Source: Anabaena sp. UHCC 0204
GTDB lineage: Bacteria; Cyanobacteriota; Cyanobacteriia; Cyanobacteriales; Nostocaceae
DNA length: 64,000 nucleotides
Reading direction: 5' to 3'
Assembly (NCBI RefSeq): GCF_009711975.1
Contig: NZ_VIKW01000013.1
Span: forward strand, 50,980-114,979
Positions 1-64,000 of the stretch are shown piece after piece (the stretch's first letter is position 1; the number at the start of each line of letters is the position of its first letter). The position numbers and the translations under genes were made by a program. The notes beneath the pieces are model-generated. The model was not told the DNA's origin, did no database searches, and saw nothing but the letters and a program-made list of their open reading frames with translations.

Positions 1-788
1 GGTGGAGAGAAGATAACTCCCATTGCTGCCGATGTAGAATCAGCCTGTGGTGATTCGTGAGGAACTAAAGACAGCGATTCCACAACGATTTTTTTGGGAG
101 ATTTGTCCGCAGTCCCATTTTGATGACTTTCAGCCAGTTGTAAAACTGTAGGTGCGCCACCTGTTACTACCTTCAGAGAGTTTGTGTCTCTATTTTTTTC
201 TAATTCACCTCGCAGACGATTAACAAACTCTGCTAATATCGCTTCCCCTTGTTGTTGTTGGCTATACATCCGCGACAACTGCTGAGAAAGATCACCTTGA
301 TAGTTTTTGAGTTCTTGTAATAGTGAACTAAACGCAACCGTGACAGTATCATCCAGGGTGTCTATCATGTTATTGACATTCTGATTGATTTCACTAGCCG
401 CATTATTACTTAATTGAGCATCTTTGAGCGCAACTCGATCAGCCGGTTCATGCTCTACTGCTTGGGTAGCTAAAGTTTTTAGTGAGGACTGTAATTGGGA
501 AGATATATGCTTGGCTAAAACTTCTGCTAATTGACGGATTAACACTTGCTGTTCCGTGATTTGCCGTGATTGCTGTAACTGTTCCTTTTCCTCAATTAAC
601 TTTTGAATGTCGTTAGATAATCGGTTTTTTTCAGTTTCGAGCCGTTTGACATCTTCCTGCAACGACCTCAACAGATTTTGTTGAAGATTTTCTAAATCCT
701 CAACAACGTCCCATAGGGCATTTTCAGCGGCTCTGGATAGCTCACCTCTAATACGTGGGTTTTCTGGTCGTTTCTCAAATCGCCCCAT
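1..788 (-). CDS. Coiled-coil N-terminal part of a larger protein (partial)
   Basis: The reading frame opens with ATG at 788 (MGRFEKRPENPRIRGELS) and runs off the left edge without a stop, giving about 262 residues. Residues 20 to 80 are rich in Glu, Lys, Leu and Gln in a heptad-like pattern (EDLENLQQNLLRSL, then IEEKEQLQQ), so a coiled coil is expected. The rest is polar and low in aromatics, with no signal peptide or membrane segment. I do not recognise a catalytic motif. Some cyanobacterial membrane transporters may carry a soluble N-terminal extension of this style, but the deciding C-terminal half lies outside the window, so that is only a guess. Confidence 0.6.
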   Translation of the reverse strand, partial: MGRFEKRPENPRIRGELSRAAENALWDVVEDLENLQQNLLRSLQEDVKRLETEKNRLSNDIQKLIEEKEQLQQSRQITEQQVLIRQLAEVLAKHISSQLQSSLKTLATQAVEHEPADRVALKDAQLSNNAASEINQNVNNMIDTLDDTVTVAFSSLLQELKNYQGDLSQQLSRMYSQQQQGEAILAEFVNRLRGELEKNRDTNSLKVVTGGAPTVLQLAESHQNGTADKSPKKIVVESLSLVPHESPQADSTSAAMGVIFSP

Positions 789-1180
789 CAGTTTCTAGCC
801 TCTAACACCTTGATGATCAAGTAGCTGCTCCGGATACCGGATTGTCTACGGTATGCTGCGCGAACAACACTTATACTAAGTTTCCTTGAGAAAAGACAGG
901 AAACTGCACAATTTCACCGAACTTATAAATTTAATTAACCTATACAAAACTATTACCTATTTTTTCGTTAGGGAATAATCATTGTGACAGCTTTATAGAT
1001 GACTACCTAACTACAAGCACCAAATCAGTGTGGAATGTATCTTACTTATATAGTTGCCATGATGATGAGAGACTATCAATTATGTCTCTTTCTATAGATC
1101 ATTGTAATTAATGGGCAGAATTTATGCAAAAATCCTCTCTGGCTAGAGAAGATATAACAAAATTCAAGCATTTAATTCAT
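789..1180. other. Intergenic region, AT-rich
   Basis: About 390 bases between the start of the coiled-coil gene and the 3' end of the phosphate permease, both on the minus strand. It should hold the promoter of the coiled-coil gene. I see no long open frame, tRNA-like fold or convincing terminator. Confidence 0.5.
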
Positions 1181-2437
1181 TTATTGCCAAACAATTGCCA
1201 TGATGCTAAAAATGGCAGCACTGAGAGCGGCACTGATGGGGACTGTAATTAACCAGGCGGCTGCGATATTTTGGATAGTGGAAAATTGGATTGATCGCAT
1301 ATTTTGTACCAGTCCAATACCCACAACTCCACCGACAAGGGCGTGAGAGGTGGAAACAGGTAAACCTAAACGGGAAGCTAGTAAAATTGTGCTGGCGGTG
1401 GCCAGTTCGGCACAAAATCCACTACTAGGTTCTAAGGAAATAATATTTTCGCCAATGGTAGCGATGACCTTTTTACCCCAAACTGCCAAACCTGCCACAA
1501 TTCCCATCGCACCCAGAACTAGAATCCACAAGGGAATGGTGAGTTGATCACTGGGGACTTTACCTTGTTGATTGATGTAGGAAATGACTGCTAGGGGGGC
1601 GATCGCATTACCAACATCATTAGAACCATGGGCAAAGGCCACGAATCCTGCACTCAGAACTTGAAATTTAGCAAATAAACCTTGAATTTGATTTTCAATT
1701 TGACTATTTGCTAATTGTCGCCAACTAATCAAGGTGAGGCTGATGGCGGCTATACCCCCTATGAATAGGGTAATGTCATGGGAGGGAATCGGAAAATTCC
1801 TCTGTTCTAGTAAAAACTGGCTCAGAGGTTGAGTGAATTTTGGGAGAACGATAATTCCAAATACACTTAATAGTAATGTACTTAACCAAGGAATCCATTC
1901 CTGTAACTGTGATAGAGGATCAGGTTGGTTAAAAATCCAGCGTTGAATCAAACTATAAAAACCAGCAGCAATCGCCCCACTAATTAATGGTGTTAAAATC
2001 CAACCGATGGTAATTAAACCAATGGATGACCAATCTATTGCTTCTATTCCTAAAGCTACCCAACTAAAGCCCGCGATCGCTCCCACAATGGCATGAGACG
2101 ATGATATGGGTAAACCTCTGGATGTGGCAATTTGTAGCCATATTCCACCCGTCAGCAATACCGTAATCATCCCCATCACTAAAGTTTGTGGTGCATTCGC
2201 AAATAAAGCTGGGTTAGCGATTTTTGTGCCAATGGTAGATGTCACCTCTTGCCCAAACAAAACAGCACCCAGAAACTCTAATACCCCAGCCATAATGATT
2301 GCCTGCTTGAGGGTAATCGCCTTAGAACCGACTGAAGTTCCCATGGCATTAGCAACATCATTTGCACCCAAATTCCAGGCTAGATAGAAGGCTAAGAAGG
2401 CTACTATCGCAGTTTGTATTTCCATCAAATAAACCAT
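1181..2437 (-). CDS. Inorganic phosphate permease, PiT family
   Basis: A 418-residue integral membrane protein. The two internally repeated PiT signatures are visible: NLGANDVANAMGTSVGSKAI near the N-terminus and AHGSNDVGNAIAPLA near residue 270, followed by a second inverted-type repeat (LGLPVSTSHALVGGVVG) matching the first half (RGLPISSSHAIVGAIAG). This duplicated architecture defines low-affinity cation-coupled phosphate transporters such as PitA. About ten hydrophobic segments are evident, and the length is normal for the short bacterial form. The ATG at 2437 is kept because an AGAAG lies just upstream; an in-frame ATG at 2425 is possible. Phosphate is the usual substrate; sulfate permeases of the same family cannot be excluded. 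Confidence 0.9.
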   Translation of the reverse strand: MVYLMEIQTAIVAFLAFYLAWNLGANDVANAMGTSVGSKAITLKQAIIMAGVLEFLGAVLFGQEVTSTIGTKIANPALFANAPQTLVMGMITVLLTGGIWLQIATSRGLPISSSHAIVGAIAGFSWVALGIEAIDWSSIGLITIGWILTPLISGAIAAGFYSLIQRWIFNQPDPLSQLQEWIPWLSTLLLSVFGIIVLPKFTQPLSQFLLEQRNFPIPSHDITLFIGGIAAISLTLISWRQLANSQIENQIQGLFAKFQVLSAGFVAFAHGSNDVGNAIAPLAVISYINQQGKVPSDQLTIPLWILVLGAMGIVAGLAVWGKKVIATIGENIISLEPSSGFCAELATASTILLASRLGLPVSTSHALVGGVVGIGLVQNMRSIQFSTIQNIAAAWLITVPISAALSAAIFSIMAIVWQ

Positions 2438-2558
2438 TTATACTTCTACCAGAGGTAAAAGTTGCTATGAATGCTTTCTATTTTCCATTTTTTTGGTTAC
2501 AAAAATTAGTGCAAGCTAGAAAGCTCGACAAAGTGGTTAACAAAACTTAATTTTATTT

Positions 2559-3620
2559 ATGTCTGACATTTTCACCAAGTTAAGCTATCAAACCTTTCAA
2601 CAAGGTAAGAATTACTTTGGTTTTGCTCACAAAACCCTAAGTACACAAATTAGAAACCTGCTCTATCCATCACTCCAGCCAGATGTCGCGCCCCTTTCCA
2701 AGGAATTGATCACACAACTCCAAGACAGATTGAATCAGTTATGGGAAACAGACTGGCAAGATGCTCAAACAGGTGTATATCCCCAAAATTTATTATTTGA
2801 TAATCCTTGGGAAGATTTCTTCCGCTACTATCCATTAGTATGGTTAGACCTACCCAATATTTGGGAACGAATTAAAAACCGTAGATATCAAGATTTTTCC
2901 CAGGAAATAGCCACAGATATCTATCCCAACTACTATTTACAGAATTTCCATTACCAAACAGATGGCTATTTGAGTGAACTGTCAGCCAATTTATATGACT
3001 TACAGGTAGAAATTCTCTTTGGTGGCTCAACTGATGCTATGCGAAGACGCATTCTCTCTCCTCTCAAATCTCAACTAGCAGCTTTTGACCATATCCCCCA
3101 AGGACAACTCCGAGTCATAGATGTTGCTTGTGGTACTGGACGAACGCTGAAGTTAATTAGAGCAGCTTTGCCTCAAGTATCTTTGTTTGGTATAGATTTA
3201 TCCCCGGCTTATTTGCAAAAAGCAAATGAACTATTATTGCAAATTCCTGGAGAATTACCGCAACTCATCCAAGGTAATGCGGAAGAATTGCCCTATCGAG
3301 ATGATTATTTTCATGCTATGACTTGTGTTTTCCTTTTTCATGAGTTACCAGCCCCAGTTCGTCAAACTGTCATGGAAGAATGTTTTCGGGTGACAAAACC
3401 AGGGGGAATTTTGATCATCTGTGATTCTATTCAGGTAAATGATGCGCCGGAAATGGAGTTAGCAGTCAACAACTTTTCCCAGACTTTTCATGAACCTTAT
3501 TACCAGCATTACAGTACAGATGATTTGGTAGAACGGTTAGAAAAGGCTGGATTTGAGCGGATAGAAACCCAAGTCCACTTTCTGAGCAAATATTTGGTTG
3601 CTCACAAGCCCAGTTACTAG
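2559..3620 (+). CDS. Class I SAM-dependent methyltransferase
   Basis: A 353-residue protein. The glycine-rich SAM motif I (VIDVACGTGRTLKLI) lies near residue 190, motif II (SLFGIDLSPAYLQKA) about 25 residues later, and a motif-IV-like segment (HAMTCVFLFHELP) follows, then EECFRVTKPGGILIICD, typical of the Methyltransf_11/25 fold. The roughly 180 residues before the fold are cyanobacteria-style (YQTFQQGKNYFGFAHKTLST) and may bind substrate. The substrate is unknown. It is divergent from the phosphate permease and not in an evident operon. It is unrelated in sequence to the split methyltransferase at 45-52 kb. Confidence 0.8.
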   Translation: MSDIFTKLSYQTFQQGKNYFGFAHKTLSTQIRNLLYPSLQPDVAPLSKELITQLQDRLNQLWETDWQDAQTGVYPQNLLFDNPWEDFFRYYPLVWLDLPNIWERIKNRRYQDFSQEIATDIYPNYYLQNFHYQTDGYLSELSANLYDLQVEILFGGSTDAMRRRILSPLKSQLAAFDHIPQGQLRVIDVACGTGRTLKLIRAALPQVSLFGIDLSPAYLQKANELLLQIPGELPQLIQGNAEELPYRDDYFHAMTCVFLFHELPAPVRQTVMEECFRVTKPGGILIICDSIQVNDAPEMELAVNNFSQTFHEPYYQHYSTDDLVERLEKAGFERIETQVHFLSKYLVAHKPSY

Positions 3621-3749
3621 AAATTCACAATTCAAAATGAAGGTTAATAACTTCAAACAAAAGTTCTCTTTTCCCTTAATTCCGGTGATTATTCCTACTG
3701 ATTCATGCCTAATGTATACGAGAAGCGATTACTAAAGGCGGTTTTTAGT

Positions 3750-3782
3750 AAGTGTATTAGTGATCTAGTCACCAATACACTT
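3750..3782. other. Strong stem-loop (terminator or small-RNA candidate)
   Basis: The arms AAGTGTATTAGTGA and TCACCAATACACTT pair over 14 positions with one mismatch around a TCTAG loop. No T-run follows on the plus strand, so it is not a simple intrinsic terminator in that direction. It sits 130 bases past the methyltransferase stop and about 340 bases past the end of the patX-like gene on the opposite strand. Confidence 0.5.
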
Positions 3783-3840
3783 ACAGTTTGAATAATTACC
3801 GGATGTTTTGATGAAATACTGAACAATTTTCGAGAGATGA

Positions 3841-4019
3841 AGTGCTGTAACTGTTTATGTTTGTGGCAGAGAAATTGAAATACTGATAGCTTGCGTGGTG
3901 ACGCAATAGCCATAGGACTGAGCAGAGATATAGTGCTGTAACTATCTATATCTAGTGTCAGCGAAAGAAAACTTTTGAACGATGAATCAAACAAGTGTAG
4001 TGCTGTAACTGTCTATGTC
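3841..4019. repeat. Three spaced 20-21-bp direct repeats
   Basis: Copies of AGTGCTGTAACTGTCTATGT (20 or 21 bases, up to three mismatches) start at 3841, 3932 and 3999, spaced 91 and 67 bases apart. The intervening sequences are not alike apart from a small hairpin (TTGCGTGGTGACGCAA) between the first two. The unequal spacing and copy number do not fit CRISPR. They lie directly downstream of the patX-like gene. Possible roles are tandem small RNA units or protein-binding iterons; the sequence alone does not decide. Confidence 0.55.
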
Positions 4020-4118
4020 GTCTCAATTCAAGAAGTGGTATCTAGGATCTGAAATATCCAATAATCCGGTAATATCATTTTTGGCTTGGTAGGAATGATC
4101 CTCCAAAGTTTAAATAAC

Positions 4119-4346
4119 TTAAACCGCATTACCAAGATATCCATCCAAACCTCTACGACCACTACCTCGATGAGGATTGGGCTTTTCTGGTTGATTAGGG
4201 CTAGGTTTCGGGTTATCAGCGAGTAGTTGCTGGGAATCAGACTTAGCCATCAACAGCAGGGAAAAACGAGTCTGTACTGCTTCGCAGTTAAAAGCTAAGG
4301 AGCCAAATACCAGACTCGATACTAAAAGTGAAATGGCAGCACGCAT
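4119..4346 (-). CDS. patX: PatX-like heterocyst patterning peptide precursor
   Basis: A 75-residue precursor. Residues 1-24 look like a Sec signal peptide (MRAAISLLVSSLVFGSLAF then CEAVQ). A proline-rich linker (NPKPSPNQPEKPNP) follows, then HRGSGRR at residues 59-65, ten residues before the end. RGSGR is the pentapeptide of PatS and HetN that inhibits the differentiation regulator HetR. The architecture of signal peptide, short linker and His-preceded RG(S/T)GR near the C-terminus is that described for PatX in filamentous cyanobacteria. The gene follows the FAD oxidoreductase on the same strand but has its own TCCGGA element upstream, typical of HetR-dependent (DIF+) promoters. The mature signal would be released by processing and act from cell to cell. 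No experimental support is available here. Confidence 0.82.
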   Translation of the reverse strand: MRAAISLLVSSLVFGSLAFNCEAVQTRFSLLLMAKSDSQQLLADNPKPSPNQPEKPNPHRGSGRRGLDGYLGNAV

Positions 4347-4403
4347 AGTAGATGTCTATTTTAGAACTCTCTACTTCACTAATACTTAACTTTGATATGT
4401 CTG

Positions 4404-4409
4404 TCCGGA
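4404..4409 (-). promoter_or_regulatory. TCCGGA, DIF+-type -35 element of the patX-like gene
   Basis: TCCGGA lies 58 bases upstream of the patX-like ATG. An AT-rich segment including TAAGTAT follows about 15 bases downstream on the minus strand and may serve as the -10 region, although it is not a perfect TANNNT. In Anabaena, TCCGGA marks promoters induced early in differentiating cells in a HetR-dependent way. Its position and the nature of the downstream gene support the call. The hexamer is short and palindromic, so chance occurrence is possible. Confidence 0.6.
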
Positions 4410-4447
4410 AAATTTGCGAAAAAGTATTGTATTTTACTGAATAAAAG

Positions 4448-6196
4448 TTAATTTGATACTTCTTCAAGATGCTCAACAAGTAACCAATTTCCAGACAGAT
4501 TTGGCCGCCCCCAAATTTTGAGCATTGTTTCTGGGGGAAAAGCTTGTAGTGCTTCATCTATATGCGATCGCAACGTTACAAGCTGCCAATTTGTCTTAGT
4601 TAAATTGGTGTTTTCTATAATATTAAATTGGTAGTTTTGCTGATCCAGCCGTTGAAATTTGCCAATAAAGTAGTTAAGGTTTAATTTATTATCTTCCTCA
4701 ACCAAAATACCAGGACAATAACCACTAGTTGGATAAGCTTCTGGGTGGTCTAAATAATAAGTTTGCCAGTGCAACCAATCGGGATGATTAGTTAATAAGT
4801 TAAACAGAGGAACAATTGCCGTGGGTGCATAGTCATCTGTTAGTAATGCAGCCTGCAAAGTCTTTACAGGCAAATCCCTGGGCTGACATTCTAACACAAC
4901 ACAAAGAGAAGCTGCCATACCTGCGGCTTGACCAATTCCCATGACTACAGGTTGAAGTCTGGTAGCCCCATTCGCAATGTGGGAAACGGAAATGTTTTTC
5001 TCACAGACTAGCAAACCATCTGTAGTGGCAGGAATCAACGAGCGATAAGGGATAGTGAAGGGCGTTCCTGTCCATCTTCCACCCCAACGGATAGATTTTG
5101 GTTGCAGTGAAAACTCAACACCAGGATAATGGTGATCATTGGCATAGTTTCCGACAGCTACTGCATCATGAAATGGTGATGCTGTGTTACTGTTTGCTGA
5201 AAGCAAGATATCCTGTTCAAAAACAGTTTTCAAACCTACTAGGCGGCGACTTTCCCGATAATAGGGATGGAGGGCAAAAGCGGTATTAGCATGAGGAAAA
5301 AGGTTTTCTGCTAATCCATAACGCCTACCAAACTGAGTTTGAATGTAATGGGCAAAGTTCTGACTGTGCCAACAACATTCTTGCACAAATTCGCGCTTTT
5401 TCACCCCTGATTCTACCAACCGATTGGCATTTTGGCAGTAATCGTTGCCCGCTATAGGCCAGTTAATCATAAATCTATCTGCTGGCAAGCGCCCATAGTT
5501 CAAAAATTTTTCTGTCCCATAGTTATCCCAAGCTCCTGTAAACTGGGATGGATTGTAGTTGGGGGCTGGGGGAATGGCTGCGGCGATATTTTCCCCATAA
5601 TCTTGCATTACTACTACCCATGTTGGTGCTTGCACTGGATATGTTTGGGTAAGGGCATTAAACTGTGCTGGGGCGCTGGGTTCTCCCCATTCTGACTGTA
5701 ATTCCCAGCCCCAACGATAAGGTACTTCCCCTAAAGCTAATAAGTCTCCTAATTCTGTGCCATCAAGAATTATTTTGGCGTTAACTGTGAAATCTGCAAA
5801 GCGTACACCTGTGATACAGTCTTGTGTTCGTAAAACCTCTAAAGGTACTTTTCCCGAAATCCATTGGAGATTAGGCAATTCTCTCACCCAATCAGCAAAT
5901 ATTTCTGCGCCTATACGCGGATCATAACTGAAAAAGCTCACCCAACTATGATCTAATCCTCCTGGTTGTCTACGTTGCAATTCCTGTAAAAAAGCACCCC
6001 ATAACCCGGTTTGAAAAGCTTGTAATTCGTTTCCGTCTGGTACTGATACGCCGGCAGAGGTTAACATTCCTCCTAGCCAGGTAAATTCACTCACAAGGAC
6101 GGTTTTTACCCCCCTTCGCGCTGCTTGGATAGCCGCAGCAGTTCCGCCAGTGCCTCCACCGACAACTAAGACATCGGTTGTGTAGATTTGATTCAT
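4448..6196 (-). CDS. FAD-dependent oxidoreductase
   Basis: A 582-residue protein starting with the dinucleotide-binding fold TTDVLVVGGGTGGTAAAIQA (GGGTGG with the following helix), then ARRGVKTVLVSE, which ends the first beta-alpha-beta unit. A second FAD contact region is likely around ANGATRLQPVVMGIGQAAG (GIGQAAG), the C-terminal FAD-binding signature of the FAD_oxidored family. There is no signal peptide or membrane helix. Substrate unknown; relatives are annotated only as FAD-dependent oxidoreductases. It lies upstream of the patX-like gene on the same strand with a gap of about 100 bases. Read-through is possible but a separate patX promoter is visible. Confidence 0.8.
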   Translation of the reverse strand: MNQIYTTDVLVVGGGTGGTAAAIQAARRGVKTVLVSEFTWLGGMLTSAGVSVPDGNELQAFQTGLWGAFLQELQRRQPGGLDHSWVSFFSYDPRIGAEIFADWVRELPNLQWISGKVPLEVLRTQDCITGVRFADFTVNAKIILDGTELGDLLALGEVPYRWGWELQSEWGEPSAPAQFNALTQTYPVQAPTWVVVMQDYGENIAAAIPPAPNYNPSQFTGAWDNYGTEKFLNYGRLPADRFMINWPIAGNDYCQNANRLVESGVKKREFVQECCWHSQNFAHYIQTQFGRRYGLAENLFPHANTAFALHPYYRESRRLVGLKTVFEQDILLSANSNTASPFHDAVAVGNYANDHHYPGVEFSLQPKSIRWGGRWTGTPFTIPYRSLIPATTDGLLVCEKNISVSHIANGATRLQPVVMGIGQAAGMAASLCVVLECQPRDLPVKTLQAALLTDDYAPTAIVPLFNLLTNHPDWLHWQTYYLDHPEAYPTSGYCPGILVEEDNKLNLNYFIGKFQRLDQQNYQFNIIENTNLTKTNWQLVTLRSHIDEALQAFPPETMLKIWGRPNLSGNWLLVEHLEEVSN

Positions 6197-6239
6197 CGTA
6201 ATAGCAATCCTAAATGATTAATGAATACAATACTTTCTG

Positions 6240-6281
6240 TTCCCTATTCCCTATTCCCTATTCCCTATTCCCTATTCCCTT
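6240..6281. repeat. Tandem heptamer TTCCCTA repeat
   Basis: Six adjacent copies of TTCCCTA (the last ending in T) between two genes. Short tandemly repeated heptamers of this kind are common between genes in Nostocales genomes. Confidence 0.9.
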
Positions 6282-6317
6282 ACAGATAAGTTCTCAACTC
6301 AAATAGGATCACTATAT

Positions 6318-7733
6318 TTAAACTAATGCTTTTAATAATGCTTGCAATTTAAGTTGCACTTCTGCAAATTCTTTTTGAGGATCTGAACCAGCAACAATGC
6401 CTGCGCCCGCATAAAGTCTAGCATAATTACCATTAATTAAAGCTGAACGAATTCCGACAATGAATTCACAATTTCCTTCTCCGTCTACCCAACCTAACGG
6501 TGCGGCATATAAACCTCTTTCAAAATTTTCATAACGGCGAATTTCTGTACAAGCAATATCTCTGGCTGCACCTGCTACTGCTGGTGTAGGATGTAGTTTA
6601 GCCACAATTTGTAAAGGGTGAATGTTGTTAGGAACTACAGCACTGATTGGTGTCCATAAATGTTGGATGTTAGATAATTGTCGTAGTCTTGGGGCTAAAA
6701 CTTGGGGTAATAAACCTAGTTGGGATAGATTGTAAGTAATAAAATCAAGGACAAATTTATGTTCATGTTTTTCTTTAGTATTGTTTATTAAATTGTTAGC
6801 ATTTGTGGCATCTTCTTTAGGTGTTTTACCTCTGGGGGCTGAACCTGCTAAAGCATCAGTAATTAAATGTTGTTTGTGAATACTAATTAACCGTTCTGGA
6901 CTAGCGCCAATAAAGTTTTGCCCTTTACCGTTACTTGTAGAAAATATATAGCAGTTAGGATGTAGTTGCCGCAGGTTATTTAAAGATTGTAGTAAATTAA
7001 AATCATGATTGCCACTGACATCTAAGGTATCCGCTAAAACAATTTTACTCAGATAATTAGATTGGATTATTTCTAATACTGAGGCAACGGAAGCTGGGAA
7101 TTTATCAGCATTTTTAGTTATTTTTGTATATAAATTTAAAGGTAAATTATCAATATTTAGGGAACAATTATTCAAGAATTTAATAATTTCTAAATGGTGT
7201 TCTAAATCATCTAATATTTTGGTAATGTTAATAGTGGAATTGATAATTGTGTTCATTACTAATGTGCAACAATTATTTTTGAGAGTTACTTGCCAAGAAG
7301 GTAAAAAAACTGTGGCACAGGGAAATGGATAATTGACTTTTTTGTGTTGATCGAAAAAGCTGAAAGTACAAAAGAATCGCGGAGATGAAAAAATTTGATC
7401 TTGGTGAGAAATAGTAATAATGTTATTGAGACAATTTTTGATAAACTCTTCTGATTTTATAAATCTGTCTTGACCAAAAATTTCTAATTTATCTAATGTT
7501 CCCATTGCTGCTATTGCTTCACCATTACTTCTATTTTCAAAATAAAAGTTTAGGGAATTTTCCTGATTGAATTTATCTAAAATCAACAAAGGATCAATTA
7601 AGCCAATTTCCAAGGGGATACTGACAATTTGACTGCTATTGTTGCGGCGGCAATTTTCCTGAACCTCTAACAGTAATTGATTGAGGTATTTATAGTCTAC
7701 AAAGGTGTGGCTGCGACATGGTGAAATTGTCAT
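6318..7733 (-). CDS. menF: Isochorismate synthase
   Basis: A 471-residue chorismate-binding enzyme that converts chorismate to isochorismate, the first step toward the naphthoquinone ring of phylloquinone. The C-terminal half shows the family signatures: IVLADTLDVSG near residue 240, FIGASPERL, the segment DALAGSAPRGKTPKED, then HPTPAVAG near residue 380, FERGLYAAPLGWVDGEGNCEF and the terminal LYAGAGIVAGSDPQKEF. The N-terminal half is weakly conserved, as usual. It is divergent from menA-menC-menE, so the locus gathers four phylloquinone genes. Anthranilate or salicylate synthase roles are less likely given that context. Confidence 0.92.
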   Translation of the reverse strand: MTISPCRSHTFVDYKYLNQLLLEVQENCRRNNSSQIVSIPLEIGLIDPLLILDKFNQENSLNFYFENRSNGEAIAAMGTLDKLEIFGQDRFIKSEEFIKNCLNNIITISHQDQIFSSPRFFCTFSFFDQHKKVNYPFPCATVFLPSWQVTLKNNCCTLVMNTIINSTINITKILDDLEHHLEIIKFLNNCSLNIDNLPLNLYTKITKNADKFPASVASVLEIIQSNYLSKIVLADTLDVSGNHDFNLLQSLNNLRQLHPNCYIFSTSNGKGQNFIGASPERLISIHKQHLITDALAGSAPRGKTPKEDATNANNLINNTKEKHEHKFVLDFITYNLSQLGLLPQVLAPRLRQLSNIQHLWTPISAVVPNNIHPLQIVAKLHPTPAVAGAARDIACTEIRRYENFERGLYAAPLGWVDGEGNCEFIVGIRSALINGNYARLYAGAGIVAGSDPQKEFAEVQLKLQALLKALV

Positions 7734-8034
7734 GGATGTATAAGTTAATTTTTCTTAAGTTATCTTCCTAAAATGTAATAAGTCATGGTGATATTTCTAT
7801 AGGTAACATAATTTAGTCACCATTCACCAGCATAAACTTGTCTTAATTCTGGGTTTCTCCGGGGATAGAGAAGCTTTATCCTGTTTTGGCCATCCCTTGA
7901 GGTGTTATTATCAGGAGACAAACTGGAGAAGACGAAATGGGAATTTTTTTGTAATTTACCATCATTAAGTGTCACGGAAAATTATAAAATTTAACTGATA
8001 ACTAAAGTTCTGCTAATTTAACTCATCAAAACTG
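7734..8034. promoter_or_regulatory. Divergent promoter region menF / menA
   Basis: About 300 bases between the starts of two divergent gene sets of one pathway. It must hold promoters for both directions. AT-rich stretches are present, but I could not pick a transcription start or operator with confidence. Confidence 0.4.
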
Positions 8035-8934
8035 ATGACACAAACTCAGATTTCACCACCCACAACTAAATTATGGATAGCGGCTATTAAACCGCCAATG
8101 TACAGTGTTGCTATTATGCCTATATGGGTAGGTTCTGCGGTAGCATTTACAGAAACAAAGATTTTTAATACAACAATATTTTCAGTTTTTATTGCTGCGG
8201 CGATTTTAATTTTAGCTTGGGAAAATATTAGCAATGATGTGTTTGATGCTGCAACAGGAATTGATAAAAATAAACATCATTCATTGGTAAATTTAACTGG
8301 TAATAAAAAGTTAATGTTTTGGATAGGAAACCTGTGTTTAGGTTTAGGTTTGTTGGGAATAATGGCGATCGCCTTTTTGCAAAAAGATCCTACAGTGATC
8401 GGTATAATTTTACTATGCTGCGGTTTGGGCTATATGTACCAAGGTCCTCCCTTCCGTTTAGGATATCAGGGTTTAGGGGAAATTCTCTGCTTTTTTGCCT
8501 TTGGCCCCTTGGGTATGGGTGCAGCCTATTATAGCCAAACTCAAACTTGGTCTATCACTAATTTAGCAGCTTCGGTAATTTTGGGCATTGTTACCAGTTT
8601 AGTGCTATTCTGCTCCCATTTTCATCAAGTTGAAGATGACATAGCCGCCGGAAAGCGATCGCCTATTGTGCGTTTAGGAACAAGTACAGGGGCAAAAGTT
8701 TTAGTTGGGTTTACTATCAGTATTTATCCCCTAACTTTGCTATTTGTAGTTTTGAATATTTTCCCAATGTGGACATTACTCAGTTTCCTAAGTTTACCTT
8801 TTGCCTTTAAATTATGTCGTCATGTCTTAGAAAATCACAACCTACCAGACAAAGTAAGTAATTCTAAATTCATCGCTATCAATGTTCATTTTCTCAGTTG
8901 CTTATTTTTAGGCTTAGGATTTATCTTGGGTTAA
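8035..8934 (+). CDS. menA: DHNA phytyltransferase
   Basis: A 299-residue UbiA-family prenyltransferase with eight to nine membrane segments. The first Asp-rich motif is NISNDVFDAATGID (N-D-x-x-D) near residue 65 and the second is HQVEDDIAAGKRSP near residue 200. These bind the Mg-diphosphate of the prenyl donor. In cyanobacteria the enzyme attaches the phytyl chain to 1,4-dihydroxy-2-naphthoate during phylloquinone synthesis for photosystem I. The next gene (menC) starts 37 bases before the menA stop in another frame, so the two are translationally linked. Confidence 0.92.
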   Translation: MTQTQISPPTTKLWIAAIKPPMYSVAIMPIWVGSAVAFTETKIFNTTIFSVFIAAAILILAWENISNDVFDAATGIDKNKHHSLVNLTGNKKLMFWIGNLCLGLGLLGIMAIAFLQKDPTVIGIILLCCGLGYMYQGPPFRLGYQGLGEILCFFAFGPLGMGAAYYSQTQTWSITNLAASVILGIVTSLVLFCSHFHQVEDDIAAGKRSPIVRLGTSTGAKVLVGFTISIYPLTLLFVVLNIFPMWTLLSFLSLPFAFKLCRHVLENHNLPDKVSNSKFIAINVHFLSCLFLGLGFILG

Positions 8935-9911
8935 TGAGTTATCAATTTTCTTTTCGTTACTTTAGTCAAAAATTCACCAATCCCATTATTACTAATCATG
9001 GTATTTGGGAACTTAGAGAAAGCATAATTATCCGCTTGATTGATGACAAAAATAACGTTACTTGGGGGGAAATTCCCCCTATTTCTTGGTTTGGTTCAGA
9101 AACCATCCAACAAGCTTTAGATTTTTGTCATCAACTCCCAGAAACAATTACCAAAGAGATAATTTTCACAATTCCCGATAAATTACCAGCTTGTCAATTT
9201 GCTTTTGAATCAGCCTTAGAAAGTTCTTCAACCCACGAAGGTGGGTTTTGTTTGTGTAGCCATGACTTACAGTCGCCAGATACTTATAGCGGCTTATTAT
9301 CATCCGGAAAATCAGCGTTAAATCAATGGAGTAATTTATGGGAACAAGGATATAAAACATTTAAATGGAAAATTGGTGTTCATTATATAAATCAAGAATT
9401 AGAAATATTTGATTTATTAATTTCCAGTTTACCAGGATCAGCAAAATTACGTTTAGATGCTAATGGTGGACTTACTTATCAAGAAGCAGAATTATGGTTA
9501 AAAAAGTGTGATCAATTTTTACCCAAAATTGAATTTATCGAACAACCATTACCTCCAGACAAATTTACACAAATTCAGAAACTAAGTAATTCCTATTCTA
9601 CACCAATAGCCTTAGATGAAGCGATCGCCAATCTCCAACAATTAGAATCCTGTTTTCAGCAAGGTTGGCGCGGAATTTTTGTGATTAAACCGGGTATCAT
9701 TGGTTCACCATCTCGGTTAAGGGAATTTTGTAAAAAACATCAAATTGACGTTGTATTTTCATCTGTATTTGAAACCGAAATTGGTAGAAAAGCCGCACTA
9801 CAATTAGCAGCAGAACTATCTACAAATAATCGCGCGGTTGGTTTTGGAATTAATCACTTATTTAAACAGCAAGAATCAAACTGGCTAGAAAATCTATGGA
9901 AAACCTATTAA
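8898..9911 (+). CDS. menC: o-Succinylbenzoate synthase
   Basis: A member of the enolase superfamily, subfamily of mandelate racemase type. The catalytic lysine motif is FKWKIGV near residue 155 (KxK), then LRLDANGGL (first metal-binding Asp), EFIEQPLP (Glu) and ALDEAI (Asp-Glu), in the order expected for MenC, which dehydrates SHCHC to o-succinylbenzoate. The first ATG (8898) lies well inside menA; MSYQFSFRYFSQK at 8934, overlapping the menA stop, looks like the true start and fits the usual MenC N-terminus. It overlaps menE at the 3' end by 16 bases. Confidence 0.9.
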   Translation: MLIFRLRIYLGLMSYQFSFRYFSQKFTNPIITNHGIWELRESIIIRLIDDKNNVTWGEIPPISWFGSETIQQALDFCHQLPETITKEIIFTIPDKLPACQFAFESALESSSTHEGGFCLCSHDLQSPDTYSGLLSSGKSALNQWSNLWEQGYKTFKWKIGVHYINQELEIFDLLISSLPGSAKLRLDANGGLTYQEAELWLKKCDQFLPKIEFIEQPLPPDKFTQIQKLSNSYSTPIALDEAIANLQQLESCFQQGWRGIFVIKPGIIGSPSRLREFCKKHQIDVVFSSVFETEIGRKAALQLAAELSTNNRAVGFGINHLFKQQESNWLENLWKTY

Positions 9912-11221
9912 ATAATTTACAAAACCATGATTGGCTAATTTGTGATTATAGCCAAGAATTACCACAAATAGCAACAGAATTATATTTAAACTTCACTCAA
10001 TTATCAAACCCAAAAATCATCATTGCAGAAAAATCACCAGTGAGATTTTTAGCAAGTTTTATTGCTGCTTGTGCAGCTAAATGTCCAGTTTTTTTATGTA
10101 ATCCAGATTGGAGTCAAGATGAATGGGAACAAGTTTTTAATTTAGTTCAACCAGATATAGTTTTAGGAATTAGTTATAACTTGCCAAAATCACCAATTAG
10201 CAATTCCCAAACTACAATTCCCAATTCTATCATGATTCCTACAGGTGGTTCATCGGGAAAGATTAAATTTGCTATTCATACTTGGCAAACATTAACCGCA
10301 TCTGTGCAAGGTTTTACAGAATATTTTTCGATAAATTCAGTTAATTCTTTTTGTGTATTACCACTTTATCATGTAAGTGGATTAATGCAATTTATCCGTT
10401 CTTTGACAACAGGTGGAAAATTAGTAATTACCTCATATAAAACATTAGCATCTTCACAATTATCGCATATTAATCCAGCCGAATTTTTTATATCTTTAGT
10501 TCCTACCCAATTACAAATAATCCTCCAAAATCCCGAATTAACCCAATGGTTATCAAAGTTTTCTACTGTTCTTTTAGGAGGTGCGCCACCTTGGGATGAA
10601 TTATTAGAAAAAGCCAGATTTCATCAAATTAGATTAGCGCCTACCTATGGAATGACAGAAACCGCTTCTCAAATTGCCACCCTCAAACCTGATGAATTTT
10701 TACAAGGTAAATTTAATAGTGGAAAAATTCTTCCCCACGCCCAAATTATGATTGATAATCAATCAGGAAATATAAATATTCAAAGTCAATCTTTAGCTTT
10801 AGGTTATTATCCCCAAATATGGGAAAATAGAGATAATTTTACAGTTGATGATATTGGTTTTTTAGACAATCAAGGCTATTTACATATAGTAGGACGGAAT
10901 AGCGATAAAATTATTACAGGTGGTGAAAATGTTTATCCCACAGAAATTGAAACAGCAATTAGGAAAACTCAGATGGTAATTGATATCTGTGTAATTGGCA
11001 TACCTGATAAACATTGGGGACAAGCATTAACCGCTATTTATATTCCTAATAATAAAAATATTTCTTCCTTAGAAATTAAAACTCAACTAAAAAATCAACT
11101 TAGTAAATTCAAAATTCCCAAATATTGGATTTCCCTACCAAACTTACCTCGTAACGCCCAAGGTAAAATTAACCGTCAACAACTCCAACAAATAGCTGAA
11201 GAATTTCTGATCAATAATTAA
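9896..11221 (+). CDS. menE: o-Succinylbenzoate-CoA ligase
   Basis: A 441-residue acyl-adenylate-forming enzyme that activates o-succinylbenzoate with ATP and CoA. The P-loop-like motif is IMIPTGGSSGKIKFA near residue 115. APTYGMTETAS follows near residue 250, then DIGFLDNQGYLHIVGR and the terminal PRNAQGKINRQQ with the catalytic lysine. It is somewhat short for the family because the N-terminal domain is trimmed, which is usual for cyanobacterial MenE. It is the last gene of the overlapping menA-menC-menE operon. Confidence 0.92.
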   Translation: MENLLNNLQNHDWLICDYSQELPQIATELYLNFTQLSNPKIIIAEKSPVRFLASFIAACAAKCPVFLCNPDWSQDEWEQVFNLVQPDIVLGISYNLPKSPISNSQTTIPNSIMIPTGGSSGKIKFAIHTWQTLTASVQGFTEYFSINSVNSFCVLPLYHVSGLMQFIRSLTTGGKLVITSYKTLASSQLSHINPAEFFISLVPTQLQIILQNPELTQWLSKFSTVLLGGAPPWDELLEKARFHQIRLAPTYGMTETASQIATLKPDEFLQGKFNSGKILPHAQIMIDNQSGNINIQSQSLALGYYPQIWENRDNFTVDDIGFLDNQGYLHIVGRNSDKIITGGENVYPTEIETAIRKTQMVIDICVIGIPDKHWGQALTAIYIPNNKNISSLEIKTQLKNQLSKFKIPKYWISLPNLPRNAQGKINRQQLQQIAEEFLINN

Positions 11222-11325
11222 TTAGGTTGGCATTAAAAATTGTCGTTACTAACAAGGGAACAAGAAAGAGATTTTGGGATATTTTACTTTTCATTACATA
11301 TTATTATTCTTTCTTCCTGAACTGT

Positions 11326-11383
11326 ACGGGCGAAGCATTCGACAATAGCCTTGGATAAAAATGGATAATTTGTCGCCCCTACG
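11326..11383. repeat. Dispersed palindromic repeat with GGGCGAAGCATTCG
   Basis: The segment starts with a GGGCGAAGCATTCG arm and ends with TTTGTCGCCCCTACG, which partly pairs back. The same core occurs in both orientations at 43455-43546, so this is a dispersed repeat family rather than a gene-specific terminator. Confidence 0.6.
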
Positions 11384-11389
11384 CCTAAA

Positions 11390-11839
11390 TTACATAACCT
11401 CCTCCCTTGACTTTCTTCTCTCTGTGATCTCTGCGTCTCTGTGGTTCGTTTCCAACCAATTGTGCATATAATCTGGTAATTCCTGCTTAGTTCTACTACT
11501 CACATCAATACAAACGTGCCGAGTAATTGCCTTTGCAACTATCACCTCATCTATGGTAATTTTATAGGTAATTTCAAACTTCTCTAAACCTATTTTTTGA
11601 GGTGATAAACTAATTACTAAATTGTCACCACAATACATAGGACGTAAAAAATCAACACTTGCATGGACGATAGGAAAAGCCATAGATGGATTAGTAAAAA
11701 AAGCTTTGATATTAATGTTTGAATTTGCTAATGATTCTTCATAGACTTCATGGCATATTCCCAAAACATTGGCAAAGTAAACTACTCCAGCCGCATCAGT
11801 ATCTTGAAATCTGACAGTTCGATGATAATGAAAACACAT
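11390..11839 (-). CDS. Hotdog thioesterase, probable DHNA-CoA hydrolase
   Basis: A 149-residue single hotdog-domain protein of the 4-hydroxybenzoyl-CoA thioesterase type. The active-site segment [16 protein letters not shown] near residue 15 holds the conserved Asp, and a family-typical segment ([12 protein letters not shown]) lies near residue 75. Cyanobacterial homologues next to men genes release 1,4-dihydroxy-2-naphthoate from its CoA ester, the step before MenA. The convergent position beside menE supports that role. The last dozen residues ([15 protein letters not shown]) are charged and come from a stretch resembling dispersed intergenic sequence (TCTCTGTGATCTCTGCGTC), so the C-terminus may be recently extended. 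Confidence 0.82.
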
Positions 11840-11957
11840 TTGCTAAAATTCCTCTCAAACTGGTTCAATTTTTCCACCCAGTTGGCCAAAGCTAACTTTA
11901 GCTTTTATTTGTTTATTTAAGGACTATTTTAGCATAAAAATCATATTGTAAAATAAG

Positions 11958-13220
11958 TTAATTTTTCATACCCTTAAACCGTTCTTTTGCCTCTGTAAAA
12001 GCTTCTTGCATCACTGTTTGAATTTTTTGAGGATCGGGCTTTTTTCCACCCATTAAATCACCAAAATAGACACAAGCAGCTTCACCTAAAGACCATGTGT
12101 AAGCACCTGCCCAAGAGGCTGCAATAACGCTACCAAAACCAGGGATAAATTTAATTAATTCCCGTGCTACGGCTTGGGCTAAAAAACCACCTGCGATCGC
12201 ACTCACAACACCCCCAGCTTGAGATGGTGTTAAAGTTTGTCCATATAATTTACCCAATAATCCCACCATTGATACTTGCAATGTCGTTAAAACTGGCATA
12301 GTTGCAAAAGGTAAAGGTACTGCGGCTAAAGTCGCAGCCATAATCGAAAATGGCAAAATATAACGTCTGCCGGCATCTCGATAAATATTACCTAATTTTT
12401 CTCCAGCTTGTTGATCTAATAATTGATAAATTGCCTTTGATTCTGCTTCCGGGAGAAGTTCCGCTAAATTATCTCGTAATGCTTCTAAACCGTAAAATAC
12501 GGGATTATAATCATCTTCTTCTAAAGTAAAATCAATCAAAATAGCACTATTATATAAACCTGCAAAATTTTCTTTAATAGCGATAAATGCGCGGTTTAAT
12601 TCTGTAAAATCTGGAGGATAATCAGGATGATTTATAATTTCTGGTGGATAAACTTCATGTAAGCAAGTTACCACCAATAAACAGGGAATATTTGGATATT
12701 TTTGGCGTAATTTTTGGGCAATTTGTCGGAGAGTATCAGTTGCAAAATCATTAATTTTGACAGTGATAATCAGCACTCTAGCTTTATTCGTTTCCTGTTG
12801 TAAATCACCTATTAATTCTTGAATAATTGCTTCAGTATCTTGACTGACATCTCCTAACCCGACTGTATCTGTAAAAATCAGTAATGGTAAATCATTGGAG
12901 GGATATGCGTAACGTTGGGTATTTTGGGTATGGGGACGAAAACCCTGTCCGATAATTTCCGCAGATACTCCAGTTAAACCCCTAACAATGGAACTTTTAC
13001 CTGCTTGGGGTTTTCCTAAAAGTAAAGCTTCTGTAGTTGGTAATTCAGCGCGAATAGTTGCGAGAATTTCCGCAACTTGAGTATCACTAACACTAAACCA
13101 TTGTCCTACAGTTTGCGTTACTTGTTCTAGAGGTAAAATTTGGGTTAATTTACCAGTGGCTTGATTAAAAACTCCTGTAACCTTTTTTTTCCAGGAATTA
13201 TCATCACTTTGTTCAGTCAT
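11958..13220 (-). CDS. GTPase with C-terminal DUF697 domain
   Basis: A protein of 420 residues counted from the ATG at 13220; a GTG three codons earlier is also open, but GGGAG is spaced better for the ATG. G1 is LLGKPQAGKSSIVRGL, G3 is FTDTVGLGD, and a G4-like strand VVTCLHE follows. These fit a small GTPase of the Era/Obg-like class fused to a DUF697 region with two hydrophobic helices (LPFSIMAATLAAVPLPFATMP and the GGVVSAIAGGFLAQ segment). Such proteins are membrane-associated and of unknown cellular role, common in cyanobacteria. It stands alone, with about 110 bases to each neighbour. Confidence 0.82.
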   Translation of the reverse strand: MTEQSDDNSWKKKVTGVFNQATGKLTQILPLEQVTQTVGQWFSVSDTQVAEILATIRAELPTTEALLLGKPQAGKSSIVRGLTGVSAEIIGQGFRPHTQNTQRYAYPSNDLPLLIFTDTVGLGDVSQDTEAIIQELIGDLQQETNKARVLIITVKINDFATDTLRQIAQKLRQKYPNIPCLLVVTCLHEVYPPEIINHPDYPPDFTELNRAFIAIKENFAGLYNSAILIDFTLEEDDYNPVFYGLEALRDNLAELLPEAESKAIYQLLDQQAGEKLGNIYRDAGRRYILPFSIMAATLAAVPLPFATMPVLTTLQVSMVGLLGKLYGQTLTPSQAGGVVSAIAGGFLAQAVARELIKFIPGFGSVIAASWAGAYTWSLGEAACVYFGDLMGGKKPDPQKIQTVMQEAFTEAKERFKGMKN

Positions 13221-13319
13221 AAACTTCACTCCCTACAATTTGATAGAGAATATTTTTAGGAATTGTACATATAATACTATTTTAATGACCAAAAAATAAG
13301 GCTAAAATTAAGATAAAAA

Positions 13320-13347
13320 GTTGGGTTTCACTTCGTTTAACCCAACC
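13320..13347. repeat. Dispersed hairpin repeat GTTGGGTT..AACCCAAC
   Basis: Arms GTTGGGTTT and AACCCAACC around CACTTCGTTT. A sister copy with the same arms lies at 21947-21974 between two mycosporine genes, so this is a REP-like family. It may end transcription of the GTPase/EVE region or simply be mobile. Confidence 0.7.
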
Positions 13348-13356
13348 TACAATTTT

Positions 13357-13824
13357 TTAAATATTCCTTCCTATTTCTAAAATCCTCCTTCCGACTGATT
13401 CAATTACAGGAGTTATAGATAAACGATTACCTTTTTTGACTACTAATAATTCATCATCACTAAACTTTGCTTTGAGTGTTGATAGTGAAAGGGGATTATT
13501 AAAAACTTCCACAAATTCCACCTTTACTGTTTGCCAACGTGGGGATTCAGGGGTTGATTTAGCATCATAATATTTACTATTTATATCAAATTGTGTCGGG
13601 TCAGCAATGCCTGTTTCCACTATCCGCATTAAGCCAAAAATACCCGGTGGTTCAGCATTAGAATGATAGAAAAATGCTAAATCTCCTATTTGCATTTGTC
13701 TCAGAAAATTACGTGCTTGATAATTACGCACACCGTCCCAAATTGTCTTACCTTGTTGTTGTAAATCAGTAATACTATATACTGATGGTTCTGACTTCAT
13801 TAACCAATAATTAATTGCATTCAT
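13357..13824 (-). CDS. EVE domain protein
   Basis: A 155-residue protein that is essentially one EVE domain (PUA-like fold). NYWLMKSEPSVYSI at the start, TIWDGVRNYQARNFLRQM, GDLAFFYHSN, GIFGLMRIVETG and SPRWQTVKVEFV are all in the usual order. EVE proteins are thought to bind modified bases in nucleic acid. The ATG at 13824 is chosen because the longer frame from 13860 adds residues read out of a palindromic repeat (GACGTTCCATGGAACGTC) that covers the upstream codons. The downstream neighbour is the hairpin repeat at 13320. Confidence 0.85.
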   Translation of the reverse strand: MNAINYWLMKSEPSVYSITDLQQQGKTIWDGVRNYQARNFLRQMQIGDLAFFYHSNAEPPGIFGLMRIVETGIADPTQFDINSKYYDAKSTPESPRWQTVKVEFVEVFNNPLSLSTLKAKFSDDELLVVKKGNRLSITPVIESVGRRILEIGRNI

Positions 13825-13852
13825 CTCATCATTAATTTCATGACTATAAAGA

Positions 13853-13870
13853 CGTTCCATGGAACGTCTC
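13853..13870. repeat. Perfect palindrome GACGTTCCATGGAACGTC
   Basis: An 18-base perfect inverted repeat between the EVE gene and leuD. It could serve as a bidirectional terminator or belong to a dispersed palindrome family. It overlaps an artificial upstream start of the EVE reading frame. Confidence 0.7.
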
Positions 13871-13891
13871 TACTTTTTCACGGGATATCCT

Positions 13892-14500
13892 CTAAATCGC
13901 GGCTAAATTCCCCCAACCAATGTAAGGTAATTTCGCTGCTGTTGCTTTTACCTGTTGGGCATTCGCTACTAACTGTCCGCAAGCGTCCCAAGTTCCGGCA
14001 ATAAAGGCGCTTCTTGTACCTTCACTCATGACAACTGAAACTGTTAAATCACCAATTTGCACTTGCAATTTTTCCAAATTTATGGTAAAGGGTTCTTGGG
14101 GATTAGCGATCGCTCTTTCTTGCAGTTGTTTAACTATTTCCGCGTCAGCCGTTACGCATGGTATCCCCATGGCGACGCAGTTACCAAAGAATATTTCCGC
14201 AAAGCTTTCACCAATCAGGGCTTTTATTCCCCATTTGGCTAGGGCTTGGGGTGCGTGTTCTCTTGATGAACCACAGCCAAAATTGCGGTTAGCTATGAGG
14301 ATTTTCGCGCCTTGATAATGGATTTGGTCAAATGGGTGTTGACCGTTTAAGGCTTTTCTGTCGTCAATAAATACCCCTTCTCCTAAGCCGTCAAAGGTGA
14401 CTGCTTTTAAGTAGCGGGCGGGTATAATTCTGTCGGTGTCTATGTCGTTACCAATGAGGGGAACGGCGTTACCGGATATTTGTTTTACTTCACTTACCAT
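13892..14500 (-). CDS. leuD: 3-Isopropylmalate dehydratase small subunit
   Basis: A 202-residue swivel-domain protein of the aconitase superfamily. [14 protein letters not shown] near residue 18 and [15 protein letters not shown] near residue 75 are the substrate-binding signatures. Together with LeuC it isomerises 2-isopropylmalate to 3-isopropylmalate in leucine synthesis. It follows leuC by about 107 bases on the same strand, so co-transcription is likely. The gap between them is filled with tandem repeats. Confidence 0.95.
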
Positions 14501-14504
14501 TGGT

Positions 14505-14607
14505 TGTCAGTTGTTAGTTGTCAGTTGCAAAAGAATATTTTTCTCCCCTACTCCCCCTACTCCCCCTACTCCCTTCTTACTGTCACCTGTCACCTGTCAC
14601 CTGTCAC
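14505..14607. repeat. Tandem repeats in the leuC-leuD gap
   Basis: Three short repeat types follow each other: TGTCAGTTG/TTAGT units, CTACTCCCC units and CACCTGT heptamers. All three also occur elsewhere in the window (for example 41394-41510), so this looks like a landing site for short tandem repeats inside an operon. Confidence 0.85.
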
Positions 14608-16011
14608 CTAAAGCAGTTCCCTCACGTCGGCGACTTCACCTTTAATGGCTGCTGTAGCTACCATTGCGGGACTCATGAGGAGGGTACGACCGGAGGATGA
14701 TCCTTGTCTTCCTTTGAAGTTACGGTTGGAGGAGGAGGCGCTGATTTGTCTTCCTTGGAGTTTGTCGGGGTTCATGGCTAAACACATGGAACAGCCTGGT
14801 TCTCTCCACTCGAAGCCGGCTGCAACGAAGATTTTATCTAGTCCTTCGGCTTCGGCTTCTTTTTTGACTCTTTCTGAACCGGGAACGACGAAGGCTTTAA
14901 CTCCGGCTGCAACTTGGCGACCTTGGGCGATTTTGGCGGCTTCTCTGAGGTCGCTTATGCGTCCGTTGGTGCAGCTACCGATAAAGCAAACGTCAATTTT
15001 TGTGCCTTGAATGGGTTGACCTGGATAGAGATCCATGTAGCTATATGCTTCTTCGGCTATGAAGCGGTCTTCTTCTAGGAGTTCTGCGGCTGTAGGGACT
15101 TTTTCATCTACGCCTATTCCTTGACCTGGTGTAATTCCCCATGTAACGGTGGGGGGAATATCTCCGGCATTAAATACTACTACATCATCATATTCGGCAT
15201 CAGCATGACTACTGAGGGATTCCCACCAAGCCAGGGCTTTTTCCCAGTCTGCACCTTTGGGGGCGAAGTCTCTATTTTTTAGGTAGTCGTAGGTAATTTG
15301 ATCAGGGTTGACGTATCCGCATCTTGCACCGCCTTCTATGGCCATGTTACAAACGGTCATCCGTTCTTCCATGTTCATTTGTGCAAAGGTTGTTCCTGCA
15401 AATTCATAAGCGTAGCCTACGCCACCTTTTACGCCCAGGGTACGGATAATATGCAAAATTACGTCTTTGGCGTAAACTCCGGGTTTTAAGTTACCGTTAA
15501 CTTCGATTTTGCGGACTTTGAGTTTAGATAATGATAGGGTTTGAGAGGCGAGTACGTCTCTAACTTGGCTTGTACCGATACCAAAGGCGATCGCTCCAAA
15601 TGCACCATGACTTGATGTATGGCTATCTCCACAAGCGATCGTCATCCCCGGTTGAGTTAGTCCCAATTCGGGGGCGATGACGTGAACTATACCTTGATTT
15701 CCTGAACCAATATTGTAAAATGTTATGTCATTTTCTTGACAACTTTTTTCTAATGCCTGGATCATTTCTTCAGCCATACTATCCACAAAGGGACGGGCTT
15801 GGTTTTCTGTGGGAACGATATGATCTACTGTGGCTATGGTTCTTTCTGGGAATAATACTTTTAAATCCCTTCCTTTAAGCATAGCAAAGGCTTGGGGACT
15901 CGTAACTTCATGAATAAGATGTAGTCCAATAAATAGTTGTGTTAATCCTGATGGCAGTGTACCAACGGTGTGTAAGTCCCAAACTTTGTCAAATAGTGTA
16001 CCTTTGCTCAT
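14608..16011 (-). CDS. leuC: 3-Isopropylmalate dehydratase large subunit
   Basis: A 467-residue [4Fe-4S] dehydratase. [20 protein letters not shown] near residue 130 is the aconitase signature. The cluster ligands are in [13 protein letters not shown] near residue 345 and [13 protein letters not shown] near residue 405 (CxxC). It forms the active enzyme with LeuD, encoded just downstream. Length and motif order are normal. The C-terminus (VADVRELL) abuts the tandem-repeat block. Confidence 0.96.
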
Positions 16012-16130
16012 ATATCAATCTATATTAAAGGAGTCGGATTTTTGATTTTATCAGAAAATGGCACTTGTGAATTAAAATTTCATCATTCAAACTTAAAAAA
16101 GTAGATCACATTATCAATTGTTGATTAATA

Positions 16131-16258
16131 AGACCTACGCAAAATATCTCTGAAACCCTCTTTATCTTCGTGTCCTTCGTTTCTTCGTGGTTCGTTTCTT
16201 CATGGTATGTCTTCGACACACTTTGCAAACGTTCTTTCGTGACTTGTGCGTAAGTCCT
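16131..16258. mobile_element. 128-bp MITE with 8-bp target duplication
   Basis: The ends are imperfect inverted repeats: AGACCTACGCA at 16131 and TGCGTAAGTCCT ending at 16258. Immediately outside lies a perfect 8-base direct repeat GATTAATA (16123-16130 and 16259-16266), the mark of a transposition event. The inside has no coding capacity and contains TTCGTTTCTTCGTGG-type sequence seen in dispersed cyanobacterial repeats. The partner transposase is not in this window. Confidence 0.8.
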
Positions 16259-16322
16259 GATTAATATTCATTGTCATCTTAAAAATCCTTAAATCCTCGA
16301 AATCTTAATTCAGACAATAAAA

Positions 16323-16991
16323 TTACCTGACATTTCTCACCAAGAAATCTGCTTGTCCACAACTTCTGCGAGAACGTTTCAAAATCTCTTCGCTACAAAT
16401 ACCAGCTTTTCCATCTTTAGAATAGCAAAAAAACACTTCTTGCAAAAATCTCCCCGAATCTGAACAATAAGGCGCTATACCATTAACCGTTAATTCACTA
16501 TTAGCACTTATAAATGTACTTTTCAAACCTTGAATTGTTGTCCGAAAAGGTTTAGCCGGGCGATTATAAGCCGTGGGAATAGCTACAGAACTTTTTAACT
16601 TTTTACTTAATACTAAATATCCTTGAGGAGTTGTTCCCGCACAAGTTCCATGTTTTTGCCATTGATGATTATAAAGCTTATCATTGGGATATAAACCTGG
16701 AAATTGTTGCTTGATTGTTGGGCTTAATTTCTCTGTTGAACAATTAGCAGGATAGCCTTTTTGATATTGTGGCCATAAACCGTGCAGAACAAAACCCAGT
16801 TTTTTTCCGGAATTACACTGTTGTTGGTCACGCTGACCATTTTTTGCACAATAGTCAGGAGACCAAGAAAGGGCGAGGACGTAAAGATCAAATCTTCCTG
16901 GAGTCCCCCGATTTTGAGCGATTGCACTATTAGATATAGTTAAGCTAGTTATCAAAAATGAAGATATAGCTAAAATAGTCTTGATTCGCAT
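16323..16991 (-). CDS. Secreted RNase T2 family ribonuclease
   Basis: A 222-residue protein. The start is set at the ATG at 16991 because MRIKTILAISSFLITSLTIS is a clean signal peptide ending near SAIAQ; a longer frame adds twelve unlikely residues. The two T2 active-site motifs are present: FVLHGLWPQY (CAS I) and WQKHGTC (CAS II), each with its catalytic histidine, plus several paired cysteines. It should cleave single-stranded RNA through a 2',3'-cyclic phosphate in the periplasm or outside the cell, perhaps for nutrient scavenging. It stands alone. The downstream side holds the MITE. Confidence 0.92.
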   Translation of the reverse strand: MRIKTILAISSFLITSLTISNSAIAQNRGTPGRFDLYVLALSWSPDYCAKNGQRDQQQCNSGKKLGFVLHGLWPQYQKGYPANCSTEKLSPTIKQQFPGLYPNDKLYNHQWQKHGTCAGTTPQGYLVLSKKLKSSVAIPTAYNRPAKPFRTTIQGLKSTFISANSELTVNGIAPYCSDSGRFLQEVFFCYSKDGKAGICSEEILKRSRRSCGQADFLVRNVR

Positions 16992-17211
16992 ATTCCCAAT
17001 TATTTGCTTCTGGTTTAATACCGACAAAAATATACCTATAGGATCTTCTCACCATTCTTTGTGTTGGTGCGTTTTGTTACGAAAATATTACAGTGAGGAA
17101 TACCTCACCTATTTTAGGGGCATACACACCAGAAAATTATTTGCAACTTCTGTTAACAATCTGTTATGTTTATTTACATAAGGTTACAAAAGTAAAAAAC
17201 GAGGTTCTCGA

Positions 17212-17439
17212 ATGGCTATTTTAATTTCTCTATTAGTTGTTGGTTGGGTAGCTGTTTCCGTTATCGGTTCTCTAGCTTATTTCATGGGTGAACAAAGCAA
17301 GCCCATTCACGAACGCAACTGGGCTTCTGATAAATTTGCAACTTTGGCTAAATCTATCACTGGCTTAGATATAGATTACACTCAACGCACACCCGCCTAT
17401 GCTATTGATGCTTATAACAGCCGCAACTTACCCAGATAG
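17212..17439 (+). CDS. Psb35-related small thylakoid membrane protein
   Basis: A 75-residue protein with one N-terminal membrane helix (ISLLVVGWVAVSVIGSLAYF), then GEQSKPIHERNW and a short soluble tail with conserved-looking PAYAIDAYNSRNL. I match it to the small cyanobacterial family named photosystem II Psb35-related, in which PIHERNW after the helix is characteristic; this is from memory and unverified. Psb35 has been linked to the CP47 assembly module. It is monocistronic, with a clear terminator right after the stop. Confidence 0.6.
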   Translation: MAILISLLVVGWVAVSVIGSLAYFMGEQSKPIHERNWASDKFATLAKSITGLDIDYTQRTPAYAIDAYNSRNLPR

Positions 17440-17475
17440 GATCTAGCGACAATTTGACAAAATGTGTATAAAAAT

Positions 17476-17504
17476 AACCCCCAGTCACAATCCTGGGGGT
17501 TTTG
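17476..17504 (+). terminator. Intrinsic terminator of the Psb35-like gene
   Basis: The stem AACCCCCAG / CTGGGGGTT closes a TCACAATC loop and is followed by TTGCTTTGTT. It lies 37 bases after the stop codon. Confidence 0.85.
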
Positions 17505-17524
17505 CTTTGTTCCCTATTCCCTAA

Positions 17525-19117
17525 TTAAAATGCTGGACGATAAACGCGATAGTTAATATTGGGGAAAATATTATCCATTGACTCGACTTTTTCTAACCAA
17601 CCACTATCAACTTTAGCGATTTTCACATCTTCATACAGTTTATTAAAACGCATTAAATGCGATCGCGTTCTTCTCACCGCATAGGGAACCATTGTTCCTG
17701 TCCGCATAATAAACGCCCAGTCAGAAGATTGTGCTAACAGCAATTCTCGCGCTGCTTGGTTAAGTGCTTTTTCCTGTAACTCATCTTCCGCTTCTATTTG
17801 GGAAATTTCAATCATCCGTTCCGCAGCTTTGTGCAAATGTGGATAAACCCAAGCATTAGTATCATTCAACCAATATTCATGGAAACCCTTAAAGCCCCAA
17901 CTGGACTGAGAAGGACGACAAACTTGTTGAGTAGGATTAGCTCGTAAATAATCGGCTAAATGGGTCATTTCATAAGTTTTTTGGTCATACCATGACTTAC
18001 GGAACAGGTAATCAATAAACCAAGGACCCTCATACCACCAATGACCAAATAACTCCGCGTCATAAGGAGAAACAATAATTGGTGGACGACCCATAATATC
18101 GTGTAAATGCCCAACTTGCTGCTCACGATTATACATGAAGTTAGCAGCGTGTTCGGCTGTCTTTTCCTTTGCCCAATAAGGATCATATAGGGCTTTATCA
18201 GAAAGACCTAAGCCCCTACCAGTGATTTTATGATACTTAATACCTGTATTTTTCCTCTGGCCATTTGGCATAATATAGGGCTTAATATATTCATATTCAG
18301 CTTCCCAACCCAAATCTTTATAAAATTCCCGATATTCGGCTGCACCAGGATAACCTACCTCAGAAGACCATACTTGTTGAGAAGATTCATGATCTCGACC
18401 AAAAGCTGCTACACCGGGTTCAGTGAAAATAGGGGCATAGCTACCGAAGCGAGGACGGGGACGAGCGTATAAAATGCCATGTCCATCAGTGAGGAAATAA
18501 CGTAAACCAGCATCAGCCAGCATTCGCTCCACACCTTCATAATAGGCACATTCTGGCAACCAAATGCCTCTAGGAGGTTGTCCAAAAGTTTCCTCATAAT
18601 GTTCACAAGCTACCTGAATTTGCGCCCAAACAGCTTGGGGATACATTTTCATTAATGGTAAGTAACCGTGAGTAGCACCACAGGTAATAATTTCTAAGTT
18701 ATTACTATCTTGAAACTCTTTAAATGCTGTAACTAAATCACCGTTATAACGTTCCCATAATTCCCGCGCTTCATTAAACTCAGTTGCATAATGTTCCGCT
18801 AAATAACGAACATGACCATTATGGATATTGCGCTCGGCTTCTAATTCTATAAGCTCTTCTAGCTGTGACAAATGGGCATCATATCGTTCTTGCAAGAGAG
18901 GGTCACGGAGCATTGACACCAAGGGCGGAGTCATACTCATTGTGAGTTTAAAGTCGATGCCGTCTCGCTTTAAGCCTTCAAATACTTTTAATAAAGGAAT
19001 GTAAGTTTCAGTAATTGCTTCATACAGCCATTCTTCTTCTAGCACATAGTCACTTCCTGGGTGACGAACGAAGGGCAGGTGTGCGTGAAGTACAAGCGCG
19101 ACGTAGCCTATAGCCAT
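17525..19117 (-). CDS. GH57 1,4-alpha-glucan branching enzyme
   Basis: A 530-residue glycoside hydrolase family 57 protein. The N-terminus YVALVLHAHLPFVRHPG is the first GH57 motif. RGIWLPECAYYEGVE near residue 187 carries the nucleophile Glu, and SPYDAELFGHWWYEGP near residue 350 carries the catalytic Asp. SSWGFKGFHEYWLND and the C-terminal ELLLAQSSDWAFIMRTGTM domain are typical of the DUF1957 branching-enzyme subgroup. It introduces alpha-1,6 branches in glycogen. Some members have only hydrolytic activity, so the exact reaction is inferred. Monocistronic. Confidence 0.88.
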   Translation of the reverse strand: MAIGYVALVLHAHLPFVRHPGSDYVLEEEWLYEAITETYIPLLKVFEGLKRDGIDFKLTMSMTPPLVSMLRDPLLQERYDAHLSQLEELIELEAERNIHNGHVRYLAEHYATEFNEARELWERYNGDLVTAFKEFQDSNNLEIITCGATHGYLPLMKMYPQAVWAQIQVACEHYEETFGQPPRGIWLPECAYYEGVERMLADAGLRYFLTDGHGILYARPRPRFGSYAPIFTEPGVAAFGRDHESSQQVWSSEVGYPGAAEYREFYKDLGWEAEYEYIKPYIMPNGQRKNTGIKYHKITGRGLGLSDKALYDPYWAKEKTAEHAANFMYNREQQVGHLHDIMGRPPIIVSPYDAELFGHWWYEGPWFIDYLFRKSWYDQKTYEMTHLADYLRANPTQQVCRPSQSSWGFKGFHEYWLNDTNAWVYPHLHKAAERMIEISQIEAEDELQEKALNQAARELLLAQSSDWAFIMRTGTMVPYAVRRTRSHLMRFNKLYEDVKIAKVDSGWLEKVESMDNIFPNINYRVYRPAF

Positions 19118-19729
19118 AATAGTTCTTGGGTGATTTGTAAATTGAAAGTCGAGAATTAGGCAGAAATTAAGAATATTTTAAGATGATATCGGGATTATGA
19201 AAGAAGTTTTATTAGAACAGACAATCTAGCAGCAGATAGTTGTCATAACTGGGTGCAAAGTACCTGGCTTTACTTTTTTCGCTCGTTTTCACTACAATAT
19301 CTTTTTTTCGCTATTCCCACTACCATAATATATTTTTTTTGACAAGTATTTAAATCACTAAATCTAATCAAATTATTTGCAGCGGAAAGGTTTTTGATTA
19401 ATTTAATTAATACATAAACTTTAGATAAACGATCAGTGACGACAAAGTGTTACTCTTTGTAAAGATCATTAATAAAAACTAAGTATTTACTCACGCACGA
19501 CCACTCAAGATTAGAAAACTTAATTTTTCTTTACTTTCTTGATGAAGGTTAAGAGTAAATCTGTAATCCAGCCGACTGGTTACTAAAGACCATGCGGTGA
19601 AGTTTCAAGTATTAGTTAATCTTGGTGATTTTGTCAAAAAGAAGCCCTGTTTAAATCAATTTATTTAAGGAGCATAACTTTTTTTATTCCATTTTCGCAA
19701 ATATCAACAATCAGAAAAAGGCATTTAAA
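19118..19729. promoter_or_regulatory. Long intergenic leader before the mycosporine cluster
   Basis: About 610 bases, AT-rich, between divergent genes. It must hold the promoters of the GH57 gene and of the cyclase. No open frame, repeat family or clear terminator is visible. The last 90 bases before the cyclase ATG contain AAGGAGCATAACTT, which is too far upstream to be its ribosome site, suggesting a long leader or a missed small frame. Confidence 0.45.
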
Positions 19730-21094
19730 ATGAGTCCACAAAGCATATTACCAACCCCAGGAATTACAGATAAATTACTAGTAGATTCGGAAAATATGAC
19801 CAGTGCGACAGAAACCAATACAATTAGACTCACTCATGGGGAAAAGTATCTAACATCATCTTGGTACAAAGGTTCAGGAGAAATAGCACATAAAAAAGAT
19901 GGTCGTTCTTTTGAGGTTTCTGCTACTTTTACTCTCAAGGCAGAAGTGAAAGTTGTAGAAGGAGTGTTTCAGCCAGCAAATGAGACTTTAGCTAATATTT
20001 ATAACAGTCGTGGTCGTTGTGTAGCAGTTATTGACCAGACAGTTAATGAGTTATATGGTGAGCAAATTCGTAAGTATTTTGATGCTCATGAAATCCCCTT
20101 GAAAATGATGGCTTTTCGGGCTTGGGAAGCAGATAAAACCCCCGAAACAGTTCATCACATTTTAGAGTTTTTAGGAAAAGATGGTTGTGATGTTTCTCGC
20201 AGTGAACCTGTACTAATTATTGGTGGTGGTGTTCTCAGCGATGTGGCTGGTTTAGCTTGTGCTTTACAACACCGACGCACTCCTTATATTATGGTAGGGA
20301 CAACTGTAGTCGCAGCTATTGATGCAGGTCCTTCACCTCGTACCTGTACCAACGGTAAGCAGTTCAAGAATAGTATTGGAGCTTATCATCCTCCTGTACT
20401 CACTTTAGTTGATCGAAGTTTCTTCCGGACTTTAGGTACTGGTCATATCCGGAATGGGATAGCAGAAATTATTAAAATGGCCATTACTGACGATGCTGTT
20501 TTGTTTGAATTGTTGGAAAAATACGGACCACGTTTAATAGAAACTCATTTTGCAACTTTGGGAGAAGATGAGGAGTTAGCAGAAATTGCGGACGACATTA
20601 TTTATCGCGCATTGTTCTCTTATATGAAGCATGAGGGAACAAATATGTTTGAGACTTATCAAGATCGTCCCCATGCTTATGGACATACTTGGAGTCCGCG
20701 CTTTGAACCTGCGGTGAAAATGATGCACGGCCACGCTGTAACGACTGGGATGGCTTTTGGTGCAACCTTAGCAGTAAAAATGAATTGGTTAAAACCAGAA
20801 GAACGCGATCGCATTATTGCATTATGTCAGTCTCTTGGTTTAACTGTTTATCATCCTATTCTCGAAGATATGGATGTGATGATTGAAGGTCAAAAAAATA
20901 TGCGTCGCAAGCGTGGAGAAGGTGGACTTTGGGCCCCTGTTCCTAGAGGTGGTATCGGTGCTTGTGACTATATTCAAGAAGTTCCTCCAGAATTACTCGA
21001 AGCTGCTGTAACAGAACATAAAGCTGTATGTGGTAATTTACCTAATCACGGTGCAGGTGTGGAAATGTATCTTAGTGATTTGGGTTTGAAATAA
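19730..21094 (+). CDS. mysA: Sedoheptulose-7-phosphate cyclase of a mycosporine cluster
   Basis: A 454-residue member of the dehydroquinate-synthase-like sugar phosphate cyclases. NAD-binding residues lie in VLIIGGGVLSDVAGLACA (161-178). Zinc ligands are likely Glu246 in RNGIAEIIK, His319 in AYGHTWSP and His335 in MMHGHAV. By context with an O-methyltransferase and an ATP-grasp ligase it would supply desmethyl-4-deoxygadusol from sedoheptulose 7-phosphate. However, residues 198-222 read DAGPSPRTCTNGKQFKNS then IGAYHPP. As I recall, typical Anabaena enzymes have VAVNHRKLKNRLGAYHA here. The N-terminus is also about 40 residues longer than usual. The subtype (DDGS, EVS or other) is therefore open. 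Confidence 0.78.
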   Translation: MSPQSILPTPGITDKLLVDSENMTSATETNTIRLTHGEKYLTSSWYKGSGEIAHKKDGRSFEVSATFTLKAEVKVVEGVFQPANETLANIYNSRGRCVAVIDQTVNELYGEQIRKYFDAHEIPLKMMAFRAWEADKTPETVHHILEFLGKDGCDVSRSEPVLIIGGGVLSDVAGLACALQHRRTPYIMVGTTVVAAIDAGPSPRTCTNGKQFKNSIGAYHPPVLTLVDRSFFRTLGTGHIRNGIAEIIKMAITDDAVLFELLEKYGPRLIETHFATLGEDEELAEIADDIIYRALFSYMKHEGTNMFETYQDRPHAYGHTWSPRFEPAVKMMHGHAVTTGMAFGATLAVKMNWLKPEERDRIIALCQSLGLTVYHPILEDMDVMIEGQKNMRRKRGEGGLWAPVPRGGIGACDYIQEVPPELLEAAVTEHKAVCGNLPNHGAGVEMYLSDLGLK

Positions 21095-21099
21095 TAAAA

Positions 21100-21933
21100 A
21101 TGACTGAAATTTTAGTGAAATCAATTACTCCTAGACCGGTTACTCCCTTGGGTATTTTAGTTGAAGAACTAGAAACAATTTTGAAAATAGCCAAGCAGGA
21201 AAATGTCTCTTCTGAACTTGCAGCTTCTCTACAAAAAGTCTATGAATTAGCATCTGGTATTGATCCTTATTTGGATGAAAATACAACAAATGAATCTCCA
21301 GCTTTAGCAGCTTTAGCACAGAAAACAGCTTCTGAAGATTGGAGTCAGAGGTTTTCTGATGGAGAAACAGTTCGTCAGTTAGAACAAGAAATGCTTTCTG
21401 GACACATTGAAGGACAAACTTTAAAAATGTTTGTGTCCATGACTAAAGCTAAACGCATTCTAGAAATAGGAATGTTTACGGGATATTCTGCTTTAGCTAT
21501 GGCGGAAGCTTTACCCGCAGATGGTGTTATTATTGCCTGTGAAGTGGATGATTATGTGGCCGATTTTGCTCAACAATGTTTTCAAACTTCTCCCCACGGT
21601 AGTAAAATCAGCGTTAAAGTTGCTCCTGCTTTAGAAACATTACAAGAATTAGCAAATGCAGGAAAAACCTTTGATTTAGTCTTCATAGATGCTGATAAAA
21701 AAGAGTATGTTGATTATTTCAATTTGCTCTTAGATCAGGGAGTTTTGGCTGAGAATGGGTTTATTTGTGTAGATAATACCCTCCTCCAAGGACAACCCTA
21801 TTTAGCCCCAGCGAAGAGAACAGCTAACGGAGAAGCGATCGCCCAATTCAATCAAATTGTAGCCGCAGATTCAAGAGTTGAACAAGTCATTTTACCCTTA
21901 CGAGATGGTTTAACAATCATCAAACGTAAATAA
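21100..21933 (+). CDS. mysB: Mycosporine-cluster O-methyltransferase
   Basis: A 277-residue caffeoyl-CoA-type O-methyltransferase. LKMFVSMTKAKRILEIGMFT leads into motif I (EIGMFTGYSALAMAEALP) near residue 125, then IIACEVDDYVADFAQ (motif II) and DLVFIDADKKEYVDYF, which holds the metal-binding Asp. LENGFICVDNTLLQG-type sequence follows. The enzyme methylates the cyclase product to 4-deoxygadusol. The start is five bases after the cyclase stop, so the two form an operon. It ends just before a hairpin repeat. Confidence 0.9.
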   Translation: MTEILVKSITPRPVTPLGILVEELETILKIAKQENVSSELAASLQKVYELASGIDPYLDENTTNESPALAALAQKTASEDWSQRFSDGETVRQLEQEMLSGHIEGQTLKMFVSMTKAKRILEIGMFTGYSALAMAEALPADGVIIACEVDDYVADFAQQCFQTSPHGSKISVKVAPALETLQELANAGKTFDLVFIDADKKEYVDYFNLLLDQGVLAENGFICVDNTLLQGQPYLAPAKRTANGEAIAQFNQIVAADSRVEQVILPLRDGLTIIKRK

Positions 21934-21946
21934 CACAAAATTGTAG

Positions 21947-21974
21947 GTTGGGTTAAGCGAAAGCGCAACCCAAC
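21947..21974. repeat. Dispersed hairpin repeat GTTGGGTT..AACCCAAC
   Basis: Arms GTTGGGTTAAGCG and CGCAACCCAAC around GAAAG, the same family as 13320-13347. It sits between mysB and mysC and could reduce expression of the third gene. Confidence 0.7.
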
Positions 21975-22047
21975 AATCTACCAATATTACATAATTTTGG
22001 GTAACATCCGTCAACCCAACCGACATAATTCTATTTACCACAAAATC

Positions 22048-23376
22048 ATGAATTTGATTATTTCTCTATTTAAAACTCTGGGAACTCTGCTTTTACTTTC
22101 TTTGATTTTACCTATTAATCTAATTATTGTCCTCATTTCTTTAATTATTAATTTCATCACCCTTCCGTTTCAGAAAAAGGTTATTTGTGAAAATCCCAAA
22201 AACATCCTCTTAACTGGAGGAAAAATGACTAAATCTTTACAACTTGCGCGTTCTTTTCATCGTGCTGGACATAAAGTATTTATGGTAGAAACTCATAAAT
22301 ATTGGTTATCAGGACATCAATTTTCTAACGCAGTGACAAAATTTTTCACAGTACCCGCGCCAGAAAAAGATGCAAATGGCTATTTTCAAGGATTATTAGA
22401 TATTGTTAAATCAGAAAATATAGATGTATTTATTCCTGTTTCTAGTCCAGTCGCGAGTTATTACGACTCCTTAGTAAAACCAATCTTATCTTCCCATTGT
22501 GAAGTATTTCATTTTGATGCAGAGACAACAAAAACATTAGATGATAAATTTAGTTTATGTGATCAAGCAAGGGATTTAGGTTTAACAGCACCAAAAGCAT
22601 TTTTGATTACTTCCCCGTCACAAATCCTCAATTTTGACTTTAATCAAGATGATAGTCGCTATTTACTCAAAAGCATTAAATATGATTCTGTGACTCGATT
22701 AGATATGACAAAGTTACCCTTTGAAGGAATGGAAAGTTATCTAAAAAACTTACCAATTAGTGAAGAAAGACCTTGGGTAATGCAAGAATTTGTGACAGGA
22801 CAAGAATATTGTACTCACAGCACCGTCAGAAATGGAGAAATTCGTTTACATTGCTGTTCTAAATCTTCTCCTTTTCAAATTAATTATGAACAAATTGATA
22901 ACCCGGAAATATTTCAATGGGTTCAAACTTTTGTCAAATCATTAAACTTAACTGGACAAATTTCCTTTGATTTTATTCAAACAAAAGATGGTAAAGTTTA
23001 CCCCATTGAGTGTAACCCCCGCACTCACACCGCAATTACTATGTTTTATAATCATCCAGAGTTAGCAGATGCTTATTTAAAACCTAGTGAAAATCAACCA
23101 CATATAGAACCTTTACTAACAAGTAAACCAACTTATTGGTTATATCATGAACTTTGGAGATTTACAGGTATTCGTTCTTTTAGTCAATTCAAAGCATGGA
23201 TAAATAAAATTACTCAAGGTACAGATGCTATTTTCCAAGGAGATGATCCTTTACCATTTTTGATGGTTCATCATTGGCAAATTACTTTATTATTACTCCA
23301 AAATCTTGTAAAATTAAAAGGTTGGGTAAAAATAGATTTCAATATTGGTAAGTTAGTGGAATTAGGTGGCGATTAA
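22048..23376 (+). CDS. mysC: ATP-grasp ligase, mycosporine-glycine synthase
   Basis: The chosen ATG at 22048 gives 442 residues; a longer frame from a TTG at 21997 runs back into the hairpin repeat. The N-terminus has a hydrophobic segment (LGTLLLLSLILPINLIIVL). Then come ILLTGGKMTKSLQLARSFHR, VFMVETHKYWLSGHQFSNAV and the ATP-grasp core (SLCDQARDLGLTAPKAFLIT, YLLKSIKYDSVTRL, MQEFVTGQEYCTHSTVRNGE, SFDFIQTKDGKVYPIECNPR). The C-terminus GWVKIDFNIGKLVELGGD matches my memory of Anabaena MysC. It joins glycine to 4-deoxygadusol, giving mycosporine-glycine. No mysD ligase or NRPS follows. Confidence 0.9.
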   Translation: MNLIISLFKTLGTLLLLSLILPINLIIVLISLIINFITLPFQKKVICENPKNILLTGGKMTKSLQLARSFHRAGHKVFMVETHKYWLSGHQFSNAVTKFFTVPAPEKDANGYFQGLLDIVKSENIDVFIPVSSPVASYYDSLVKPILSSHCEVFHFDAETTKTLDDKFSLCDQARDLGLTAPKAFLITSPSQILNFDFNQDDSRYLLKSIKYDSVTRLDMTKLPFEGMESYLKNLPISEERPWVMQEFVTGQEYCTHSTVRNGEIRLHCCSKSSPFQINYEQIDNPEIFQWVQTFVKSLNLTGQISFDFIQTKDGKVYPIECNPRTHTAITMFYNHPELADAYLKPSENQPHIEPLLTSKPTYWLYHELWRFTGIRSFSQFKAWINKITQGTDAIFQGDDPLPFLMVHHWQITLLLLQNLVKLKGWVKIDFNIGKLVELGGD

Positions 23377-23421
23377 AAGACTAATTTAATTTCATCTTTT
23401 TGAGGAAGCTGTTTCTAAAAA

Positions 23422-23517
23422 TACTAGTACACAACAGCGTAAATCAACCATTAAGAATTCTCAAGAAGCTGTGTAATCTGCTTTTTTAATTTTTAATTCC
23501 GCCCTGCGGTACTAGTA
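23422..23517. mobile_element. 96-bp MITE-like palindromic element
   Basis: The ends are inverted copies of TACTAGTAC, flanked by a direct repeat TAAAAA (23416-23421 and 23518-23523). The interior includes TTAAGAATTCTCAAGAAGC and GTGTAATCTGC. Related copies lie at 24171-24290 and, reversed, at 35980-36050. No coding capacity. Confidence 0.7.
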
Positions 23518-23551
23518 TAAAAATAAGCGGCTAATCAAGCCGCATCAGTAT

Positions 23552-23947
23552 CTATACTGGTTCATCACTCATGTTTAGACCTGCTTGAACCATGTCAAAA
23601 TTTGTGGGAAAATGGGTATTGCGATCGCAATCAGCTTTTTCTAAATGTGTCCCCTGTAAATTAGCATTACGCAAATTCGCGGAGAACAACATAGAACCTC
23701 GCAAGTCTGCATTTTCTAAATTAGCCTCACTTAAATCAGCGAAACTCAAATCACAGCCACGCAGATTAGTACCGCTGAGGTTAGCTGTACTCAAATCCGC
23801 ATAGCTAAAATCAGCGCCTTTCAAGTCCAAATTTTGTAAATTAGCCTCTGCTAATTCTGCTTTTTCAAAGTCTCGTTTTCCCACTGCATATTCTTCTACG
23901 ATTCTACCAGCACTATTAATCGGCTGTTGAAAATTCACTTCAGGCAT
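23552..23947 (-). CDS. Pentapeptide repeat protein
   Basis: A 131-residue soluble protein. From residue 32 on it consists of about fifteen A(D/N)Lxx units (AELAEANLQNLDLKGADFSY and onward), predicting a right-handed quadrilateral beta-helix of about four coils. There is no signal peptide. Function unknown; such proteins are numerous in cyanobacteria. It lies convergent to mysC with a MITE in between and no evident operon partner. Confidence 0.85.
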   Translation of the reverse strand: MPEVNFQQPINSAGRIVEEYAVGKRDFEKAELAEANLQNLDLKGADFSYADLSTANLSGTNLRGCDLSFADLSEANLENADLRGSMLFSANLRNANLQGTHLEKADCDRNTHFPTNFDMVQAGLNMSDEPV

Positions 23948-24170
23948 AGAACAGCCTCACAATTTATTTAAATTTTTCTAGAGTTTTATGGGACTACCCA
24001 ACCTGATCATATAACCAATCAGCCGGAAAATAAATTTCTTGTTCACATAAGTTTGTTTTTAGGGTTTTTGTGTTTCCTCACAAGTTCCTCAAATTTTTAG
24101 CGTATTTTCAAAGTAAAGAATAAATCACAGAGAGTTATGCTATGTTTCCCAACCTCAATTCAGATAACTA

Positions 24171-24290
24171 TTACACAACGGCGGACATTAACTAATCATT
24201 AAGAATTCCTTAAAGGTTTGTGTAATCGGCTTTTTGAATTTTATATCCCTAAAGAGAGCAACGCAATATTTTGAATTTTCCCGTGCGGTT
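24171..24290. repeat. Degenerate copy of the 23422 MITE family
   Basis: Shares ACACAACGGCG, ATTAAGAATTC and TGTGTAATCGGCTTTTTGAAT with the 23422 element, but its ends are eroded and an extra segment interrupts the second half. It occupies most of the 390-base gap upstream of pflA. Confidence 0.55.
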
Positions 24291-24338
24291 ATGTATACTC
24301 AGATGTGTTTGTCCTGAACCCAAATTTGAGGATTTGTT

Positions 24339-25127
24339 ATGACTACTCCAATTTATGAAAGTCCAAACAGGTTCGTTCAAACCGTTTCCCAACCTTCTCA
24401 GATATCAGGTCATATTCACTCTGTAGAAACCTGTGGTACAGTTGATGGTCCGGGTATACGATTTGTCATTTTTACTCAAGGCTGTTTACTCAGATGTTTC
24501 TATTGTCACAATCCTGATACTCGTGATACCGCAGGTGGAATAAAAACAACCCCAGAAGAACTGATTACTGAAATAGAGAAATATCGGTCTTATATGCAAT
24601 TTTCTGGTGGAGGCGTTACTATTAGCGGTGGTGAACCTTTGCTACAACCAGAATTTGTTAAAGAAATTTTTCGCCGCTGTCAAGAATTGCAAATTCATAC
24701 CGCCCTTGATACCTCTGGATTTCCTGATTTAACAGCATCTAAACCTGTGCTGGAATTTGTAGATTTAGTATTATTAGATATAAAATCTTTTGATCCTACA
24801 ACCTACCTACATTTAACCGGAGTTTCTGTAGAACCTACATTGAGATTTGCGGAATATTTACGAGAAATTAATAAACCAACATGGATTCGCTTCGTTTTAG
24901 TTCCCAACTTGACTGATGCTCCTGAAAATGTTACTAAATTAGCTGAGTTTGTCTCCAAATTACCGAACGTTGAAAAACTTGAAGTTTTGCCTTTTCACAA
25001 ATTAGGTGAATACAAATGGCATCAACTTGGATATCATTATGAATTGGCAAATACTCAACCTCCTACTGCTGAAGAAATTCAAAAAGTGAAAGACATATTT
25101 ATCAGCCATGGAATTCAGGTACAATAA
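24339..25127 (+). CDS. pflA: Pyruvate formate-lyase activating enzyme
   Basis: A 262-residue radical SAM protein. The cluster motif is CLLRCFYC (Cys49, Cys53, Cys56) in the glycyl-radical-activase spacing. GGVTISGGEPLLQPEF (GGE motif) follows, and the N-terminal IHSVETCGTVDGPGIRFV is typical of PflA. It installs the glycyl radical on PflB under anoxic conditions. It leads a same-strand run with adhE, pflB and two more genes. The upstream gap holds a MITE remnant and probably the promoter. Confidence 0.95.
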   Translation: MTTPIYESPNRFVQTVSQPSQISGHIHSVETCGTVDGPGIRFVIFTQGCLLRCFYCHNPDTRDTAGGIKTTPEELITEIEKYRSYMQFSGGGVTISGGEPLLQPEFVKEIFRRCQELQIHTALDTSGFPDLTASKPVLEFVDLVLLDIKSFDPTTYLHLTGVSVEPTLRFAEYLREINKPTWIRFVLVPNLTDAPENVTKLAEFVSKLPNVEKLEVLPFHKLGEYKWHQLGYHYELANTQPPTAEEIQKVKDIFISHGIQVQ

Positions 25128-25183
25128 ACTCGATTGATTTGTAAAAATTAAAGCTGCAAATACCAAAATTTTACCATAAATAT

Positions 25184-27775
25184 ATGAAAATTACAGTCAC
25201 AAATCTGGAAGAACTCAAAGTTTTAATTCAACAAGTTAAAGCTGCTCAAATTCAATATGCAGAATATACCCAAGAACAAGTAGATCACATCTTCAAACAA
25301 GCTGCTAGGGCTGCAAATTCGGCACGAATTCCTTTAGCGAAAATGGCTGTAGAAGAAACAGGTATGGGTGTGATAGAAGATAAAGTGATTAAAAACCACT
25401 TTGCTTCCGAATATATTTACAACAAATATAAAACCGAAAAAACCTGTGGCATCATTGAAGATGATAAACAATTCGGCATTCAGAGGATTGCTGAACCAGT
25501 AGGTATATTAGCCGGAATTGTTCCCGTCACCAACCCCACTTCCACCGCTATTTTTAAAGCCTTACTAGCTCTAAAAACCCGGAATGGAATTATTTTCTCA
25601 CCCCACCCCCGCGCCAAAGAATGCACAATTAAAGCTGCCAAAATTATCCTAGCAGCGGCTATCGAAGCGGGAGCGCCTCCAGGGATTATTGGTTGGATTG
25701 ATGAACCGACAGTTGAACTTTCTCAACAGTTAATGCAGCATCCAAATATTAACCTCATTCTCGCCACTGGTGGACCAGGAATGGTACGCGCTGCTTATTC
25801 TTCTGGTCATGCTTCCTTGGGCGTGGGTTCAGGAAATACCCCGGCTTTAATTGACTCAACTGCTGATATTAAAATGGCCGTTTCTTCAATTTTGATCAGC
25901 AAAACTTTTGATAATGGCATGATTTGTGCCAGTGAACAATCGGTGATTGTTTTAGATGATATTTACGAAAGTGTGAAGCAAGAATTTATGACTCGTGGTG
26001 CATATTTCTTGAATGAACAGGAAAAGCATCAAGTCAGAGATTTGATTTTAGTTAATGGGCGTTTGAATCCGGAAATTGTTGGTCAAACTGTTGCTAAACT
26101 AGCGGAAATGGCAGGAGTAGAAAAAGCCAAAGAATCTAAACTAATTATTGCAGAAGTTGCAGAAATTGGCATCACAGAAGCATTATCTTCTGAAAAACTT
26201 TCCCCAATTTTAGCCATGTATCGGGCAGAAACTTTTTCAGAAGCAGTTGATACAGCCGAAAAATTAATTGAATTTGGTGGACTTGGACATACTTCTGTAC
26301 TTTACACTGCACCAGAAAATCGCCCTCACATTGTCGAATTTGAAAATAAACTACACACCAGTCGCGTGTTAGTTAATACGCCCTCTTCTCAAGGTGCAAT
26401 TGGTGACTTATATAACTTCCGACTTGATCCATCTTTAACTTTAGGTTGTGGTAGTTGGGGGAATAATTCTGTTAGTGATAATGTTGGTCCGCGTCACCTG
26501 ATTAACATTAAAACAGTCACAGAAAGACGGGAAAATATGCTTTGGTTTCGTGTCCCTCCCAAAGTTTATTTCAAATATGGATGCTTACCCGTTGCTCTGG
26601 GAGACTTAGCAGGAAAACACCGCGCCTTGATTATTACCGACCAACCATTATTTGAATTAGGACTTGCGGAAAAAGTTACTAATGTTTTAGAAGAAATGGG
26701 CATTAAAACCCAAGTTTTTTATGATGTTGAACCTGACCCAACATTAACAACAATTAATAAAGGACTTGCTCAAATCAATAGTTTTCATCCAGATGTAATT
26801 ATTGCCATTGGTGGTGGTTCTCCAATGGACGCAGCGAAAGTCATCTGGTTAATGTATGAACATCCAGAAACAGAATTTGATGGTTTAGCCATGCGGTTTA
26901 TGGACATCCGCAAGCGAGTATATGCGTTGCCAGAATTAGGAAATAAAGCCATTTTAGTGGCAATTCCGACCACATCAGGAACAGGTTCAGAAGTAACACC
27001 ATTTGCAGTTGTAACAGACGATAGGACGGGCATAAAATACCCCTTGGCTGATTATGCACTCACTCCAAATATGGCAATTATTGACCCCGAATTGGTGTTA
27101 AATATGCCCAAGCCACTCACAGCTTATGGTGGTATTGATGCCCTAACTCATGCTCTGGAGGCTTATGTTTCTATCTGTGCTTCCGAATATACTAAAGGGT
27201 TAGCTTTAGAAGCAATTCGCTTATTATTTAAATACTTGCCTTCTGCTTATAAAAATGGAGCAAAAGATCCTAAAGCTAGGGAAAAAGTTCATTATGCAGC
27301 GACAATTGCCGGCATGGCATTTGCTAATGCTTTCCTGGGTATTTGTCACTCCCTAGCGCATAAATTAGGCTCTACCTTCCACATTCCCCACGGGTTAGCA
27401 AATGCCCTAATGATTTCTCATGTTATTCGCTACAATGCCACAGATGCACCCTTCAAACAAGCGATTTTTCCCCAATATGAATATCCCAATGCTAAATGGC
27501 GTTATGCCAAAATTGCCGATTATTTAGAATTAGGAGGAAACACAGAAGATGAGAAAGTAGAATTGCTAATTACTGCTGTGGAAAAACTCAAACAAGATGT
27601 AGAAATCCCCCTAACCATTAAGGATTTCATTAAAGATGATGAACAAACCTTCTATGACAAGTTAGAATCAATGGCAGAACAAGCCTTTGATGATCAATGT
27701 ACAGGAGCAAATCCTCGTTATCCCTTAATTAGTGACTTGCAAGATTTGTACATCAAAGCATATCGGGGCAAATAG
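25184..27775 (+). CDS. adhE: Bifunctional acetaldehyde/alcohol dehydrogenase
   Basis: An 863-residue fusion. The N-terminal CoA-acylating aldehyde dehydrogenase has ILAGIVPVTNPTSTAIFK and the catalytic Cys248 in DNGMICASEQSV. The C-terminal iron alcohol dehydrogenase starts near residue 460 with IAIGGGSPMDAAKVI (NAD site), TTSGTGSEVTPFAV and the metal ligands in GICHSLAHKLGSTFHIPHG and ANALM. It reduces acetyl-CoA to ethanol with two NADH. The domain order and size are standard. It sits between pflA and pflB with gaps of about 60 bases, consistent with one fermentative operon. Confidence 0.96.
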   Translation: MKITVTNLEELKVLIQQVKAAQIQYAEYTQEQVDHIFKQAARAANSARIPLAKMAVEETGMGVIEDKVIKNHFASEYIYNKYKTEKTCGIIEDDKQFGIQRIAEPVGILAGIVPVTNPTSTAIFKALLALKTRNGIIFSPHPRAKECTIKAAKIILAAAIEAGAPPGIIGWIDEPTVELSQQLMQHPNINLILATGGPGMVRAAYSSGHASLGVGSGNTPALIDSTADIKMAVSSILISKTFDNGMICASEQSVIVLDDIYESVKQEFMTRGAYFLNEQEKHQVRDLILVNGRLNPEIVGQTVAKLAEMAGVEKAKESKLIIAEVAEIGITEALSSEKLSPILAMYRAETFSEAVDTAEKLIEFGGLGHTSVLYTAPENRPHIVEFENKLHTSRVLVNTPSSQGAIGDLYNFRLDPSLTLGCGSWGNNSVSDNVGPRHLINIKTVTERRENMLWFRVPPKVYFKYGCLPVALGDLAGKHRALIITDQPLFELGLAEKVTNVLEEMGIKTQVFYDVEPDPTLTTINKGLAQINSFHPDVIIAIGGGSPMDAAKVIWLMYEHPETEFDGLAMRFMDIRKRVYALPELGNKAILVAIPTTSGTGSEVTPFAVVTDDRTGIKYPLADYALTPNMAIIDPELVLNMPKPLTAYGGIDALTHALEAYVSICASEYTKGLALEAIRLLFKYLPSAYKNGAKDPKAREKVHYAATIAGMAFANAFLGICHSLAHKLGSTFHIPHGLANALMISHVIRYNATDAPFKQAIFPQYEYPNAKWRYAKIADYLELGGNTEDEKVELLITAVEKLKQDVEIPLTIKDFIKDDEQTFYDKLESMAEQAFDDQCTGANPRYPLISDLQDLYIKAYRGK

Positions 27776-27840
27776 GGAATTGGGGATTGGGGATTGGTGA
27801 TTGGTGATTGGGTAATAATTTTGAATTTTTGGAGGTAATT

Positions 27841-30117
27841 ATGGTTGCTAACTTAGAACGTCAAAGCCCAGAAAAATCTAGCTCAAACTTGTGCGAACAA
27901 TGGCAAGATTTTACTACTGGTAAATGGAATCAAGAAATAGATGTGCGTGATTTTATTCAAGCTAATTACACACCGTATGCTGGAAATGATAGCTTTTTAA
28001 CTAATGCTACCGAACGCACTCAAACACTTTGGAGTTTAGTCGGTGATTTGATGAAATTGGAACGAGAAAAAGGGATTTTAGATACCGATACCCAAGTACC
28101 ATCAACAATTGTTTCTCATGCTCCTGGTTATATTGATCCCACAATCGAGCAAATTGTCGGTTTACAAACTGATAAACCATTGAAACGAGCGATTATGCCT
28201 TTTGGTGGAATTCGAGTCGTAAAAAACTCTCTAGAATCTTATAATTACCAACTTGATCCGCAAACAGAAGAGATATTTACGAAATATCGTAAAACCCACA
28301 ATGATGGTGTTTTTGATGGTTACACTCGCCAAATGAAATTAGCAAGGCATTCTGGGATTATTACCGGATTACCTGATGCTTATGGAAGAGGAAGAATTAT
28401 TGGTGATTATCGTCGTGTCGCATTGTATGGAATTGATCGTTTAATTCTCGATAAAAAAGAGCAATTGGAATCTCTAGAATTAGACGATATGCTAGAGCCA
28501 ACAATTCGACTACATGAGGAAATTGGTGAGCAAATTCGCGCATTACAAGAACTCAAAGTCATGGCTGCTAGTTACGGCTTTGATATTAGTTTGCCGGCTG
28601 TCAATGGCAAAGAAGCTGTACAGTGGACTTACTTCGCATATTTAGGTGCTGTTAAAGAACAAAATGGTGCAGCAATGTCTTTAGGAAGAGTTTCCACTTT
28701 CCTAGATATTTACTTTGAACGCGATTTTAAAAATGGCACATTGACAGAATCTCAAGTGCAAGAAATCATTGATCATTTTGTGATCAAATTGCGAATGGTG
28801 CGGTTTTTAAGAACACCCGAATATAATCAATTGTTCTCTGGTGATCCAACTTGGGTAACAGAATGTATTGGTGGTATAGGAGAAGATGGACGTTCTTTAG
28901 TTACTAAAACTAGCTTCCGTTTCCTGCACACTTTATATAATTTAGGTGCTGCACCAGAACCTAATTTAACTGTGCTTTGGTCAGAAAATTTGCCTGTTGG
29001 CTTTAAACACTTCTGTACTAAAGTCTCCATTGATAGCAGTTCAATTCAATACGAAAATGACGACTTAATGCGTCCCGAATATGGCGATGATTATGGGATT
29101 GCTTGTTGTGTTTCCGCCATGCGAATTGGTAAACAAATGCAGTTTTTCGGCGCTCGTGCTAACTTAGCCAAGGCGTTATTATATGCCATTAATGGTGGTA
29201 AAGATGAAAAAACAGGACATCTTGTGACTGCTGGTTTTGTTCCCATTACTTCTGAATATTTAGATTATGAAGAAGTGGTGGAAAAATTCGACAAAATCAT
29301 GGATTGGTTAGCTAAGTTGTATGTGAATACTCTGAATGTCATTCACTATATGCACGATAAATACTGTTATGAACGACTAGAAATGGCGTTACATGATCGT
29401 GATGTTTATCGAACAGTAGCTTGCGGTATGGCGGGTTTATCGGTGGTAGCAGATGCTTTATCAGCAATTAAATACGCCAAAGTTAAAGCAATTCGTGATG
29501 AAAATGGTTTAGCAATAGATTATGAAATTGAGGGTGATTATCCTAAGTTTGGTAATAATGATGATCAAGTAGATGACATCGCCGCTAATCTTGTTCACAC
29601 CTTCATGAACAAACTACGTCAGCAAAAAACCTATCGTGACGCTGTACCAACTCAATCAATTTTAACCATTACTTCCAATGTTGTTTATGGCAAAATGACA
29701 GGTAATACACCTGATGGTAGAAAAACGGGTGAACCCTTTGCTCCTGGTGCAAATCCTTTACATGGTAGAGATACAAAAGGGGCGATCGCATCCCTTGAAT
29801 CTGTTGCTAAACTACCTTATAAAGATGCTCAAGATGGCATTTCTTATACCTTTTCTATTGTCCCCAATGCTTTAGGTAAAACTGCTCAGGACAAAATTAA
29901 TAACCTCAGTGGAATGTTAGATGGTTATTTCCACAATCAAGGACACCATATTAATGTCAATGTCCTTGATAAAGAGACACTTCTTGATGCAATGGATCAT
30001 CCTGAAAAATATCCCCAACTGACAATTCGAGTTTCTGGATATGCGGTTAACTTCATCAAATTAACCCATGAACAACAGCTAGATGTGATCAAACGGACTT
30101 TCCATAATCACATTTAA
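27841..30117 (+). CDS. pflB: Pyruvate formate-lyase
   Basis: A 758-residue glycyl radical enzyme that cleaves pyruvate with CoA to acetyl-CoA and formate. The start is the ATG at 27841, preceded by TTGGAGGTAATT; a TTG frame from 27808 would add residues read from a repeat. The twin cysteines lie in [12 protein letters not shown] at about 422-423 and the radical glycine is Gly733 in RVSGYAVNF, 25 residues from the end, as in E. coli Pfl[20 protein letters not shown] is the substrate-binding region. PFL is unusual among cyanobacteria, which mostly use pyruvate:ferredoxin oxidoreductase. Confidence 0.96.
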
Positions 30118-30146
30118 ATTAGAATAGATGACAAGGGGTAAGCAAA

Positions 30147-30590
30147 ATGAGTGGAACTGCAATGGTGATTGGTTATGGAAATGAATTACGTAGTGATGAT
30201 GCTATTGGTCAAAGAATAGCAAATGTAATCAATCTCTGGGATTTATCTAATCTAAAATCCCTTGCAGTTCCCCAACTTACCCCAGAATTAGCGGCAAATT
30301 TAGCAAATGTCAATTTAGCAATTTTCGTGGATGCTCGGATTAATTCTGAATTAGCAGATGTGCAAGTAGAACCTATATTACCTACTACATCTAGTATGAT
30401 TATAGGACATAGTGCAGATCCGCGATCGCTCTTAGCCTTGACCAAATCTCTCTATGGTTATTGTCCCCCAGCATGGTTAGTCACAGTACCGGGAGTTAAC
30501 TTTGAATTAGGAGATTGTCTTTCACCAATAGCCGAAACAGGAATTGGTATCGCTTTAACCAAAATAATTAATATTATTAATCGAGTATAG
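30147..30590 (+). CDS. Hydrogenase maturation protease (M52)
   Basis: A 147-residue peptidase. The family signature MVIGYGNELRSDDAIG is at the N-terminus. Probable nickel-sensing ligands are Asp17 or Asp18, Asp62 in FVDAR and His88 in IGHSADP. These proteases trim the C-terminus of a [NiFe] hydrogenase large subunit after metal insertion. Its target, HoxH or HupL, is not encoded here. Placement between pflB and the acetyl-CoA synthetase, with gaps near 29 bases, suggests coexpression with fermentation and thus HoxW, the protease of the bidirectional hydrogenase, but HupW is possible. Confidence 0.85.
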   Translation: MSGTAMVIGYGNELRSDDAIGQRIANVINLWDLSNLKSLAVPQLTPELAANLANVNLAIFVDARINSELADVQVEPILPTTSSMIIGHSADPRSLLALTKSLYGYCPPAWLVTVPGVNFELGDCLSPIAETGIGIALTKIINIINRV

Positions 30591-30618
30591 AGTTAATTGT
30601 CAATGATTAGGAGTATGT

Positions 30619-33390
30619 ATGACCGTATCCAGTAAAAATCTTAGTGATAAAGCCTATGATATCTTACAAACAGAGAGAATTAATCCCTTAGATGCTATAT
30701 TTCAACCTAAAACCGTCGCGGTAATTGGTGCAACAGAAAAACCCGGAAGTGTGGGACGAACTTTACTTTGGAACTTAATTACTAATCCCTTCGGTGGCAC
30801 AGTTTTTCCAATTAATCCTCAACGTCATAGCGTATTAGGAATTAAAGCTTATCCCACGATTTTTGATGTTCCTGAACCCATTGATTTAGCTGTTATTGCA
30901 ACACCAGCACATACAGTTCCTAAAATCATTTCTGATTGTGTGGATATCGGTGTCAAAGGAGCAATAATTATTTCCGCAGGTTTTAAAGAAGCCGGAGAAA
31001 AAGGTATTGCTTTAGAACAGGAAATACTCCAACAAGCATACCGAGGAAAAATTAGAATTATCGGTCCGAATTGTTTAGGAGTAATGAGTCCCCGCACCGG
31101 ATTAAATGCTACCTTTGCTAGTAAAATAGCCCGTCCGGGAAACGTCGGTTTCATCAGCCAAAGTGGGGCTTTATGTACATCAATTCTCGACTGGAGTTTA
31201 CAGGAAAACGTTGGTTTTAGTTCCTTCGTTTCCATCGGTTCAATGTTAGATATAAATTGGGGTGATTTGATTTATTATCTTGGTGATGATCCCCATACCA
31301 AAAGTATTGTCATTTATATGGAATCCATTGGGGATGCCCGTTCCTTCCTCTCAGCAGCGCGAGAAGTGGCTTTAACAAAACCGATAATTGTGATTAAAGC
31401 CGGTCGTACCGAAGCCGCAGCCAAAGCCGCAGCCTCTCACACAGGTGCATTAGCAGGAAGCGATGCTGTATTAGATGCCGCTTTTCGACGTTGTGGGGTA
31501 TTACGAGTAAATAGTATTTCTGACTTATTTGATATGTCGGAAGTATTAGCAAAACAACCCCGTCCTAAAGGACCACGTTTGACGATTTTAACTAATGCTG
31601 GAGGACCTGGAGTATTAGCCACAGATACATTAATTGAAAGTGGAGGAGAACTAGCAACTATTTCTCCAGAAATCATTACTTCTCTGAATGATATTTTACC
31701 CCCACAATGGAGTCACAATAATCCTATTGATATTTTAGGAGATGCTGATCCTCAACGTTATACAAAAGCCTTAGAAATTGCTGCCAAAGATCCCAATAGT
31801 GATGGTTTATTAGTGATTTTAACACCCCAATCAATGACAGATCCTACCCAAACAGCAGAACAATTAAAACCCTACGCGCAAATGTCGAATAAACCGATTT
31901 TAGCAAGTTGGATGGGTGGTGCAGATGTCGCTGCTGGGGAACAAATTCTGAACCATCAAGGGATTCCTACATACCGTTATCCCGATACAGCAGCGCGGAT
32001 ATTTAGCTATATGTGGCGGTATAGTTATAACTTGCAGGGTATTTACGAAACTCCTGTATTACCTACATTAGAATCTGATACTAATGGTGCTAAAGCTGAA
32101 TTAGTCGCCAGCATTATTAATGATGCTAGAAAAGCCGGAAGAACTATTCTTACAGAATTTGAATCTAAGGAAATATTAGCAGCTTATGGGATTCCCGTAG
32201 TTGCTGGGAGCATTGCTAAAAGTGCAGAGGAAGCAGTGCATTGTGCAGAAACTATTGGTTATCCAGTGGTGTTAAAATTGTATTCTCACACCATTACTCA
32301 TAAAACAGATGTGGGTGGTGTACAGTTAAATTTGCGGAATGCTGAAGCTGTAAAAAAAGCATATCATTTAATAGAATCTTCCGTGTTAGAAAAAGCCAAA
32401 CTGGAAGATTTTTTAGGTGTAACCGTGCAAGAAATGGTAAAAACCAGCGGTTATGAACTAATAATTGGTAGTAGTTTAGATCCCCAGTTTGGACCAGTAT
32501 TATTATTTGGGGCTGGGGGACAGTTGGTGGAAGTTTTTCAAGATAGTTCTATCGCCCTTCCGCCTTTAAATACTACCCTAGCTAGACGAATGATGGAACA
32601 AACCAAAATCTATAAAGCATTGAAAGGAGTCCGGGGTAGAGAAAGTATAAATATGGCGGCTTTGGAGGAATTGTTAGTAGTATTTAGTCAATTAGTTGTG
32701 GAACAACCAGGGATTAAAGAAATTGACATTAATCCTTTATTAGCTATTCCTCCTAGTCCGGATCATCCTGGTGGTTTAATAGCTTTAGATGGGAGAATAG
32801 TATTACATTCTCCTGAAGTGGAAACACATCAATTACCAAAATTAGCTATTCGTCCCTATCCTCATCAATATGTTAGCAATGGAACTCTCAAGAATGGGAC
32901 ACCAATTACTATCCGTCCTATCCGTCCTGAAGACGAACCAGTAATAGTTAAATTTCACAAAACACTCTCAGAAGAAAGTGTTTATTTACGGTACTTTCAC
33001 CTAATTAAATTAAGTCAACGTATCGCCCATGAACGACTTACCAGAATTTGTTTTATTGACTATGACAGAGAAATGGCATTAGTCGTAGAACATGAAAATC
33101 CAGAAACCAAAGAAACGGAAATCATAGCAGTAGGAAGATTGAGTAAATTACATGGTAGTAGTGCGGCGGAATTTGCTATGCTAGTGAGCGATCGCCATCA
33201 ATGTCAAGGCTTAGGTACACAAATACTCCGCAGATTATTAGAAGTCGGTAAAAAGGAGAAAATCTGTTGCATCTATGCTGACATTTTAGCTGATAACTCA
33301 GGTATGCAAAGAGTATGTCAAAAACTCGGCTTTCAGATTTTACATACTAATGATCCAACAGTATTAAAAGCTGAAATTCAACTAACATAG
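30619..33390 (+). CDS. ADP-forming acetyl-CoA synthetase fused to GNAT domain
   Basis: A 923-residue protein in four parts: a CoA-binding Rossmann domain ([16 protein letters not shown], residues 33-130), a succinyl-CoA-ligase-like domain with the phosphohistidine His274 in [10 protein letters not shown], an ATP-grasp domain (about 490-720, with [19 protein letters not shown]), and a C-terminal GNAT acetyltransferase (YLRYFH to [18 protein letters not shown]). It can make ATP from acetyl-CoA, giving acetate, which closes the PFL route. Pat-type regulatory acetyltransferases share the fusion but, as I recall, lack the catalytic His; its presence here favours real synthetase activity plus possible lysine acetylation. 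Confidence 0.87.
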
Positions 33391-33428
33391 AACCAACCCA
33401 GCACCTCCTCAAAAATCATCTTCTTAAC

Positions 33429-33458
33429 TGGCGGTAATTCATGAATTACCGCCATTTT
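33429..33458 (+). terminator. Terminator after the fermentative operon
   Basis: A perfect 26-base palindrome (TGGCGGTAATTCA and its complement) is followed by TTTTAA, 39 bases past the last stop. It is the first strong stop signal after pflA, supporting a five-gene transcript. Confidence 0.8.
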
Positions 33459-33714
33459 AAATATTAAAATTTGTTAATTAATTCGGCGTTGCTGAATTAG
33501 GGTATGAAATTCAAAAATCAATGATTTCAAACTCTTACTCTCTGTAGACTCTGCGCCTCTGCGTGTTCGCGCAGCGTGCCGTAGGCATAACAAAATCATA
33601 CTCTTAATCAGCAACACCATTAATTCCTTCTTCCCTCTTCCTTCGTTTCCTTCGCTTCTATGGCTAACGCCACGCTCCGCGAACGTGGTTAATTTTTCTT
33701 ATCTTGACAACTAA
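33459..33714. repeat. Intergenic patch of dispersed repeats
   Basis: Contains ACTCTGCGCCTCTGCGTG-type sequence and a GCTAACGCCACGCTCCGCG palindrome related to GTAGCGTGGCGTTAGCCAT at 34875 and 51015. No open frame worth calling. Confidence 0.5.
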
Positions 33715-34476
33715 CTACTTCTCCAATAATTGCTTTTCTTCAGGTAGTAGATGAGTTTCCGGTTCTACCCTGCTATTGGCACTATTCATTCTATGCAAAT
33801 TAGGTTTCATAATTAGACTGACACCAACAGCCCAAGCTAACGCAACCATCCAACCAGCAATAATATCACTGGGGAAATGAACTCCAAGATAAAGCCTTGT
33901 CCAACCAATAACTAAAACGTATAAACTACCGACAGTTATCACTAGCCACCGCCAAGGACGATGCCAAGTTAAAATCACAAAAATCACTACCAATGTCATG
34001 CTTGTCATCGCGTGACCACTGGGAAAAGCATAATCAAATTCAGGTGCTTTTGATACCCATAATTGGGGACGCACTCGGCGCATAAATTCTTTAGCTGTGC
34101 GATTAATGAGAAAGTTTCCTAAAACTGTAGTGAATACATAAGCAAGAGTTCTCCACCTTCTTCGCTTCCATAATATTACTGCGATCGCACTTAATACAGG
34201 TAACACAGTCCAGAATCCTCCCAACTGAGTCAACCATACGGCAATAGTATCAAGTTGTGGATTAGCTGTAGAGTAAATTGCCTGTAAAATAGGTATATCC
34301 CAGGAAAAACCACCTTCATTTTCCCAAATTTGCACCGCCAGGATTTCTACAACCTGCAACGGTAAATACACACCCATAAACATTAGTAACAAAGAACGCC
34401 AGTGTGAAAGCAGCAGGTTTTTTAAAAAATTAAGCGGTGACTTGCTTGTACGTCTACTTTGGTTTAGTTTTTTCAT
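33715..34476 (-). CDS. PAP2 superfamily phosphatase
   Basis: A 253-residue membrane protein with about five to six helices. The three PAP2 motifs are visible in order: KEFMRRVRPQLW (KX6RP), PSGHAMTS (PSGH) and TRLYLGVHFPSD (a variant of SRX5HX3D with Thr for Ser). It should dephosphorylate a lipid phosphate or diphosphate, such as phosphatidate or undecaprenyl diphosphate, at the outer face of the membrane. It is isolated, flanked by repeat-rich gaps. Confidence 0.88.
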   Translation of the reverse strand: MKKLNQSRRTSKSPLNFLKNLLLSHWRSLLLMFMGVYLPLQVVEILAVQIWENEGGFSWDIPILQAIYSTANPQLDTIAVWLTQLGGFWTVLPVLSAIAVILWKRRRWRTLAYVFTTVLGNFLINRTAKEFMRRVRPQLWVSKAPEFDYAFPSGHAMTSMTLVVIFVILTWHRPWRWLVITVGSLYVLVIGWTRLYLGVHFPSDIIAGWMVALAWAVGVSLIMKPNLHRMNSANSRVEPETHLLPEEKQLLEK

Positions 34477-34605
34477 AATTAGATGTATAGCAGTATTCTC
34501 AGTATCTTTTTATCAGAATACTCAGAATAAATCAACTGCCATAAGTAACTAGACAAAAATAAATCAACTTAGATTAAGTAATGTAAAAAATATTGAGATG
34601 ATTTG

Positions 34606-34651
34606 GTAGTAAGGGCTTCAGCCCTTAAATGAGGACTAAAGTCCTCACTAC
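34606..34651. repeat. Double-hairpin palindromic element
   Basis: Bounded by GTAGT and ACTAC. Inside are two perfect hairpins back to back: AAGGGCTTCAGCCCTT and GAGGACTAAAGTCCTC. This compact 46-base design is typical of small palindromic mobile repeats in cyanobacteria. The rest of the 34477-34933 gap holds only AT-rich DNA and a GTAGCGTGGCGTTAGCCAT repeat at about 34875. Confidence 0.75.
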
Positions 34652-34933
34652 AAACCTGGAATTATTTAGTCCGTTCTACTTAGGATTTTGGATGAAATAA
34701 CCTATAATTCTCGGTTATTGTTTTGGTGTACGACAAGAAACCTCAAACAAAGTTTGACACTTTATTAAATCCACGATCCTTAGTTCAGAAGTTGCTAGTT
34801 ATTTAGTTGAGGTTGGTAATAGGTGATAAAACTCCAGTTTTTATCCTGTACATCCTTAAATCCTGGACATCCTGATAGCGTAGCGTGGCGTTAGCCATTT
34901 CTGACAATTTCTCTAACTAGCAAATTACATTAC

Positions 34934-35677
34934 TTATTGTAGTAATTCCTGAAACCGATTTTTATCCCTAATTTTATCGAAATCTGCGTCTGTTTTTGCT
35001 AACTCTTGATATTTATTAGGTACAAGTTGAATAGCTTTCTTTAAATTTTCAATGGCTAGTTCGACATTATTTTGTAAGGCATAATTACAAGCTTTGTTAT
35101 AATATGCTTGATGCAAATTAGGTTGAATTGTAATTGCTTGATTGTAAGAGGCTAAAGCTTCTTTGTAGCGTTGTAATTTGGTAAGAACAATGCCTCTGTT
35201 AATCCAGGCTTCATGTTTGTTGGCTTGAATAGCGATCGCTTCATCATAGGATTTTACGGCTTCTTCGTAACGCCGTAAAGCTGTTAAAGCATTACCACGA
35301 TTATACCAAGCCTCATCTTTATTTGGACGAATGGCGATCGCCTTATCATAAGATTCTACCGCCTCTGGATATTGTTGCAAAGCTATTAAGGCATTTCCAC
35401 GATTTACCCATGTTTCTGCACTGTCGGTTTTAATAGCTATCACTTGATCATAAGCTACTAATGCTTCTTTATAGCGATGGGTATCTAATAAACCGTTACC
35501 TTGTAATAGTAAGTTTTCTGCTTTTTGACTATCTTGTACTTCGGTGATCAGTTGAGTAACATTGCTCTGCTGAACCAATTGTTTGACATTTTCAGATGAA
35601 GAATTTGGCAATTCACTACAGCTTATTGTCAAAAAACTGATCAACCCAGGGGCAATTAAGCGTTGCCAAACTACCAT
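34934..35677 (-). CDS. TPR repeat protein, probable lipoprotein
   Basis: A 247-residue protein. The N-terminus APGLISFLTISCSEL has a hydrophobic stretch ending at a Cys that could be a lipobox, though TIS before it is not ideal. From about residue 52 there are five 34-residue TPR units with the W-x-N-R-G-x-A-L pattern (ETWVNRGNALIALQQYPEAV, DEAWYNRGNALTALRRYEEA, and so on). TPR arrays mediate protein contacts; the partner is unknown. HIP1 sites interrupt the repeats without breaking the frame. Confidence 0.83.
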   Translation of the reverse strand: MVVWQRLIAPGLISFLTISCSELPNSSSENVKQLVQQSNVTQLITEVQDSQKAENLLLQGNGLLDTHRYKEALVAYDQVIAIKTDSAETWVNRGNALIALQQYPEAVESYDKAIAIRPNKDEAWYNRGNALTALRRYEEAVKSYDEAIAIQANKHEAWINRGIVLTKLQRYKEALASYNQAITIQPNLHQAYYNKACNYALQNNVELAIENLKKAIQLVPNKYQELAKTDADFDKIRDKNRFQELLQ

Positions 35678-36280
35678 ATTATTGCACCTACAAAACTCAT
35701 TATAATTATGATCCTAAAGCTGATGGTGATTTAAAAGTCGTATCAAAATCAACTAATTGTTATTAATTGTTTTTTGATTGTGCAAAGTAAAGATGAGGAT
35801 TCTGACAAAGGTTTAACAAATTAGGGCTATCATACCATACTTATGTTAAATAAATCAATTGCCCCGTAAGTATAAACTTTACTCATCTATAGTACCGCTT
35901 ATTATATAACCATTTTATTTGTTTGGTAAAAACTGGCAGTGCATAACCATACTTAATTTGTCAATAGAGAATTCAGAGACTAGTACCACAGGGTGGAATT
36001 GAAAATTAAACATTAAAAAAGCAGATGACACAAGCTTCTGGAGAATTTAGAGGCTGGATCTATTCCCTGTTCCCTAAAACTAAAAAACTTTGTACCTCAC
36101 GAGCATGGGAACTGCTATATTTGCCATAAAGTATTGTTGTCATATTGGCAAAAAAAATATACAATCTTTAAGAGAAAACGTCAATTTTCTAAACTCAATA
36201 TGATGTAAGTTATAATTTGTTCACATTATCTGGTTAAATAAGAAATATTAATAACTATATAATATAGGACTATCGAAAGT
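35678..36280. other. Long AT-rich intergenic region with a MITE fragment
   Basis: About 600 bases between divergent genes. It holds a reversed fragment of the 23422 element at 35980-36050 (TAGTACCACAGGGTGGAATT, then AAAAAAGCAGATGACACAAG). The rest shows no open frame, RNA fold or terminator that I can support; promoters for both neighbours must be here. Confidence 0.55.
35980..36050 (-). repeat. Reversed fragment of the 23422 MITE family
   Basis: Matches the reverse complement of 23450-23517: the TAGTACCGCAGGGCGGAATT end, the run of A with GCAGAT, and the CACAAGCTTCTxGAGAATT segment. One end is missing. Confidence 0.65.
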
Positions 36281-37606
36281 ATGACTATTAATGAATCTGA
36301 CTCATCTTCCCCATATTCTCCAGATATAAATGAGGAAGATGAATTGGAAAATGGTAAAAGTGAGAACTTATCAATAACAGAAGAAGTGGGTAAAAAACAA
36401 ATATGTAGACAATCTGCCGTCAAGACGAGCATTATCCAAAAAACTGCTGCTTTTTGGCAAAATAACTCCAGTCTTAAAGATGCTGTCAGCTTGAGAATTT
36501 TATTATTCACTAATTTAGCGATCGCCTTGACATTAATTGGTATCGTCATTAATAACTCATTCTTAGGCATCTTAGGAACTCTAGCTGCCTTACTATTATC
36601 TCTCATCATACTTTTTCCTTGGTTAAAAAAAGCAATTCAAGATTGGTTTTCACCCCAAGAGAGAAATATATTTGTAGGTTTTGTAGGCATATTTGTAGCC
36701 ATAATTGGCTTATTTAAATTTACAAATTTAGGAAAGAATTTCTTATTATGGGGTAAAAGAATAAATTGGGATGCTTCAGGAACTTTAGCAGAATGGTTTG
36801 GGGCTTTAGGGCAAATTTCTATTGCCATAATTGCCGTTTATGTAGCGTGGCGACAATATGTTATTTCTAAAGATCTAACAATTCAACAAAATTTGCTAAC
36901 AGTACAACAAAATATTATTACTCAACAACAAACCATAGATTCTTACTTTCAAGGTGTTTCCGATTTAGTATTAGATGAAGAAGGATTATTAGAAGATTGG
37001 CCTCAAGAAAGAGCGATCGCTGAAGGCAGAACAGCCGCTATATTTAGTAGTGTAGACGCTAGTGGTAAAGCCAAAATTCTGCGGTTTCTCTCCCGTTCCA
37101 AACTACTCACTCCTTTACAACGCGATCGCCGTTTAGGTAGAGCTATTCTAGATGGTAGTGGTGGTTATGCCGAAGATCGTTTAGAAGGAGTGCGCGTCAT
37201 TGATTTAGGAATCATGTTAGCATCCGCAGACTTATCAGCAACTGATTTGCGTTGGACAGATTTAAGTGAAGCCAATCTCGTCCGTGCCAATCTTACCAAT
37301 TGTGACTTAGTAAAAGCCAATCTCTCCCGCACAATTTTATATGATGCTAATCTGAGCGGTGCTGACTTAAATGGAATCCGTTTATTTTATGGTTCAGGAG
37401 AACAAGCATCACCCCGCAGTCGTACTCAACCACCCAACTATGAAACCGGTGAACAAACCGGCGCAGTCGTAGAAAATGCTAATTTTAGTAACGTACAACG
37501 AATGTCTGAATCTGCTCGTTACTATTGCTGTGCTTGGTGTGGGGAAAAAAGCAGAAACACAATTCCCGGTGGTTGTGAAGGAATTCCTAACAAATTGGGT
37601 AAATAA
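36281..37606 (+). CDS. Membrane protein with pentapeptide repeats and Cys-rich tail
   Basis: A 441-residue protein in four zones: an acidic, Ser-rich N-terminus (1-60), about four membrane helices (70-200; for example ILLFTNLAIALTLIGIVI and IFVGFVGIFVAIIGLF), a linker with a short helix rich in Gln (ISKDLTIQQNLLTVQQNI), then A(D/N)LxxADL pentapeptide coils (330-380), ending in a possible zinc site (YYCCAWCGEK and GGCEG). The role is unknown. It is followed on the same strand by a 70-residue protein and an AAA ATPase, so it may anchor or regulate that pair. Confidence 0.75.
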   Translation: MTINESDSSSPYSPDINEEDELENGKSENLSITEEVGKKQICRQSAVKTSIIQKTAAFWQNNSSLKDAVSLRILLFTNLAIALTLIGIVINNSFLGILGTLAALLLSLIILFPWLKKAIQDWFSPQERNIFVGFVGIFVAIIGLFKFTNLGKNFLLWGKRINWDASGTLAEWFGALGQISIAIIAVYVAWRQYVISKDLTIQQNLLTVQQNIITQQQTIDSYFQGVSDLVLDEEGLLEDWPQERAIAEGRTAAIFSSVDASGKAKILRFLSRSKLLTPLQRDRRLGRAILDGSGGYAEDRLEGVRVIDLGIMLASADLSATDLRWTDLSEANLVRANLTNCDLVKANLSRTILYDANLSGADLNGIRLFYGSGEQASPRSRTQPPNYETGEQTGAVVENANFSNVQRMSESARYYCCAWCGEKSRNTIPGGCEGIPNKLGK

Positions 37607-37729
37607 TTCATTTTGTTGTCTCCCCTTATACAGTCTCTTCTTGATTGAACTATTCAAGCTTAGTGATAAATTATGCTATAATCAACCCAAAAATACTGCT
37701 ATTTTTCCTTGATCACTCGAAACAAAACC

Positions 37730-37942
37730 ATGAATGAAGAATCTTGTGAACGACAACTAGAAATAGATAGCTTTAACAAACTTACAAAACTTGGTAATCA
37801 AGCTGTCAGCTTAGGATTAATTGCTGGACATGGATATTATCAAGGAAAATATGAAATTTTAGAACAAGGTAAAGCTTTATTGATGACAGATCAAGAAGCC
37901 CAAGAATATTTAGAAAAATTAATTCAAGAAATTGGTAGCTAA
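37730..37942 (+). CDS. Small acidic protein of unknown function
   Basis: A 70-residue protein using the ATG at 37730; a TTG start at 37709 would add seven residues. It has no signal peptide or membrane segment. A central Gly-rich turn (LGLIAGHGYYQGKYEIL) is followed by an amphipathic C-terminal helix (TDQEAQEYLEKLIQEIG). The stop is immediately followed by the ATG of the AAA ATPase, so the two are translationally coupled and likely act together. I do not recognise the family. Confidence 0.65.
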   Translation: MNEESCERQLEIDSFNKLTKLGNQAVSLGLIAGHGYYQGKYEILEQGKALLMTDQEAQEYLEKLIQEIGS

Positions 37943-39922
37943 ATGCCAGAATTAAACTCCAACCGTGACAAGTGGGTGCGAGAAAACTATTTTTATTTGC
38001 GCCAAGCGATCGCCCGCATCGAAAAGATCCTAAATAATCATCATCCAGATCGGGAAATATCTAATTTTCCACCTCTGCCACCATCAGGAATGTCTCCACC
38101 ATCGGCATTAGAACAATTATGTCAAATCTTCCATTTATCAGATTTTGAACGGGATTTAGTTTTACTGTGTGTTGGTATAGAATTAAATAATAGTTGGGGA
38201 AGCTTATTCGTAAGAATTCAATCAAATGCGGAACTTAACTACCCTAGCTTTAGTCTAGCTATGGCAACTTTACCAGGATCTTATTGGGGTGCAATTACTC
38301 CTGATGCACCTTTACGACAATGGCGAATCATTGAATTATCACCAGGAAAATCATTAACTAATAGTCCAATCAGACTTGATGAAAGAATACTACACTATTT
38401 ATGGGGAATACAAGAATTAGATGAACGATTAATCAGTATGGTTGAACCATTACCACCAGCAAATCAACTAGTACCATCCCATCAAGAAATAGCCGATCAA
38501 ATAAAAGCAATTTGGGAACAAGCATTAAATTTATCATATCCAGCATTGTATTTGTGTGGCAGTGAAATAAATACTAAAAAATCCATAGCTGCTAATGCTT
38601 GTTGGCAATTAAACAGTCAATTACAAATCATTTCTGCGGACACATTGCCTCTAGATATTACCCAACTTAGTTTTATACAATCTTTATGGGAAAGAGAATG
38701 GACATTAAATAAAAGTATTTTATTCTTAGACTGCGACTCTATAATAACCACCGATACAGCTAGAGAAAATACAATTTCCCGATTCATAGAAACTATTGAA
38801 TGTCCTTTAATTATTAGTAGTCAAGATCGCCGTCGTTCCCGACAACGCCCCCTAGTTGTCTTTGATATTCATCAACCTAGCACTGATGAACAACGTTTAA
38901 TTTGGAAAAATACTCTAGGTACAGCCTCATCCCAACTAGATCAACATATAGATATTCTAGTCTCGCATTTTAATCTTAGTTCCTCCGCCATTCAAGCAGT
39001 AGGATTCAAAGCTAAAAATTTAGGACAAGAGATTTGGGAAAATATCAATAATTCTCAATCAGAAATCCAAGATCATCTCTGGGATATTTGCCGTACTCAA
39101 GCCCGTCTAAACCTCGATGATATGGCAGAACGGATTGACTCAACAGCAGACTGGGATGATTTAATTTTACCAGAAAAAGATCGTCAAACTCTTCAAGAAA
39201 TTGCTATTCATGTCCGCCAAAGAACTAAAGTTTATGAATCCTGGGGATTTGCATCTAAAAGTAAAAGAGGACTCGGTATCAGTGCTTTATTTGCTGGACA
39301 AAGTGGCACAGGTAAAACCATGGCCGCAGAAGTATTAGGTAACAACTTAAAATTAGACGTTTATCGGATTGATTTAAGTTCTGTTGTTAGTAAATATATT
39401 GGTGAAACAGAGAAAAATCTGCGCCGAGTTTTTGATGCTGCTGAAGGTGGAGGGGCAATCCTCCTATTTGATGAGGCTGATGCCTTATTTGGCAAACGTT
39501 CGGAAGTAAAAGATAGCCATGATCGCTATGCAAACATGGAAGTTAGTTATTTATTGCAACGGATGGAAGCATACCAAGGTTTAGCAGTTTTAACAACTAA
39601 TTTAAAAGGTTCTATAGATCAAGCTTTTTTACGACGACTAGGATTTGTAGTCCAATTTCCTTTTCCAGATGCAACACAAAGAGAAGAAATTTGGAAACGC
39701 ATATTTCCGAAAAAAACACCAACAGAAGGACTAAATTTTAAAAAATTATCTAGTTTGAATGTCGCCGGTGGAAATATTCGCAATATCGCTAAAAATGCTA
39801 CATTCTTAGCAGCAGAAGCAAATGAATCCGTAATGATGAAACATATTCTGCAAGCTGCTAAAAGCGAATATGTGAAGCTAGAAAGACCTATGACAGATAA
39901 TGAAGTTAGGGGATGGATTTGA
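37943..39922 (+). CDS. AAA+ ATPase of contractile-injection-system type
   Basis: A 659-residue protein. The N-terminal helical segment LEQLCQIFHLSDFERDLVLL (56-75) resembles, from memory, the start of ATPases encoded with extracellular contractile injection systems (Afp15-like). A degenerate first AAA module follows (LYLCGSEINTKKSI and SILFLDCDSI). The active module has Walker A GQSGTGKT (452-459), Walker B ILLFDEADALFG (Asp510, Glu511) and a sensor/arginine-finger segment FLRRLGFVVQFPFPD. It should remodel or load a protein substrate. No sheath, tube or baseplate genes are near, so its partner lies elsewhere or it serves another purpose. Confidence 0.78.
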   Translation: MPELNSNRDKWVRENYFYLRQAIARIEKILNNHHPDREISNFPPLPPSGMSPPSALEQLCQIFHLSDFERDLVLLCVGIELNNSWGSLFVRIQSNAELNYPSFSLAMATLPGSYWGAITPDAPLRQWRIIELSPGKSLTNSPIRLDERILHYLWGIQELDERLISMVEPLPPANQLVPSHQEIADQIKAIWEQALNLSYPALYLCGSEINTKKSIAANACWQLNSQLQIISADTLPLDITQLSFIQSLWEREWTLNKSILFLDCDSIITTDTARENTISRFIETIECPLIISSQDRRRSRQRPLVVFDIHQPSTDEQRLIWKNTLGTASSQLDQHIDILVSHFNLSSSAIQAVGFKAKNLGQEIWENINNSQSEIQDHLWDICRTQARLNLDDMAERIDSTADWDDLILPEKDRQTLQEIAIHVRQRTKVYESWGFASKSKRGLGISALFAGQSGTGKTMAAEVLGNNLKLDVYRIDLSSVVSKYIGETEKNLRRVFDAAEGGGAILLFDEADALFGKRSEVKDSHDRYANMEVSYLLQRMEAYQGLAVLTTNLKGSIDQAFLRRLGFVVQFPFPDATQREEIWKRIFPKKTPTEGLNFKKLSSLNVAGGNIRNIAKNATFLAAEANESVMMKHILQAAKSEYVKLERPMTDNEVRGWI

Positions 39923-40104
39923 TAATAATTGTCAATTAACAATTAATTACAAAAGAAGGGAACAGATAAGAAACACTCATTTGCACCAGTTTAAAGCTCA
40001 GTCACCCAGGAACACAATCTGATTGTCTGCGTCTAAAAATATATGCCATGCAAAATTGCTATATTTAATAAACAGCCTAATCAAGTTGGGGGGATGGAAA
40101 TAAA

Positions 40105-40533
40105 ATGAAGACTTTGAGGCTATTTACACTTATTCCCGCAGCATTAGTAATGAGTTTATTGCTTACTCAAACTAGTTTTGCCAAACCCTCAATTACTAAA
40201 ATCAAAAATCCTCTCCAGATAGATCCCATGAACTTAACTGGCCAATCTGGGGGAGTGATCAAAACTGATTGCGGTCATATTCCTACTATACCTAGTCAAG
40301 TCATTGAAGTTACTGAATCGCTGCCTTATCTACAATTAACAGTAGAGAGTGAAGGACAGGCAACACTATTAATTGACGGACCAGGGGGACGCTTTTGTGT
40401 ACTCAGTGATGATGCTGAAAACAGACCAAAACTTTCTGGTTACTGGACTAAAGGAAAATACTCAGTTTACGTAGGTGAATTATCGAGACGCAATTATAAC
40501 TATACGCTATCCATTTCACAACAACAAAAATAG
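40105..40533 (+). CDS. Secreted protein of unknown function
   Basis: A 142-residue protein with a signal peptide (LFTLIPAALVMSLLLTQTSF, cleavage after SFA). The mature part is beta-rich (YLQLTVESEGQATLLIDGPG then GRFCVLSD) with two cysteines (in TDCGH and RFCVL) that could pair. YWTKGKYSVYVGELSRRNYN then YTLSIS resembles the end of a small pre-peptidase-like beta sandwich. Function unknown. It stands upstream of psbV with its own start signal. Confidence 0.7.
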   Translation: MKTLRLFTLIPAALVMSLLLTQTSFAKPSITKIKNPLQIDPMNLTGQSGGVIKTDCGHIPTIPSQVIEVTESLPYLQLTVESEGQATLLIDGPGGRFCVLSDDAENRPKLSGYWTKGKYSVYVGELSRRNYNYTLSISQQQK

Positions 40534-40817
40534 TATTTTTGAACTAATAAGAGTCTAACGTATTTTCGGCAACAAATTGGACTCTTAACATGATATTGGT
40601 ATTACAGTGACTCAATCTCTATAATCAGTTCTGTTGGAGTTAGAGGATACAAAGGTAATTGTTTCCCAACTATTGGTGAAGCATACACAAAATGTTACTG
40701 ACAACATTTTGCATGGCTATTAACCAAGGCAATCACTCATCAGTAATGAACATCAATATAGAGATTTAGTATCGCTATCAAAGCTTGTGTTAAGCATCAA
40801 AATCTTTAAGGGGAAAT

Positions 40818-41309
40818 ATGTTTAGAAGACTAATTGGTGTGGTTGTAGCTACTATTTTGCTGACATTTCAGATGCTTGTCGGTAGTGCAACAGCAGTGGA
40901 ACTGGATGAAGCGATCCGAACAGTACCATTAAATGCCCAAGGTGATACCGTTGTACTCAGCTTAAAACAAGTCAAAGAAGGCAAACGATTATTTCAATTC
41001 GCTTGCGCTCAATGTCATGCGGGTGGTGTTACTAAGACTAACCAAAACGTGGGACTTGAGCCAGAAGCTTTGGCATTAGCTACACCCAACCGCAATAATA
41101 TTGAAGGTTTGGTGGACTATATGAAAAATCCCACTACCTATGACGGTGAAGAAGAAATTTCTGAATTCCACCCCAGCACCAAGAGTGCAGATATTTTCAC
41201 GGAAATGCGAAATCTGACAGATGAGGACTTAACTGCGATCGCTGGTCATATTCTCCTCCAACCTAAAGTAGTTGGTACTAAATGGGGTGGTGGTAAAATA
41301 TACTACTAA
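40818..41309 (+). CDS. psbV: Cytochrome c550 of photosystem II
   Basis: A 163-residue precursor. The signal peptide ends after residue 26 (SATA, then VELD). The haem site is CAQCH (Cys63, Cys66, His67), and the second axial ligand is His118 in EFHPS, which is residue 92 of the mature protein as known for cytochrome c550. The C-terminus VVGTKWGGGKIYY is diagnostic. It binds on the lumenal side of photosystem II and stabilises the Mn cluster. The gene has its own leader and a terminator, so it is monocistronic. Confidence 0.97.
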   Translation: MFRRLIGVVVATILLTFQMLVGSATAVELDEAIRTVPLNAQGDTVVLSLKQVKEGKRLFQFACAQCHAGGVTKTNQNVGLEPEALALATPNRNNIEGLVDYMKNPTTYDGEEEISEFHPSTKSADIFTEMRNLTDEDLTAIAGHILLQPKVVGTKWGGGKIYY

Positions 41310-41347
41310 ACCTAGTCTAATACAGTTTAATATCCAATAATATCTAG

Positions 41348-41378
41348 TGAGGGCATAATTACATAGCCCTCATTTTTT
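41348..41378 (+). terminator. Intrinsic terminator of psbV
   Basis: TGAGGGC and GCCCTCA pair around an AT-rich loop and are followed by TTTTTT, 39 bases after the psbV stop. Confidence 0.9.
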
Positions 41379-41393
41379 GTACTTTAAGGTTAG

Positions 41394-41510
41394 TTGTCAG
41401 TTGTCAGTTGTCAGTTGTCAGTTGTCAGTTGTTAAGAAGTTTTTCCTGCTCCTCTGCTCCCCTGCTCCCCTGCTCCCCTGCTCCCCTACTCCCTGTCACC
41501 TGTCACCTTC
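41394..41510. repeat. Tandem short repeats overlapping a gene end
   Basis: About five TTGTCAG units, then CTGCTCCCC units, then CACCTGT units. The last block encodes the C-terminal tail (KKVTGDRE) of the ABC ATPase on the minus strand. The same units occur in the leuC-leuD gap and in the atp operon. Confidence 0.85.
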
Positions 41511-43348
41511 TTTCGTTCAGGACTACCTGTAGGAATGGCCGCAATTAATTTTTGTGTATATTCTTCTTTTGGTTCAAGATAAATACTTTCAGATGTTCCT
41601 GATTCGACAATTTTGCCCTGATTCATGACTAAAATGCGATCGCTCAAAAATTTCACTACACTTAAATCATGGGAAATAAAGATATAAGTCAGTTGAAAAT
41701 CCGCTTGTAATTCTTTTAATAAATTTAAAACCTGCGCTTGTACTGATACATCTAAAGCTGAAACTGACTCATCACAAATAATAAACTTAGGATTTAAAGC
41801 CAAAGCCCGCGCAATACAAACCCGTTGACGCTGACCACCTGAAAATTGATGAGGATAGCGTTTCATGTCATCGGCGCTTAAACCTACCCGTTCTAAAAGT
41901 TCCACTACCCTAGCTTGTTGGAGTTGTTTTGACTTACCAACACCATGAATCAATAGCGGTTCGAGAATTGCATCGCCAATTTTAATCCGGGGATTCAGGG
42001 AACTAAAAGGATTTTGGAAAATAATTTGCATTTCCCGTCTTAACTGTTGCAAAGTTTTCCCCGTCAGGTTAGTAATATTTTGGCCATCAAATACAATTTG
42101 ACCACTCATTGGTTCGATTAATCGCAGCAACGTTCTACCCAAGGTAGTTTTGCCACAACCAGATTCTCCCACCAATCCCAGAGTTTCGCCCGGAAAAACA
42201 TCAAAGGAAACCCCATTTACTGCCTTATGGTAGCGTTTTGTTTCTCCAAATACCCCCCTAACAGGAAAACCCACTTCCAGGTTACTAACGGTCAACAGAG
42301 GTTGCTGAGAACTGATCTTTGCTAATCTTTCCTGAATTTCCTCCCTAGTAATTTCCGCAGGTTGTGCAGGTTCTTTAGCCTCAATTATTACTTTTCCAAA
42401 TTCATCTTTAGCTACACTCATGTAGTCAGAGACAGTCAGCAATTTGTGAGGACGATGAGTAAGCCGGGGACGACAAGCTACAAGCCCTTTTGTATAAGGA
42501 TGTTGGGGATTGCTGAAAATTTGTACCGCTGCGCCATTTTCGACAATTTTACCTTTATACATTACTGCTACTTCGTCAGTAATTTCCGAAATTAACCCCA
42601 AATCATGGCTAATAAAAATCATTGCCATATTCCGACTTTGTTGTAATTCATACAACAATTCCAGAATTGTCGCTTGGACTGTGACATCTAAAGCAGTAGT
42701 TGGTTCATCAGCAATTAACACAGATGGATTACAAGAAATTGCCATTGCAATCATAACTCGTTGTAGCTGTCCCCCAGATAATTGATGAGGGTAGCGATCT
42801 AACATTGCTTCTTTGTGTTCCTTCACCAACTGTGCTAATTTAAATCCCCCTGATTCTGACAGATCATAGTTAAGATAATGTTCTTGAATTTGTTCATCAC
42901 TAGGTAAAAGTTTAACTTCTTGTAAACCCGCGATCGCAATTCTTTTGGCTTCCATTGCATTGACATTCTGGTGTCGCATAATTGCTTCTTGCAACTGAAA
43001 ACCGATACTATAAACTGGATTAAGAGAACTCATCGGTTCTTGGAAAATCATCGCAATATCACCACCCCGATATAGTTGCATTTCTTTAGGTGGTAAAGCT
43101 AATAAATCTAGTGGTTGCCCATTTGTCCGCGAAAACCAAATTTCTCCCCCACTCACTTTACCGGGATATTGCAACAAACCCATGATTGCTAAAGCTGTAA
43201 CTGATTTTCCACTCCCCGATTCTCCTACTATACCTAGAGTCTCACCCCGATGTAACTGAAAACTAATACTATCTATTGCTTTGACTTGGCTACTGTCACT
43301 GATAAATTCAACTTGGAGATTGCGAACTTCTAAAACTATTTCTTTCAT
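41486..43348 (-). CDS. Double ABC ATPase for peptide/nickel-type import
   Basis: A 620-residue fusion of two complete ATPase modules. Module one has [24 protein letters not shown] and [16 protein letters not shown]. Module two (from about residue 350) has [27 protein letters not shown] and [15 protein letters not shown]. Each is followed by the oligopeptide-binding ABC C-terminal region ([15 protein letters not shown]). This is the DppD-DppF or GsiA layout. Substrate likely di- or oligopeptides or related solutes. The permease and binding protein are not adjacent, as often in cyanobacteria. The last residues derive from tandem repeats. Confidence 0.88.
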
Positions 43349-43454
43349 AGGATTGGGAACAAATAAATTATTAAATTTTAATTCTTAATTCTAAATAAAA
43401 AAAACAGTAAAGTCAGAGTTAGGGTAATTTACAGCAGATTGCAGATCAACACTG

Positions 43455-43546
43455 TAGGGGCGAAGCATTCGGTGTAAGGGCGAAGCATTCGGAAAATAAA
43501 CTTGGGAAAAAACCGATAATTAATCACCCGAATGCTTCGCCCCTAC
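43455..43546. repeat. Cluster of GGGCGAAGCATTCG repeats, direct and inverted
   Basis: Two direct copies (GGGGCGAAGCATTCGG near 43457 and a close variant near 43477) face one inverted copy (CCCGAATGCTTCGCCCC at 43527), so a long hairpin is possible. The related copy at 11326 shows that this is a dispersed family. Confidence 0.75.
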
Positions 43547-43587
43547 GACTTCTCCTGCTGTATCAATTACCCTGACAATTAATCCAA

Positions 43588-44931
43588 TTACAACGCCCCA
43601 GCCGCAGTTTTATCTAGAACACTATTACTTAAATGGCCAGTAATATTCATTGCTTGCAAAACTGGATAACCATCACTCCCATGAGGATAATCAATTACAC
43701 TTACAGCACCATTACCTTGACGGAAGTTCCAGAAATTCTCTCCAGATAAACCGAGAATATGGCACAATAAAGTTTTATTAGTAGCATCATGAGCAACTAC
43801 CAATCCTAATTGTAATTGCTGCGCTTCGGCATTTTTAACTATAGTATTCCAATCAGTAACACTGCGATCGCTTACCTGTGCTAAATTTTCCCCTTCTGGC
43901 ATTTGCACTTTGTCCGGTATTGTCCGCCAACGTTCTAATTCTCCGGGAAATCCTTGTTCAATTTCTGATTCAAATTTGCCTTCCCAAAGTCCGTGACTAA
44001 TTTCTCTTAAACCATCAAAAAGTTCTAAGTTTAAACTAGCATGATATTTTAAGATAATTTCCGCTGTTTCCTTGGGACGAGACATAGTGCTGCTAACAGC
44101 AAAATCAATATTTACGTCTTTGAGAAATTCTGCGGCCTTTGCAGCTTGGTTTCTGCCATTATCATTGAGGGGAATATCAATTTGTCCTTGAAATTTACCT
44201 TGACGATTCCATTCAGTTTCCCCATGACGCACCAATAATAATCTTACCCCTTTGTGACCAGGACGTAGAGAAGGGAAAGTTTCACCCAGATGTTGAGTTT
44301 GATTTAGGGATTCTAACTGCACCGGTTCACCCAAACCACCAACAAAATTCAAGACACTAATTCCACAATTAGATTGTTGTATGCAATGGTAACGACTGGG
44401 GGAAATTCCCAAAGCCGTGCTAATTAAGGCGCGATTAATGCCATTATGACCAACAATCAGGATAGTTTCTCCTTGATGTTGGGGGAGAATCTCTTGCCAA
44501 AACTGTTTAGCTTGGGCGTATAAAGCCAGAACTGGGAAATGTTCTCTAGTTCCTGACTCTTCCTGCAAAACCATCCGTAATTCGTGGGGACGTTCTTTCC
44601 AAATGCGGTAATCTTCAGTTAGTTTTTCTTGAACTTCACTTGTCGTCATTCCTACCCAGAGGGGTAAATCAACTTCCACCAACTGTTCATCAATTTGAAT
44701 AATAGGAGATTTTTCAGTTAATTGACCGCGGATAATTTCCGCTGTTGATTTTGCTCGCTGAAGGGGACTACTATAAATAGCTTGAAAGGAAATACTACTG
44801 AGGGCTTTTCCTGCTTGACTGGCATCATTACGGCCTTTCTCAGTTAAAGATGAGGCATCAGTACGCCCTTGAATACGTTTTTCTATATTGTAGGTACTTT
44901 GGCCATGACGCACGATGATCACACGGGTCAT
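43588..44931 (-). CDS. Tandem histidine phosphatase protein
   Basis: A 447-residue protein with two phosphoglycerate-mutase-like domains. Domain one starts RVIIVRHGQSTYNIEKRIQG (residues 3-22) and has the second His in ILIVGHNGINRAL. Domain two starts LLLVRHGETEWNRQGKFQG near residue 233 and has VVAHDATNKTLL. Both catalytic RHG motifs look intact. Cyanobacterial proteins of this class are annotated as histidine phosphatase or phosphoserine phosphatase; the substrate here is not decided. It is divergent from the broken methyltransferase copy. Confidence 0.87.
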   Translation of the reverse strand: MTRVIIVRHGQSTYNIEKRIQGRTDASSLTEKGRNDASQAGKALSSISFQAIYSSPLQRAKSTAEIIRGQLTEKSPIIQIDEQLVEVDLPLWVGMTTSEVQEKLTEDYRIWKERPHELRMVLQEESGTREHFPVLALYAQAKQFWQEILPQHQGETILIVGHNGINRALISTALGISPSRYHCIQQSNCGISVLNFVGGLGEPVQLESLNQTQHLGETFPSLRPGHKGVRLLLVRHGETEWNRQGKFQGQIDIPLNDNGRNQAAKAAEFLKDVNIDFAVSSTMSRPKETAEIILKYHASLNLELFDGLREISHGLWEGKFESEIEQGFPGELERWRTIPDKVQMPEGENLAQVSDRSVTDWNTIVKNAEAQQLQLGLVVAHDATNKTLLCHILGLSGENFWNFRQGNGAVSVIDYPHGSDGYPVLQAMNITGHLSNSVLDKTAAGAL

Positions 44932-45058
44932 TTTTTGCTTTCCTCTATATTAAAGGAATAATTTTACTGCAAAATGTCCCTGGAAGGTTTAATTTTAATA
45001 TCCTTTGCCCAAATAACCGCCATCCGCTAAGATCAGAAATGCTGCATTATTCCTAATC

Positions 45059-45412
45059 ATGTCTGACTCCCAAGTAAGTGCTGCTGTTGCCAAACTTTAC
45101 GACACCTATCCATTTCCCCCTGAACCCATCCTGGATGAACCGCCACCTGGTTATAATTGGCGTTGGAATTGGTTAGCCGCTTACAACTTCTGCATGGGTA
45201 GAAAACCACAAAAACAAGATATCCGTATTTTAGATGCTGGTTGTGGTTCAGGTGTGGGAACAGAATATTTAGTACATCTCAACCCGCAAGCGCAGGTAGT
45301 GGGAAGATCCCCAGGAATTTGATGACAATTTTGATTACAATCTTGATACATTATTTGAATTAATCGAAGCTTCTGAATTAGACTTTGTAGGTTTTTCCAA
45401 TCCCGGACAATT
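45059..45412 (+). pseudogene. Broken 5' copy of the cyanobacterial methyltransferase
   Basis: The first 82 codons are almost identical to the intact gene at 48816, and similarity starts upstream at 45022. After 45303 the frame shifts and the middle of the gene is deleted. Codons in another frame then read QEFDDNFDYNLDTLFELIEA and SELDFVGFSNPG, matching residues from about 230 of the intact protein with clear divergence. It ends abruptly at 45412, 35 bases before the restriction module. The first part is about 98 percent identical at DNA level and the second much less, so this is a mosaic of two paralogues. No functional protein is expected beyond an 87-residue fragment. Confidence 0.9.
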
Positions 45413-45446
45413 GCACCCCAGTTAACTTATGATGTGTTGAATATAT

Positions 45447-45998
45447 TCAGTTCAAGTGAGGTATTTCTTTTACCACATCTAATATTTCCTGAATTGTGAA
45501 ATAAATATAGTAAAATACTGGTTCTCCATTAATTTCTATAGTACCGTATTTTCGATGTGGACGGCCTTGCACGTCTTTATCGGAAAAATCGTTAGGCTTA
45601 GGATCATAACCACGATAATCTTTCCGAAGACTTACCAACTTAATTGGAGTGCATTTTTCATCAAAAGTGATACTCCATTTTATTCTTAATTTTAATTTAC
45701 CATCAGAATCTCGTTCTAAGTCATGAAAGAAGTTTTTATAAAAATATTTTATTTTGATTGTTTTGCAATCTTTAAAATCTTTGTCTGTAATAAGTTTTGA
45801 ATACGGTAATTGAGTTCTACTAATAACAGCAGGATGCCTTGTTTCTATTTTCTTAAAAAAATTAGCCGCTTGCGAAATTATGTAATCTTCTACAGCCTTC
45901 TTTTGCTCCTGGTTAGCAAAAGATATGAAAGGAATATAAAGACTGTCAAAGGCTGTATCTGTAGATCGGATTCCAATTATATCTGACTCAACATTCAT
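45447..45998 (-). CDS. Third protein of a McrBC/LlaJI-like module, unknown
   Basis: A 183-residue protein without signal peptide or membrane segment. Its start codon overlaps the stop of the preceding nuclease gene (ATGA), so it belongs to the same operon. It is rich in aromatic and basic residues (KIKYFYKNFFHDLERD) with beta-like C-terminal sequence (GTIEINGEPVFYYIYFTIQE). I recognise no nuclease or methylase motif. It may be a specificity, inhibitor or accessory factor. Confidence 0.7.
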   Translation of the reverse strand: MNVESDIIGIRSTDTAFDSLYIPFISFANQEQKKAVEDYIISQAANFFKKIETRHPAVISRTQLPYSKLITDKDFKDCKTIKIKYFYKNFFHDLERDSDGKLKLRIKWSITFDEKCTPIKLVSLRKDYRGYDPKPNDFSDKDVQGRPHRKYGTIEINGEPVFYYIYFTIQEILDVVKEIPHLN

Positions 45999-47566
45999 AG
46001 ATTATCTTCTAGATAAATATTTTGTATTAAAGAGAAATTTGCCCTAAAAATTACTATACCATTTAGGTTTAGTTCTAGTTCCAATTCACCTAATGGATTA
46101 GATGGTTCTACATTATAGTAATAAGGAATAAAAAACTCACTTCCAGAAACCTCATGTGTTTGCTGGAGAGCATATTCGTATGTAAGTTGCTTGATGATAT
46201 CTAACCTATATTTGTTGTCTGAGTTGGGATCTAGTTCTTTATTTTTATAAAACTCTAATGGGACATCTTTATAATCAATTATTTTTATAAAATTACCCTC
46301 TATAACTTTATTGTCAATTTTTTTTATCTTTGATTCTAAAATTAAATCAGGACGTAGAAACCGACGTAGTGCTTGACTTCTATTTCGTTTTTCCAACTTA
46401 TCATACTTGGGGTGCAAGTAAACTAATGTTCCATCATTTAAATCAAATTCAATACAAAGCATTTCATCCCATTTAAATTTTTCTGCTACTTTTCCTAAAG
46501 ATTTAGAACTATTTGAATCTGTGGAATAAACCCATTGATTCCACCGTGTAAATCCACCATTAGCTTTACAGTTTCCAACTCGATTTTTCTCTTTCTCTTC
46601 TCTTTCTGGGTTATTATAATCTTTCAGAGGTATATCCGTGTCCGCATAGCAAATTTCGTTGCGGTATTTCTTAAAGAAATAGCTATGGCACATATCCTCC
46701 CAAATTACAGAGAACCCATGTATTCCCCAAACTTCACCATCACCTTTCTCAGGATTTAGATCACCGTAAAGGAATGTTTCAATAGCTTCATAAATTCCCC
46801 AATAATCAGTATCTTTGTAATAGGTGTTCTTATCTATATTATCTAGTGCTTCTTTAAGAACATTAATAGTCTCCTCAAAGGTATTCTCGTCAAAAATAGA
46901 CTGGTTACTAGTTAAATAATCCTCCTTGAAGCCTTGAGCAAGAAAATGAATTTCTTGATTGCGGGCTTTAATATTATCTGGGACATCACCATTTAACTGC
47001 TCAACAATCTCATCGAGAATATAACAATACAGGTTGACAATATCAGTGCTTTGATAGCGTATCGTTAAACACGGCAGATCCATTGCTTCAACATAAATTA
47101 CATCGTCATTCAGATAGATAGCACGATCTAGATATTTATGAATCTGAGAATAGTCGATGTCTTCACTACGTCTTACTTTTTTTTGAATGGAGTTGATTGC
47201 TAAGTCATCGTAAGCTTCTAGAACTCGCTCAATCATTTTAATCTTACTGTAGAGTACACAAACATCTCCTTCCTCTGTTTGTATCTTGACTCCACCAGAT
47301 GAAATAGTCGTTTGATCCTGTTCTCGCTGAAAGTCAGGTTGATTTCTGTTAAATCGGTTGGAGTCTAAATTATCGCGTTCAAACTTGCGAAAGGTACGAT
47401 ACATCTTAAAAAATAAATCTCGTACTGCGTTGAAGTCACCCTCTGGAAAATTATCAAAGCCATGTGGCAGACAAAACTCGAAATTTTCTCCAACTTTAGA
47501 CTTACGAATACCAATAAAAAAATCCTTAGAATCTTTGACCACATTAAAACTAGAAAAATCAAACAT
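45995..47566 (-). CDS. McrC/LlaJI-like nuclease subunit
   Basis: A 523-residue protein. The C-terminal third has a PD-(D/E)XK-like core: RFLRPDLIL (Asp407), then IKIIDYKDV (Asp431, Lys433), then YRLDIIKQLTYEYAL, the KQ..Y helix typical of McrC/LlaJI-type nucleases. GIHGFSVIWEDMC near residue 281 resembles the conserved motif before that core. The N-terminal 280 residues are not recognised and may bind DNA or the AAA partner. It lies between the AAA gene (51-base gap) and a small third gene (4-base overlap). It probably cuts DNA when driven by the AAA motor. Confidence 0.75.
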   Translation of the reverse strand: MFDFSSFNVVKDSKDFFIGIRKSKVGENFEFCLPHGFDNFPEGDFNAVRDLFFKMYRTFRKFERDNLDSNRFNRNQPDFQREQDQTTISSGGVKIQTEEGDVCVLYSKIKMIERVLEAYDDLAINSIQKKVRRSEDIDYSQIHKYLDRAIYLNDDVIYVEAMDLPCLTIRYQSTDIVNLYCYILDEIVEQLNGDVPDNIKARNQEIHFLAQGFKEDYLTSNQSIFDENTFEETINVLKEALDNIDKNTYYKDTDYWGIYEAIETFLYGDLNPEKGDGEVWGIHGFSVIWEDMCHSYFFKKYRNEICYADTDIPLKDYNNPEREEKEKNRVGNCKANGGFTRWNQWVYSTDSNSSKSLGKVAEKFKWDEMLCIEFDLNDGTLVYLHPKYDKLEKRNRSQALRRFLRPDLILESKIKKIDNKVIEGNFIKIIDYKDVPLEFYKNKELDPNSDNKYRLDIIKQLTYEYALQQTHEVSGSEFFIPYYYNVEPSNPLGELELELNLNGIVIFRANFSLIQNIYLEDNL

Positions 47567-47617
47567 AGAAATTAAAAATTTAGGCTAGTATTTCCACGTT
47601 ATAGCTGAGTGGCACAG

Positions 47618-48661
47618 TCAGTTATTGAAGTTCATTATATTTTCAACAAAAATATTATGTAGTTTAGTGAAATCTCCAAAAGTTACCAGATTATCTTTTG
47701 TTACTTTTAGAAGCTCTACTAGTGGTTTTTTATCACGATTGAAAACGCTATCCCACAAAAAGAACATTAGTTTATTTTGTATTTGTTCAGAAGTAATAGG
47801 CTCTTTGATAAAGTAATACCCAATTTGCTTGTCTTCAATTCCCCGAATCGAGGCATGATGACTTTTGATAAAGTTGTTAAGCTTTGTTTGAAGCTTTTTC
47901 CATTCATCTTTGTTTAAAACTCCCTCGTCTCCATATGTCGCTTTAGGAGGCTTGGTGTTATCCCAGTTTACAAACTCCCAATCCCAACGACGCTTAAAAG
48001 CGCTATCCATGAAAAAAATGGAATTATCTGAAGTATTCATTGTGCCTAAGATAGATAGATTTGGAGGAATCCAAATAGTTCTATTTTCTAAGTCAATTTT
48101 CAAAAACTTGATCTTTTCTTGAAAGTTTTTGAGAGTAACAGCATTAAAAGGGTGTAATTCATACTTTTCTATTTTTCCATCTTTTTCGTATAATTCAACT
48201 CCCATTAGTTCCAAAAGGCTTCTAAATTCAAGTTCAGTTATATTAATTCCATAGCTTGACCAACCATCTTTATCCCTATCCAATAGTTGAAAAACTGTTC
48301 CAAATATCGCAGATGAATTACCGCGATTAATTTCATCTATAACCAAAGCTACATTCTTGGGTTCATCAATTTTAAATCCATTCTTGTCATGGGACTCAAC
48401 TATGTTTTTATAAGCCTTGGATAGTGCTTTTAAAAAGTGTCCTTCATAGTATTTATACTCTACCCTCTCTTTTCTGGTAATTGGCACTAATTTGCCCATG
48501 AAATCCCCATAGGTATATTCTGGATGAAATACTGTTTTAATAATGTTTTCTCTATTTTCTTCATATATCTGTAAATGTTTAGGTATAATCTCGTAAACAA
48601 TTCTATAGCTTTTACCAGTTCCAGGGCTACCGAAGATAATTTTTTGAATAGGTTGATTCAT
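47618..48661 (-). CDS. McrB-like AAA+ motor of a restriction module
   Basis: A 347-residue AAA+ protein. Walker A GSPGTGKS is at 11-18, HPEYTYGDFMGKLVP follows near residue 46, Walker B is ALVIDEINRGN (Asp109, Glu110) and the sensor is LGTMNTSDNS with an RRWDWEF finger. These are features of McrB-type motors, whose relatives use GTP or ATP to drive the McrC nuclease. It is short: no N-terminal DNA-binding domain precedes the motor, so target recognition must lie in another subunit. First gene of a three-gene minus-strand operon. No modification methylase is visible nearby. Confidence 0.83.
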   Translation of the reverse strand: MNQPIQKIIFGSPGTGKSYRIVYEIIPKHLQIYEENRENIIKTVFHPEYTYGDFMGKLVPITRKERVEYKYYEGHFLKALSKAYKNIVESHDKNGFKIDEPKNVALVIDEINRGNSSAIFGTVFQLLDRDKDGWSSYGINITELEFRSLLELMGVELYEKDGKIEKYELHPFNAVTLKNFQEKIKFLKIDLENRTIWIPPNLSILGTMNTSDNSIFFMDSAFKRRWDWEFVNWDNTKPPKATYGDEGVLNKDEWKKLQTKLNNFIKSHHASIRGIEDKQIGYYFIKEPITSEQIQNKLMFFLWDSVFNRDKKPLVELLKVTKDNLVTFGDFTKLHNIFVENIMNFNN

Positions 48662-48815
48662 GATTGCTGATACCTGATAAACAACTATTAAAACTCAATG
48701 CAAATATTATACATTAATACTGGGTGTGTCAACTAGCTGTATGTAAGCTGTAAAACTTTTTTACTCTCATCACCCCCTATCCGCTAAAATCAGAAATGCT
48801 GCGTTATTCCTAATC

Positions 48816-49994
48816 ATGTCTGACTCCCAAGTAAGTGCTGCTGTTGCCAAACTTTACGACACCTATCCATTTCCCCCTGAACCGATTCTGGATGAACCGC
48901 CACCTGGTTATAATTGGCGTTGGAATTGGTTAGCCGCTTACAACTTCTGCATGGGTAGAAAACCACAAAAACAAGATATCCGTATTTTAGATGCTGGTTG
49001 CGGTTCAGGTGTGGGAACAGAATATTTAGTACATCTCAACCCACAAGCGCAGGTAGTGGGCATAGATTTAAGTGCGGGAACTTTAGAAGTAGCAAAAAAA
49101 CGCTGTCAAAGCTCAGGTGCTGATCGTGTAGAATTCCATCATCTGAGTTTGTATGATGTGGAACAGTTGCCAGGGGAATTTGATTTAATTAATAGTGTAG
49201 GTGTATTACATCACTTACCAGATCCCATTCGCGGTATTCAAGCCTTAGCCAAAAAGTTAGCCCCCGGTGGCTTAATGCACATTTTTGTCTATGGGGAATT
49301 GGGACGCTGGGAAATTCAACTCATGCAAAAAGCGATCGCTCTCCTCCAAGGTAGCAAAAAAGGCGATTACCGCGATGGTGTCGAAGTTGGTAGAAAAATA
49401 TTCGCCTCTTTACCAGAAAACAACCGCATTGTCAAGCGGGAAAAAGAACGTTGGGCAATGGAAAACCAGCGAGATGAATGTTTTGCTGATATGTATGTGC
49501 ATCCTCAAGAATTTGACTACAATATTGATACACTATTTGAATTAATAGATGCTTCCGGTTTAGAGTTTCTAGGGTTCTCAAATCCTGGTTTTTGGCAACT
49601 AGAAACCCTGCTAGAAAAAGCACCTGAGTTAATTGACCGGGCTAAAGAATTAAGTCAAAAAGAACGTTATAGATTGATAGAATTACTGAATCCTGAAGTT
49701 ACCCATTATGAATTTTTTCTTGGTCGTCCTCCCCTCAGTAAAACCGATTGGTCAGCAGATAGCACATTATTAGCAGCCATTCCTGAACTGAACCCCTGCA
49801 TAGATGGTTTTCCTAGTCAATGTTTATTTAATTACGATTACCAAATTGTTAAATTATCAACAGCCGAATTTGAATTCATGCAAAGCTGTGATGGGAAATC
49901 TACCGTAGCAGAGATTTTAACCAAAGTGCAGTTTGGTTTAGATGGAGTTAGAAGTCTTTTGAAACAACAAATGATTTTACTGACACCTGGTTAA
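48816..49994 (+). CDS. Class I SAM-dependent methyltransferase (intact copy)
   Basis: A 392-residue protein. A conserved N-terminus VAKLYDTYPFPPEPILDEPP is followed by motif I ILDAGCGSGVGTEYLVHL near residue 60 and motif II VVGIDLSAGTLEVAKKRC. NSVGVLHHLPDP and LAPGGLMHIFVYGELGRWEI follow, then a long C-terminal region ending LLKQQMILLTPG. The substrate is unknown. The first 282 bases, starting upstream at 48779, are repeated at 45022, and its 3' end is echoed at 51709-51831. It is the only complete copy of the three and lies inside the defence-gene island. It converges with the PIN gene, whose stop overlaps its own by three bases. Confidence 0.87.
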   Translation: MSDSQVSAAVAKLYDTYPFPPEPILDEPPPGYNWRWNWLAAYNFCMGRKPQKQDIRILDAGCGSGVGTEYLVHLNPQAQVVGIDLSAGTLEVAKKRCQSSGADRVEFHHLSLYDVEQLPGEFDLINSVGVLHHLPDPIRGIQALAKKLAPGGLMHIFVYGELGRWEIQLMQKAIALLQGSKKGDYRDGVEVGRKIFASLPENNRIVKREKERWAMENQRDECFADMYVHPQEFDYNIDTLFELIDASGLEFLGFSNPGFWQLETLLEKAPELIDRAKELSQKERYRLIELLNPEVTHYEFFLGRPPLSKTDWSADSTLLAAIPELNPCIDGFPSQCLFNYDYQIVKLSTAEFEFMQSCDGKSTVAEILTKVQFGLDGVRSLLKQQMILLTPG

Positions 49995-51218
49995 TTAGAA
50001 GAGAACCAAACTTCGGGAAGTTCATCTACATCTTCCACCAAAAAATCTCGATACACCCAGATTCGAGAAGCATTGTAGAGATCACTAAGAATAGGCTTCA
50101 ACACACCATTTTTATCCCAAGGTTGAAGATCAGAATCTAGTTCGCAGAAACCCACCCATGAATGTCCTTGTTGTTGCAAATCCTCAGCCCTGACAAGAAT
50201 TGCAGCCAATACAGCCATATCATAAGGTTTTAGAGAAGTATCCATTGCCCCAATAGACACTTGCCGTTCTAGCATAGATTCTGAAAGTGGAAAAACATTC
50301 AAATGTGGATGCTGGGCTAATTCTCTCAATCTTTCTGGAACTTTTGTTAATTCATTTGTAACCAATCCATCAAACTTATCAAAGACTCGAAACGCTGCAT
50401 TAGCATCTTCTGTAGTCAGTTTCCCCTGTCTTTTCGCCCATTGGACAAATTTACGTAGATCGTTAGAATCAGTACGTGGAGTGAATCGTCGGGGTATAGT
50501 TTCACGTGCTTCTGTTAGGCAGATAGCAGGTAGATTTGACACTCTCAGGGCTAAAGCCACTGAGATTCTTGGTTCAACGAGTCCACTTAACTTAGAACCC
50601 TTGCGGTATCTAAGCCAGAGGTGGTTCTCTCCCCAAGCGTTAACTTTCCCTCTGCCCGAAGGTAGTTGCATTACTGCAAATTTTGATTGAGTTTATAATT
50701 CTGTGTCGTCTAGCTCCCATGAAGATTTTACCTATTCGGAGGGCAGTCACTAGAACTATGGAATAGAACCCATATCTTCAGTTGTCAAGGACCAGAAAAG
50801 CCGTTAGGCAGTTAGGTTTTTATACAGGTTGATTACCATTCCTGTTGTGAACAGTATAACACCATTGAGAGCAAAGATAACAAAACTTCGCGCATCTCAA
50901 CCAATCTTCATGAAAAGAAACACTCTATGCGGTTAAAACCGTGGTCAGTGAGCTTGCGATGCCCTGAGCCTGTCGAAGGGTCGAACTGCACGAGCGGTCA
51001 CTGAACTTGTCGTTAGCGTAGCGTGGCGTTAGCCATAGTGTCGCTTATATCTCAGGTCTAAAGACACTGAGCTTTACTCTTACCGGATGCTCTTGTAACT
51101 CAAACTCTCCAGCTTCAGCAAGTTCAAGTAATTGAGCCGCTTGGGGAGTCTGTAAATGTTCAGGTTTAAGAATATCTACAACCCAGTTTGTTTCGACAAA
51201 AACCGCTTGAGGCTTCAT
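49991..51218 (-). pseudogene. PIN-domain nuclease gene interrupted by an IS605-type element
   Basis: The gene starts with ATG at 51218 (KPQAVFVETNWVVDILKPEH), overlapping the stop of the upstream nuclease. It reads to 51095 and resumes at 50535 (LPAICLTEARETIPRRFTPR) to a stop at 49991. Joining the two parts across the 559-base insertion keeps frame, giving 222 residues. PIN features are the VETNWVVDI start, KPYDMAVLAAIL and FCELDSDL. A 226-residue frame from 50671 exists only because it reads from the element into the PIN C-terminus. Without excision or a new start the protein is probably inactive. Confidence 0.85.
50536..51094 (-). mobile_element. 559-bp IS200/IS605-type remnant with both ends
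   Basis: On the minus strand the element follows a TTAC and ends with AGTGTCAA (so TCAA), the left and right cleavage signals known for IS608-like elements. Each end has a subterminal hairpin of the same design: CTCAGTGTCTTTAGACCTGAG at the left (51051-51071) and CTCAGTGGCTTTAGCCCTGAG at the right (50544-50564). There is no target duplication, as expected. Inside, about 48 codons (GRGKVNAWGENHLWLRYRKG and on) resemble, from memory, the C-terminus of cyanobacterial TnpB. TnpA is absent, so it is non-autonomous. A GTAGCGTGGCGTTAGCCAT repeat sits inside it. Confidence 0.83.
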
Positions 51219-51682
51219 TTTGCAACTTTACTCCACCTTTGTCCACCAGCCCTGACTTCACCAAGTCGCAGAAGATTGATTATCCGTCCGCCAAACAAAG
51301 CTCTCAAATCATCTGGTAAACTGTCCATACTGGTTTGCAGTTTCAATTTCTCTAACCATCGCTGAACTCGTGATTCAAACTCAAGGTAAGGGTTTCCCTT
51401 CCATTGCTCATCTGCTGGTGGTAACAAAGAATGTGGAAGTGTTGCTTTACCAACTACACGAATTGATGAACCATGAGAGTCATCAAAAGAATCCTGGAGG
51501 ACAATAACACGCTCTCCTGCCACAAGTAAACCAATGGAACAACCAAATTCAATCATTGAGCGTTCAAGCTGATTCATACCATATTGACGTTGCTTCCTGA
51601 CATCATTGGATTTTACTTCAACGATCATCAAATATTCTCCATCTGGACTGGTGACAATAATATCTGGATGTGATATTTCCAT
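51215..51682 (-). CDS. PD-(D/E)XK-like nuclease, partner of the PIN protein
   Basis: A 155-residue protein. The N-terminus reads MEISHPDIIVTSPDGEYLMI then VEVKSND, in which PD and EVK have the spacing of a PD-(D/E)XK nuclease core. The rest (ERSMIEFGCSIGLLVAGERV, PYLEFESRVQRWLEKL) is typical of small restriction-like proteins. It stops in an ATGA overlap with the PIN gene start, so they form one operon. The start is only about 25 bases from a methyltransferase scrap, so an upstream part or promoter may have been lost at that junction. Confidence 0.68.
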   Translation of the reverse strand: MEISHPDIIVTSPDGEYLMIVEVKSNDVRKQRQYGMNQLERSMIEFGCSIGLLVAGERVIVLQDSFDDSHGSSIRVVGKATLPHSLLPPADEQWKGNPYLEFESRVQRWLEKLKLQTSMDSLPDDLRALFGGRIINLLRLGEVRAGGQRWSKVAK

Positions 51683-51708
51683 AGCAATGCCGAAATATAG
51701 AACTTGAG

Positions 51709-51831
51709 TTCATGAACAAATCTGATTGTTCTGCCATATTGACTAACATTTTAGCCCAAGTCGAGCTAAACTTAAACGGAGTAAGACACCTCCTCAAACA
51801 ACAACTACTCTTACTAACCCCCCCTTCATGA
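51709..51831 (+). pseudogene. 3' scrap of a second methyltransferase paralogue
   Basis: In frame, codons read ILAQVELNLNGVRHLLKQQL then LLLTPPS and stop, aligned to ILTKVQFGLDGVRSLLKQQM then ILLTPG, the C-terminus of the intact gene (16 of 25 core residues equal by eye). A stop lies just upstream at 51706, so nothing before it is coding. It marks the right edge of the island, next to the atp operon. Confidence 0.8.
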
Positions 51832-51996
51832 AAAAACCAGTAACACCTCATTCTCTTGCCACTGACAACTGACAACTAACAACTGACCAAAAATAAGTTA
51901 ATTGTTTTTTCCTAAAGTATTGTTACCGGATCGTGATATGATTCAGCTGACTGAATGTGCAGTCATCATATTTTAAATGTACTGGTTTCAAGTGCC

Positions 51997-52458
51997 GTGA
52001 GCCTGTCAGAAGAATCAATTGCGCCTACTCAGACAACACAACAAGATGCTCAGTCTGGTTCTGAAAACACAGAACCAGTAGACTCTTCCATGCAAGAGTT
52101 CTATCAACTCTATAAAGAGTTGTTAGTAACCACACTTGTTTTAACAGGGGTAGTCTTTATCTCTGTCTGGATTGCTTACTCACTAAACATTGCTCTAAAT
52201 TATTTATTAGGGGCGTGTGCAGGTGTGCTTTACTTGAGGATGTTGGCAAAAGATGTTGAACGGTTGGGACGGGAAAAACAAGAACTGAGCAAAACTCGGT
52301 TAGCCTTGTTAGTAGTGCTGATTTTGCTGGGATCACGGTTAGATCAACTGCATATACTTCCCATATTCTTGGGATTTCTCACCTACAAAGCCACACTCAT
52401 CATCTATGTAGTTAGGGTAGCGTTAATCTCTGACTCATCCAAGCTCCGGCAACCTTAA
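51997..52458 (+). CDS. atp1: ATP synthase subunit I (Atp1)
   Basis: A 153-residue protein counted from the GTG at 51997 ([15 protein letters not shown]); an ATG frame from 51955 adds fourteen residues unlike the family. Four hydrophobic segments lie at the middle and end ([37 protein letters not shown]). Atp1 is the first gene of cyanobacterial and many bacterial atp operons and is thought to help assemble the c-ring. It precedes subunit a by about 50 bases. Confidence 0.82.
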
Positions 52459-52510
52459 ACCGCTCCTATTCTCCAGGTAATATTGGAGAAACGATTGAAT
52501 TGGAAAGAAA

Positions 52511-53266
52511 ATGCTGAATTTTCTGAACGTCTACTCCCTTCCACTTGCTGAATTGGAAGTTGGCAAACATCTGTACTGGCAAATAGGCAACTTAAAGCTA
52601 CATGGTCAGGTGTTTCTCACTTCTTGGTTTGTTATTGGCGTGTTAGTCCTAGCTTCCGTCTTGGCAAGCAGTAACGTCAAACGGATTCCCAGTGGCGTAC
52701 AAAACCTAATGGAGTACGCCCTAGAATTCATTCGAGATTTGGCCAAAAACCAGATCGGCGAGAAAGAATATCGCCCCTGGGTGCCATTTGTAGGCACTTT
52801 GTTTTTGTTCATTTTTGTGTCAAATTGGTCAGGGGCATTAGTTCCATTTAAGCTAATTCATCTGCCAGAAGGCGAACTAACAGCACCCACAAGCGACATC
52901 AACACAACTGTTGCCTTAGCATTGTTGACATCATTAGCGTATTTTTACGCTGGATTCAGCAAAAAGGGTTTAGGTTATTTCGGTAACTATGTGCAACCAG
53001 TTTCGTTCATGTTGCCATTCAAGATTATTGAAGATTTCACCAAACCTCTGTCCCTAAGCTTCCGTTTATTCGGTAACATCTTAGCTGATGAACTGGTCGT
53101 GGGAGTGCTGGTACTACTAGTACCCTTGTTCGTGCCTCTGCCAGTAATGGCTTTGGGACTATTTACCAGCGCCATTCAAGCACTAATTTTTGCCACCCTC
53201 GCAGCTGCCTACATTGGCGAAGCGATGGAAGACCATCATGGCGAAGAGCATGAGGGAAACCACTAA
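52511..53266 (+). CDS. atpB: ATP synthase subunit a
   Basis: A 251-residue membrane subunit forming the proton half-channels. The essential arginine lies in [20 protein letters not shown] near residue 190, the family signature. [20 protein letters not shown] and [20 protein letters not shown] are the other usual landmarks. Named atpI in some cyanobacterial maps. Next gene is c, after a repeat-filled gap. Confidence 0.96.
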
Positions 53267-53430
53267 ACCCCCTCAGATGAAAAGAGTCAGCTATTAGAGG
53301 AAACAGGAAATAGGTGACAGGTGACAGGTAACAGGTGACAGAAATTAGTCAACTGACAACCGATAACCGACAACTGACTACTGACCACTGACCACTGACA
53401 AATACAACACCCAACGTATCTCTAAATTAA

Positions 53431-53688
<258 letters not shown>

Positions 53689-53811
53689 TCACAACTGAGT
53701 TCTGAGTCTAGGCGTGAGTAATCACGTCTTTTGGAAAGTTATGAAATCTAACTCATAACTCATGACTCGGAACTCAGAACCAAAATTAATGTAGATAGGA
53801 ATTAAGCAATC

Positions 53812-54303
53812 ATGACACACTGGATCACCTTATTGGCCGTGGAAGAAGTTGCCAAAGAAGGGGGACTGTTTGATCTAGATGCTACTCTGCCCTTAATGGC
53901 AATCCAGTTTCTAGTATTAGCCCTGATATTGAATGCAACTCTTTATAAGCCACTGGGTAATGCTATTGATGGCCGGAATGAATATATCCGTACCAACAAA
54001 TTAGAAGCCCAAGAACGCTTATCAAAAGCACAAGCATTAGCCCAGCAATATGAGCAAGAACTTGCAGGTGCAAGACGAGAAGCTCAAAAAATTATTGCTG
54101 ATGCCCAAGCTGAAGCTCAAAAAATCGCTGCTCAAAAAGTTGCGATCGCGCAACAAGAAGCTCAAGCCCAAAAAGAAAAAGCGGCTGGTGAAATTGAACA
54201 GCAAAAACAACAAGCTCTAGCTTCATTGGAAACACAAGTAGATGCCCTGAGTCGCCAAATCCTAGAAAAGCTGTTAGGTGCTGATTTAGTCGGCCAACGC
54301 TAA
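53812..54303 (+). CDS. atpF2: ATP synthase subunit b'
   Basis: A 163-residue stalk subunit. One membrane helix ([20 protein letters not shown]) is followed by a long Ala-, Glu- and Gln-rich coiled coil ([20 protein letters not shown] and on). b' pairs with b in photosynthetic organisms to form the heterodimeric outer stalk. Named atpG in cyanobacterial maps. There is a repeat-filled gap of 200 bases to b. Confidence 0.95.
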
Positions 54304-54504
54304 CTTGTGAACATGGTCATTGTTGGTGATAGGTGATAGGTGACAGGTGACAGGTAAGAGGTAGGAGGTAAGAGGTGACAGGTAACAGAAATGAGTCATC
54401 TAAAAACTGACAACTGACGACTGACAACTGACAACTGACGACTGACAACTAGCAAATGACAAAAAATTTGGAAATTTGGCATCGCAGTTAGTGGATAAAG
54501 AATC

Positions 54505-55068
54505 ATGGGGACTTTTTTACTGTTGACGGCGGATATTGTCGCCGTCGGAGGTGAATTGGCTGAATCAGCTGGAGAAGGTGGGTTTAGTCTAAATACGAAT
54601 ATTTTAGATACCAACCTGATTAACCTGGCCATTATTATTACTGTGCTGATCGTATTTGGACGCAAGGTTTTGGGTAGTAACTTAAAATCTCGCCGAGACA
54701 ATATTGAATCAGCAATTAAGAGTGCAGAGCAAAAAGTAGCAGAAACCGCCGCCAAACTGAAAGAGGCGCAGCAAAAGCTAGAACAAGCTCAAGCAGAAGC
54801 TCAATCAATCAAACAGACCGCCGAAGTTAATGCCCAAACTGCTAAAGATGCAATTTTGGCACAATCTGCTGTAGATATTCAGCGGATGCAAGAAGCGGGA
54901 ACGGCTGATTTGAATTCAGAACTAGAAAGAGCGATCGCCCAACTCCGACAAAAAGTAGTGCTTCAAGCATTGCAAAAAGTTGAAGGAGAACTCAAAGATG
55001 GCATTAGCGATAATGCTCAACAAGTTTTAATTGATCGCAGCATTGCACAACTGGGAGGCGAGGTATGA
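54505..55068 (+). CDS. atpF: ATP synthase subunit b
   Basis: A 187-residue stalk subunit. The membrane helix [20 protein letters not shown] lies at about 35-55, preceded by an acidic N-terminus ([17 protein letters not shown]), then a long coiled coil ([20 protein letters not shown]). Its stop overlaps the start of the delta gene (ATGA). Confidence 0.95.
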
Positions 55069-55619
55069 AAAGTAATGCAGCAATTGCTGAAATATCCCAG
55101 CCTTATGCACAAGCACTGTTGTCTATAGCTCAATCTCAAAACTTGACAGAAGAAGTGGGAGTAGATGCACGAACTTTTCTAGGCTTATTGACAGGGAGTC
55201 AAGAACTAAATAACTTTTTGGGCAACCCTTTTGTGAAGCCAGAGAACAAGAAAAATCTCCTCAAACAATTACTGGGAGAAGGTGTAAACCCTTACCTACG
55301 TAACTTTTTACTGCTGTTAGTAGACAGACGACGGATTGCCTTCTTAGAACCAATTTTACAGCAGTATTTGGCGCTGTTACGCCAGCTAAATCAAACCGTA
55401 TTAGCGGAAATAACTTCTGCGGTTTCCCTGACAGAAGCCCAACAGCAAGCAATTACAGAAAAAGTAATCGCCCTCACCAAAGCTGCCAAAGTGGAACTAG
55501 AAACCAAAATAGACAGCGAGTTAATTGGCGGCGTGATTATCAAAGTTGGTTCTCAAGTAATTGACGCTAGTTTGCGTGGTCAACTCCGTCGTCTCTCCTT
55601 GCGTTTAAGCAGTAACTAA
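55065..55619 (+). CDS. atpH: ATP synthase subunit delta
   Basis: A 184-residue subunit that caps F1 and ties it to the outer stalk. The N-terminal six-helix domain ([20 protein letters not shown]) and the C-terminal signature [20 protein letters not shown] are both clear. Start overlaps the b gene by four bases. Called atpD in cyanobacterial naming. Confidence 0.95.
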
Positions 55620-55756
55620 ATCGGTAATGGGTAATCGGTAATGGGTAATCGGTAATGGGTAATGGGTATAATTTGTCCCCAATCACCAATCACCAATCAC
55701 CAATCACCAATCACCAATTATCATTAACTTCTTTGTGAAACTAATTAGCACAACAA
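55620..55756. repeat. Tandem repeats between delta and alpha genes
   Basis: GGTAATGGGTAATC units are followed by ACCAATC heptamers in the opposite sense, so the transcript may fold here. Comparable blocks fill other gaps of this operon. Confidence 0.85.
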
Positions 55757-57277
55757 ATGAGCATTTCCATTAGACCTGACGAAATCAGCAGCATCATCCA
55801 ACAACAAATCGAGCAATACGACCAAGAGGTTAAAGTTGCTAACGTTGGTACAGTGCTACAAGTAGGTGACGGTATTGCCCGGATTTATGGCTTAGAAAAA
55901 GCTATGGCTGGGGAACTCCTAGAATTTGAAGACGGCACAATTGGTATCGCCCAAAACTTAGAAGAAGATAACGTTGGTGCGGTACTGATGGGTCAAGGTC
56001 GGGAGATTCAAGAAGGTAGCTCCGTAACCGCTACTGGTAAAATCGCCCAAGTAGCCGTAGGTGAAGCCCTCATTGGCCGTGTTGTTGATGCTTTGGGTCG
56101 CCCCATTGATGGTAAAGGTGATCTCAAAACCACCGAAACCCGATTGATTGAATCCCCCGCCCCTGGGATTATTGCCCGTCGGTCAGTACATGAACCGATG
56201 CAAACAGGTATCACCGCTATTGATTCCATGATTCCCGTCGGCCGTGGTCAACGGGAATTAATCATTGGTGACCGTCAAACAGGTAAAACAGCGATCGCTA
56301 TTGACACCATCATTAACCAAAAAGGTGAAGATGTCGTTTGCGTTTACGTAGCAATCGGTCAAAAAGCTTCCACCGTTGCTAACGTAGTTCAAACCTTGCA
56401 ACAAAAAGGCGCAATGGACTACACCGTAGTTGTAGCTGCTAACGCCAGTGACCCAGCTACCCTACAATACTTAGCTCCCTACACAGGCGCTAGTATTGCT
56501 GAGTATTTCATGTACAAAGGCAAAGCAACCTTAATCATTTACGATGACCTTTCCAAGCAAGCTCAGGCTTATCGCCAAATGTCCTTGCTCCTCCGTCGTC
56601 CACCCGGTCGGGAAGCTTATCCTGGAGACGTATTCTACATCCACTCCCGCTTGTTGGAACGCGCTGCTAAATTGAGCGATGAATTGGGTAAAGGCAGCAT
56701 GACCGCCCTCCCAATTATCGAAACCCAAGCTGGTGACGTATCTGCATACATTCCTACCAACGTAATTTCCATTACCGACGGTCAGATTTTCTTGTCTTCT
56801 GACTTGTTCAACTCTGGTATCCGTCCGGCTGTAAACCCCGGTATCTCTGTATCCCGCGTAGGTTCTGCCGCACAAACCAAGGCAATGAAGAAAGTTGCCG
56901 GTAAGATTAAGTTGGAATTGGCGCAGTTTGACGACTTACAAGCTTTCGCACAATTCGCTTCTGACTTAGATAAAGCTACCCAAGATCAGTTAGCACGCGG
57001 TGTCCGCTTACGGGAACTCCTCAAACAGCCCCAAAATGACCCCCTCTCTGTAGCTGAACAAGTAGCCGTTCTTTACGCTGGTATTAACGGTTATTTAGAT
57101 GACGTTGCTGTAAATAAAGTCACCGTATTCGCTAAAGGTCTACGTGATTACTTGAAGAATGTTAACACTGCATATTTCCAAGCAGTACAAGGTAGCAAAG
57201 CCCTCGGAGAACCAGAAGAAGCCGCTTTGAAAGCTGCTCTTTCCGAGTTCAAAAAGACCTTCCAAGCAGCAGCGTAA
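55757..57277 (+). CDS. atpA: ATP synthase subunit alpha
   Basis: A 506-residue regulatory nucleotide-binding subunit of F1. Walker A GDRQTGKT is at 171-178, and [20 protein letters not shown] (Walker B region), [20 protein letters not shown] and [17 protein letters not shown] (ATPase alpha/beta signature) follow. Standard length. The beta and epsilon genes are not in this window, as usual in cyanobacteria, where they form a separate operon. Confidence 0.98.
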
Positions 57278-57436
57278 CAATTTTGGATTTTGGATTTTGG
57301 ATTTTGGATTAAATAGACTTGTCCCGAAATTAGATATCAGTTCATAAAGGGATTTGATATTTATTTTTAGATGATTCTAATCTAAAATCCGAAATTCTGA
57401 ATCTAAAATCTAAAATCTAAAATCTAAAATCGGATT
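57278..57436. repeat. Tandem repeats between alpha and gamma genes
   Basis: TTTTGGA units at the start and CTAAAAT units at the end. The two arms are partly complementary and could make a long hairpin in the mRNA. Confidence 0.85.
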
Positions 57437-58384
57437 ATGGCTAATCTCAAATCAATACGCGATCGCATCCAGTCGGTCAAAAACACCAAAAAAATCACAG
57501 AAGCCATGCGGCTTGTAGCAGCGGCGAGAGTCCGTCGCGCTCAAGAACAAGTAATTGCTACCCGTCCCTTCGCAGACCGTTTGGCGCAAGTATTATTTAG
57601 CTTGCAAACCAGACTGCGGTTTGAAGACGTGGATTTACCCCTACTGAAAAAACGCGAAGTTAAAACAGTAGGATTATTAGTAATTTCTGGCGATCGAGGT
57701 CTGTGTGGTGGTTACAACAGTAACGTAATTCGCCGGGCAGAAAATCGCGCCAAGGAACTCCAAGCGGAAGGTCTAGACTATAATTATGTGTTGGTTGGCC
57801 GCAAAGCTACCCAATACTTCCAACGCCGGGATCAGCCTATTGATGCAACCTACAGCGGTTTAGAACAAATTCCTACCGCCGCAGAAGCTACAAATATTGC
57901 TGATGAACTACTTTCTCTTTTCCTTTCCGAAAAAGTAGACCGGATTGAGCTAGTCTATACAAAATTTGTATCCTTGGTTAGTTCTCGTCCCGTAGTCCAA
58001 ACCCTTCTACCCCTGGATACCCAAGGTTTAGAAGCAGCAGATGACGAAATCTTCCGCTTAACTACCCGTGGTGGTCAATTCCAAGTTGAACGGGAGAAAG
58101 TTGTTAGTCAAGTCCGGGCTTTACCTCGCGATATGATTTTTGAACAAGATCCAGTGCAAATTCTGGATTCATTGTTACCTTTGTATCTGAGCAATCAGCT
58201 ATTACGGGCATTACAGGAATCAGCAGCGAGTGAACTAGCCGCACGGATGACAGCAATGAGTAACGCCAGCGAAAACGCCGGTGAGTTGATTAAAAGTTTG
58301 TCTTTGTCTTATAACAAAGCCCGTCAAGCCGCAATTACCCAGGAACTTCTGGAAGTTGTCGGTGGTGCAGAAGCACTAACTTAA
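57437..58384 (+). CDS. atpG: ATP synthase subunit gamma
   Basis: A 315-residue central shaft. The termini [20 protein letters not shown] and [20 protein letters not shown] are the coiled-coil signature. The photosynthetic insertion is present near residue 200 ([20 protein letters not shown]) but lacks the two cysteines of the chloroplast enzyme, so thiol control is not expected; this is normal for cyanobacteria. Named atpC in cyanobacterial maps. Last gene of the operon. Confidence 0.97.
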
Positions 58385-58539
58385 TTTGGTAGTTGGTGAT
58401 TGGAGGTAGTTATAAAATGAACTATGGCCAATCATCAATTATTAAATTTCTTAATAAGTCTTAAATTTCAATTTATACTCTATTTTTATTAAAAATAATG
58501 ATTATGTGATCATCAATAATATTTTTATTCATATTTAAA

Positions 58540-58680
58540 TTATTTGAAAGGAATATATTCAACTACATTCATCCATTCGTCAATTTCAGAAGCCTGAGCA
58601 ATAAATTCTAAATCCTTAACAAATTGACCAATTGTGCCACCTAATTGATGTCCAAAAATTAATCCTGAAAATTGTTTTCC
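58540..58680 (-). pseudogene. C-terminal remnant of a DUF5615-type PIN-like toxin
   Basis: After an in-frame stop, 46 codons read GKQFSGLIFGHQLGGTIGQF then VKDLEFIAQASEIDEWMNVV and stop at 58540. This resembles the C-terminal half of DUF5615 toxins, usually partnered with a DUF433 antitoxin, which is exactly the neighbour upstream. The N-terminal half with the catalytic acidic residues is missing. Confidence 0.65.
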
Positions 58681-58700
58681 TTATATAAAGCAATAGGCAT

Positions 58701-59012
58701 TTACAACAGTCCTTTCGCTTTCATTCTGCTATAGAATGGGGATTGTACTGATTCCTTAATACTTTCTTGTACTTGTTCCCATTCCTGTTTAATTTCTTGG
58801 TCAATTTCTTCTTGGTGGTCGAAGTAATAACCCATAGTAGCATGAGCTTCACTATATGTTAAATAAGGATGTTGACGGCACATTTCCTCTACTGACCAAC
58901 CATAAGCAAGATAATCCATGACAATTTGCGCTACTCTAATTCTCGGTAAACGCTGTAATCTTGCTGACTGATGATCGTTTTTGATGATATGTGGGTAATT
59001 GAGGGTTAACAT
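58701..59012 (-). CDS. DUF433 antitoxin-like protein
   Basis: A 103-residue protein. The core LPRIRVAQIVMDYLAYGWSV then EEMCRQHPYLTYSEAHATMG YYF is a DUF433 winged-helix domain, the usual antitoxin of DUF5615 PIN-like toxins. The C-terminal tail is longer and charged. The cognate toxin downstream is only a fragment, so this is a widowed antitoxin that may be decaying or act on other loci. Confidence 0.75.
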   Translation of the reverse strand: MLTLNYPHIIKNDHQSARLQRLPRIRVAQIVMDYLAYGWSVEEMCRQHPYLTYSEAHATMGYYFDHQEEIDQEIKQEWEQVQESIKESVQSPFYSRMKAKGLL

Positions 59013-59071
59013 ATTATTTTATCTAGCTAGGTTGCTATATGTTTATATTATGACAAAATTTCCAGTTATAG

Positions 59072-59446
59072 TCAAAACTTTTTAACGACGCTGTAAGCTC
59101 TAGCTTTAAGTAAAATCATTAATTGATCTAGCTGTTCATAAATATCTAATTCGCTATTTTCTGCTTCGGAAATTGTACCATTATGGTTTTTTTCTAATAA
59201 GTCTTCTAACCGTGTTTGTGCTTGGGTTGAAACTTTAAATTTAGCTATTTGTTCGGGTGTTGGTTGTTTAATTAAAAAGTCTAAAACCTCAGTATAAGTG
59301 TTAGTAGTATCACTAGAATTAGTTAAAGTTAATGTTTCTGGTGTATTTTTTTCTAGGAGTTGCGAAAGCAGTTCTGGAAGACGATGTAATATGGGTTGTA
59401 AGCGGTTTGCTAGTTCGTCCGGTACTTGAATTGTTAATTGTGCCAT
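59072..59446 (-). CDS. Antitoxin-like protein of unknown family
   Basis: A 124-residue protein starting AQLTIQVPDELANRLQPILH. A beta strand followed by a helix suggests a ribbon-helix-helix-like or Phd-type N-terminus, and the acidic helical C-terminus fits an antitoxin. Such proteins often precede a PIN toxin in cyanobacteria, but none follows on this strand. Start supported by position only. Confidence 0.6.
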   Translation of the reverse strand: MAQLTIQVPDELANRLQPILHRLPELLSQLLEKNTPETLTLTNSSDTTNTYTEVLDFLIKQPTPEQIAKFKVSTQAQTRLEDLLEKNHNGTISEAENSELDIYEQLDQLMILLKARAYSVVKKF

Positions 59447-59466
59447 TTTGGTTAGGGATGGTATGT

Positions 59467-59532
59467 TTATTTATAGGTTAGCGTGAAAATTTCCGAAATA
59501 ATATTAGTGTCTAAAATAAAACGAAAACTCAC
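59467..59532 (-). pseudogene. N-terminal scrap of a VapC toxin
   Basis: From a GTG overlapping the VapB-like stop, codons read SFRFILDTNIISEIFTLTYK and then a stop. FILDTNIISE is the typical VapC start with the first catalytic Asp. Only 21 residues remain, so the toxin is dead. Confidence 0.75.
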
Positions 59533-59636
59533 AGTTCTACCTCCCGTCCTGGACTACGATCTCTAAGATTTGCAAAATCTTCATCTGTAAATTCAATACC
59601 TTCTCTTTCCATTCGTTCCCGAAATCGCAAGGTCAT
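59529..59636 (-). CDS. VapB-like mini antitoxin
   Basis: A 35-residue frame (TLRFRERMEREGIEFTDEDF then ANLRDRSPGREVEL), overlapping the VapC scrap by four bases as in vapBC pairs. It is too short to include a normal DNA-binding domain. The acidic middle fits the toxin-binding part. It starts directly after the stop of the 50-residue frame upstream. Confidence 0.55.
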   Translation of the reverse strand: MTLRFRERMEREGIEFTDEDFANLRDRSPGREVEL

Positions 59637-59789
59637 TTAGCAGAAAGTTTCACCGTCAGGATTAAAAGTTTTTATCTGTTCCTTTTCCTTGTTTTGGGAT
59701 AATTGAGACTTCAGTAAGTTAAGCAGACAAATTTTATCTTCTACAGATAAATCATCAAGAGATTTAATTATTTCTTGTAATAACGTCAT
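59637..59789 (-). CDS. Small helical protein before the VapB-like frame
   Basis: A 50-residue frame (TLLQEIIKSLDDLSVEDKIC then LLNLLKSQLSQ) ending at the codon before the next ATG. It resembles the short amphipathic proteins that precede vapB-type genes in cyanobacteria. It may be the N-terminal part of the antitoxin module. Family not recognised. Confidence 0.5.
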   Translation of the reverse strand: MTLLQEIIKSLDDLSVEDKICLLNLLKSQLSQNKEKEQIKTFNPDGETFC

Positions 59790-60219
59790 TGTAAAGCGTC
59801 TTTTAAAAGTCATCTAAATATTTAACAATAATCAAAGCAGTGAGAAAGGCTATTGGTGTAATTATAGCAATTGGTAGAGCGAACTGATAAGTTACTTATA
59901 GTAAAAGTGATCACTCTCTAATTCAAATATTTGACCACAGTAAATTCAGTGTACAAGGCTAAATGCTAGTATAATTACTTGCTAATATTTTGCTCATTGC
60001 GGATAAGGACTGTGTACAATACTTAACAGTAATGTTCTTGTCACGAATAATATTACTGTTATACAATGCTCATAATAAATTTATCAAATTAAGTTGAGGT
60101 CTAATGAGCAATTGTACAAAAAGTTACTCTAGTGATAAAAATATGAATACGTATGCGTTTTTATAGATCAATATTTTTGCGCTTCTCAAAGCATCACAGC
60201 ACATTCAAGACTAAATAAT
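59790..60219. other. Intergenic region before the ABC operon
   Basis: About 430 bases, AT-rich, between divergent units. It contains scattered repeats of GTACAA and TTACTGTTA type but no open frame with a start codon. Promoters in both directions are expected. Confidence 0.4.
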
Positions 60220-61074
60220 ATGTTAGAAAAAAACAACCCATTACTTAAATTAGAAAATGTTACATTTACTTATCCAAATAGAAATAAAATACTCCTAAAG
60301 AATGTAAATCTTACAGTATCTTTAGGAGAAAGAATTGGAGTTGTCGGAGATAATGGGTCTGGTAAATCTACTATAGTTAAACTTTTACTTGGTTTATGTA
60401 AACCCACAAAAGGTAGAGTTGAATTATTTGGTGAAGAGGTTTCTTATAATAAACACTATCCTTGGCTGGGTTATATTGGCAACCCTTCTTATAAGTTAGG
60501 AGAGTCAGGTTTACCATCAGGTATTTCCGTTGGTGAGGTTAGGAGAACTTTTGAAAATTTATGGAAAATATGGAGTCAGGAGAATTTAGAATCTACATCT
60601 CCATTTTTTGAGAAGAAAGAAGAACTTAAAAACCTACTTACTTCTGATTTAGAAAAACTTGATCCTAGTGAATTATCTAATGGACAACGAATGAGACTAA
60701 TGGCTTATTTAGCATTAGGAAAAAAATCAAAGTTACTGATTGCAGATGAACCAACAGAAGGTTTAGATGATCAAAGTAAAGAAATTATACTCAAAGCGGT
60801 AGAATATGCAGCACAAGATCAGCAATTAGCAATCTTATGGATTTCCCATAGAATTCATGAAGTAGCTAGACTGACTACTAATATTCAAAAATTATCTAAT
60901 GCAGAGTTAAAACATAGAGAAGTCCCTACTTTTAATTGTGCTGTGAAAACAAATGGAGGGGAAGCAAAACAAGTCTATCCAACTCTCTGTAAAGATGGAT
61001 TTGAAGAGATTATAGGAGAAATATTTACTGATACATCAATATCAGATTTTACAATTGTAGGTGATAAAATATAG
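60220..61074 (+). CDS. ABC transporter ATPase
   Basis: A 284-residue ATPase. Walker A is GDNGSGKS near residue 43. The signature is LSNGQRMRLM, a variant with Asn for the second residue of LSGGQ. Walker B is LLIADEPTEGLD, then the H-loop ILWISHRIHE. The ATPase core has an unusual stretch between Walker A and the signature (SYKLGESGLPSGISVGEVRR). It is followed by a permease after 11 bases. The family is ABC-2-like export or membrane-modifying, substrate unknown. Locally low GC and without HIP1 octamers. Confidence 0.82.
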   Translation: MLEKNNPLLKLENVTFTYPNRNKILLKNVNLTVSLGERIGVVGDNGSGKSTIVKLLLGLCKPTKGRVELFGEEVSYNKHYPWLGYIGNPSYKLGESGLPSGISVGEVRRTFENLWKIWSQENLESTSPFFEKKEELKNLLTSDLEKLDPSELSNGQRMRLMAYLALGKKSKLLIADEPTEGLDDQSKEIILKAVEYAAQDQQLAILWISHRIHEVARLTTNIQKLSNAELKHREVPTFNCAVKTNGGEAKQVYPTLCKDGFEEIIGEIFTDTSISDFTIVGDKI

Positions 61075-61085
61075 CAGGGGATTTT

Positions 61086-61997
61086 ATGAATATACAAAAA
61101 ATATGGTTATTGTTAATACCTTATTTAATGAAAATGGTAAAACTTGAACCTTTTTCTCATGCAGTATTTGGTTTTTTGAAAAATGATTTAGGAATAAAGT
61201 TTAATATATCAGAAGTAGTTAAATACTCTGTTTTCTATTTCAGTATCTTGTCGTTATTAGTTGGATTTTCTACTCTGCCGTTATCATACAATGATAATAG
61301 CTTTAGTTATTTCGGATTGGAATTTCCTACTTCCTCACTAACAGCATCAAGAAATTTTGGAATAGAACTATTACAGGATTTTTATTTAATTGGTTGGTTA
61401 GGAATATCTCTTTTGTTCTTATTTGGTTTGTTATTACCTTTGGGAAATAGTTTTTTGGTTAATCAAACGTTGTGGTTACGTCTAACTCCTTGTTTACCTT
61501 ATGAAATTGCAGCAGCTAGGGCTATTTGGGTGATAATATATGCTCTATTTATGGGTTTATTAAGTCTTATTTGGGCTGTACTTTGTACGTGGATAAATGA
61601 TTTTCCCCTTAATTCATTGCTTGTAGATATTGAAGGTTTAATGAGTCACATTCTTATATCTGGAGGTATGGTTGTATTTATTGACTTCAACATTAAAAAC
61701 TATCTCAGCAGAATGTTTATTTCTATCATTGCTGTTGTCATTCCTATAATTCTGATAATAGCTTATATACCTATAAGTTTAATTAATTCAGTAGGTATGA
61801 TCACAAAATTCTTTCCCTATACAATGCCACTTGCACTGGTTAAACTTTTGCCTGATAATCAAACACATTTCTTAGTAACTGCTGGTTTAGGTTTATTATT
61901 ACTGTTTCTATCTGTGGTAATTAAATTTATAACCATAAACGGTCTAACATTTCGTAAATATCTCACGTTTAAATTTAAAGGAGAATCATTGAAATGA
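61086..61997 (+). CDS. ABC-2-like permease
   Basis: A 303-residue membrane protein with about six helices (VFYFSILSLLVGFSTLPLSY, FYLIGWLGISLLFLFGLLLP, AIWVIIYALFMGLLSLIWAV, FISIIAVVIPIILIIAYIPI and others). It has no sequence motif that reveals substrate. Its gene overlaps the next one by four bases (ATGA), tying it to the repeat protein. It should form the transmembrane part of the transporter with the ATPase upstream. Confidence 0.72.
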   Translation: MNIQKIWLLLIPYLMKMVKLEPFSHAVFGFLKNDLGIKFNISEVVKYSVFYFSILSLLVGFSTLPLSYNDNSFSYFGLEFPTSSLTASRNFGIELLQDFYLIGWLGISLLFLFGLLLPLGNSFLVNQTLWLRLTPCLPYEIAAARAIWVIIYALFMGLLSLIWAVLCTWINDFPLNSLLVDIEGLMSHILISGGMVVFIDFNIKNYLSRMFISIIAVVIPIILIIAYIPISLINSVGMITKFFPYTMPLALVKLLPDNQTHFLVTAGLGLLLLFLSVVIKFITINGLTFRKYLTFKFKGESLK

Positions 61998-62362
61998 TTA
62001 AGTTAGATATTGATAGAAGAATTTTTAGCATATTACCTTTGATTCTTCTACTATTAACACCTTTGTTGGTTGCAGCTACTCCAATATATACTGGACAGAT
62101 TTTCCCAAATCCTTGGATTTGGGAAATCCTAAAAAACGTTGGTATTTATTTATATAATTCAGCAATAGGACAAATTATCCTACAATTTGGAAATGTAGTT
62201 GGAGATGTAGTAATACATACAATAGATGGAGGAAGAGATGTGCTAATACATACAACAGATGGAACAAGGGATGTAGTAATACATACAATAGATGGAGGAA
62301 GAGATGTACTAATACATATAGTAGATGGAGTAGTAGAAATTGTGAAATCAAATCAAAAGTAA
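61994..62362 (+). CDS. Small membrane-anchored protein with 11-residue repeats
   Basis: A 122-residue protein. Residues 9-28 form a hydrophobic N-terminal segment (RIFSILPLILLLLTPLLVAA). A linker (NPWIWEILKNVGIYLYNSAI) leads to four tandem 11-residue units, consensus DV(V/L)IHT(I/T)DGGR, from about residue 72 to 115, encoded by 33-base DNA repeats at 62211-62340. Units one and three are nearly identical, so the array is recent. The pattern alternates two hydrophobic residues with a His and an Asp. The protein may be an exported or surface element of the ABC unit. Family not recognised. Confidence 0.65.
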   Translation: MIKLDIDRRIFSILPLILLLLTPLLVAATPIYTGQIFPNPWIWEILKNVGIYLYNSAIGQIILQFGNVVGDVVIHTIDGGRDVLIHTTDGTRDVVIHTIDGGRDVLIHIVDGVVEIVKSNQK

Positions 62363-62420
62363 AAAATGCAGTAATACAAGATCATAAACTTGAGATTTAT
62401 AATTTTTTGAGGAGCTAAAC

Positions 62421-62747
62421 ATGAAGAAAATAATCAAATTTCTTGTCAGATTAATGGCTATTATCATTATGATAATGAGTGTAATATTTTTTCTCTATGG
62501 TACTATGAAGTTAGCAATTGCAGACCAGCCTTATGATCAAATTCAAAACATTCCTGGTCTGATTATAGAAACTAATCCTCTACAAGAGACAAAAAATGCT
62601 AAGATTATTATTTCTGTCTCTGCATTGGCTTTTATTTTCAGCATTATAGGATTTGTTATATCATTCTTTATACGGGTAGAAGAGATAGTGATAGAGGAAG
62701 ACAACGAAAAAATTCCTACCTTAGTAGGTAAAGAACAAGATGAGTAA
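62421..62747 (+). CDS. Two-helix membrane protein
   Basis: A 108-residue protein with helices at 5-32 (FLVRLMAIIIMIMSVIFFLY) and 63-85 (IIISVSALAFIFSIIGFVIS), and an acidic C-terminal tail (VEEIVIEEDNEKIP). It is preceded by TTTTTTGAGGAGC, a good ribosome site. It overlaps the next gene by eight bases. Function unknown; context suggests an accessory of the ABC unit. Confidence 0.65.
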   Translation: MKKIIKFLVRLMAIIIMIMSVIFFLYGTMKLAIADQPYDQIQNIPGLIIETNPLQETKNAKIIISVSALAFIFSIIGFVISFFIRVEEIVIEEDNEKIPTLVGKEQDE

Positions 62748-62958
62748 ACTCAAGTATCAAATGATTATCCAGTGGTCTGAAGAAGATAATTGCTTTTTAG
62801 TAGGATTCCCTGATTTCCCTGGACAAAAATGGCGCACTCATGGGGATACTTACGAGTTAGCAGCAGCAAATGGAATTGAAGCTTTAGACTCTCTGATTAT
62901 TGCTTACGCATCTGCTGGTGATCCACTTCCAGAACCTACGGTTTGTCACGCAGCATAG
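62740..62958 (+). CDS. HicB-like antitoxin, orphan
   Basis: A 72-residue HicB N-terminal (RNase-H-like) domain: YQMIIQWSEEDNCFLVGFPD then FPGQKWRTHGDTYELAAANG. It lacks a C-terminal DNA-binding domain, and no HicA toxin lies nearby. Such solo HicB proteins are frequent in cyanobacteria. It overlaps the membrane protein gene upstream. Confidence 0.78.
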   Translation: MSKLKYQMIIQWSEEDNCFLVGFPDFPGQKWRTHGDTYELAAANGIEALDSLIIAYASAGDPLPEPTVCHAA

Positions 62959-62988
62959 AGTTGAATTTCTGGACTCAATCTAACCAAC

Positions 62989-63130
62989 CTAAATAAACCA
63001 ATTCTCAATCACCAGATCCTCAAAATCCTGAAAATCTGCCAAATTATTTGTTACTAAAATCAAGTCATTACAAAATGCAATACTCGCAATTTGTACCTCA
63101 TAACATCGGAAAGTGCTGTATTTGGTAAAC
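62989..63130 (-). pseudogene. C-terminal remnant of a VapC toxin
   Basis: Codons read YEVQIASIAFCNDLILVTNN then LADFQDFEDLVIENWF and stop at 62989, the typical PIN-domain end (acidic residue in NDL and in ADF). No start codon with the N-terminal catalytic part precedes it. It is not the missing half of the 59467 scrap in simple order, since the orientation would place it on the wrong side. Confidence 0.7.
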
Positions 63131-63328
63131 GGAAATTAGCAGGTCAATTGAGACAAATATAAATCCTTGATTTTATCATGTTCAATTTTCAGGCGATCGC
63201 CCCCATAATCACCATACCAAATTTTTAGAGGAAACTATGAATATCAATTATACTCTGTTTATCTGCGATCGCACTCTAACCATTTTTTAAATAACATCCT
63301 GTAGCAATAATTATCTTTTTCAAAGACC

Positions 63329-64000
63329 ATGAAGCAACTGAAATCCATTTTACTATTAGGAACAATCCTAGCAGCCCAAGTTATCACTACCAAAACATTG
63401 GCACAAGAGGTCAAAAAAGATAGTATAGTTCCCTCCCAAAAGAATGCTATTACCCTGATGCAAAGTATTTGTGGTGCTGGGAATATTACACAAGAAAAAG
63501 GGAAAATTGTTTGCAAAAAATGCCCGTTATTTACCAGTTATAATGATGGAACTGCTACCTTAACATCTGTAGTTTATGGCAGTTTTACCAAAGCCGGTAG
63601 TCGTGAAGCATTGGTAGACTTGGGTGGCTGTGAACCCCATGCAGGTAATTGGGGAGGTTCTGTTTTATTGCGGCGTACTAATAATGGTTGGTCTAGAATC
63701 CGATATGAACAAGGATTGCGTTCCAATAGTTGTCTAAAAATCTCTAATAAAACAGGTCGTGATTCCCTAGTTTGTGAAGTTTCATATATGGGACAGGGTT
63801 ATTTTTCCCAAAGACTTGATAAATTGGAAATCGGTTCTACTAAAACCAGCAGCACAAAAATATTAAGTGTAGGTTCAAATACAGCTAGTTGTCGTCCACC
63901 ATTTTATGACGTAGAAATCAAAGATTTTGCACTACGAAACACCAACCAAGATAAACGCGCAGACCTGGTTGTAAAACTCACAGAAGCCAGGGAAGCAAAA
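63329..64000 (+). CDS. Secreted protein of unknown function (partial)
   Basis: From ATG at 63329 a frame runs to the right edge without a stop (224 codons). The signal peptide is QLKSILLLGTILAAQVITTK, then TLAQE. Six or more cysteines are present (SICGAG, VCKKCP, GGCEP, NSCLK, LVCEV, ASCRP), so disulfides are likely in the periplasm. The sequence looks beta-rich. No family recognised. Confidence 0.7.
   Translation, partial: MKQLKSILLLGTILAAQVITTKTLAQEVKKDSIVPSQKNAITLMQSICGAGNITQEKGKIVCKKCPLFTSYNDGTATLTSVVYGSFTKAGSREALVDLGGCEPHAGNWGGSVLLRRTNNGWSRIRYEQGLRSNSCLKISNKTGRDSLVCEVSYMGQGYFSQRLDKLEIGSTKTSSTKILSVGSNTASCRPPFYDVEIKDFALRNTNQDKRADLVVKLTEAREAK

Follow-up and report, generated by a model that had tools for sequence, protein, structure and literature searches.

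A patX gene and a conserved repeat behind it in Anabaena sp. UHCC 0204

PatX has been described as the RG(S/T)GR protein whose link to HetR is older than heterocysts (PMC7761841), and the family (Elhai and Khudyakov 2018, as given by citing papers) corresponds to NCBIfam NF047413. In Nostoc PCC 7120, export of PatX has been demonstrated, and the protein is processed by PatP to HRGTGR, the active hexapeptide, which binds HetR (PMC12756182). PatS, likewise an RGSGR inhibitor of HetR, is a 17-aa product (PMC12756182) with the motif at its C-terminus (PMC7761841). Both patS and patX have a DIF1 motif centred at −35, and the motif also lies upstream of hetR in PCC 7120 (PMC7377430). Near another heterocyst regulator, upstream of hetF, Nostoc PCC 7120 carries the tandem small-RNA array NsiR1, direct repeats of about 60 nt with an individual DIF1 promoter for each copy (PMC9045159). 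The mechanism considered below follows published work on Nostoc/Anabaena PCC 7120 (PMC12756182, PMC7377430, PMC7761841).

We analysed a stretch of 64,000 nucleotides (hereafter the window; C4:50980-114979 in a 5.74-Mb assembly of 83 contigs, 99.99% complete by the tool's figure). A first-pass annotation made from the letters had proposed that it holds a PatX-like gene behind a TCCGGA promoter. The gene and its upstream surroundings are composed as follows.

4119..4346, minus strand: patX coding sequence for a 75-aa precursor (NF047413, 97.7 bits, cut-off 30)
4287..4346, minus strand: codons 1-20, hydrophobic N-terminus resembling an export signal (hydropathy), with synonymous-site conservation
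4155..4172, minus strand: HRGSGR hexapeptide, residues 59-64 of 75 (read from the sequence; compare the active HRGTGR of PCC 7120)
4347..4403, minus strand: 57-base leader of nearly constant length, highly conserved from −42 to −1
4382..4388, minus strand: TAAGTAT, probable −10 region (AGTA is kept across patX leaders)
4404..4409, minus strand: DIF1/DIF+ motif TCCGGA, assigned to −35 by sequence and position (first base at −63)
4424..4437, minus strand: NtcA-box-like GTAAAATACAATAC (GTAN8TAC) near −91, a motif found in 91 of 122 patX loci
4448..6196, minus strand: FAD-dependent oxidoreductase, the conserved upstream neighbour (PF12831, 340 bits)

The intact frame of 75 residues with an ATG start was there as proposed, and so was the peptide motif, with PHRGSGRR followed by ten residues (GLDGYLGNAV). 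Thus, RGSGR is preceded by His near the C-terminus and followed by 11 residues. A Pro-rich linker is present, and hydropathy gives a hydrophobic run near the N-terminus, a candidate export signal. Pfam had no family for the frame at E <= 1. The PatX equivalog model NF047413, in contrast, matched residues 1-65 of the submitted stretch over profile positions 2-68 of 69, well over its curated cut-off. Homology outside the pentapeptide, whose absence had been named beforehand as a ground for giving up the PatX reading, was hence found, and it runs through the protein. The gene is as small as had been said, but the remark that it is easily missed in annotation no longer holds; annotation of patX need not fail, because NCBI now curates a model for this small protein. 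The profile search of the whole assembly gave this single match, and the closest named relatives are from Cuspidothrix, Anabaena and Dolichospermum. In length class, hydrophobic start, linker, H-RG(S/T)GR motif, DIF1 promoter and a hetR in the genome the locus resembles the known family; the PCC 7120 gene, presumably asl2332, differs in having RGTGR where the window gene has RGSGR, and the C-terminal tail GLDGYLGNAV is a further point of difference. The interpretation as PatX is supported, and we consider it very probable that the window gene is patX and, by analogy, encodes an exported precursor of a HetR-inhibiting hexapeptide.

RGSGR is common to PatX, PatS and HetN, and patS shares the DIF1 promoter, so that a PatS- or HetN-type inhibitor was weighed in place of PatX. 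PatS, however, is a very short peptide ending in its motif, and HetN is larger and carries its motif internally, whereas the window encodes a 75-aa precursor of exported type with 11 residues behind RGSGR and an equivalog match to PatX. We give this assignment practically no weight.

Could the frame, its RGSGR and the TCCGGA have come together by chance? Raw counts are compatible with this, since the window holds eight TCCGGA against 7.16 expected from shuffles, and a loose RGSGR pattern had 64 matches in the genome, below the 93 of its reversed control. The chance reading is refuted, and we reject it as next to impossible, by the profile match along the protein, by orthologues that adjoin the same FAD gene, and by the fixed place of the motif. 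The FAD neighbour, noted in the first-pass annotation, proved to be conserved as well: it lies directly upstream of patX in 73 of 74 named loci, collected with PatX peptide patterns, and the one exception is a patX at a contig end. TCCGGA begins at −63 in 115 of 122 patX loci, at −60, −62 or −66 in six, and is replaced by TCCGGG in one. These loci lack independence, since close relatives are numerous among them and some genomes are represented twice. Two further loci, L129 and L133, were left out for want of a usable frame, L129 being cut by a contig end. The motif exceeds chance because of its fixed position, not its count.

In the window, 57 bases separate TCCGGA from the ATG, which agrees with the element claimed upstream of the gene, and sequence and position place the motif at −35 of a putative DIF1 promoter. 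HRGSGR or HRGTGR occurs in 117 of the 122 loci, whose frames were chosen partly by the RG motif. Further upstream, GTAN8TAC, which we take to be the NtcA-box consensus, stands at −89 to −92 in 91 of the loci. The other 31 lack it, although most of them have a block around its place that can be recognised by eye. The DIF1 motif appears to be kept much more stably at patX than at hetR. Around hetR, no exact TCCGGA was seen within 600 bases in L003 (upstream, 8953 onward), and the same was true of 15 of 16 other hetR loci checked.

Conservation of the start of patX extends into the codons. Among 87 distinct sequences, mean majority frequency was 0.917 for −42 to −1, 0.921 for codons 1-20 and 0.757 for codons 21-30. 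In locus pairs with <85% identity of the FAD gene, synonymous identity of patX codons 2-20 was 0.810, whereas the best of 508 19-codon windows of the FAD gene in the same pairs reached 0.765 (median 0.589); the rest of patX resembled the FAD gene (0.564-0.639 against 0.547-0.630). Besides the protein, the DNA or RNA of leader and first codons is likely under constraint. Five stretches of leader and start yielded no convincing common RNA fold: their consensus energies were −0.8 to −2.3, within about 1 SD of column-shuffled controls in four stretches and about 2.3 lower in the one from −26 to +90.

If the PCC 7120 scheme applies here, the TCCGGA promoter would be switched on in differentiating cells after nitrogen step-down, with an activity that would depend on HetZ and, as reported, on NtcA and HetR. 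The precursor would be exported via its N-terminus and cleaved outside the cytosol by the peptidase PatP, and HRGSGR (HRGTGR in PCC 7120) would then bind HetR, block its DNA binding and hold cells back from differentiating. Of these steps, passage of the peptide from cell to cell is the least certain. When only patX was lost in PCC 7120, no phenotype was visible without nitrogen, and the authors argue that PatX has no part in cell-to-cell signalling such as PatS and HetN have (PMC7761841). In Leptolyngbya BL0902, PatX effects are reported to be basically independent of HetR (PMC11298460).

Other sources of RGSGR were sought in the genome. No DERGSGR-stop pattern was present, and the two matches to an ERGSGR pattern did not encode RGSGR. 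From the 64 loose matches, 43 were viewed in context (the first 30, and 13 others through 11 regions) and the other 21 were dismissed on the basis of their codons. On translation, 16 RG(S/T)GR frames were left with patX included, and the 15 besides patX did not, by eye, resemble an exported precursor or HetN. As we recognised neither a PatS-type ending nor another convincing carrier of the motif, PatX is probably the main source of RGSGR in the genome. Nearest in their letters are a 64-codon frame (L222) that contains HRGTGR but by eye no hydrophobic start, and a second frame of 17 codons, MNTKKEGRGSGRLQHTP (L226), with no TCCGGA in the region fetched.

The first-pass annotation had stated that the window contains no hetR and had proposed looking for hetR and nif genes in the genome. 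The window indeed lacks hetR, yet the gene lies 2.0 kb before its first base, at C4:48052-48951, on the patX strand and 6146 bp beyond the patX stop; it encodes 299 aa and was identified by HetR_C (1.2e-42). A genome without hetR, named beforehand as another ground for giving up the PatX reading, is thereby excluded. On C24, nifH was found in two pieces that lie 7.1 kb from each other and cover model positions 1-146 (251 bits) and 137-274 (209 bits). The split of the gene keeps both below the cut-off of 394, and the first piece ends with a stop. A NifU-like frame, named by eye, lies beside the first piece. The insertion of about 7.1 kb in nifH, outside the window (L189, G000:C24:17500-27500), holds a 475-aa recombinase-like and a 1033-aa restriction-methylation-like frame, both named by eye.

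An interrupted nifH would also fit a strain that has a true patX but lost heterocysts and kept the gene for another role of HetR, for example in necridia or filament breakage; PatX and hetR are reported in filamentous species without heterocysts (PMC12756182, PMC11298460). However, the recombinase-like frame inside the insertion resembles what is found in elements excised in heterocysts, and a survey counts 19 nifH elements of similar general kind in heterocyst formers (PMC4874684). Moreover, PatX matched in 16 of 16 genomes examined of the genus. Loss of heterocysts is thus a very improbable explanation, and because nifH is split by an insertion resembling an excision element, the strain is probably a heterocyst former.

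Among relatives, PatX matched in 210 of 217 genomes of the family (209 over the cut-off) and in 94 of 243 genomes drawn from the order. Six of the seven family genomes without a match have hetR, and the seventh is 72% complete. At the sensitivity of the model, the distributions of PatX and hetR almost coincide in these sequences, though not strictly. The six hetR-positive genomes negative with the PatX model are G002, G003, G033, G034, G035 and G182; five of them have a strong homologue of the FAD gene, and no RG[STGA]GR frame was present in the FAD and hetR loci examined in PatX-negative genomes. The PatX variants at L043, L044 and L048 are 95-101 aa long; they contain YRGSGR and, beyond it, another basic motif of RGG type, which may reflect duplication of the peptide region.

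A patX mapped with its promoter, neighbours and hetR is a useful but expected annotation in a relative of bloom-forming Dolichospermum/Anabaena. Less expected is the conserved repeat behind the gene. In the window it consists of three degenerate copies of a direct repeat of about 26 nt, with the following elements in and around it.

4064..4073, minus strand: left arm ATTACCGGAT, which precedes the array and is complementary to the right arm
3996..4013, minus strand: core of copy 1, GACAGTTACAGCACTACA (repeat search, profile, strict core, conservation)
3929..3946, minus strand: core of copy 2, GATAGTTACAGCACTATA (repeat search, profile; less conserved in relatives)
3838..3855, minus strand: core of copy 3, AACAGTTACAGCACTTCA (repeat search, profile, conservation)
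3795..3804, minus strand: right arm ATCCGGTAAT, which follows the array and is complementary to the left arm
3748..3784, unstranded: inverted repeat with 16-nt arms (94% complementary), possible terminator common to patX and a convergent methyltransferase

A profile of the array matched 76 of 123 regions downstream of patX, in every case on the strand of the gene; the 14 loci whose units made the profile match by construction, and the 123 are the 122 loci with the window added, although it is already among them as L001. Two to five copies occur in Anabaena, Trichormus, Cylindrospermum, Sphaerospermopsis, Dolichospermum and others, with a spacing of about 64 nt in regular multi-copy arrays and a core of the form AGACAGTTA[A/C]AGCACTWCA. 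Many Nostoc have one weaker copy (E about 4e-6 to 9e-3), and related sequence is visible in some of the 47 regions without a profile match. A strict core, AGACAGTTAMAGCACTWCA, was matched exactly 48 times in the 217 genomes, in 30 of them. Every one of these matches lies 135-303 nt after a PatX match and on its strand, and the reversed control of the core had none in the 217 genomes. Within 13 aligned loci of the closest group, copy 1 ranked 1st, copy 3 15th and copy 2 92nd in conservation among 381 windows of 19 nt. Judged from these sequences, the array is genuinely conserved and goes with patX.

Other identities for the array were tried. A dispersed repeat was rejected on the grounds that, by exact matches, the strict core is confined to patX in the family; a looser pattern with up to two mismatches gave nine matches in the strain's own genome, three exact at patX and six mismatched elsewhere, against five for its reversed control. 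A part of the convergent methyltransferase is disfavoured, because the array is present at loci without a methyltransferase match (L067, L073, L077, L078, L079, L083 and L084). As for known RNAs, no Rfam match at gathering score lay beside patX in L084, L087, L110 and L013, and near the window patX there were two matches only, far below that score. NsiR1 is alike in its direct repeats of about 60 nt beside a heterocyst regulator, but that regulator is hetF, and the patX array has no DIF1 promoter for each repeat: TCCGGA is absent between 835 and 4403 of the window, and hence from the array.

The inverted repeat at 3748..3784 can form a stem of 15 pairs, was absent from the output of a terminator scan and has similar stems in only some relatives. 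The arms are complementary and bracket the array in several lineages. Across 30 loci, which are related to one another, the best arm pairing reached about p 0.05 or better against simple shuffles in 18 and not in 12, and cognate arms paired hardly better than swapped ones (21.5 against 20.8). In the aligned arms, 237 of 278 cells pair, and 24 of 2000 permutations did as well. The arms of L057 and L030 differ in sequence yet are complementary, with the left side at another place; the permutation test did not credit them as compensated changes. No CCGG arm was present at the Cylindrospermum arrays L083 and L084. Support for a conserved long-range helix around the array is modest. Base pairing between array and patX start had no support in 42 loci (mean duplex −33.4 against −32.5 for shuffled partners). 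The repeat unit was assessed for folding in 96 distinct units from 49 loci: none of 77 multi-copy units showed a fold, and 19 single-copy units folded more weakly than the control.

We tentatively propose, at somewhat less than even confidence, that patX of the Anabaena/Dolichospermum/Cylindrospermum/Nostoc group carries an undescribed 3′ cis element that may act on the transcript or as a small RNA and set the amount of inhibitor. The array would, as an example of dosage control, offer several binding sites to a protein or RNA. The literature searched contained no description of the 3′ repeats or of the GTAN8TAC block, which is weak evidence of absence, Elhai and Khudyakov 2018 lying outside its scope. 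If functional, the repeat would add a layer of control over inhibitor amount that is possibly missing in the model strain: the model strain may not show it because the element was undetected in three loci sampled of the HRGTGR type, that of PCC 7120 (L040-L042). The strict core was likewise found in 0 of 13 genomes of the genus of these loci (g53). In Cylindrospermum sp. FACHB-282, a HEARO RNA (RF02033, 126.7 bits) lies upstream of the FAD-patX pair, at 7505-7757 of L084 on the minus strand.
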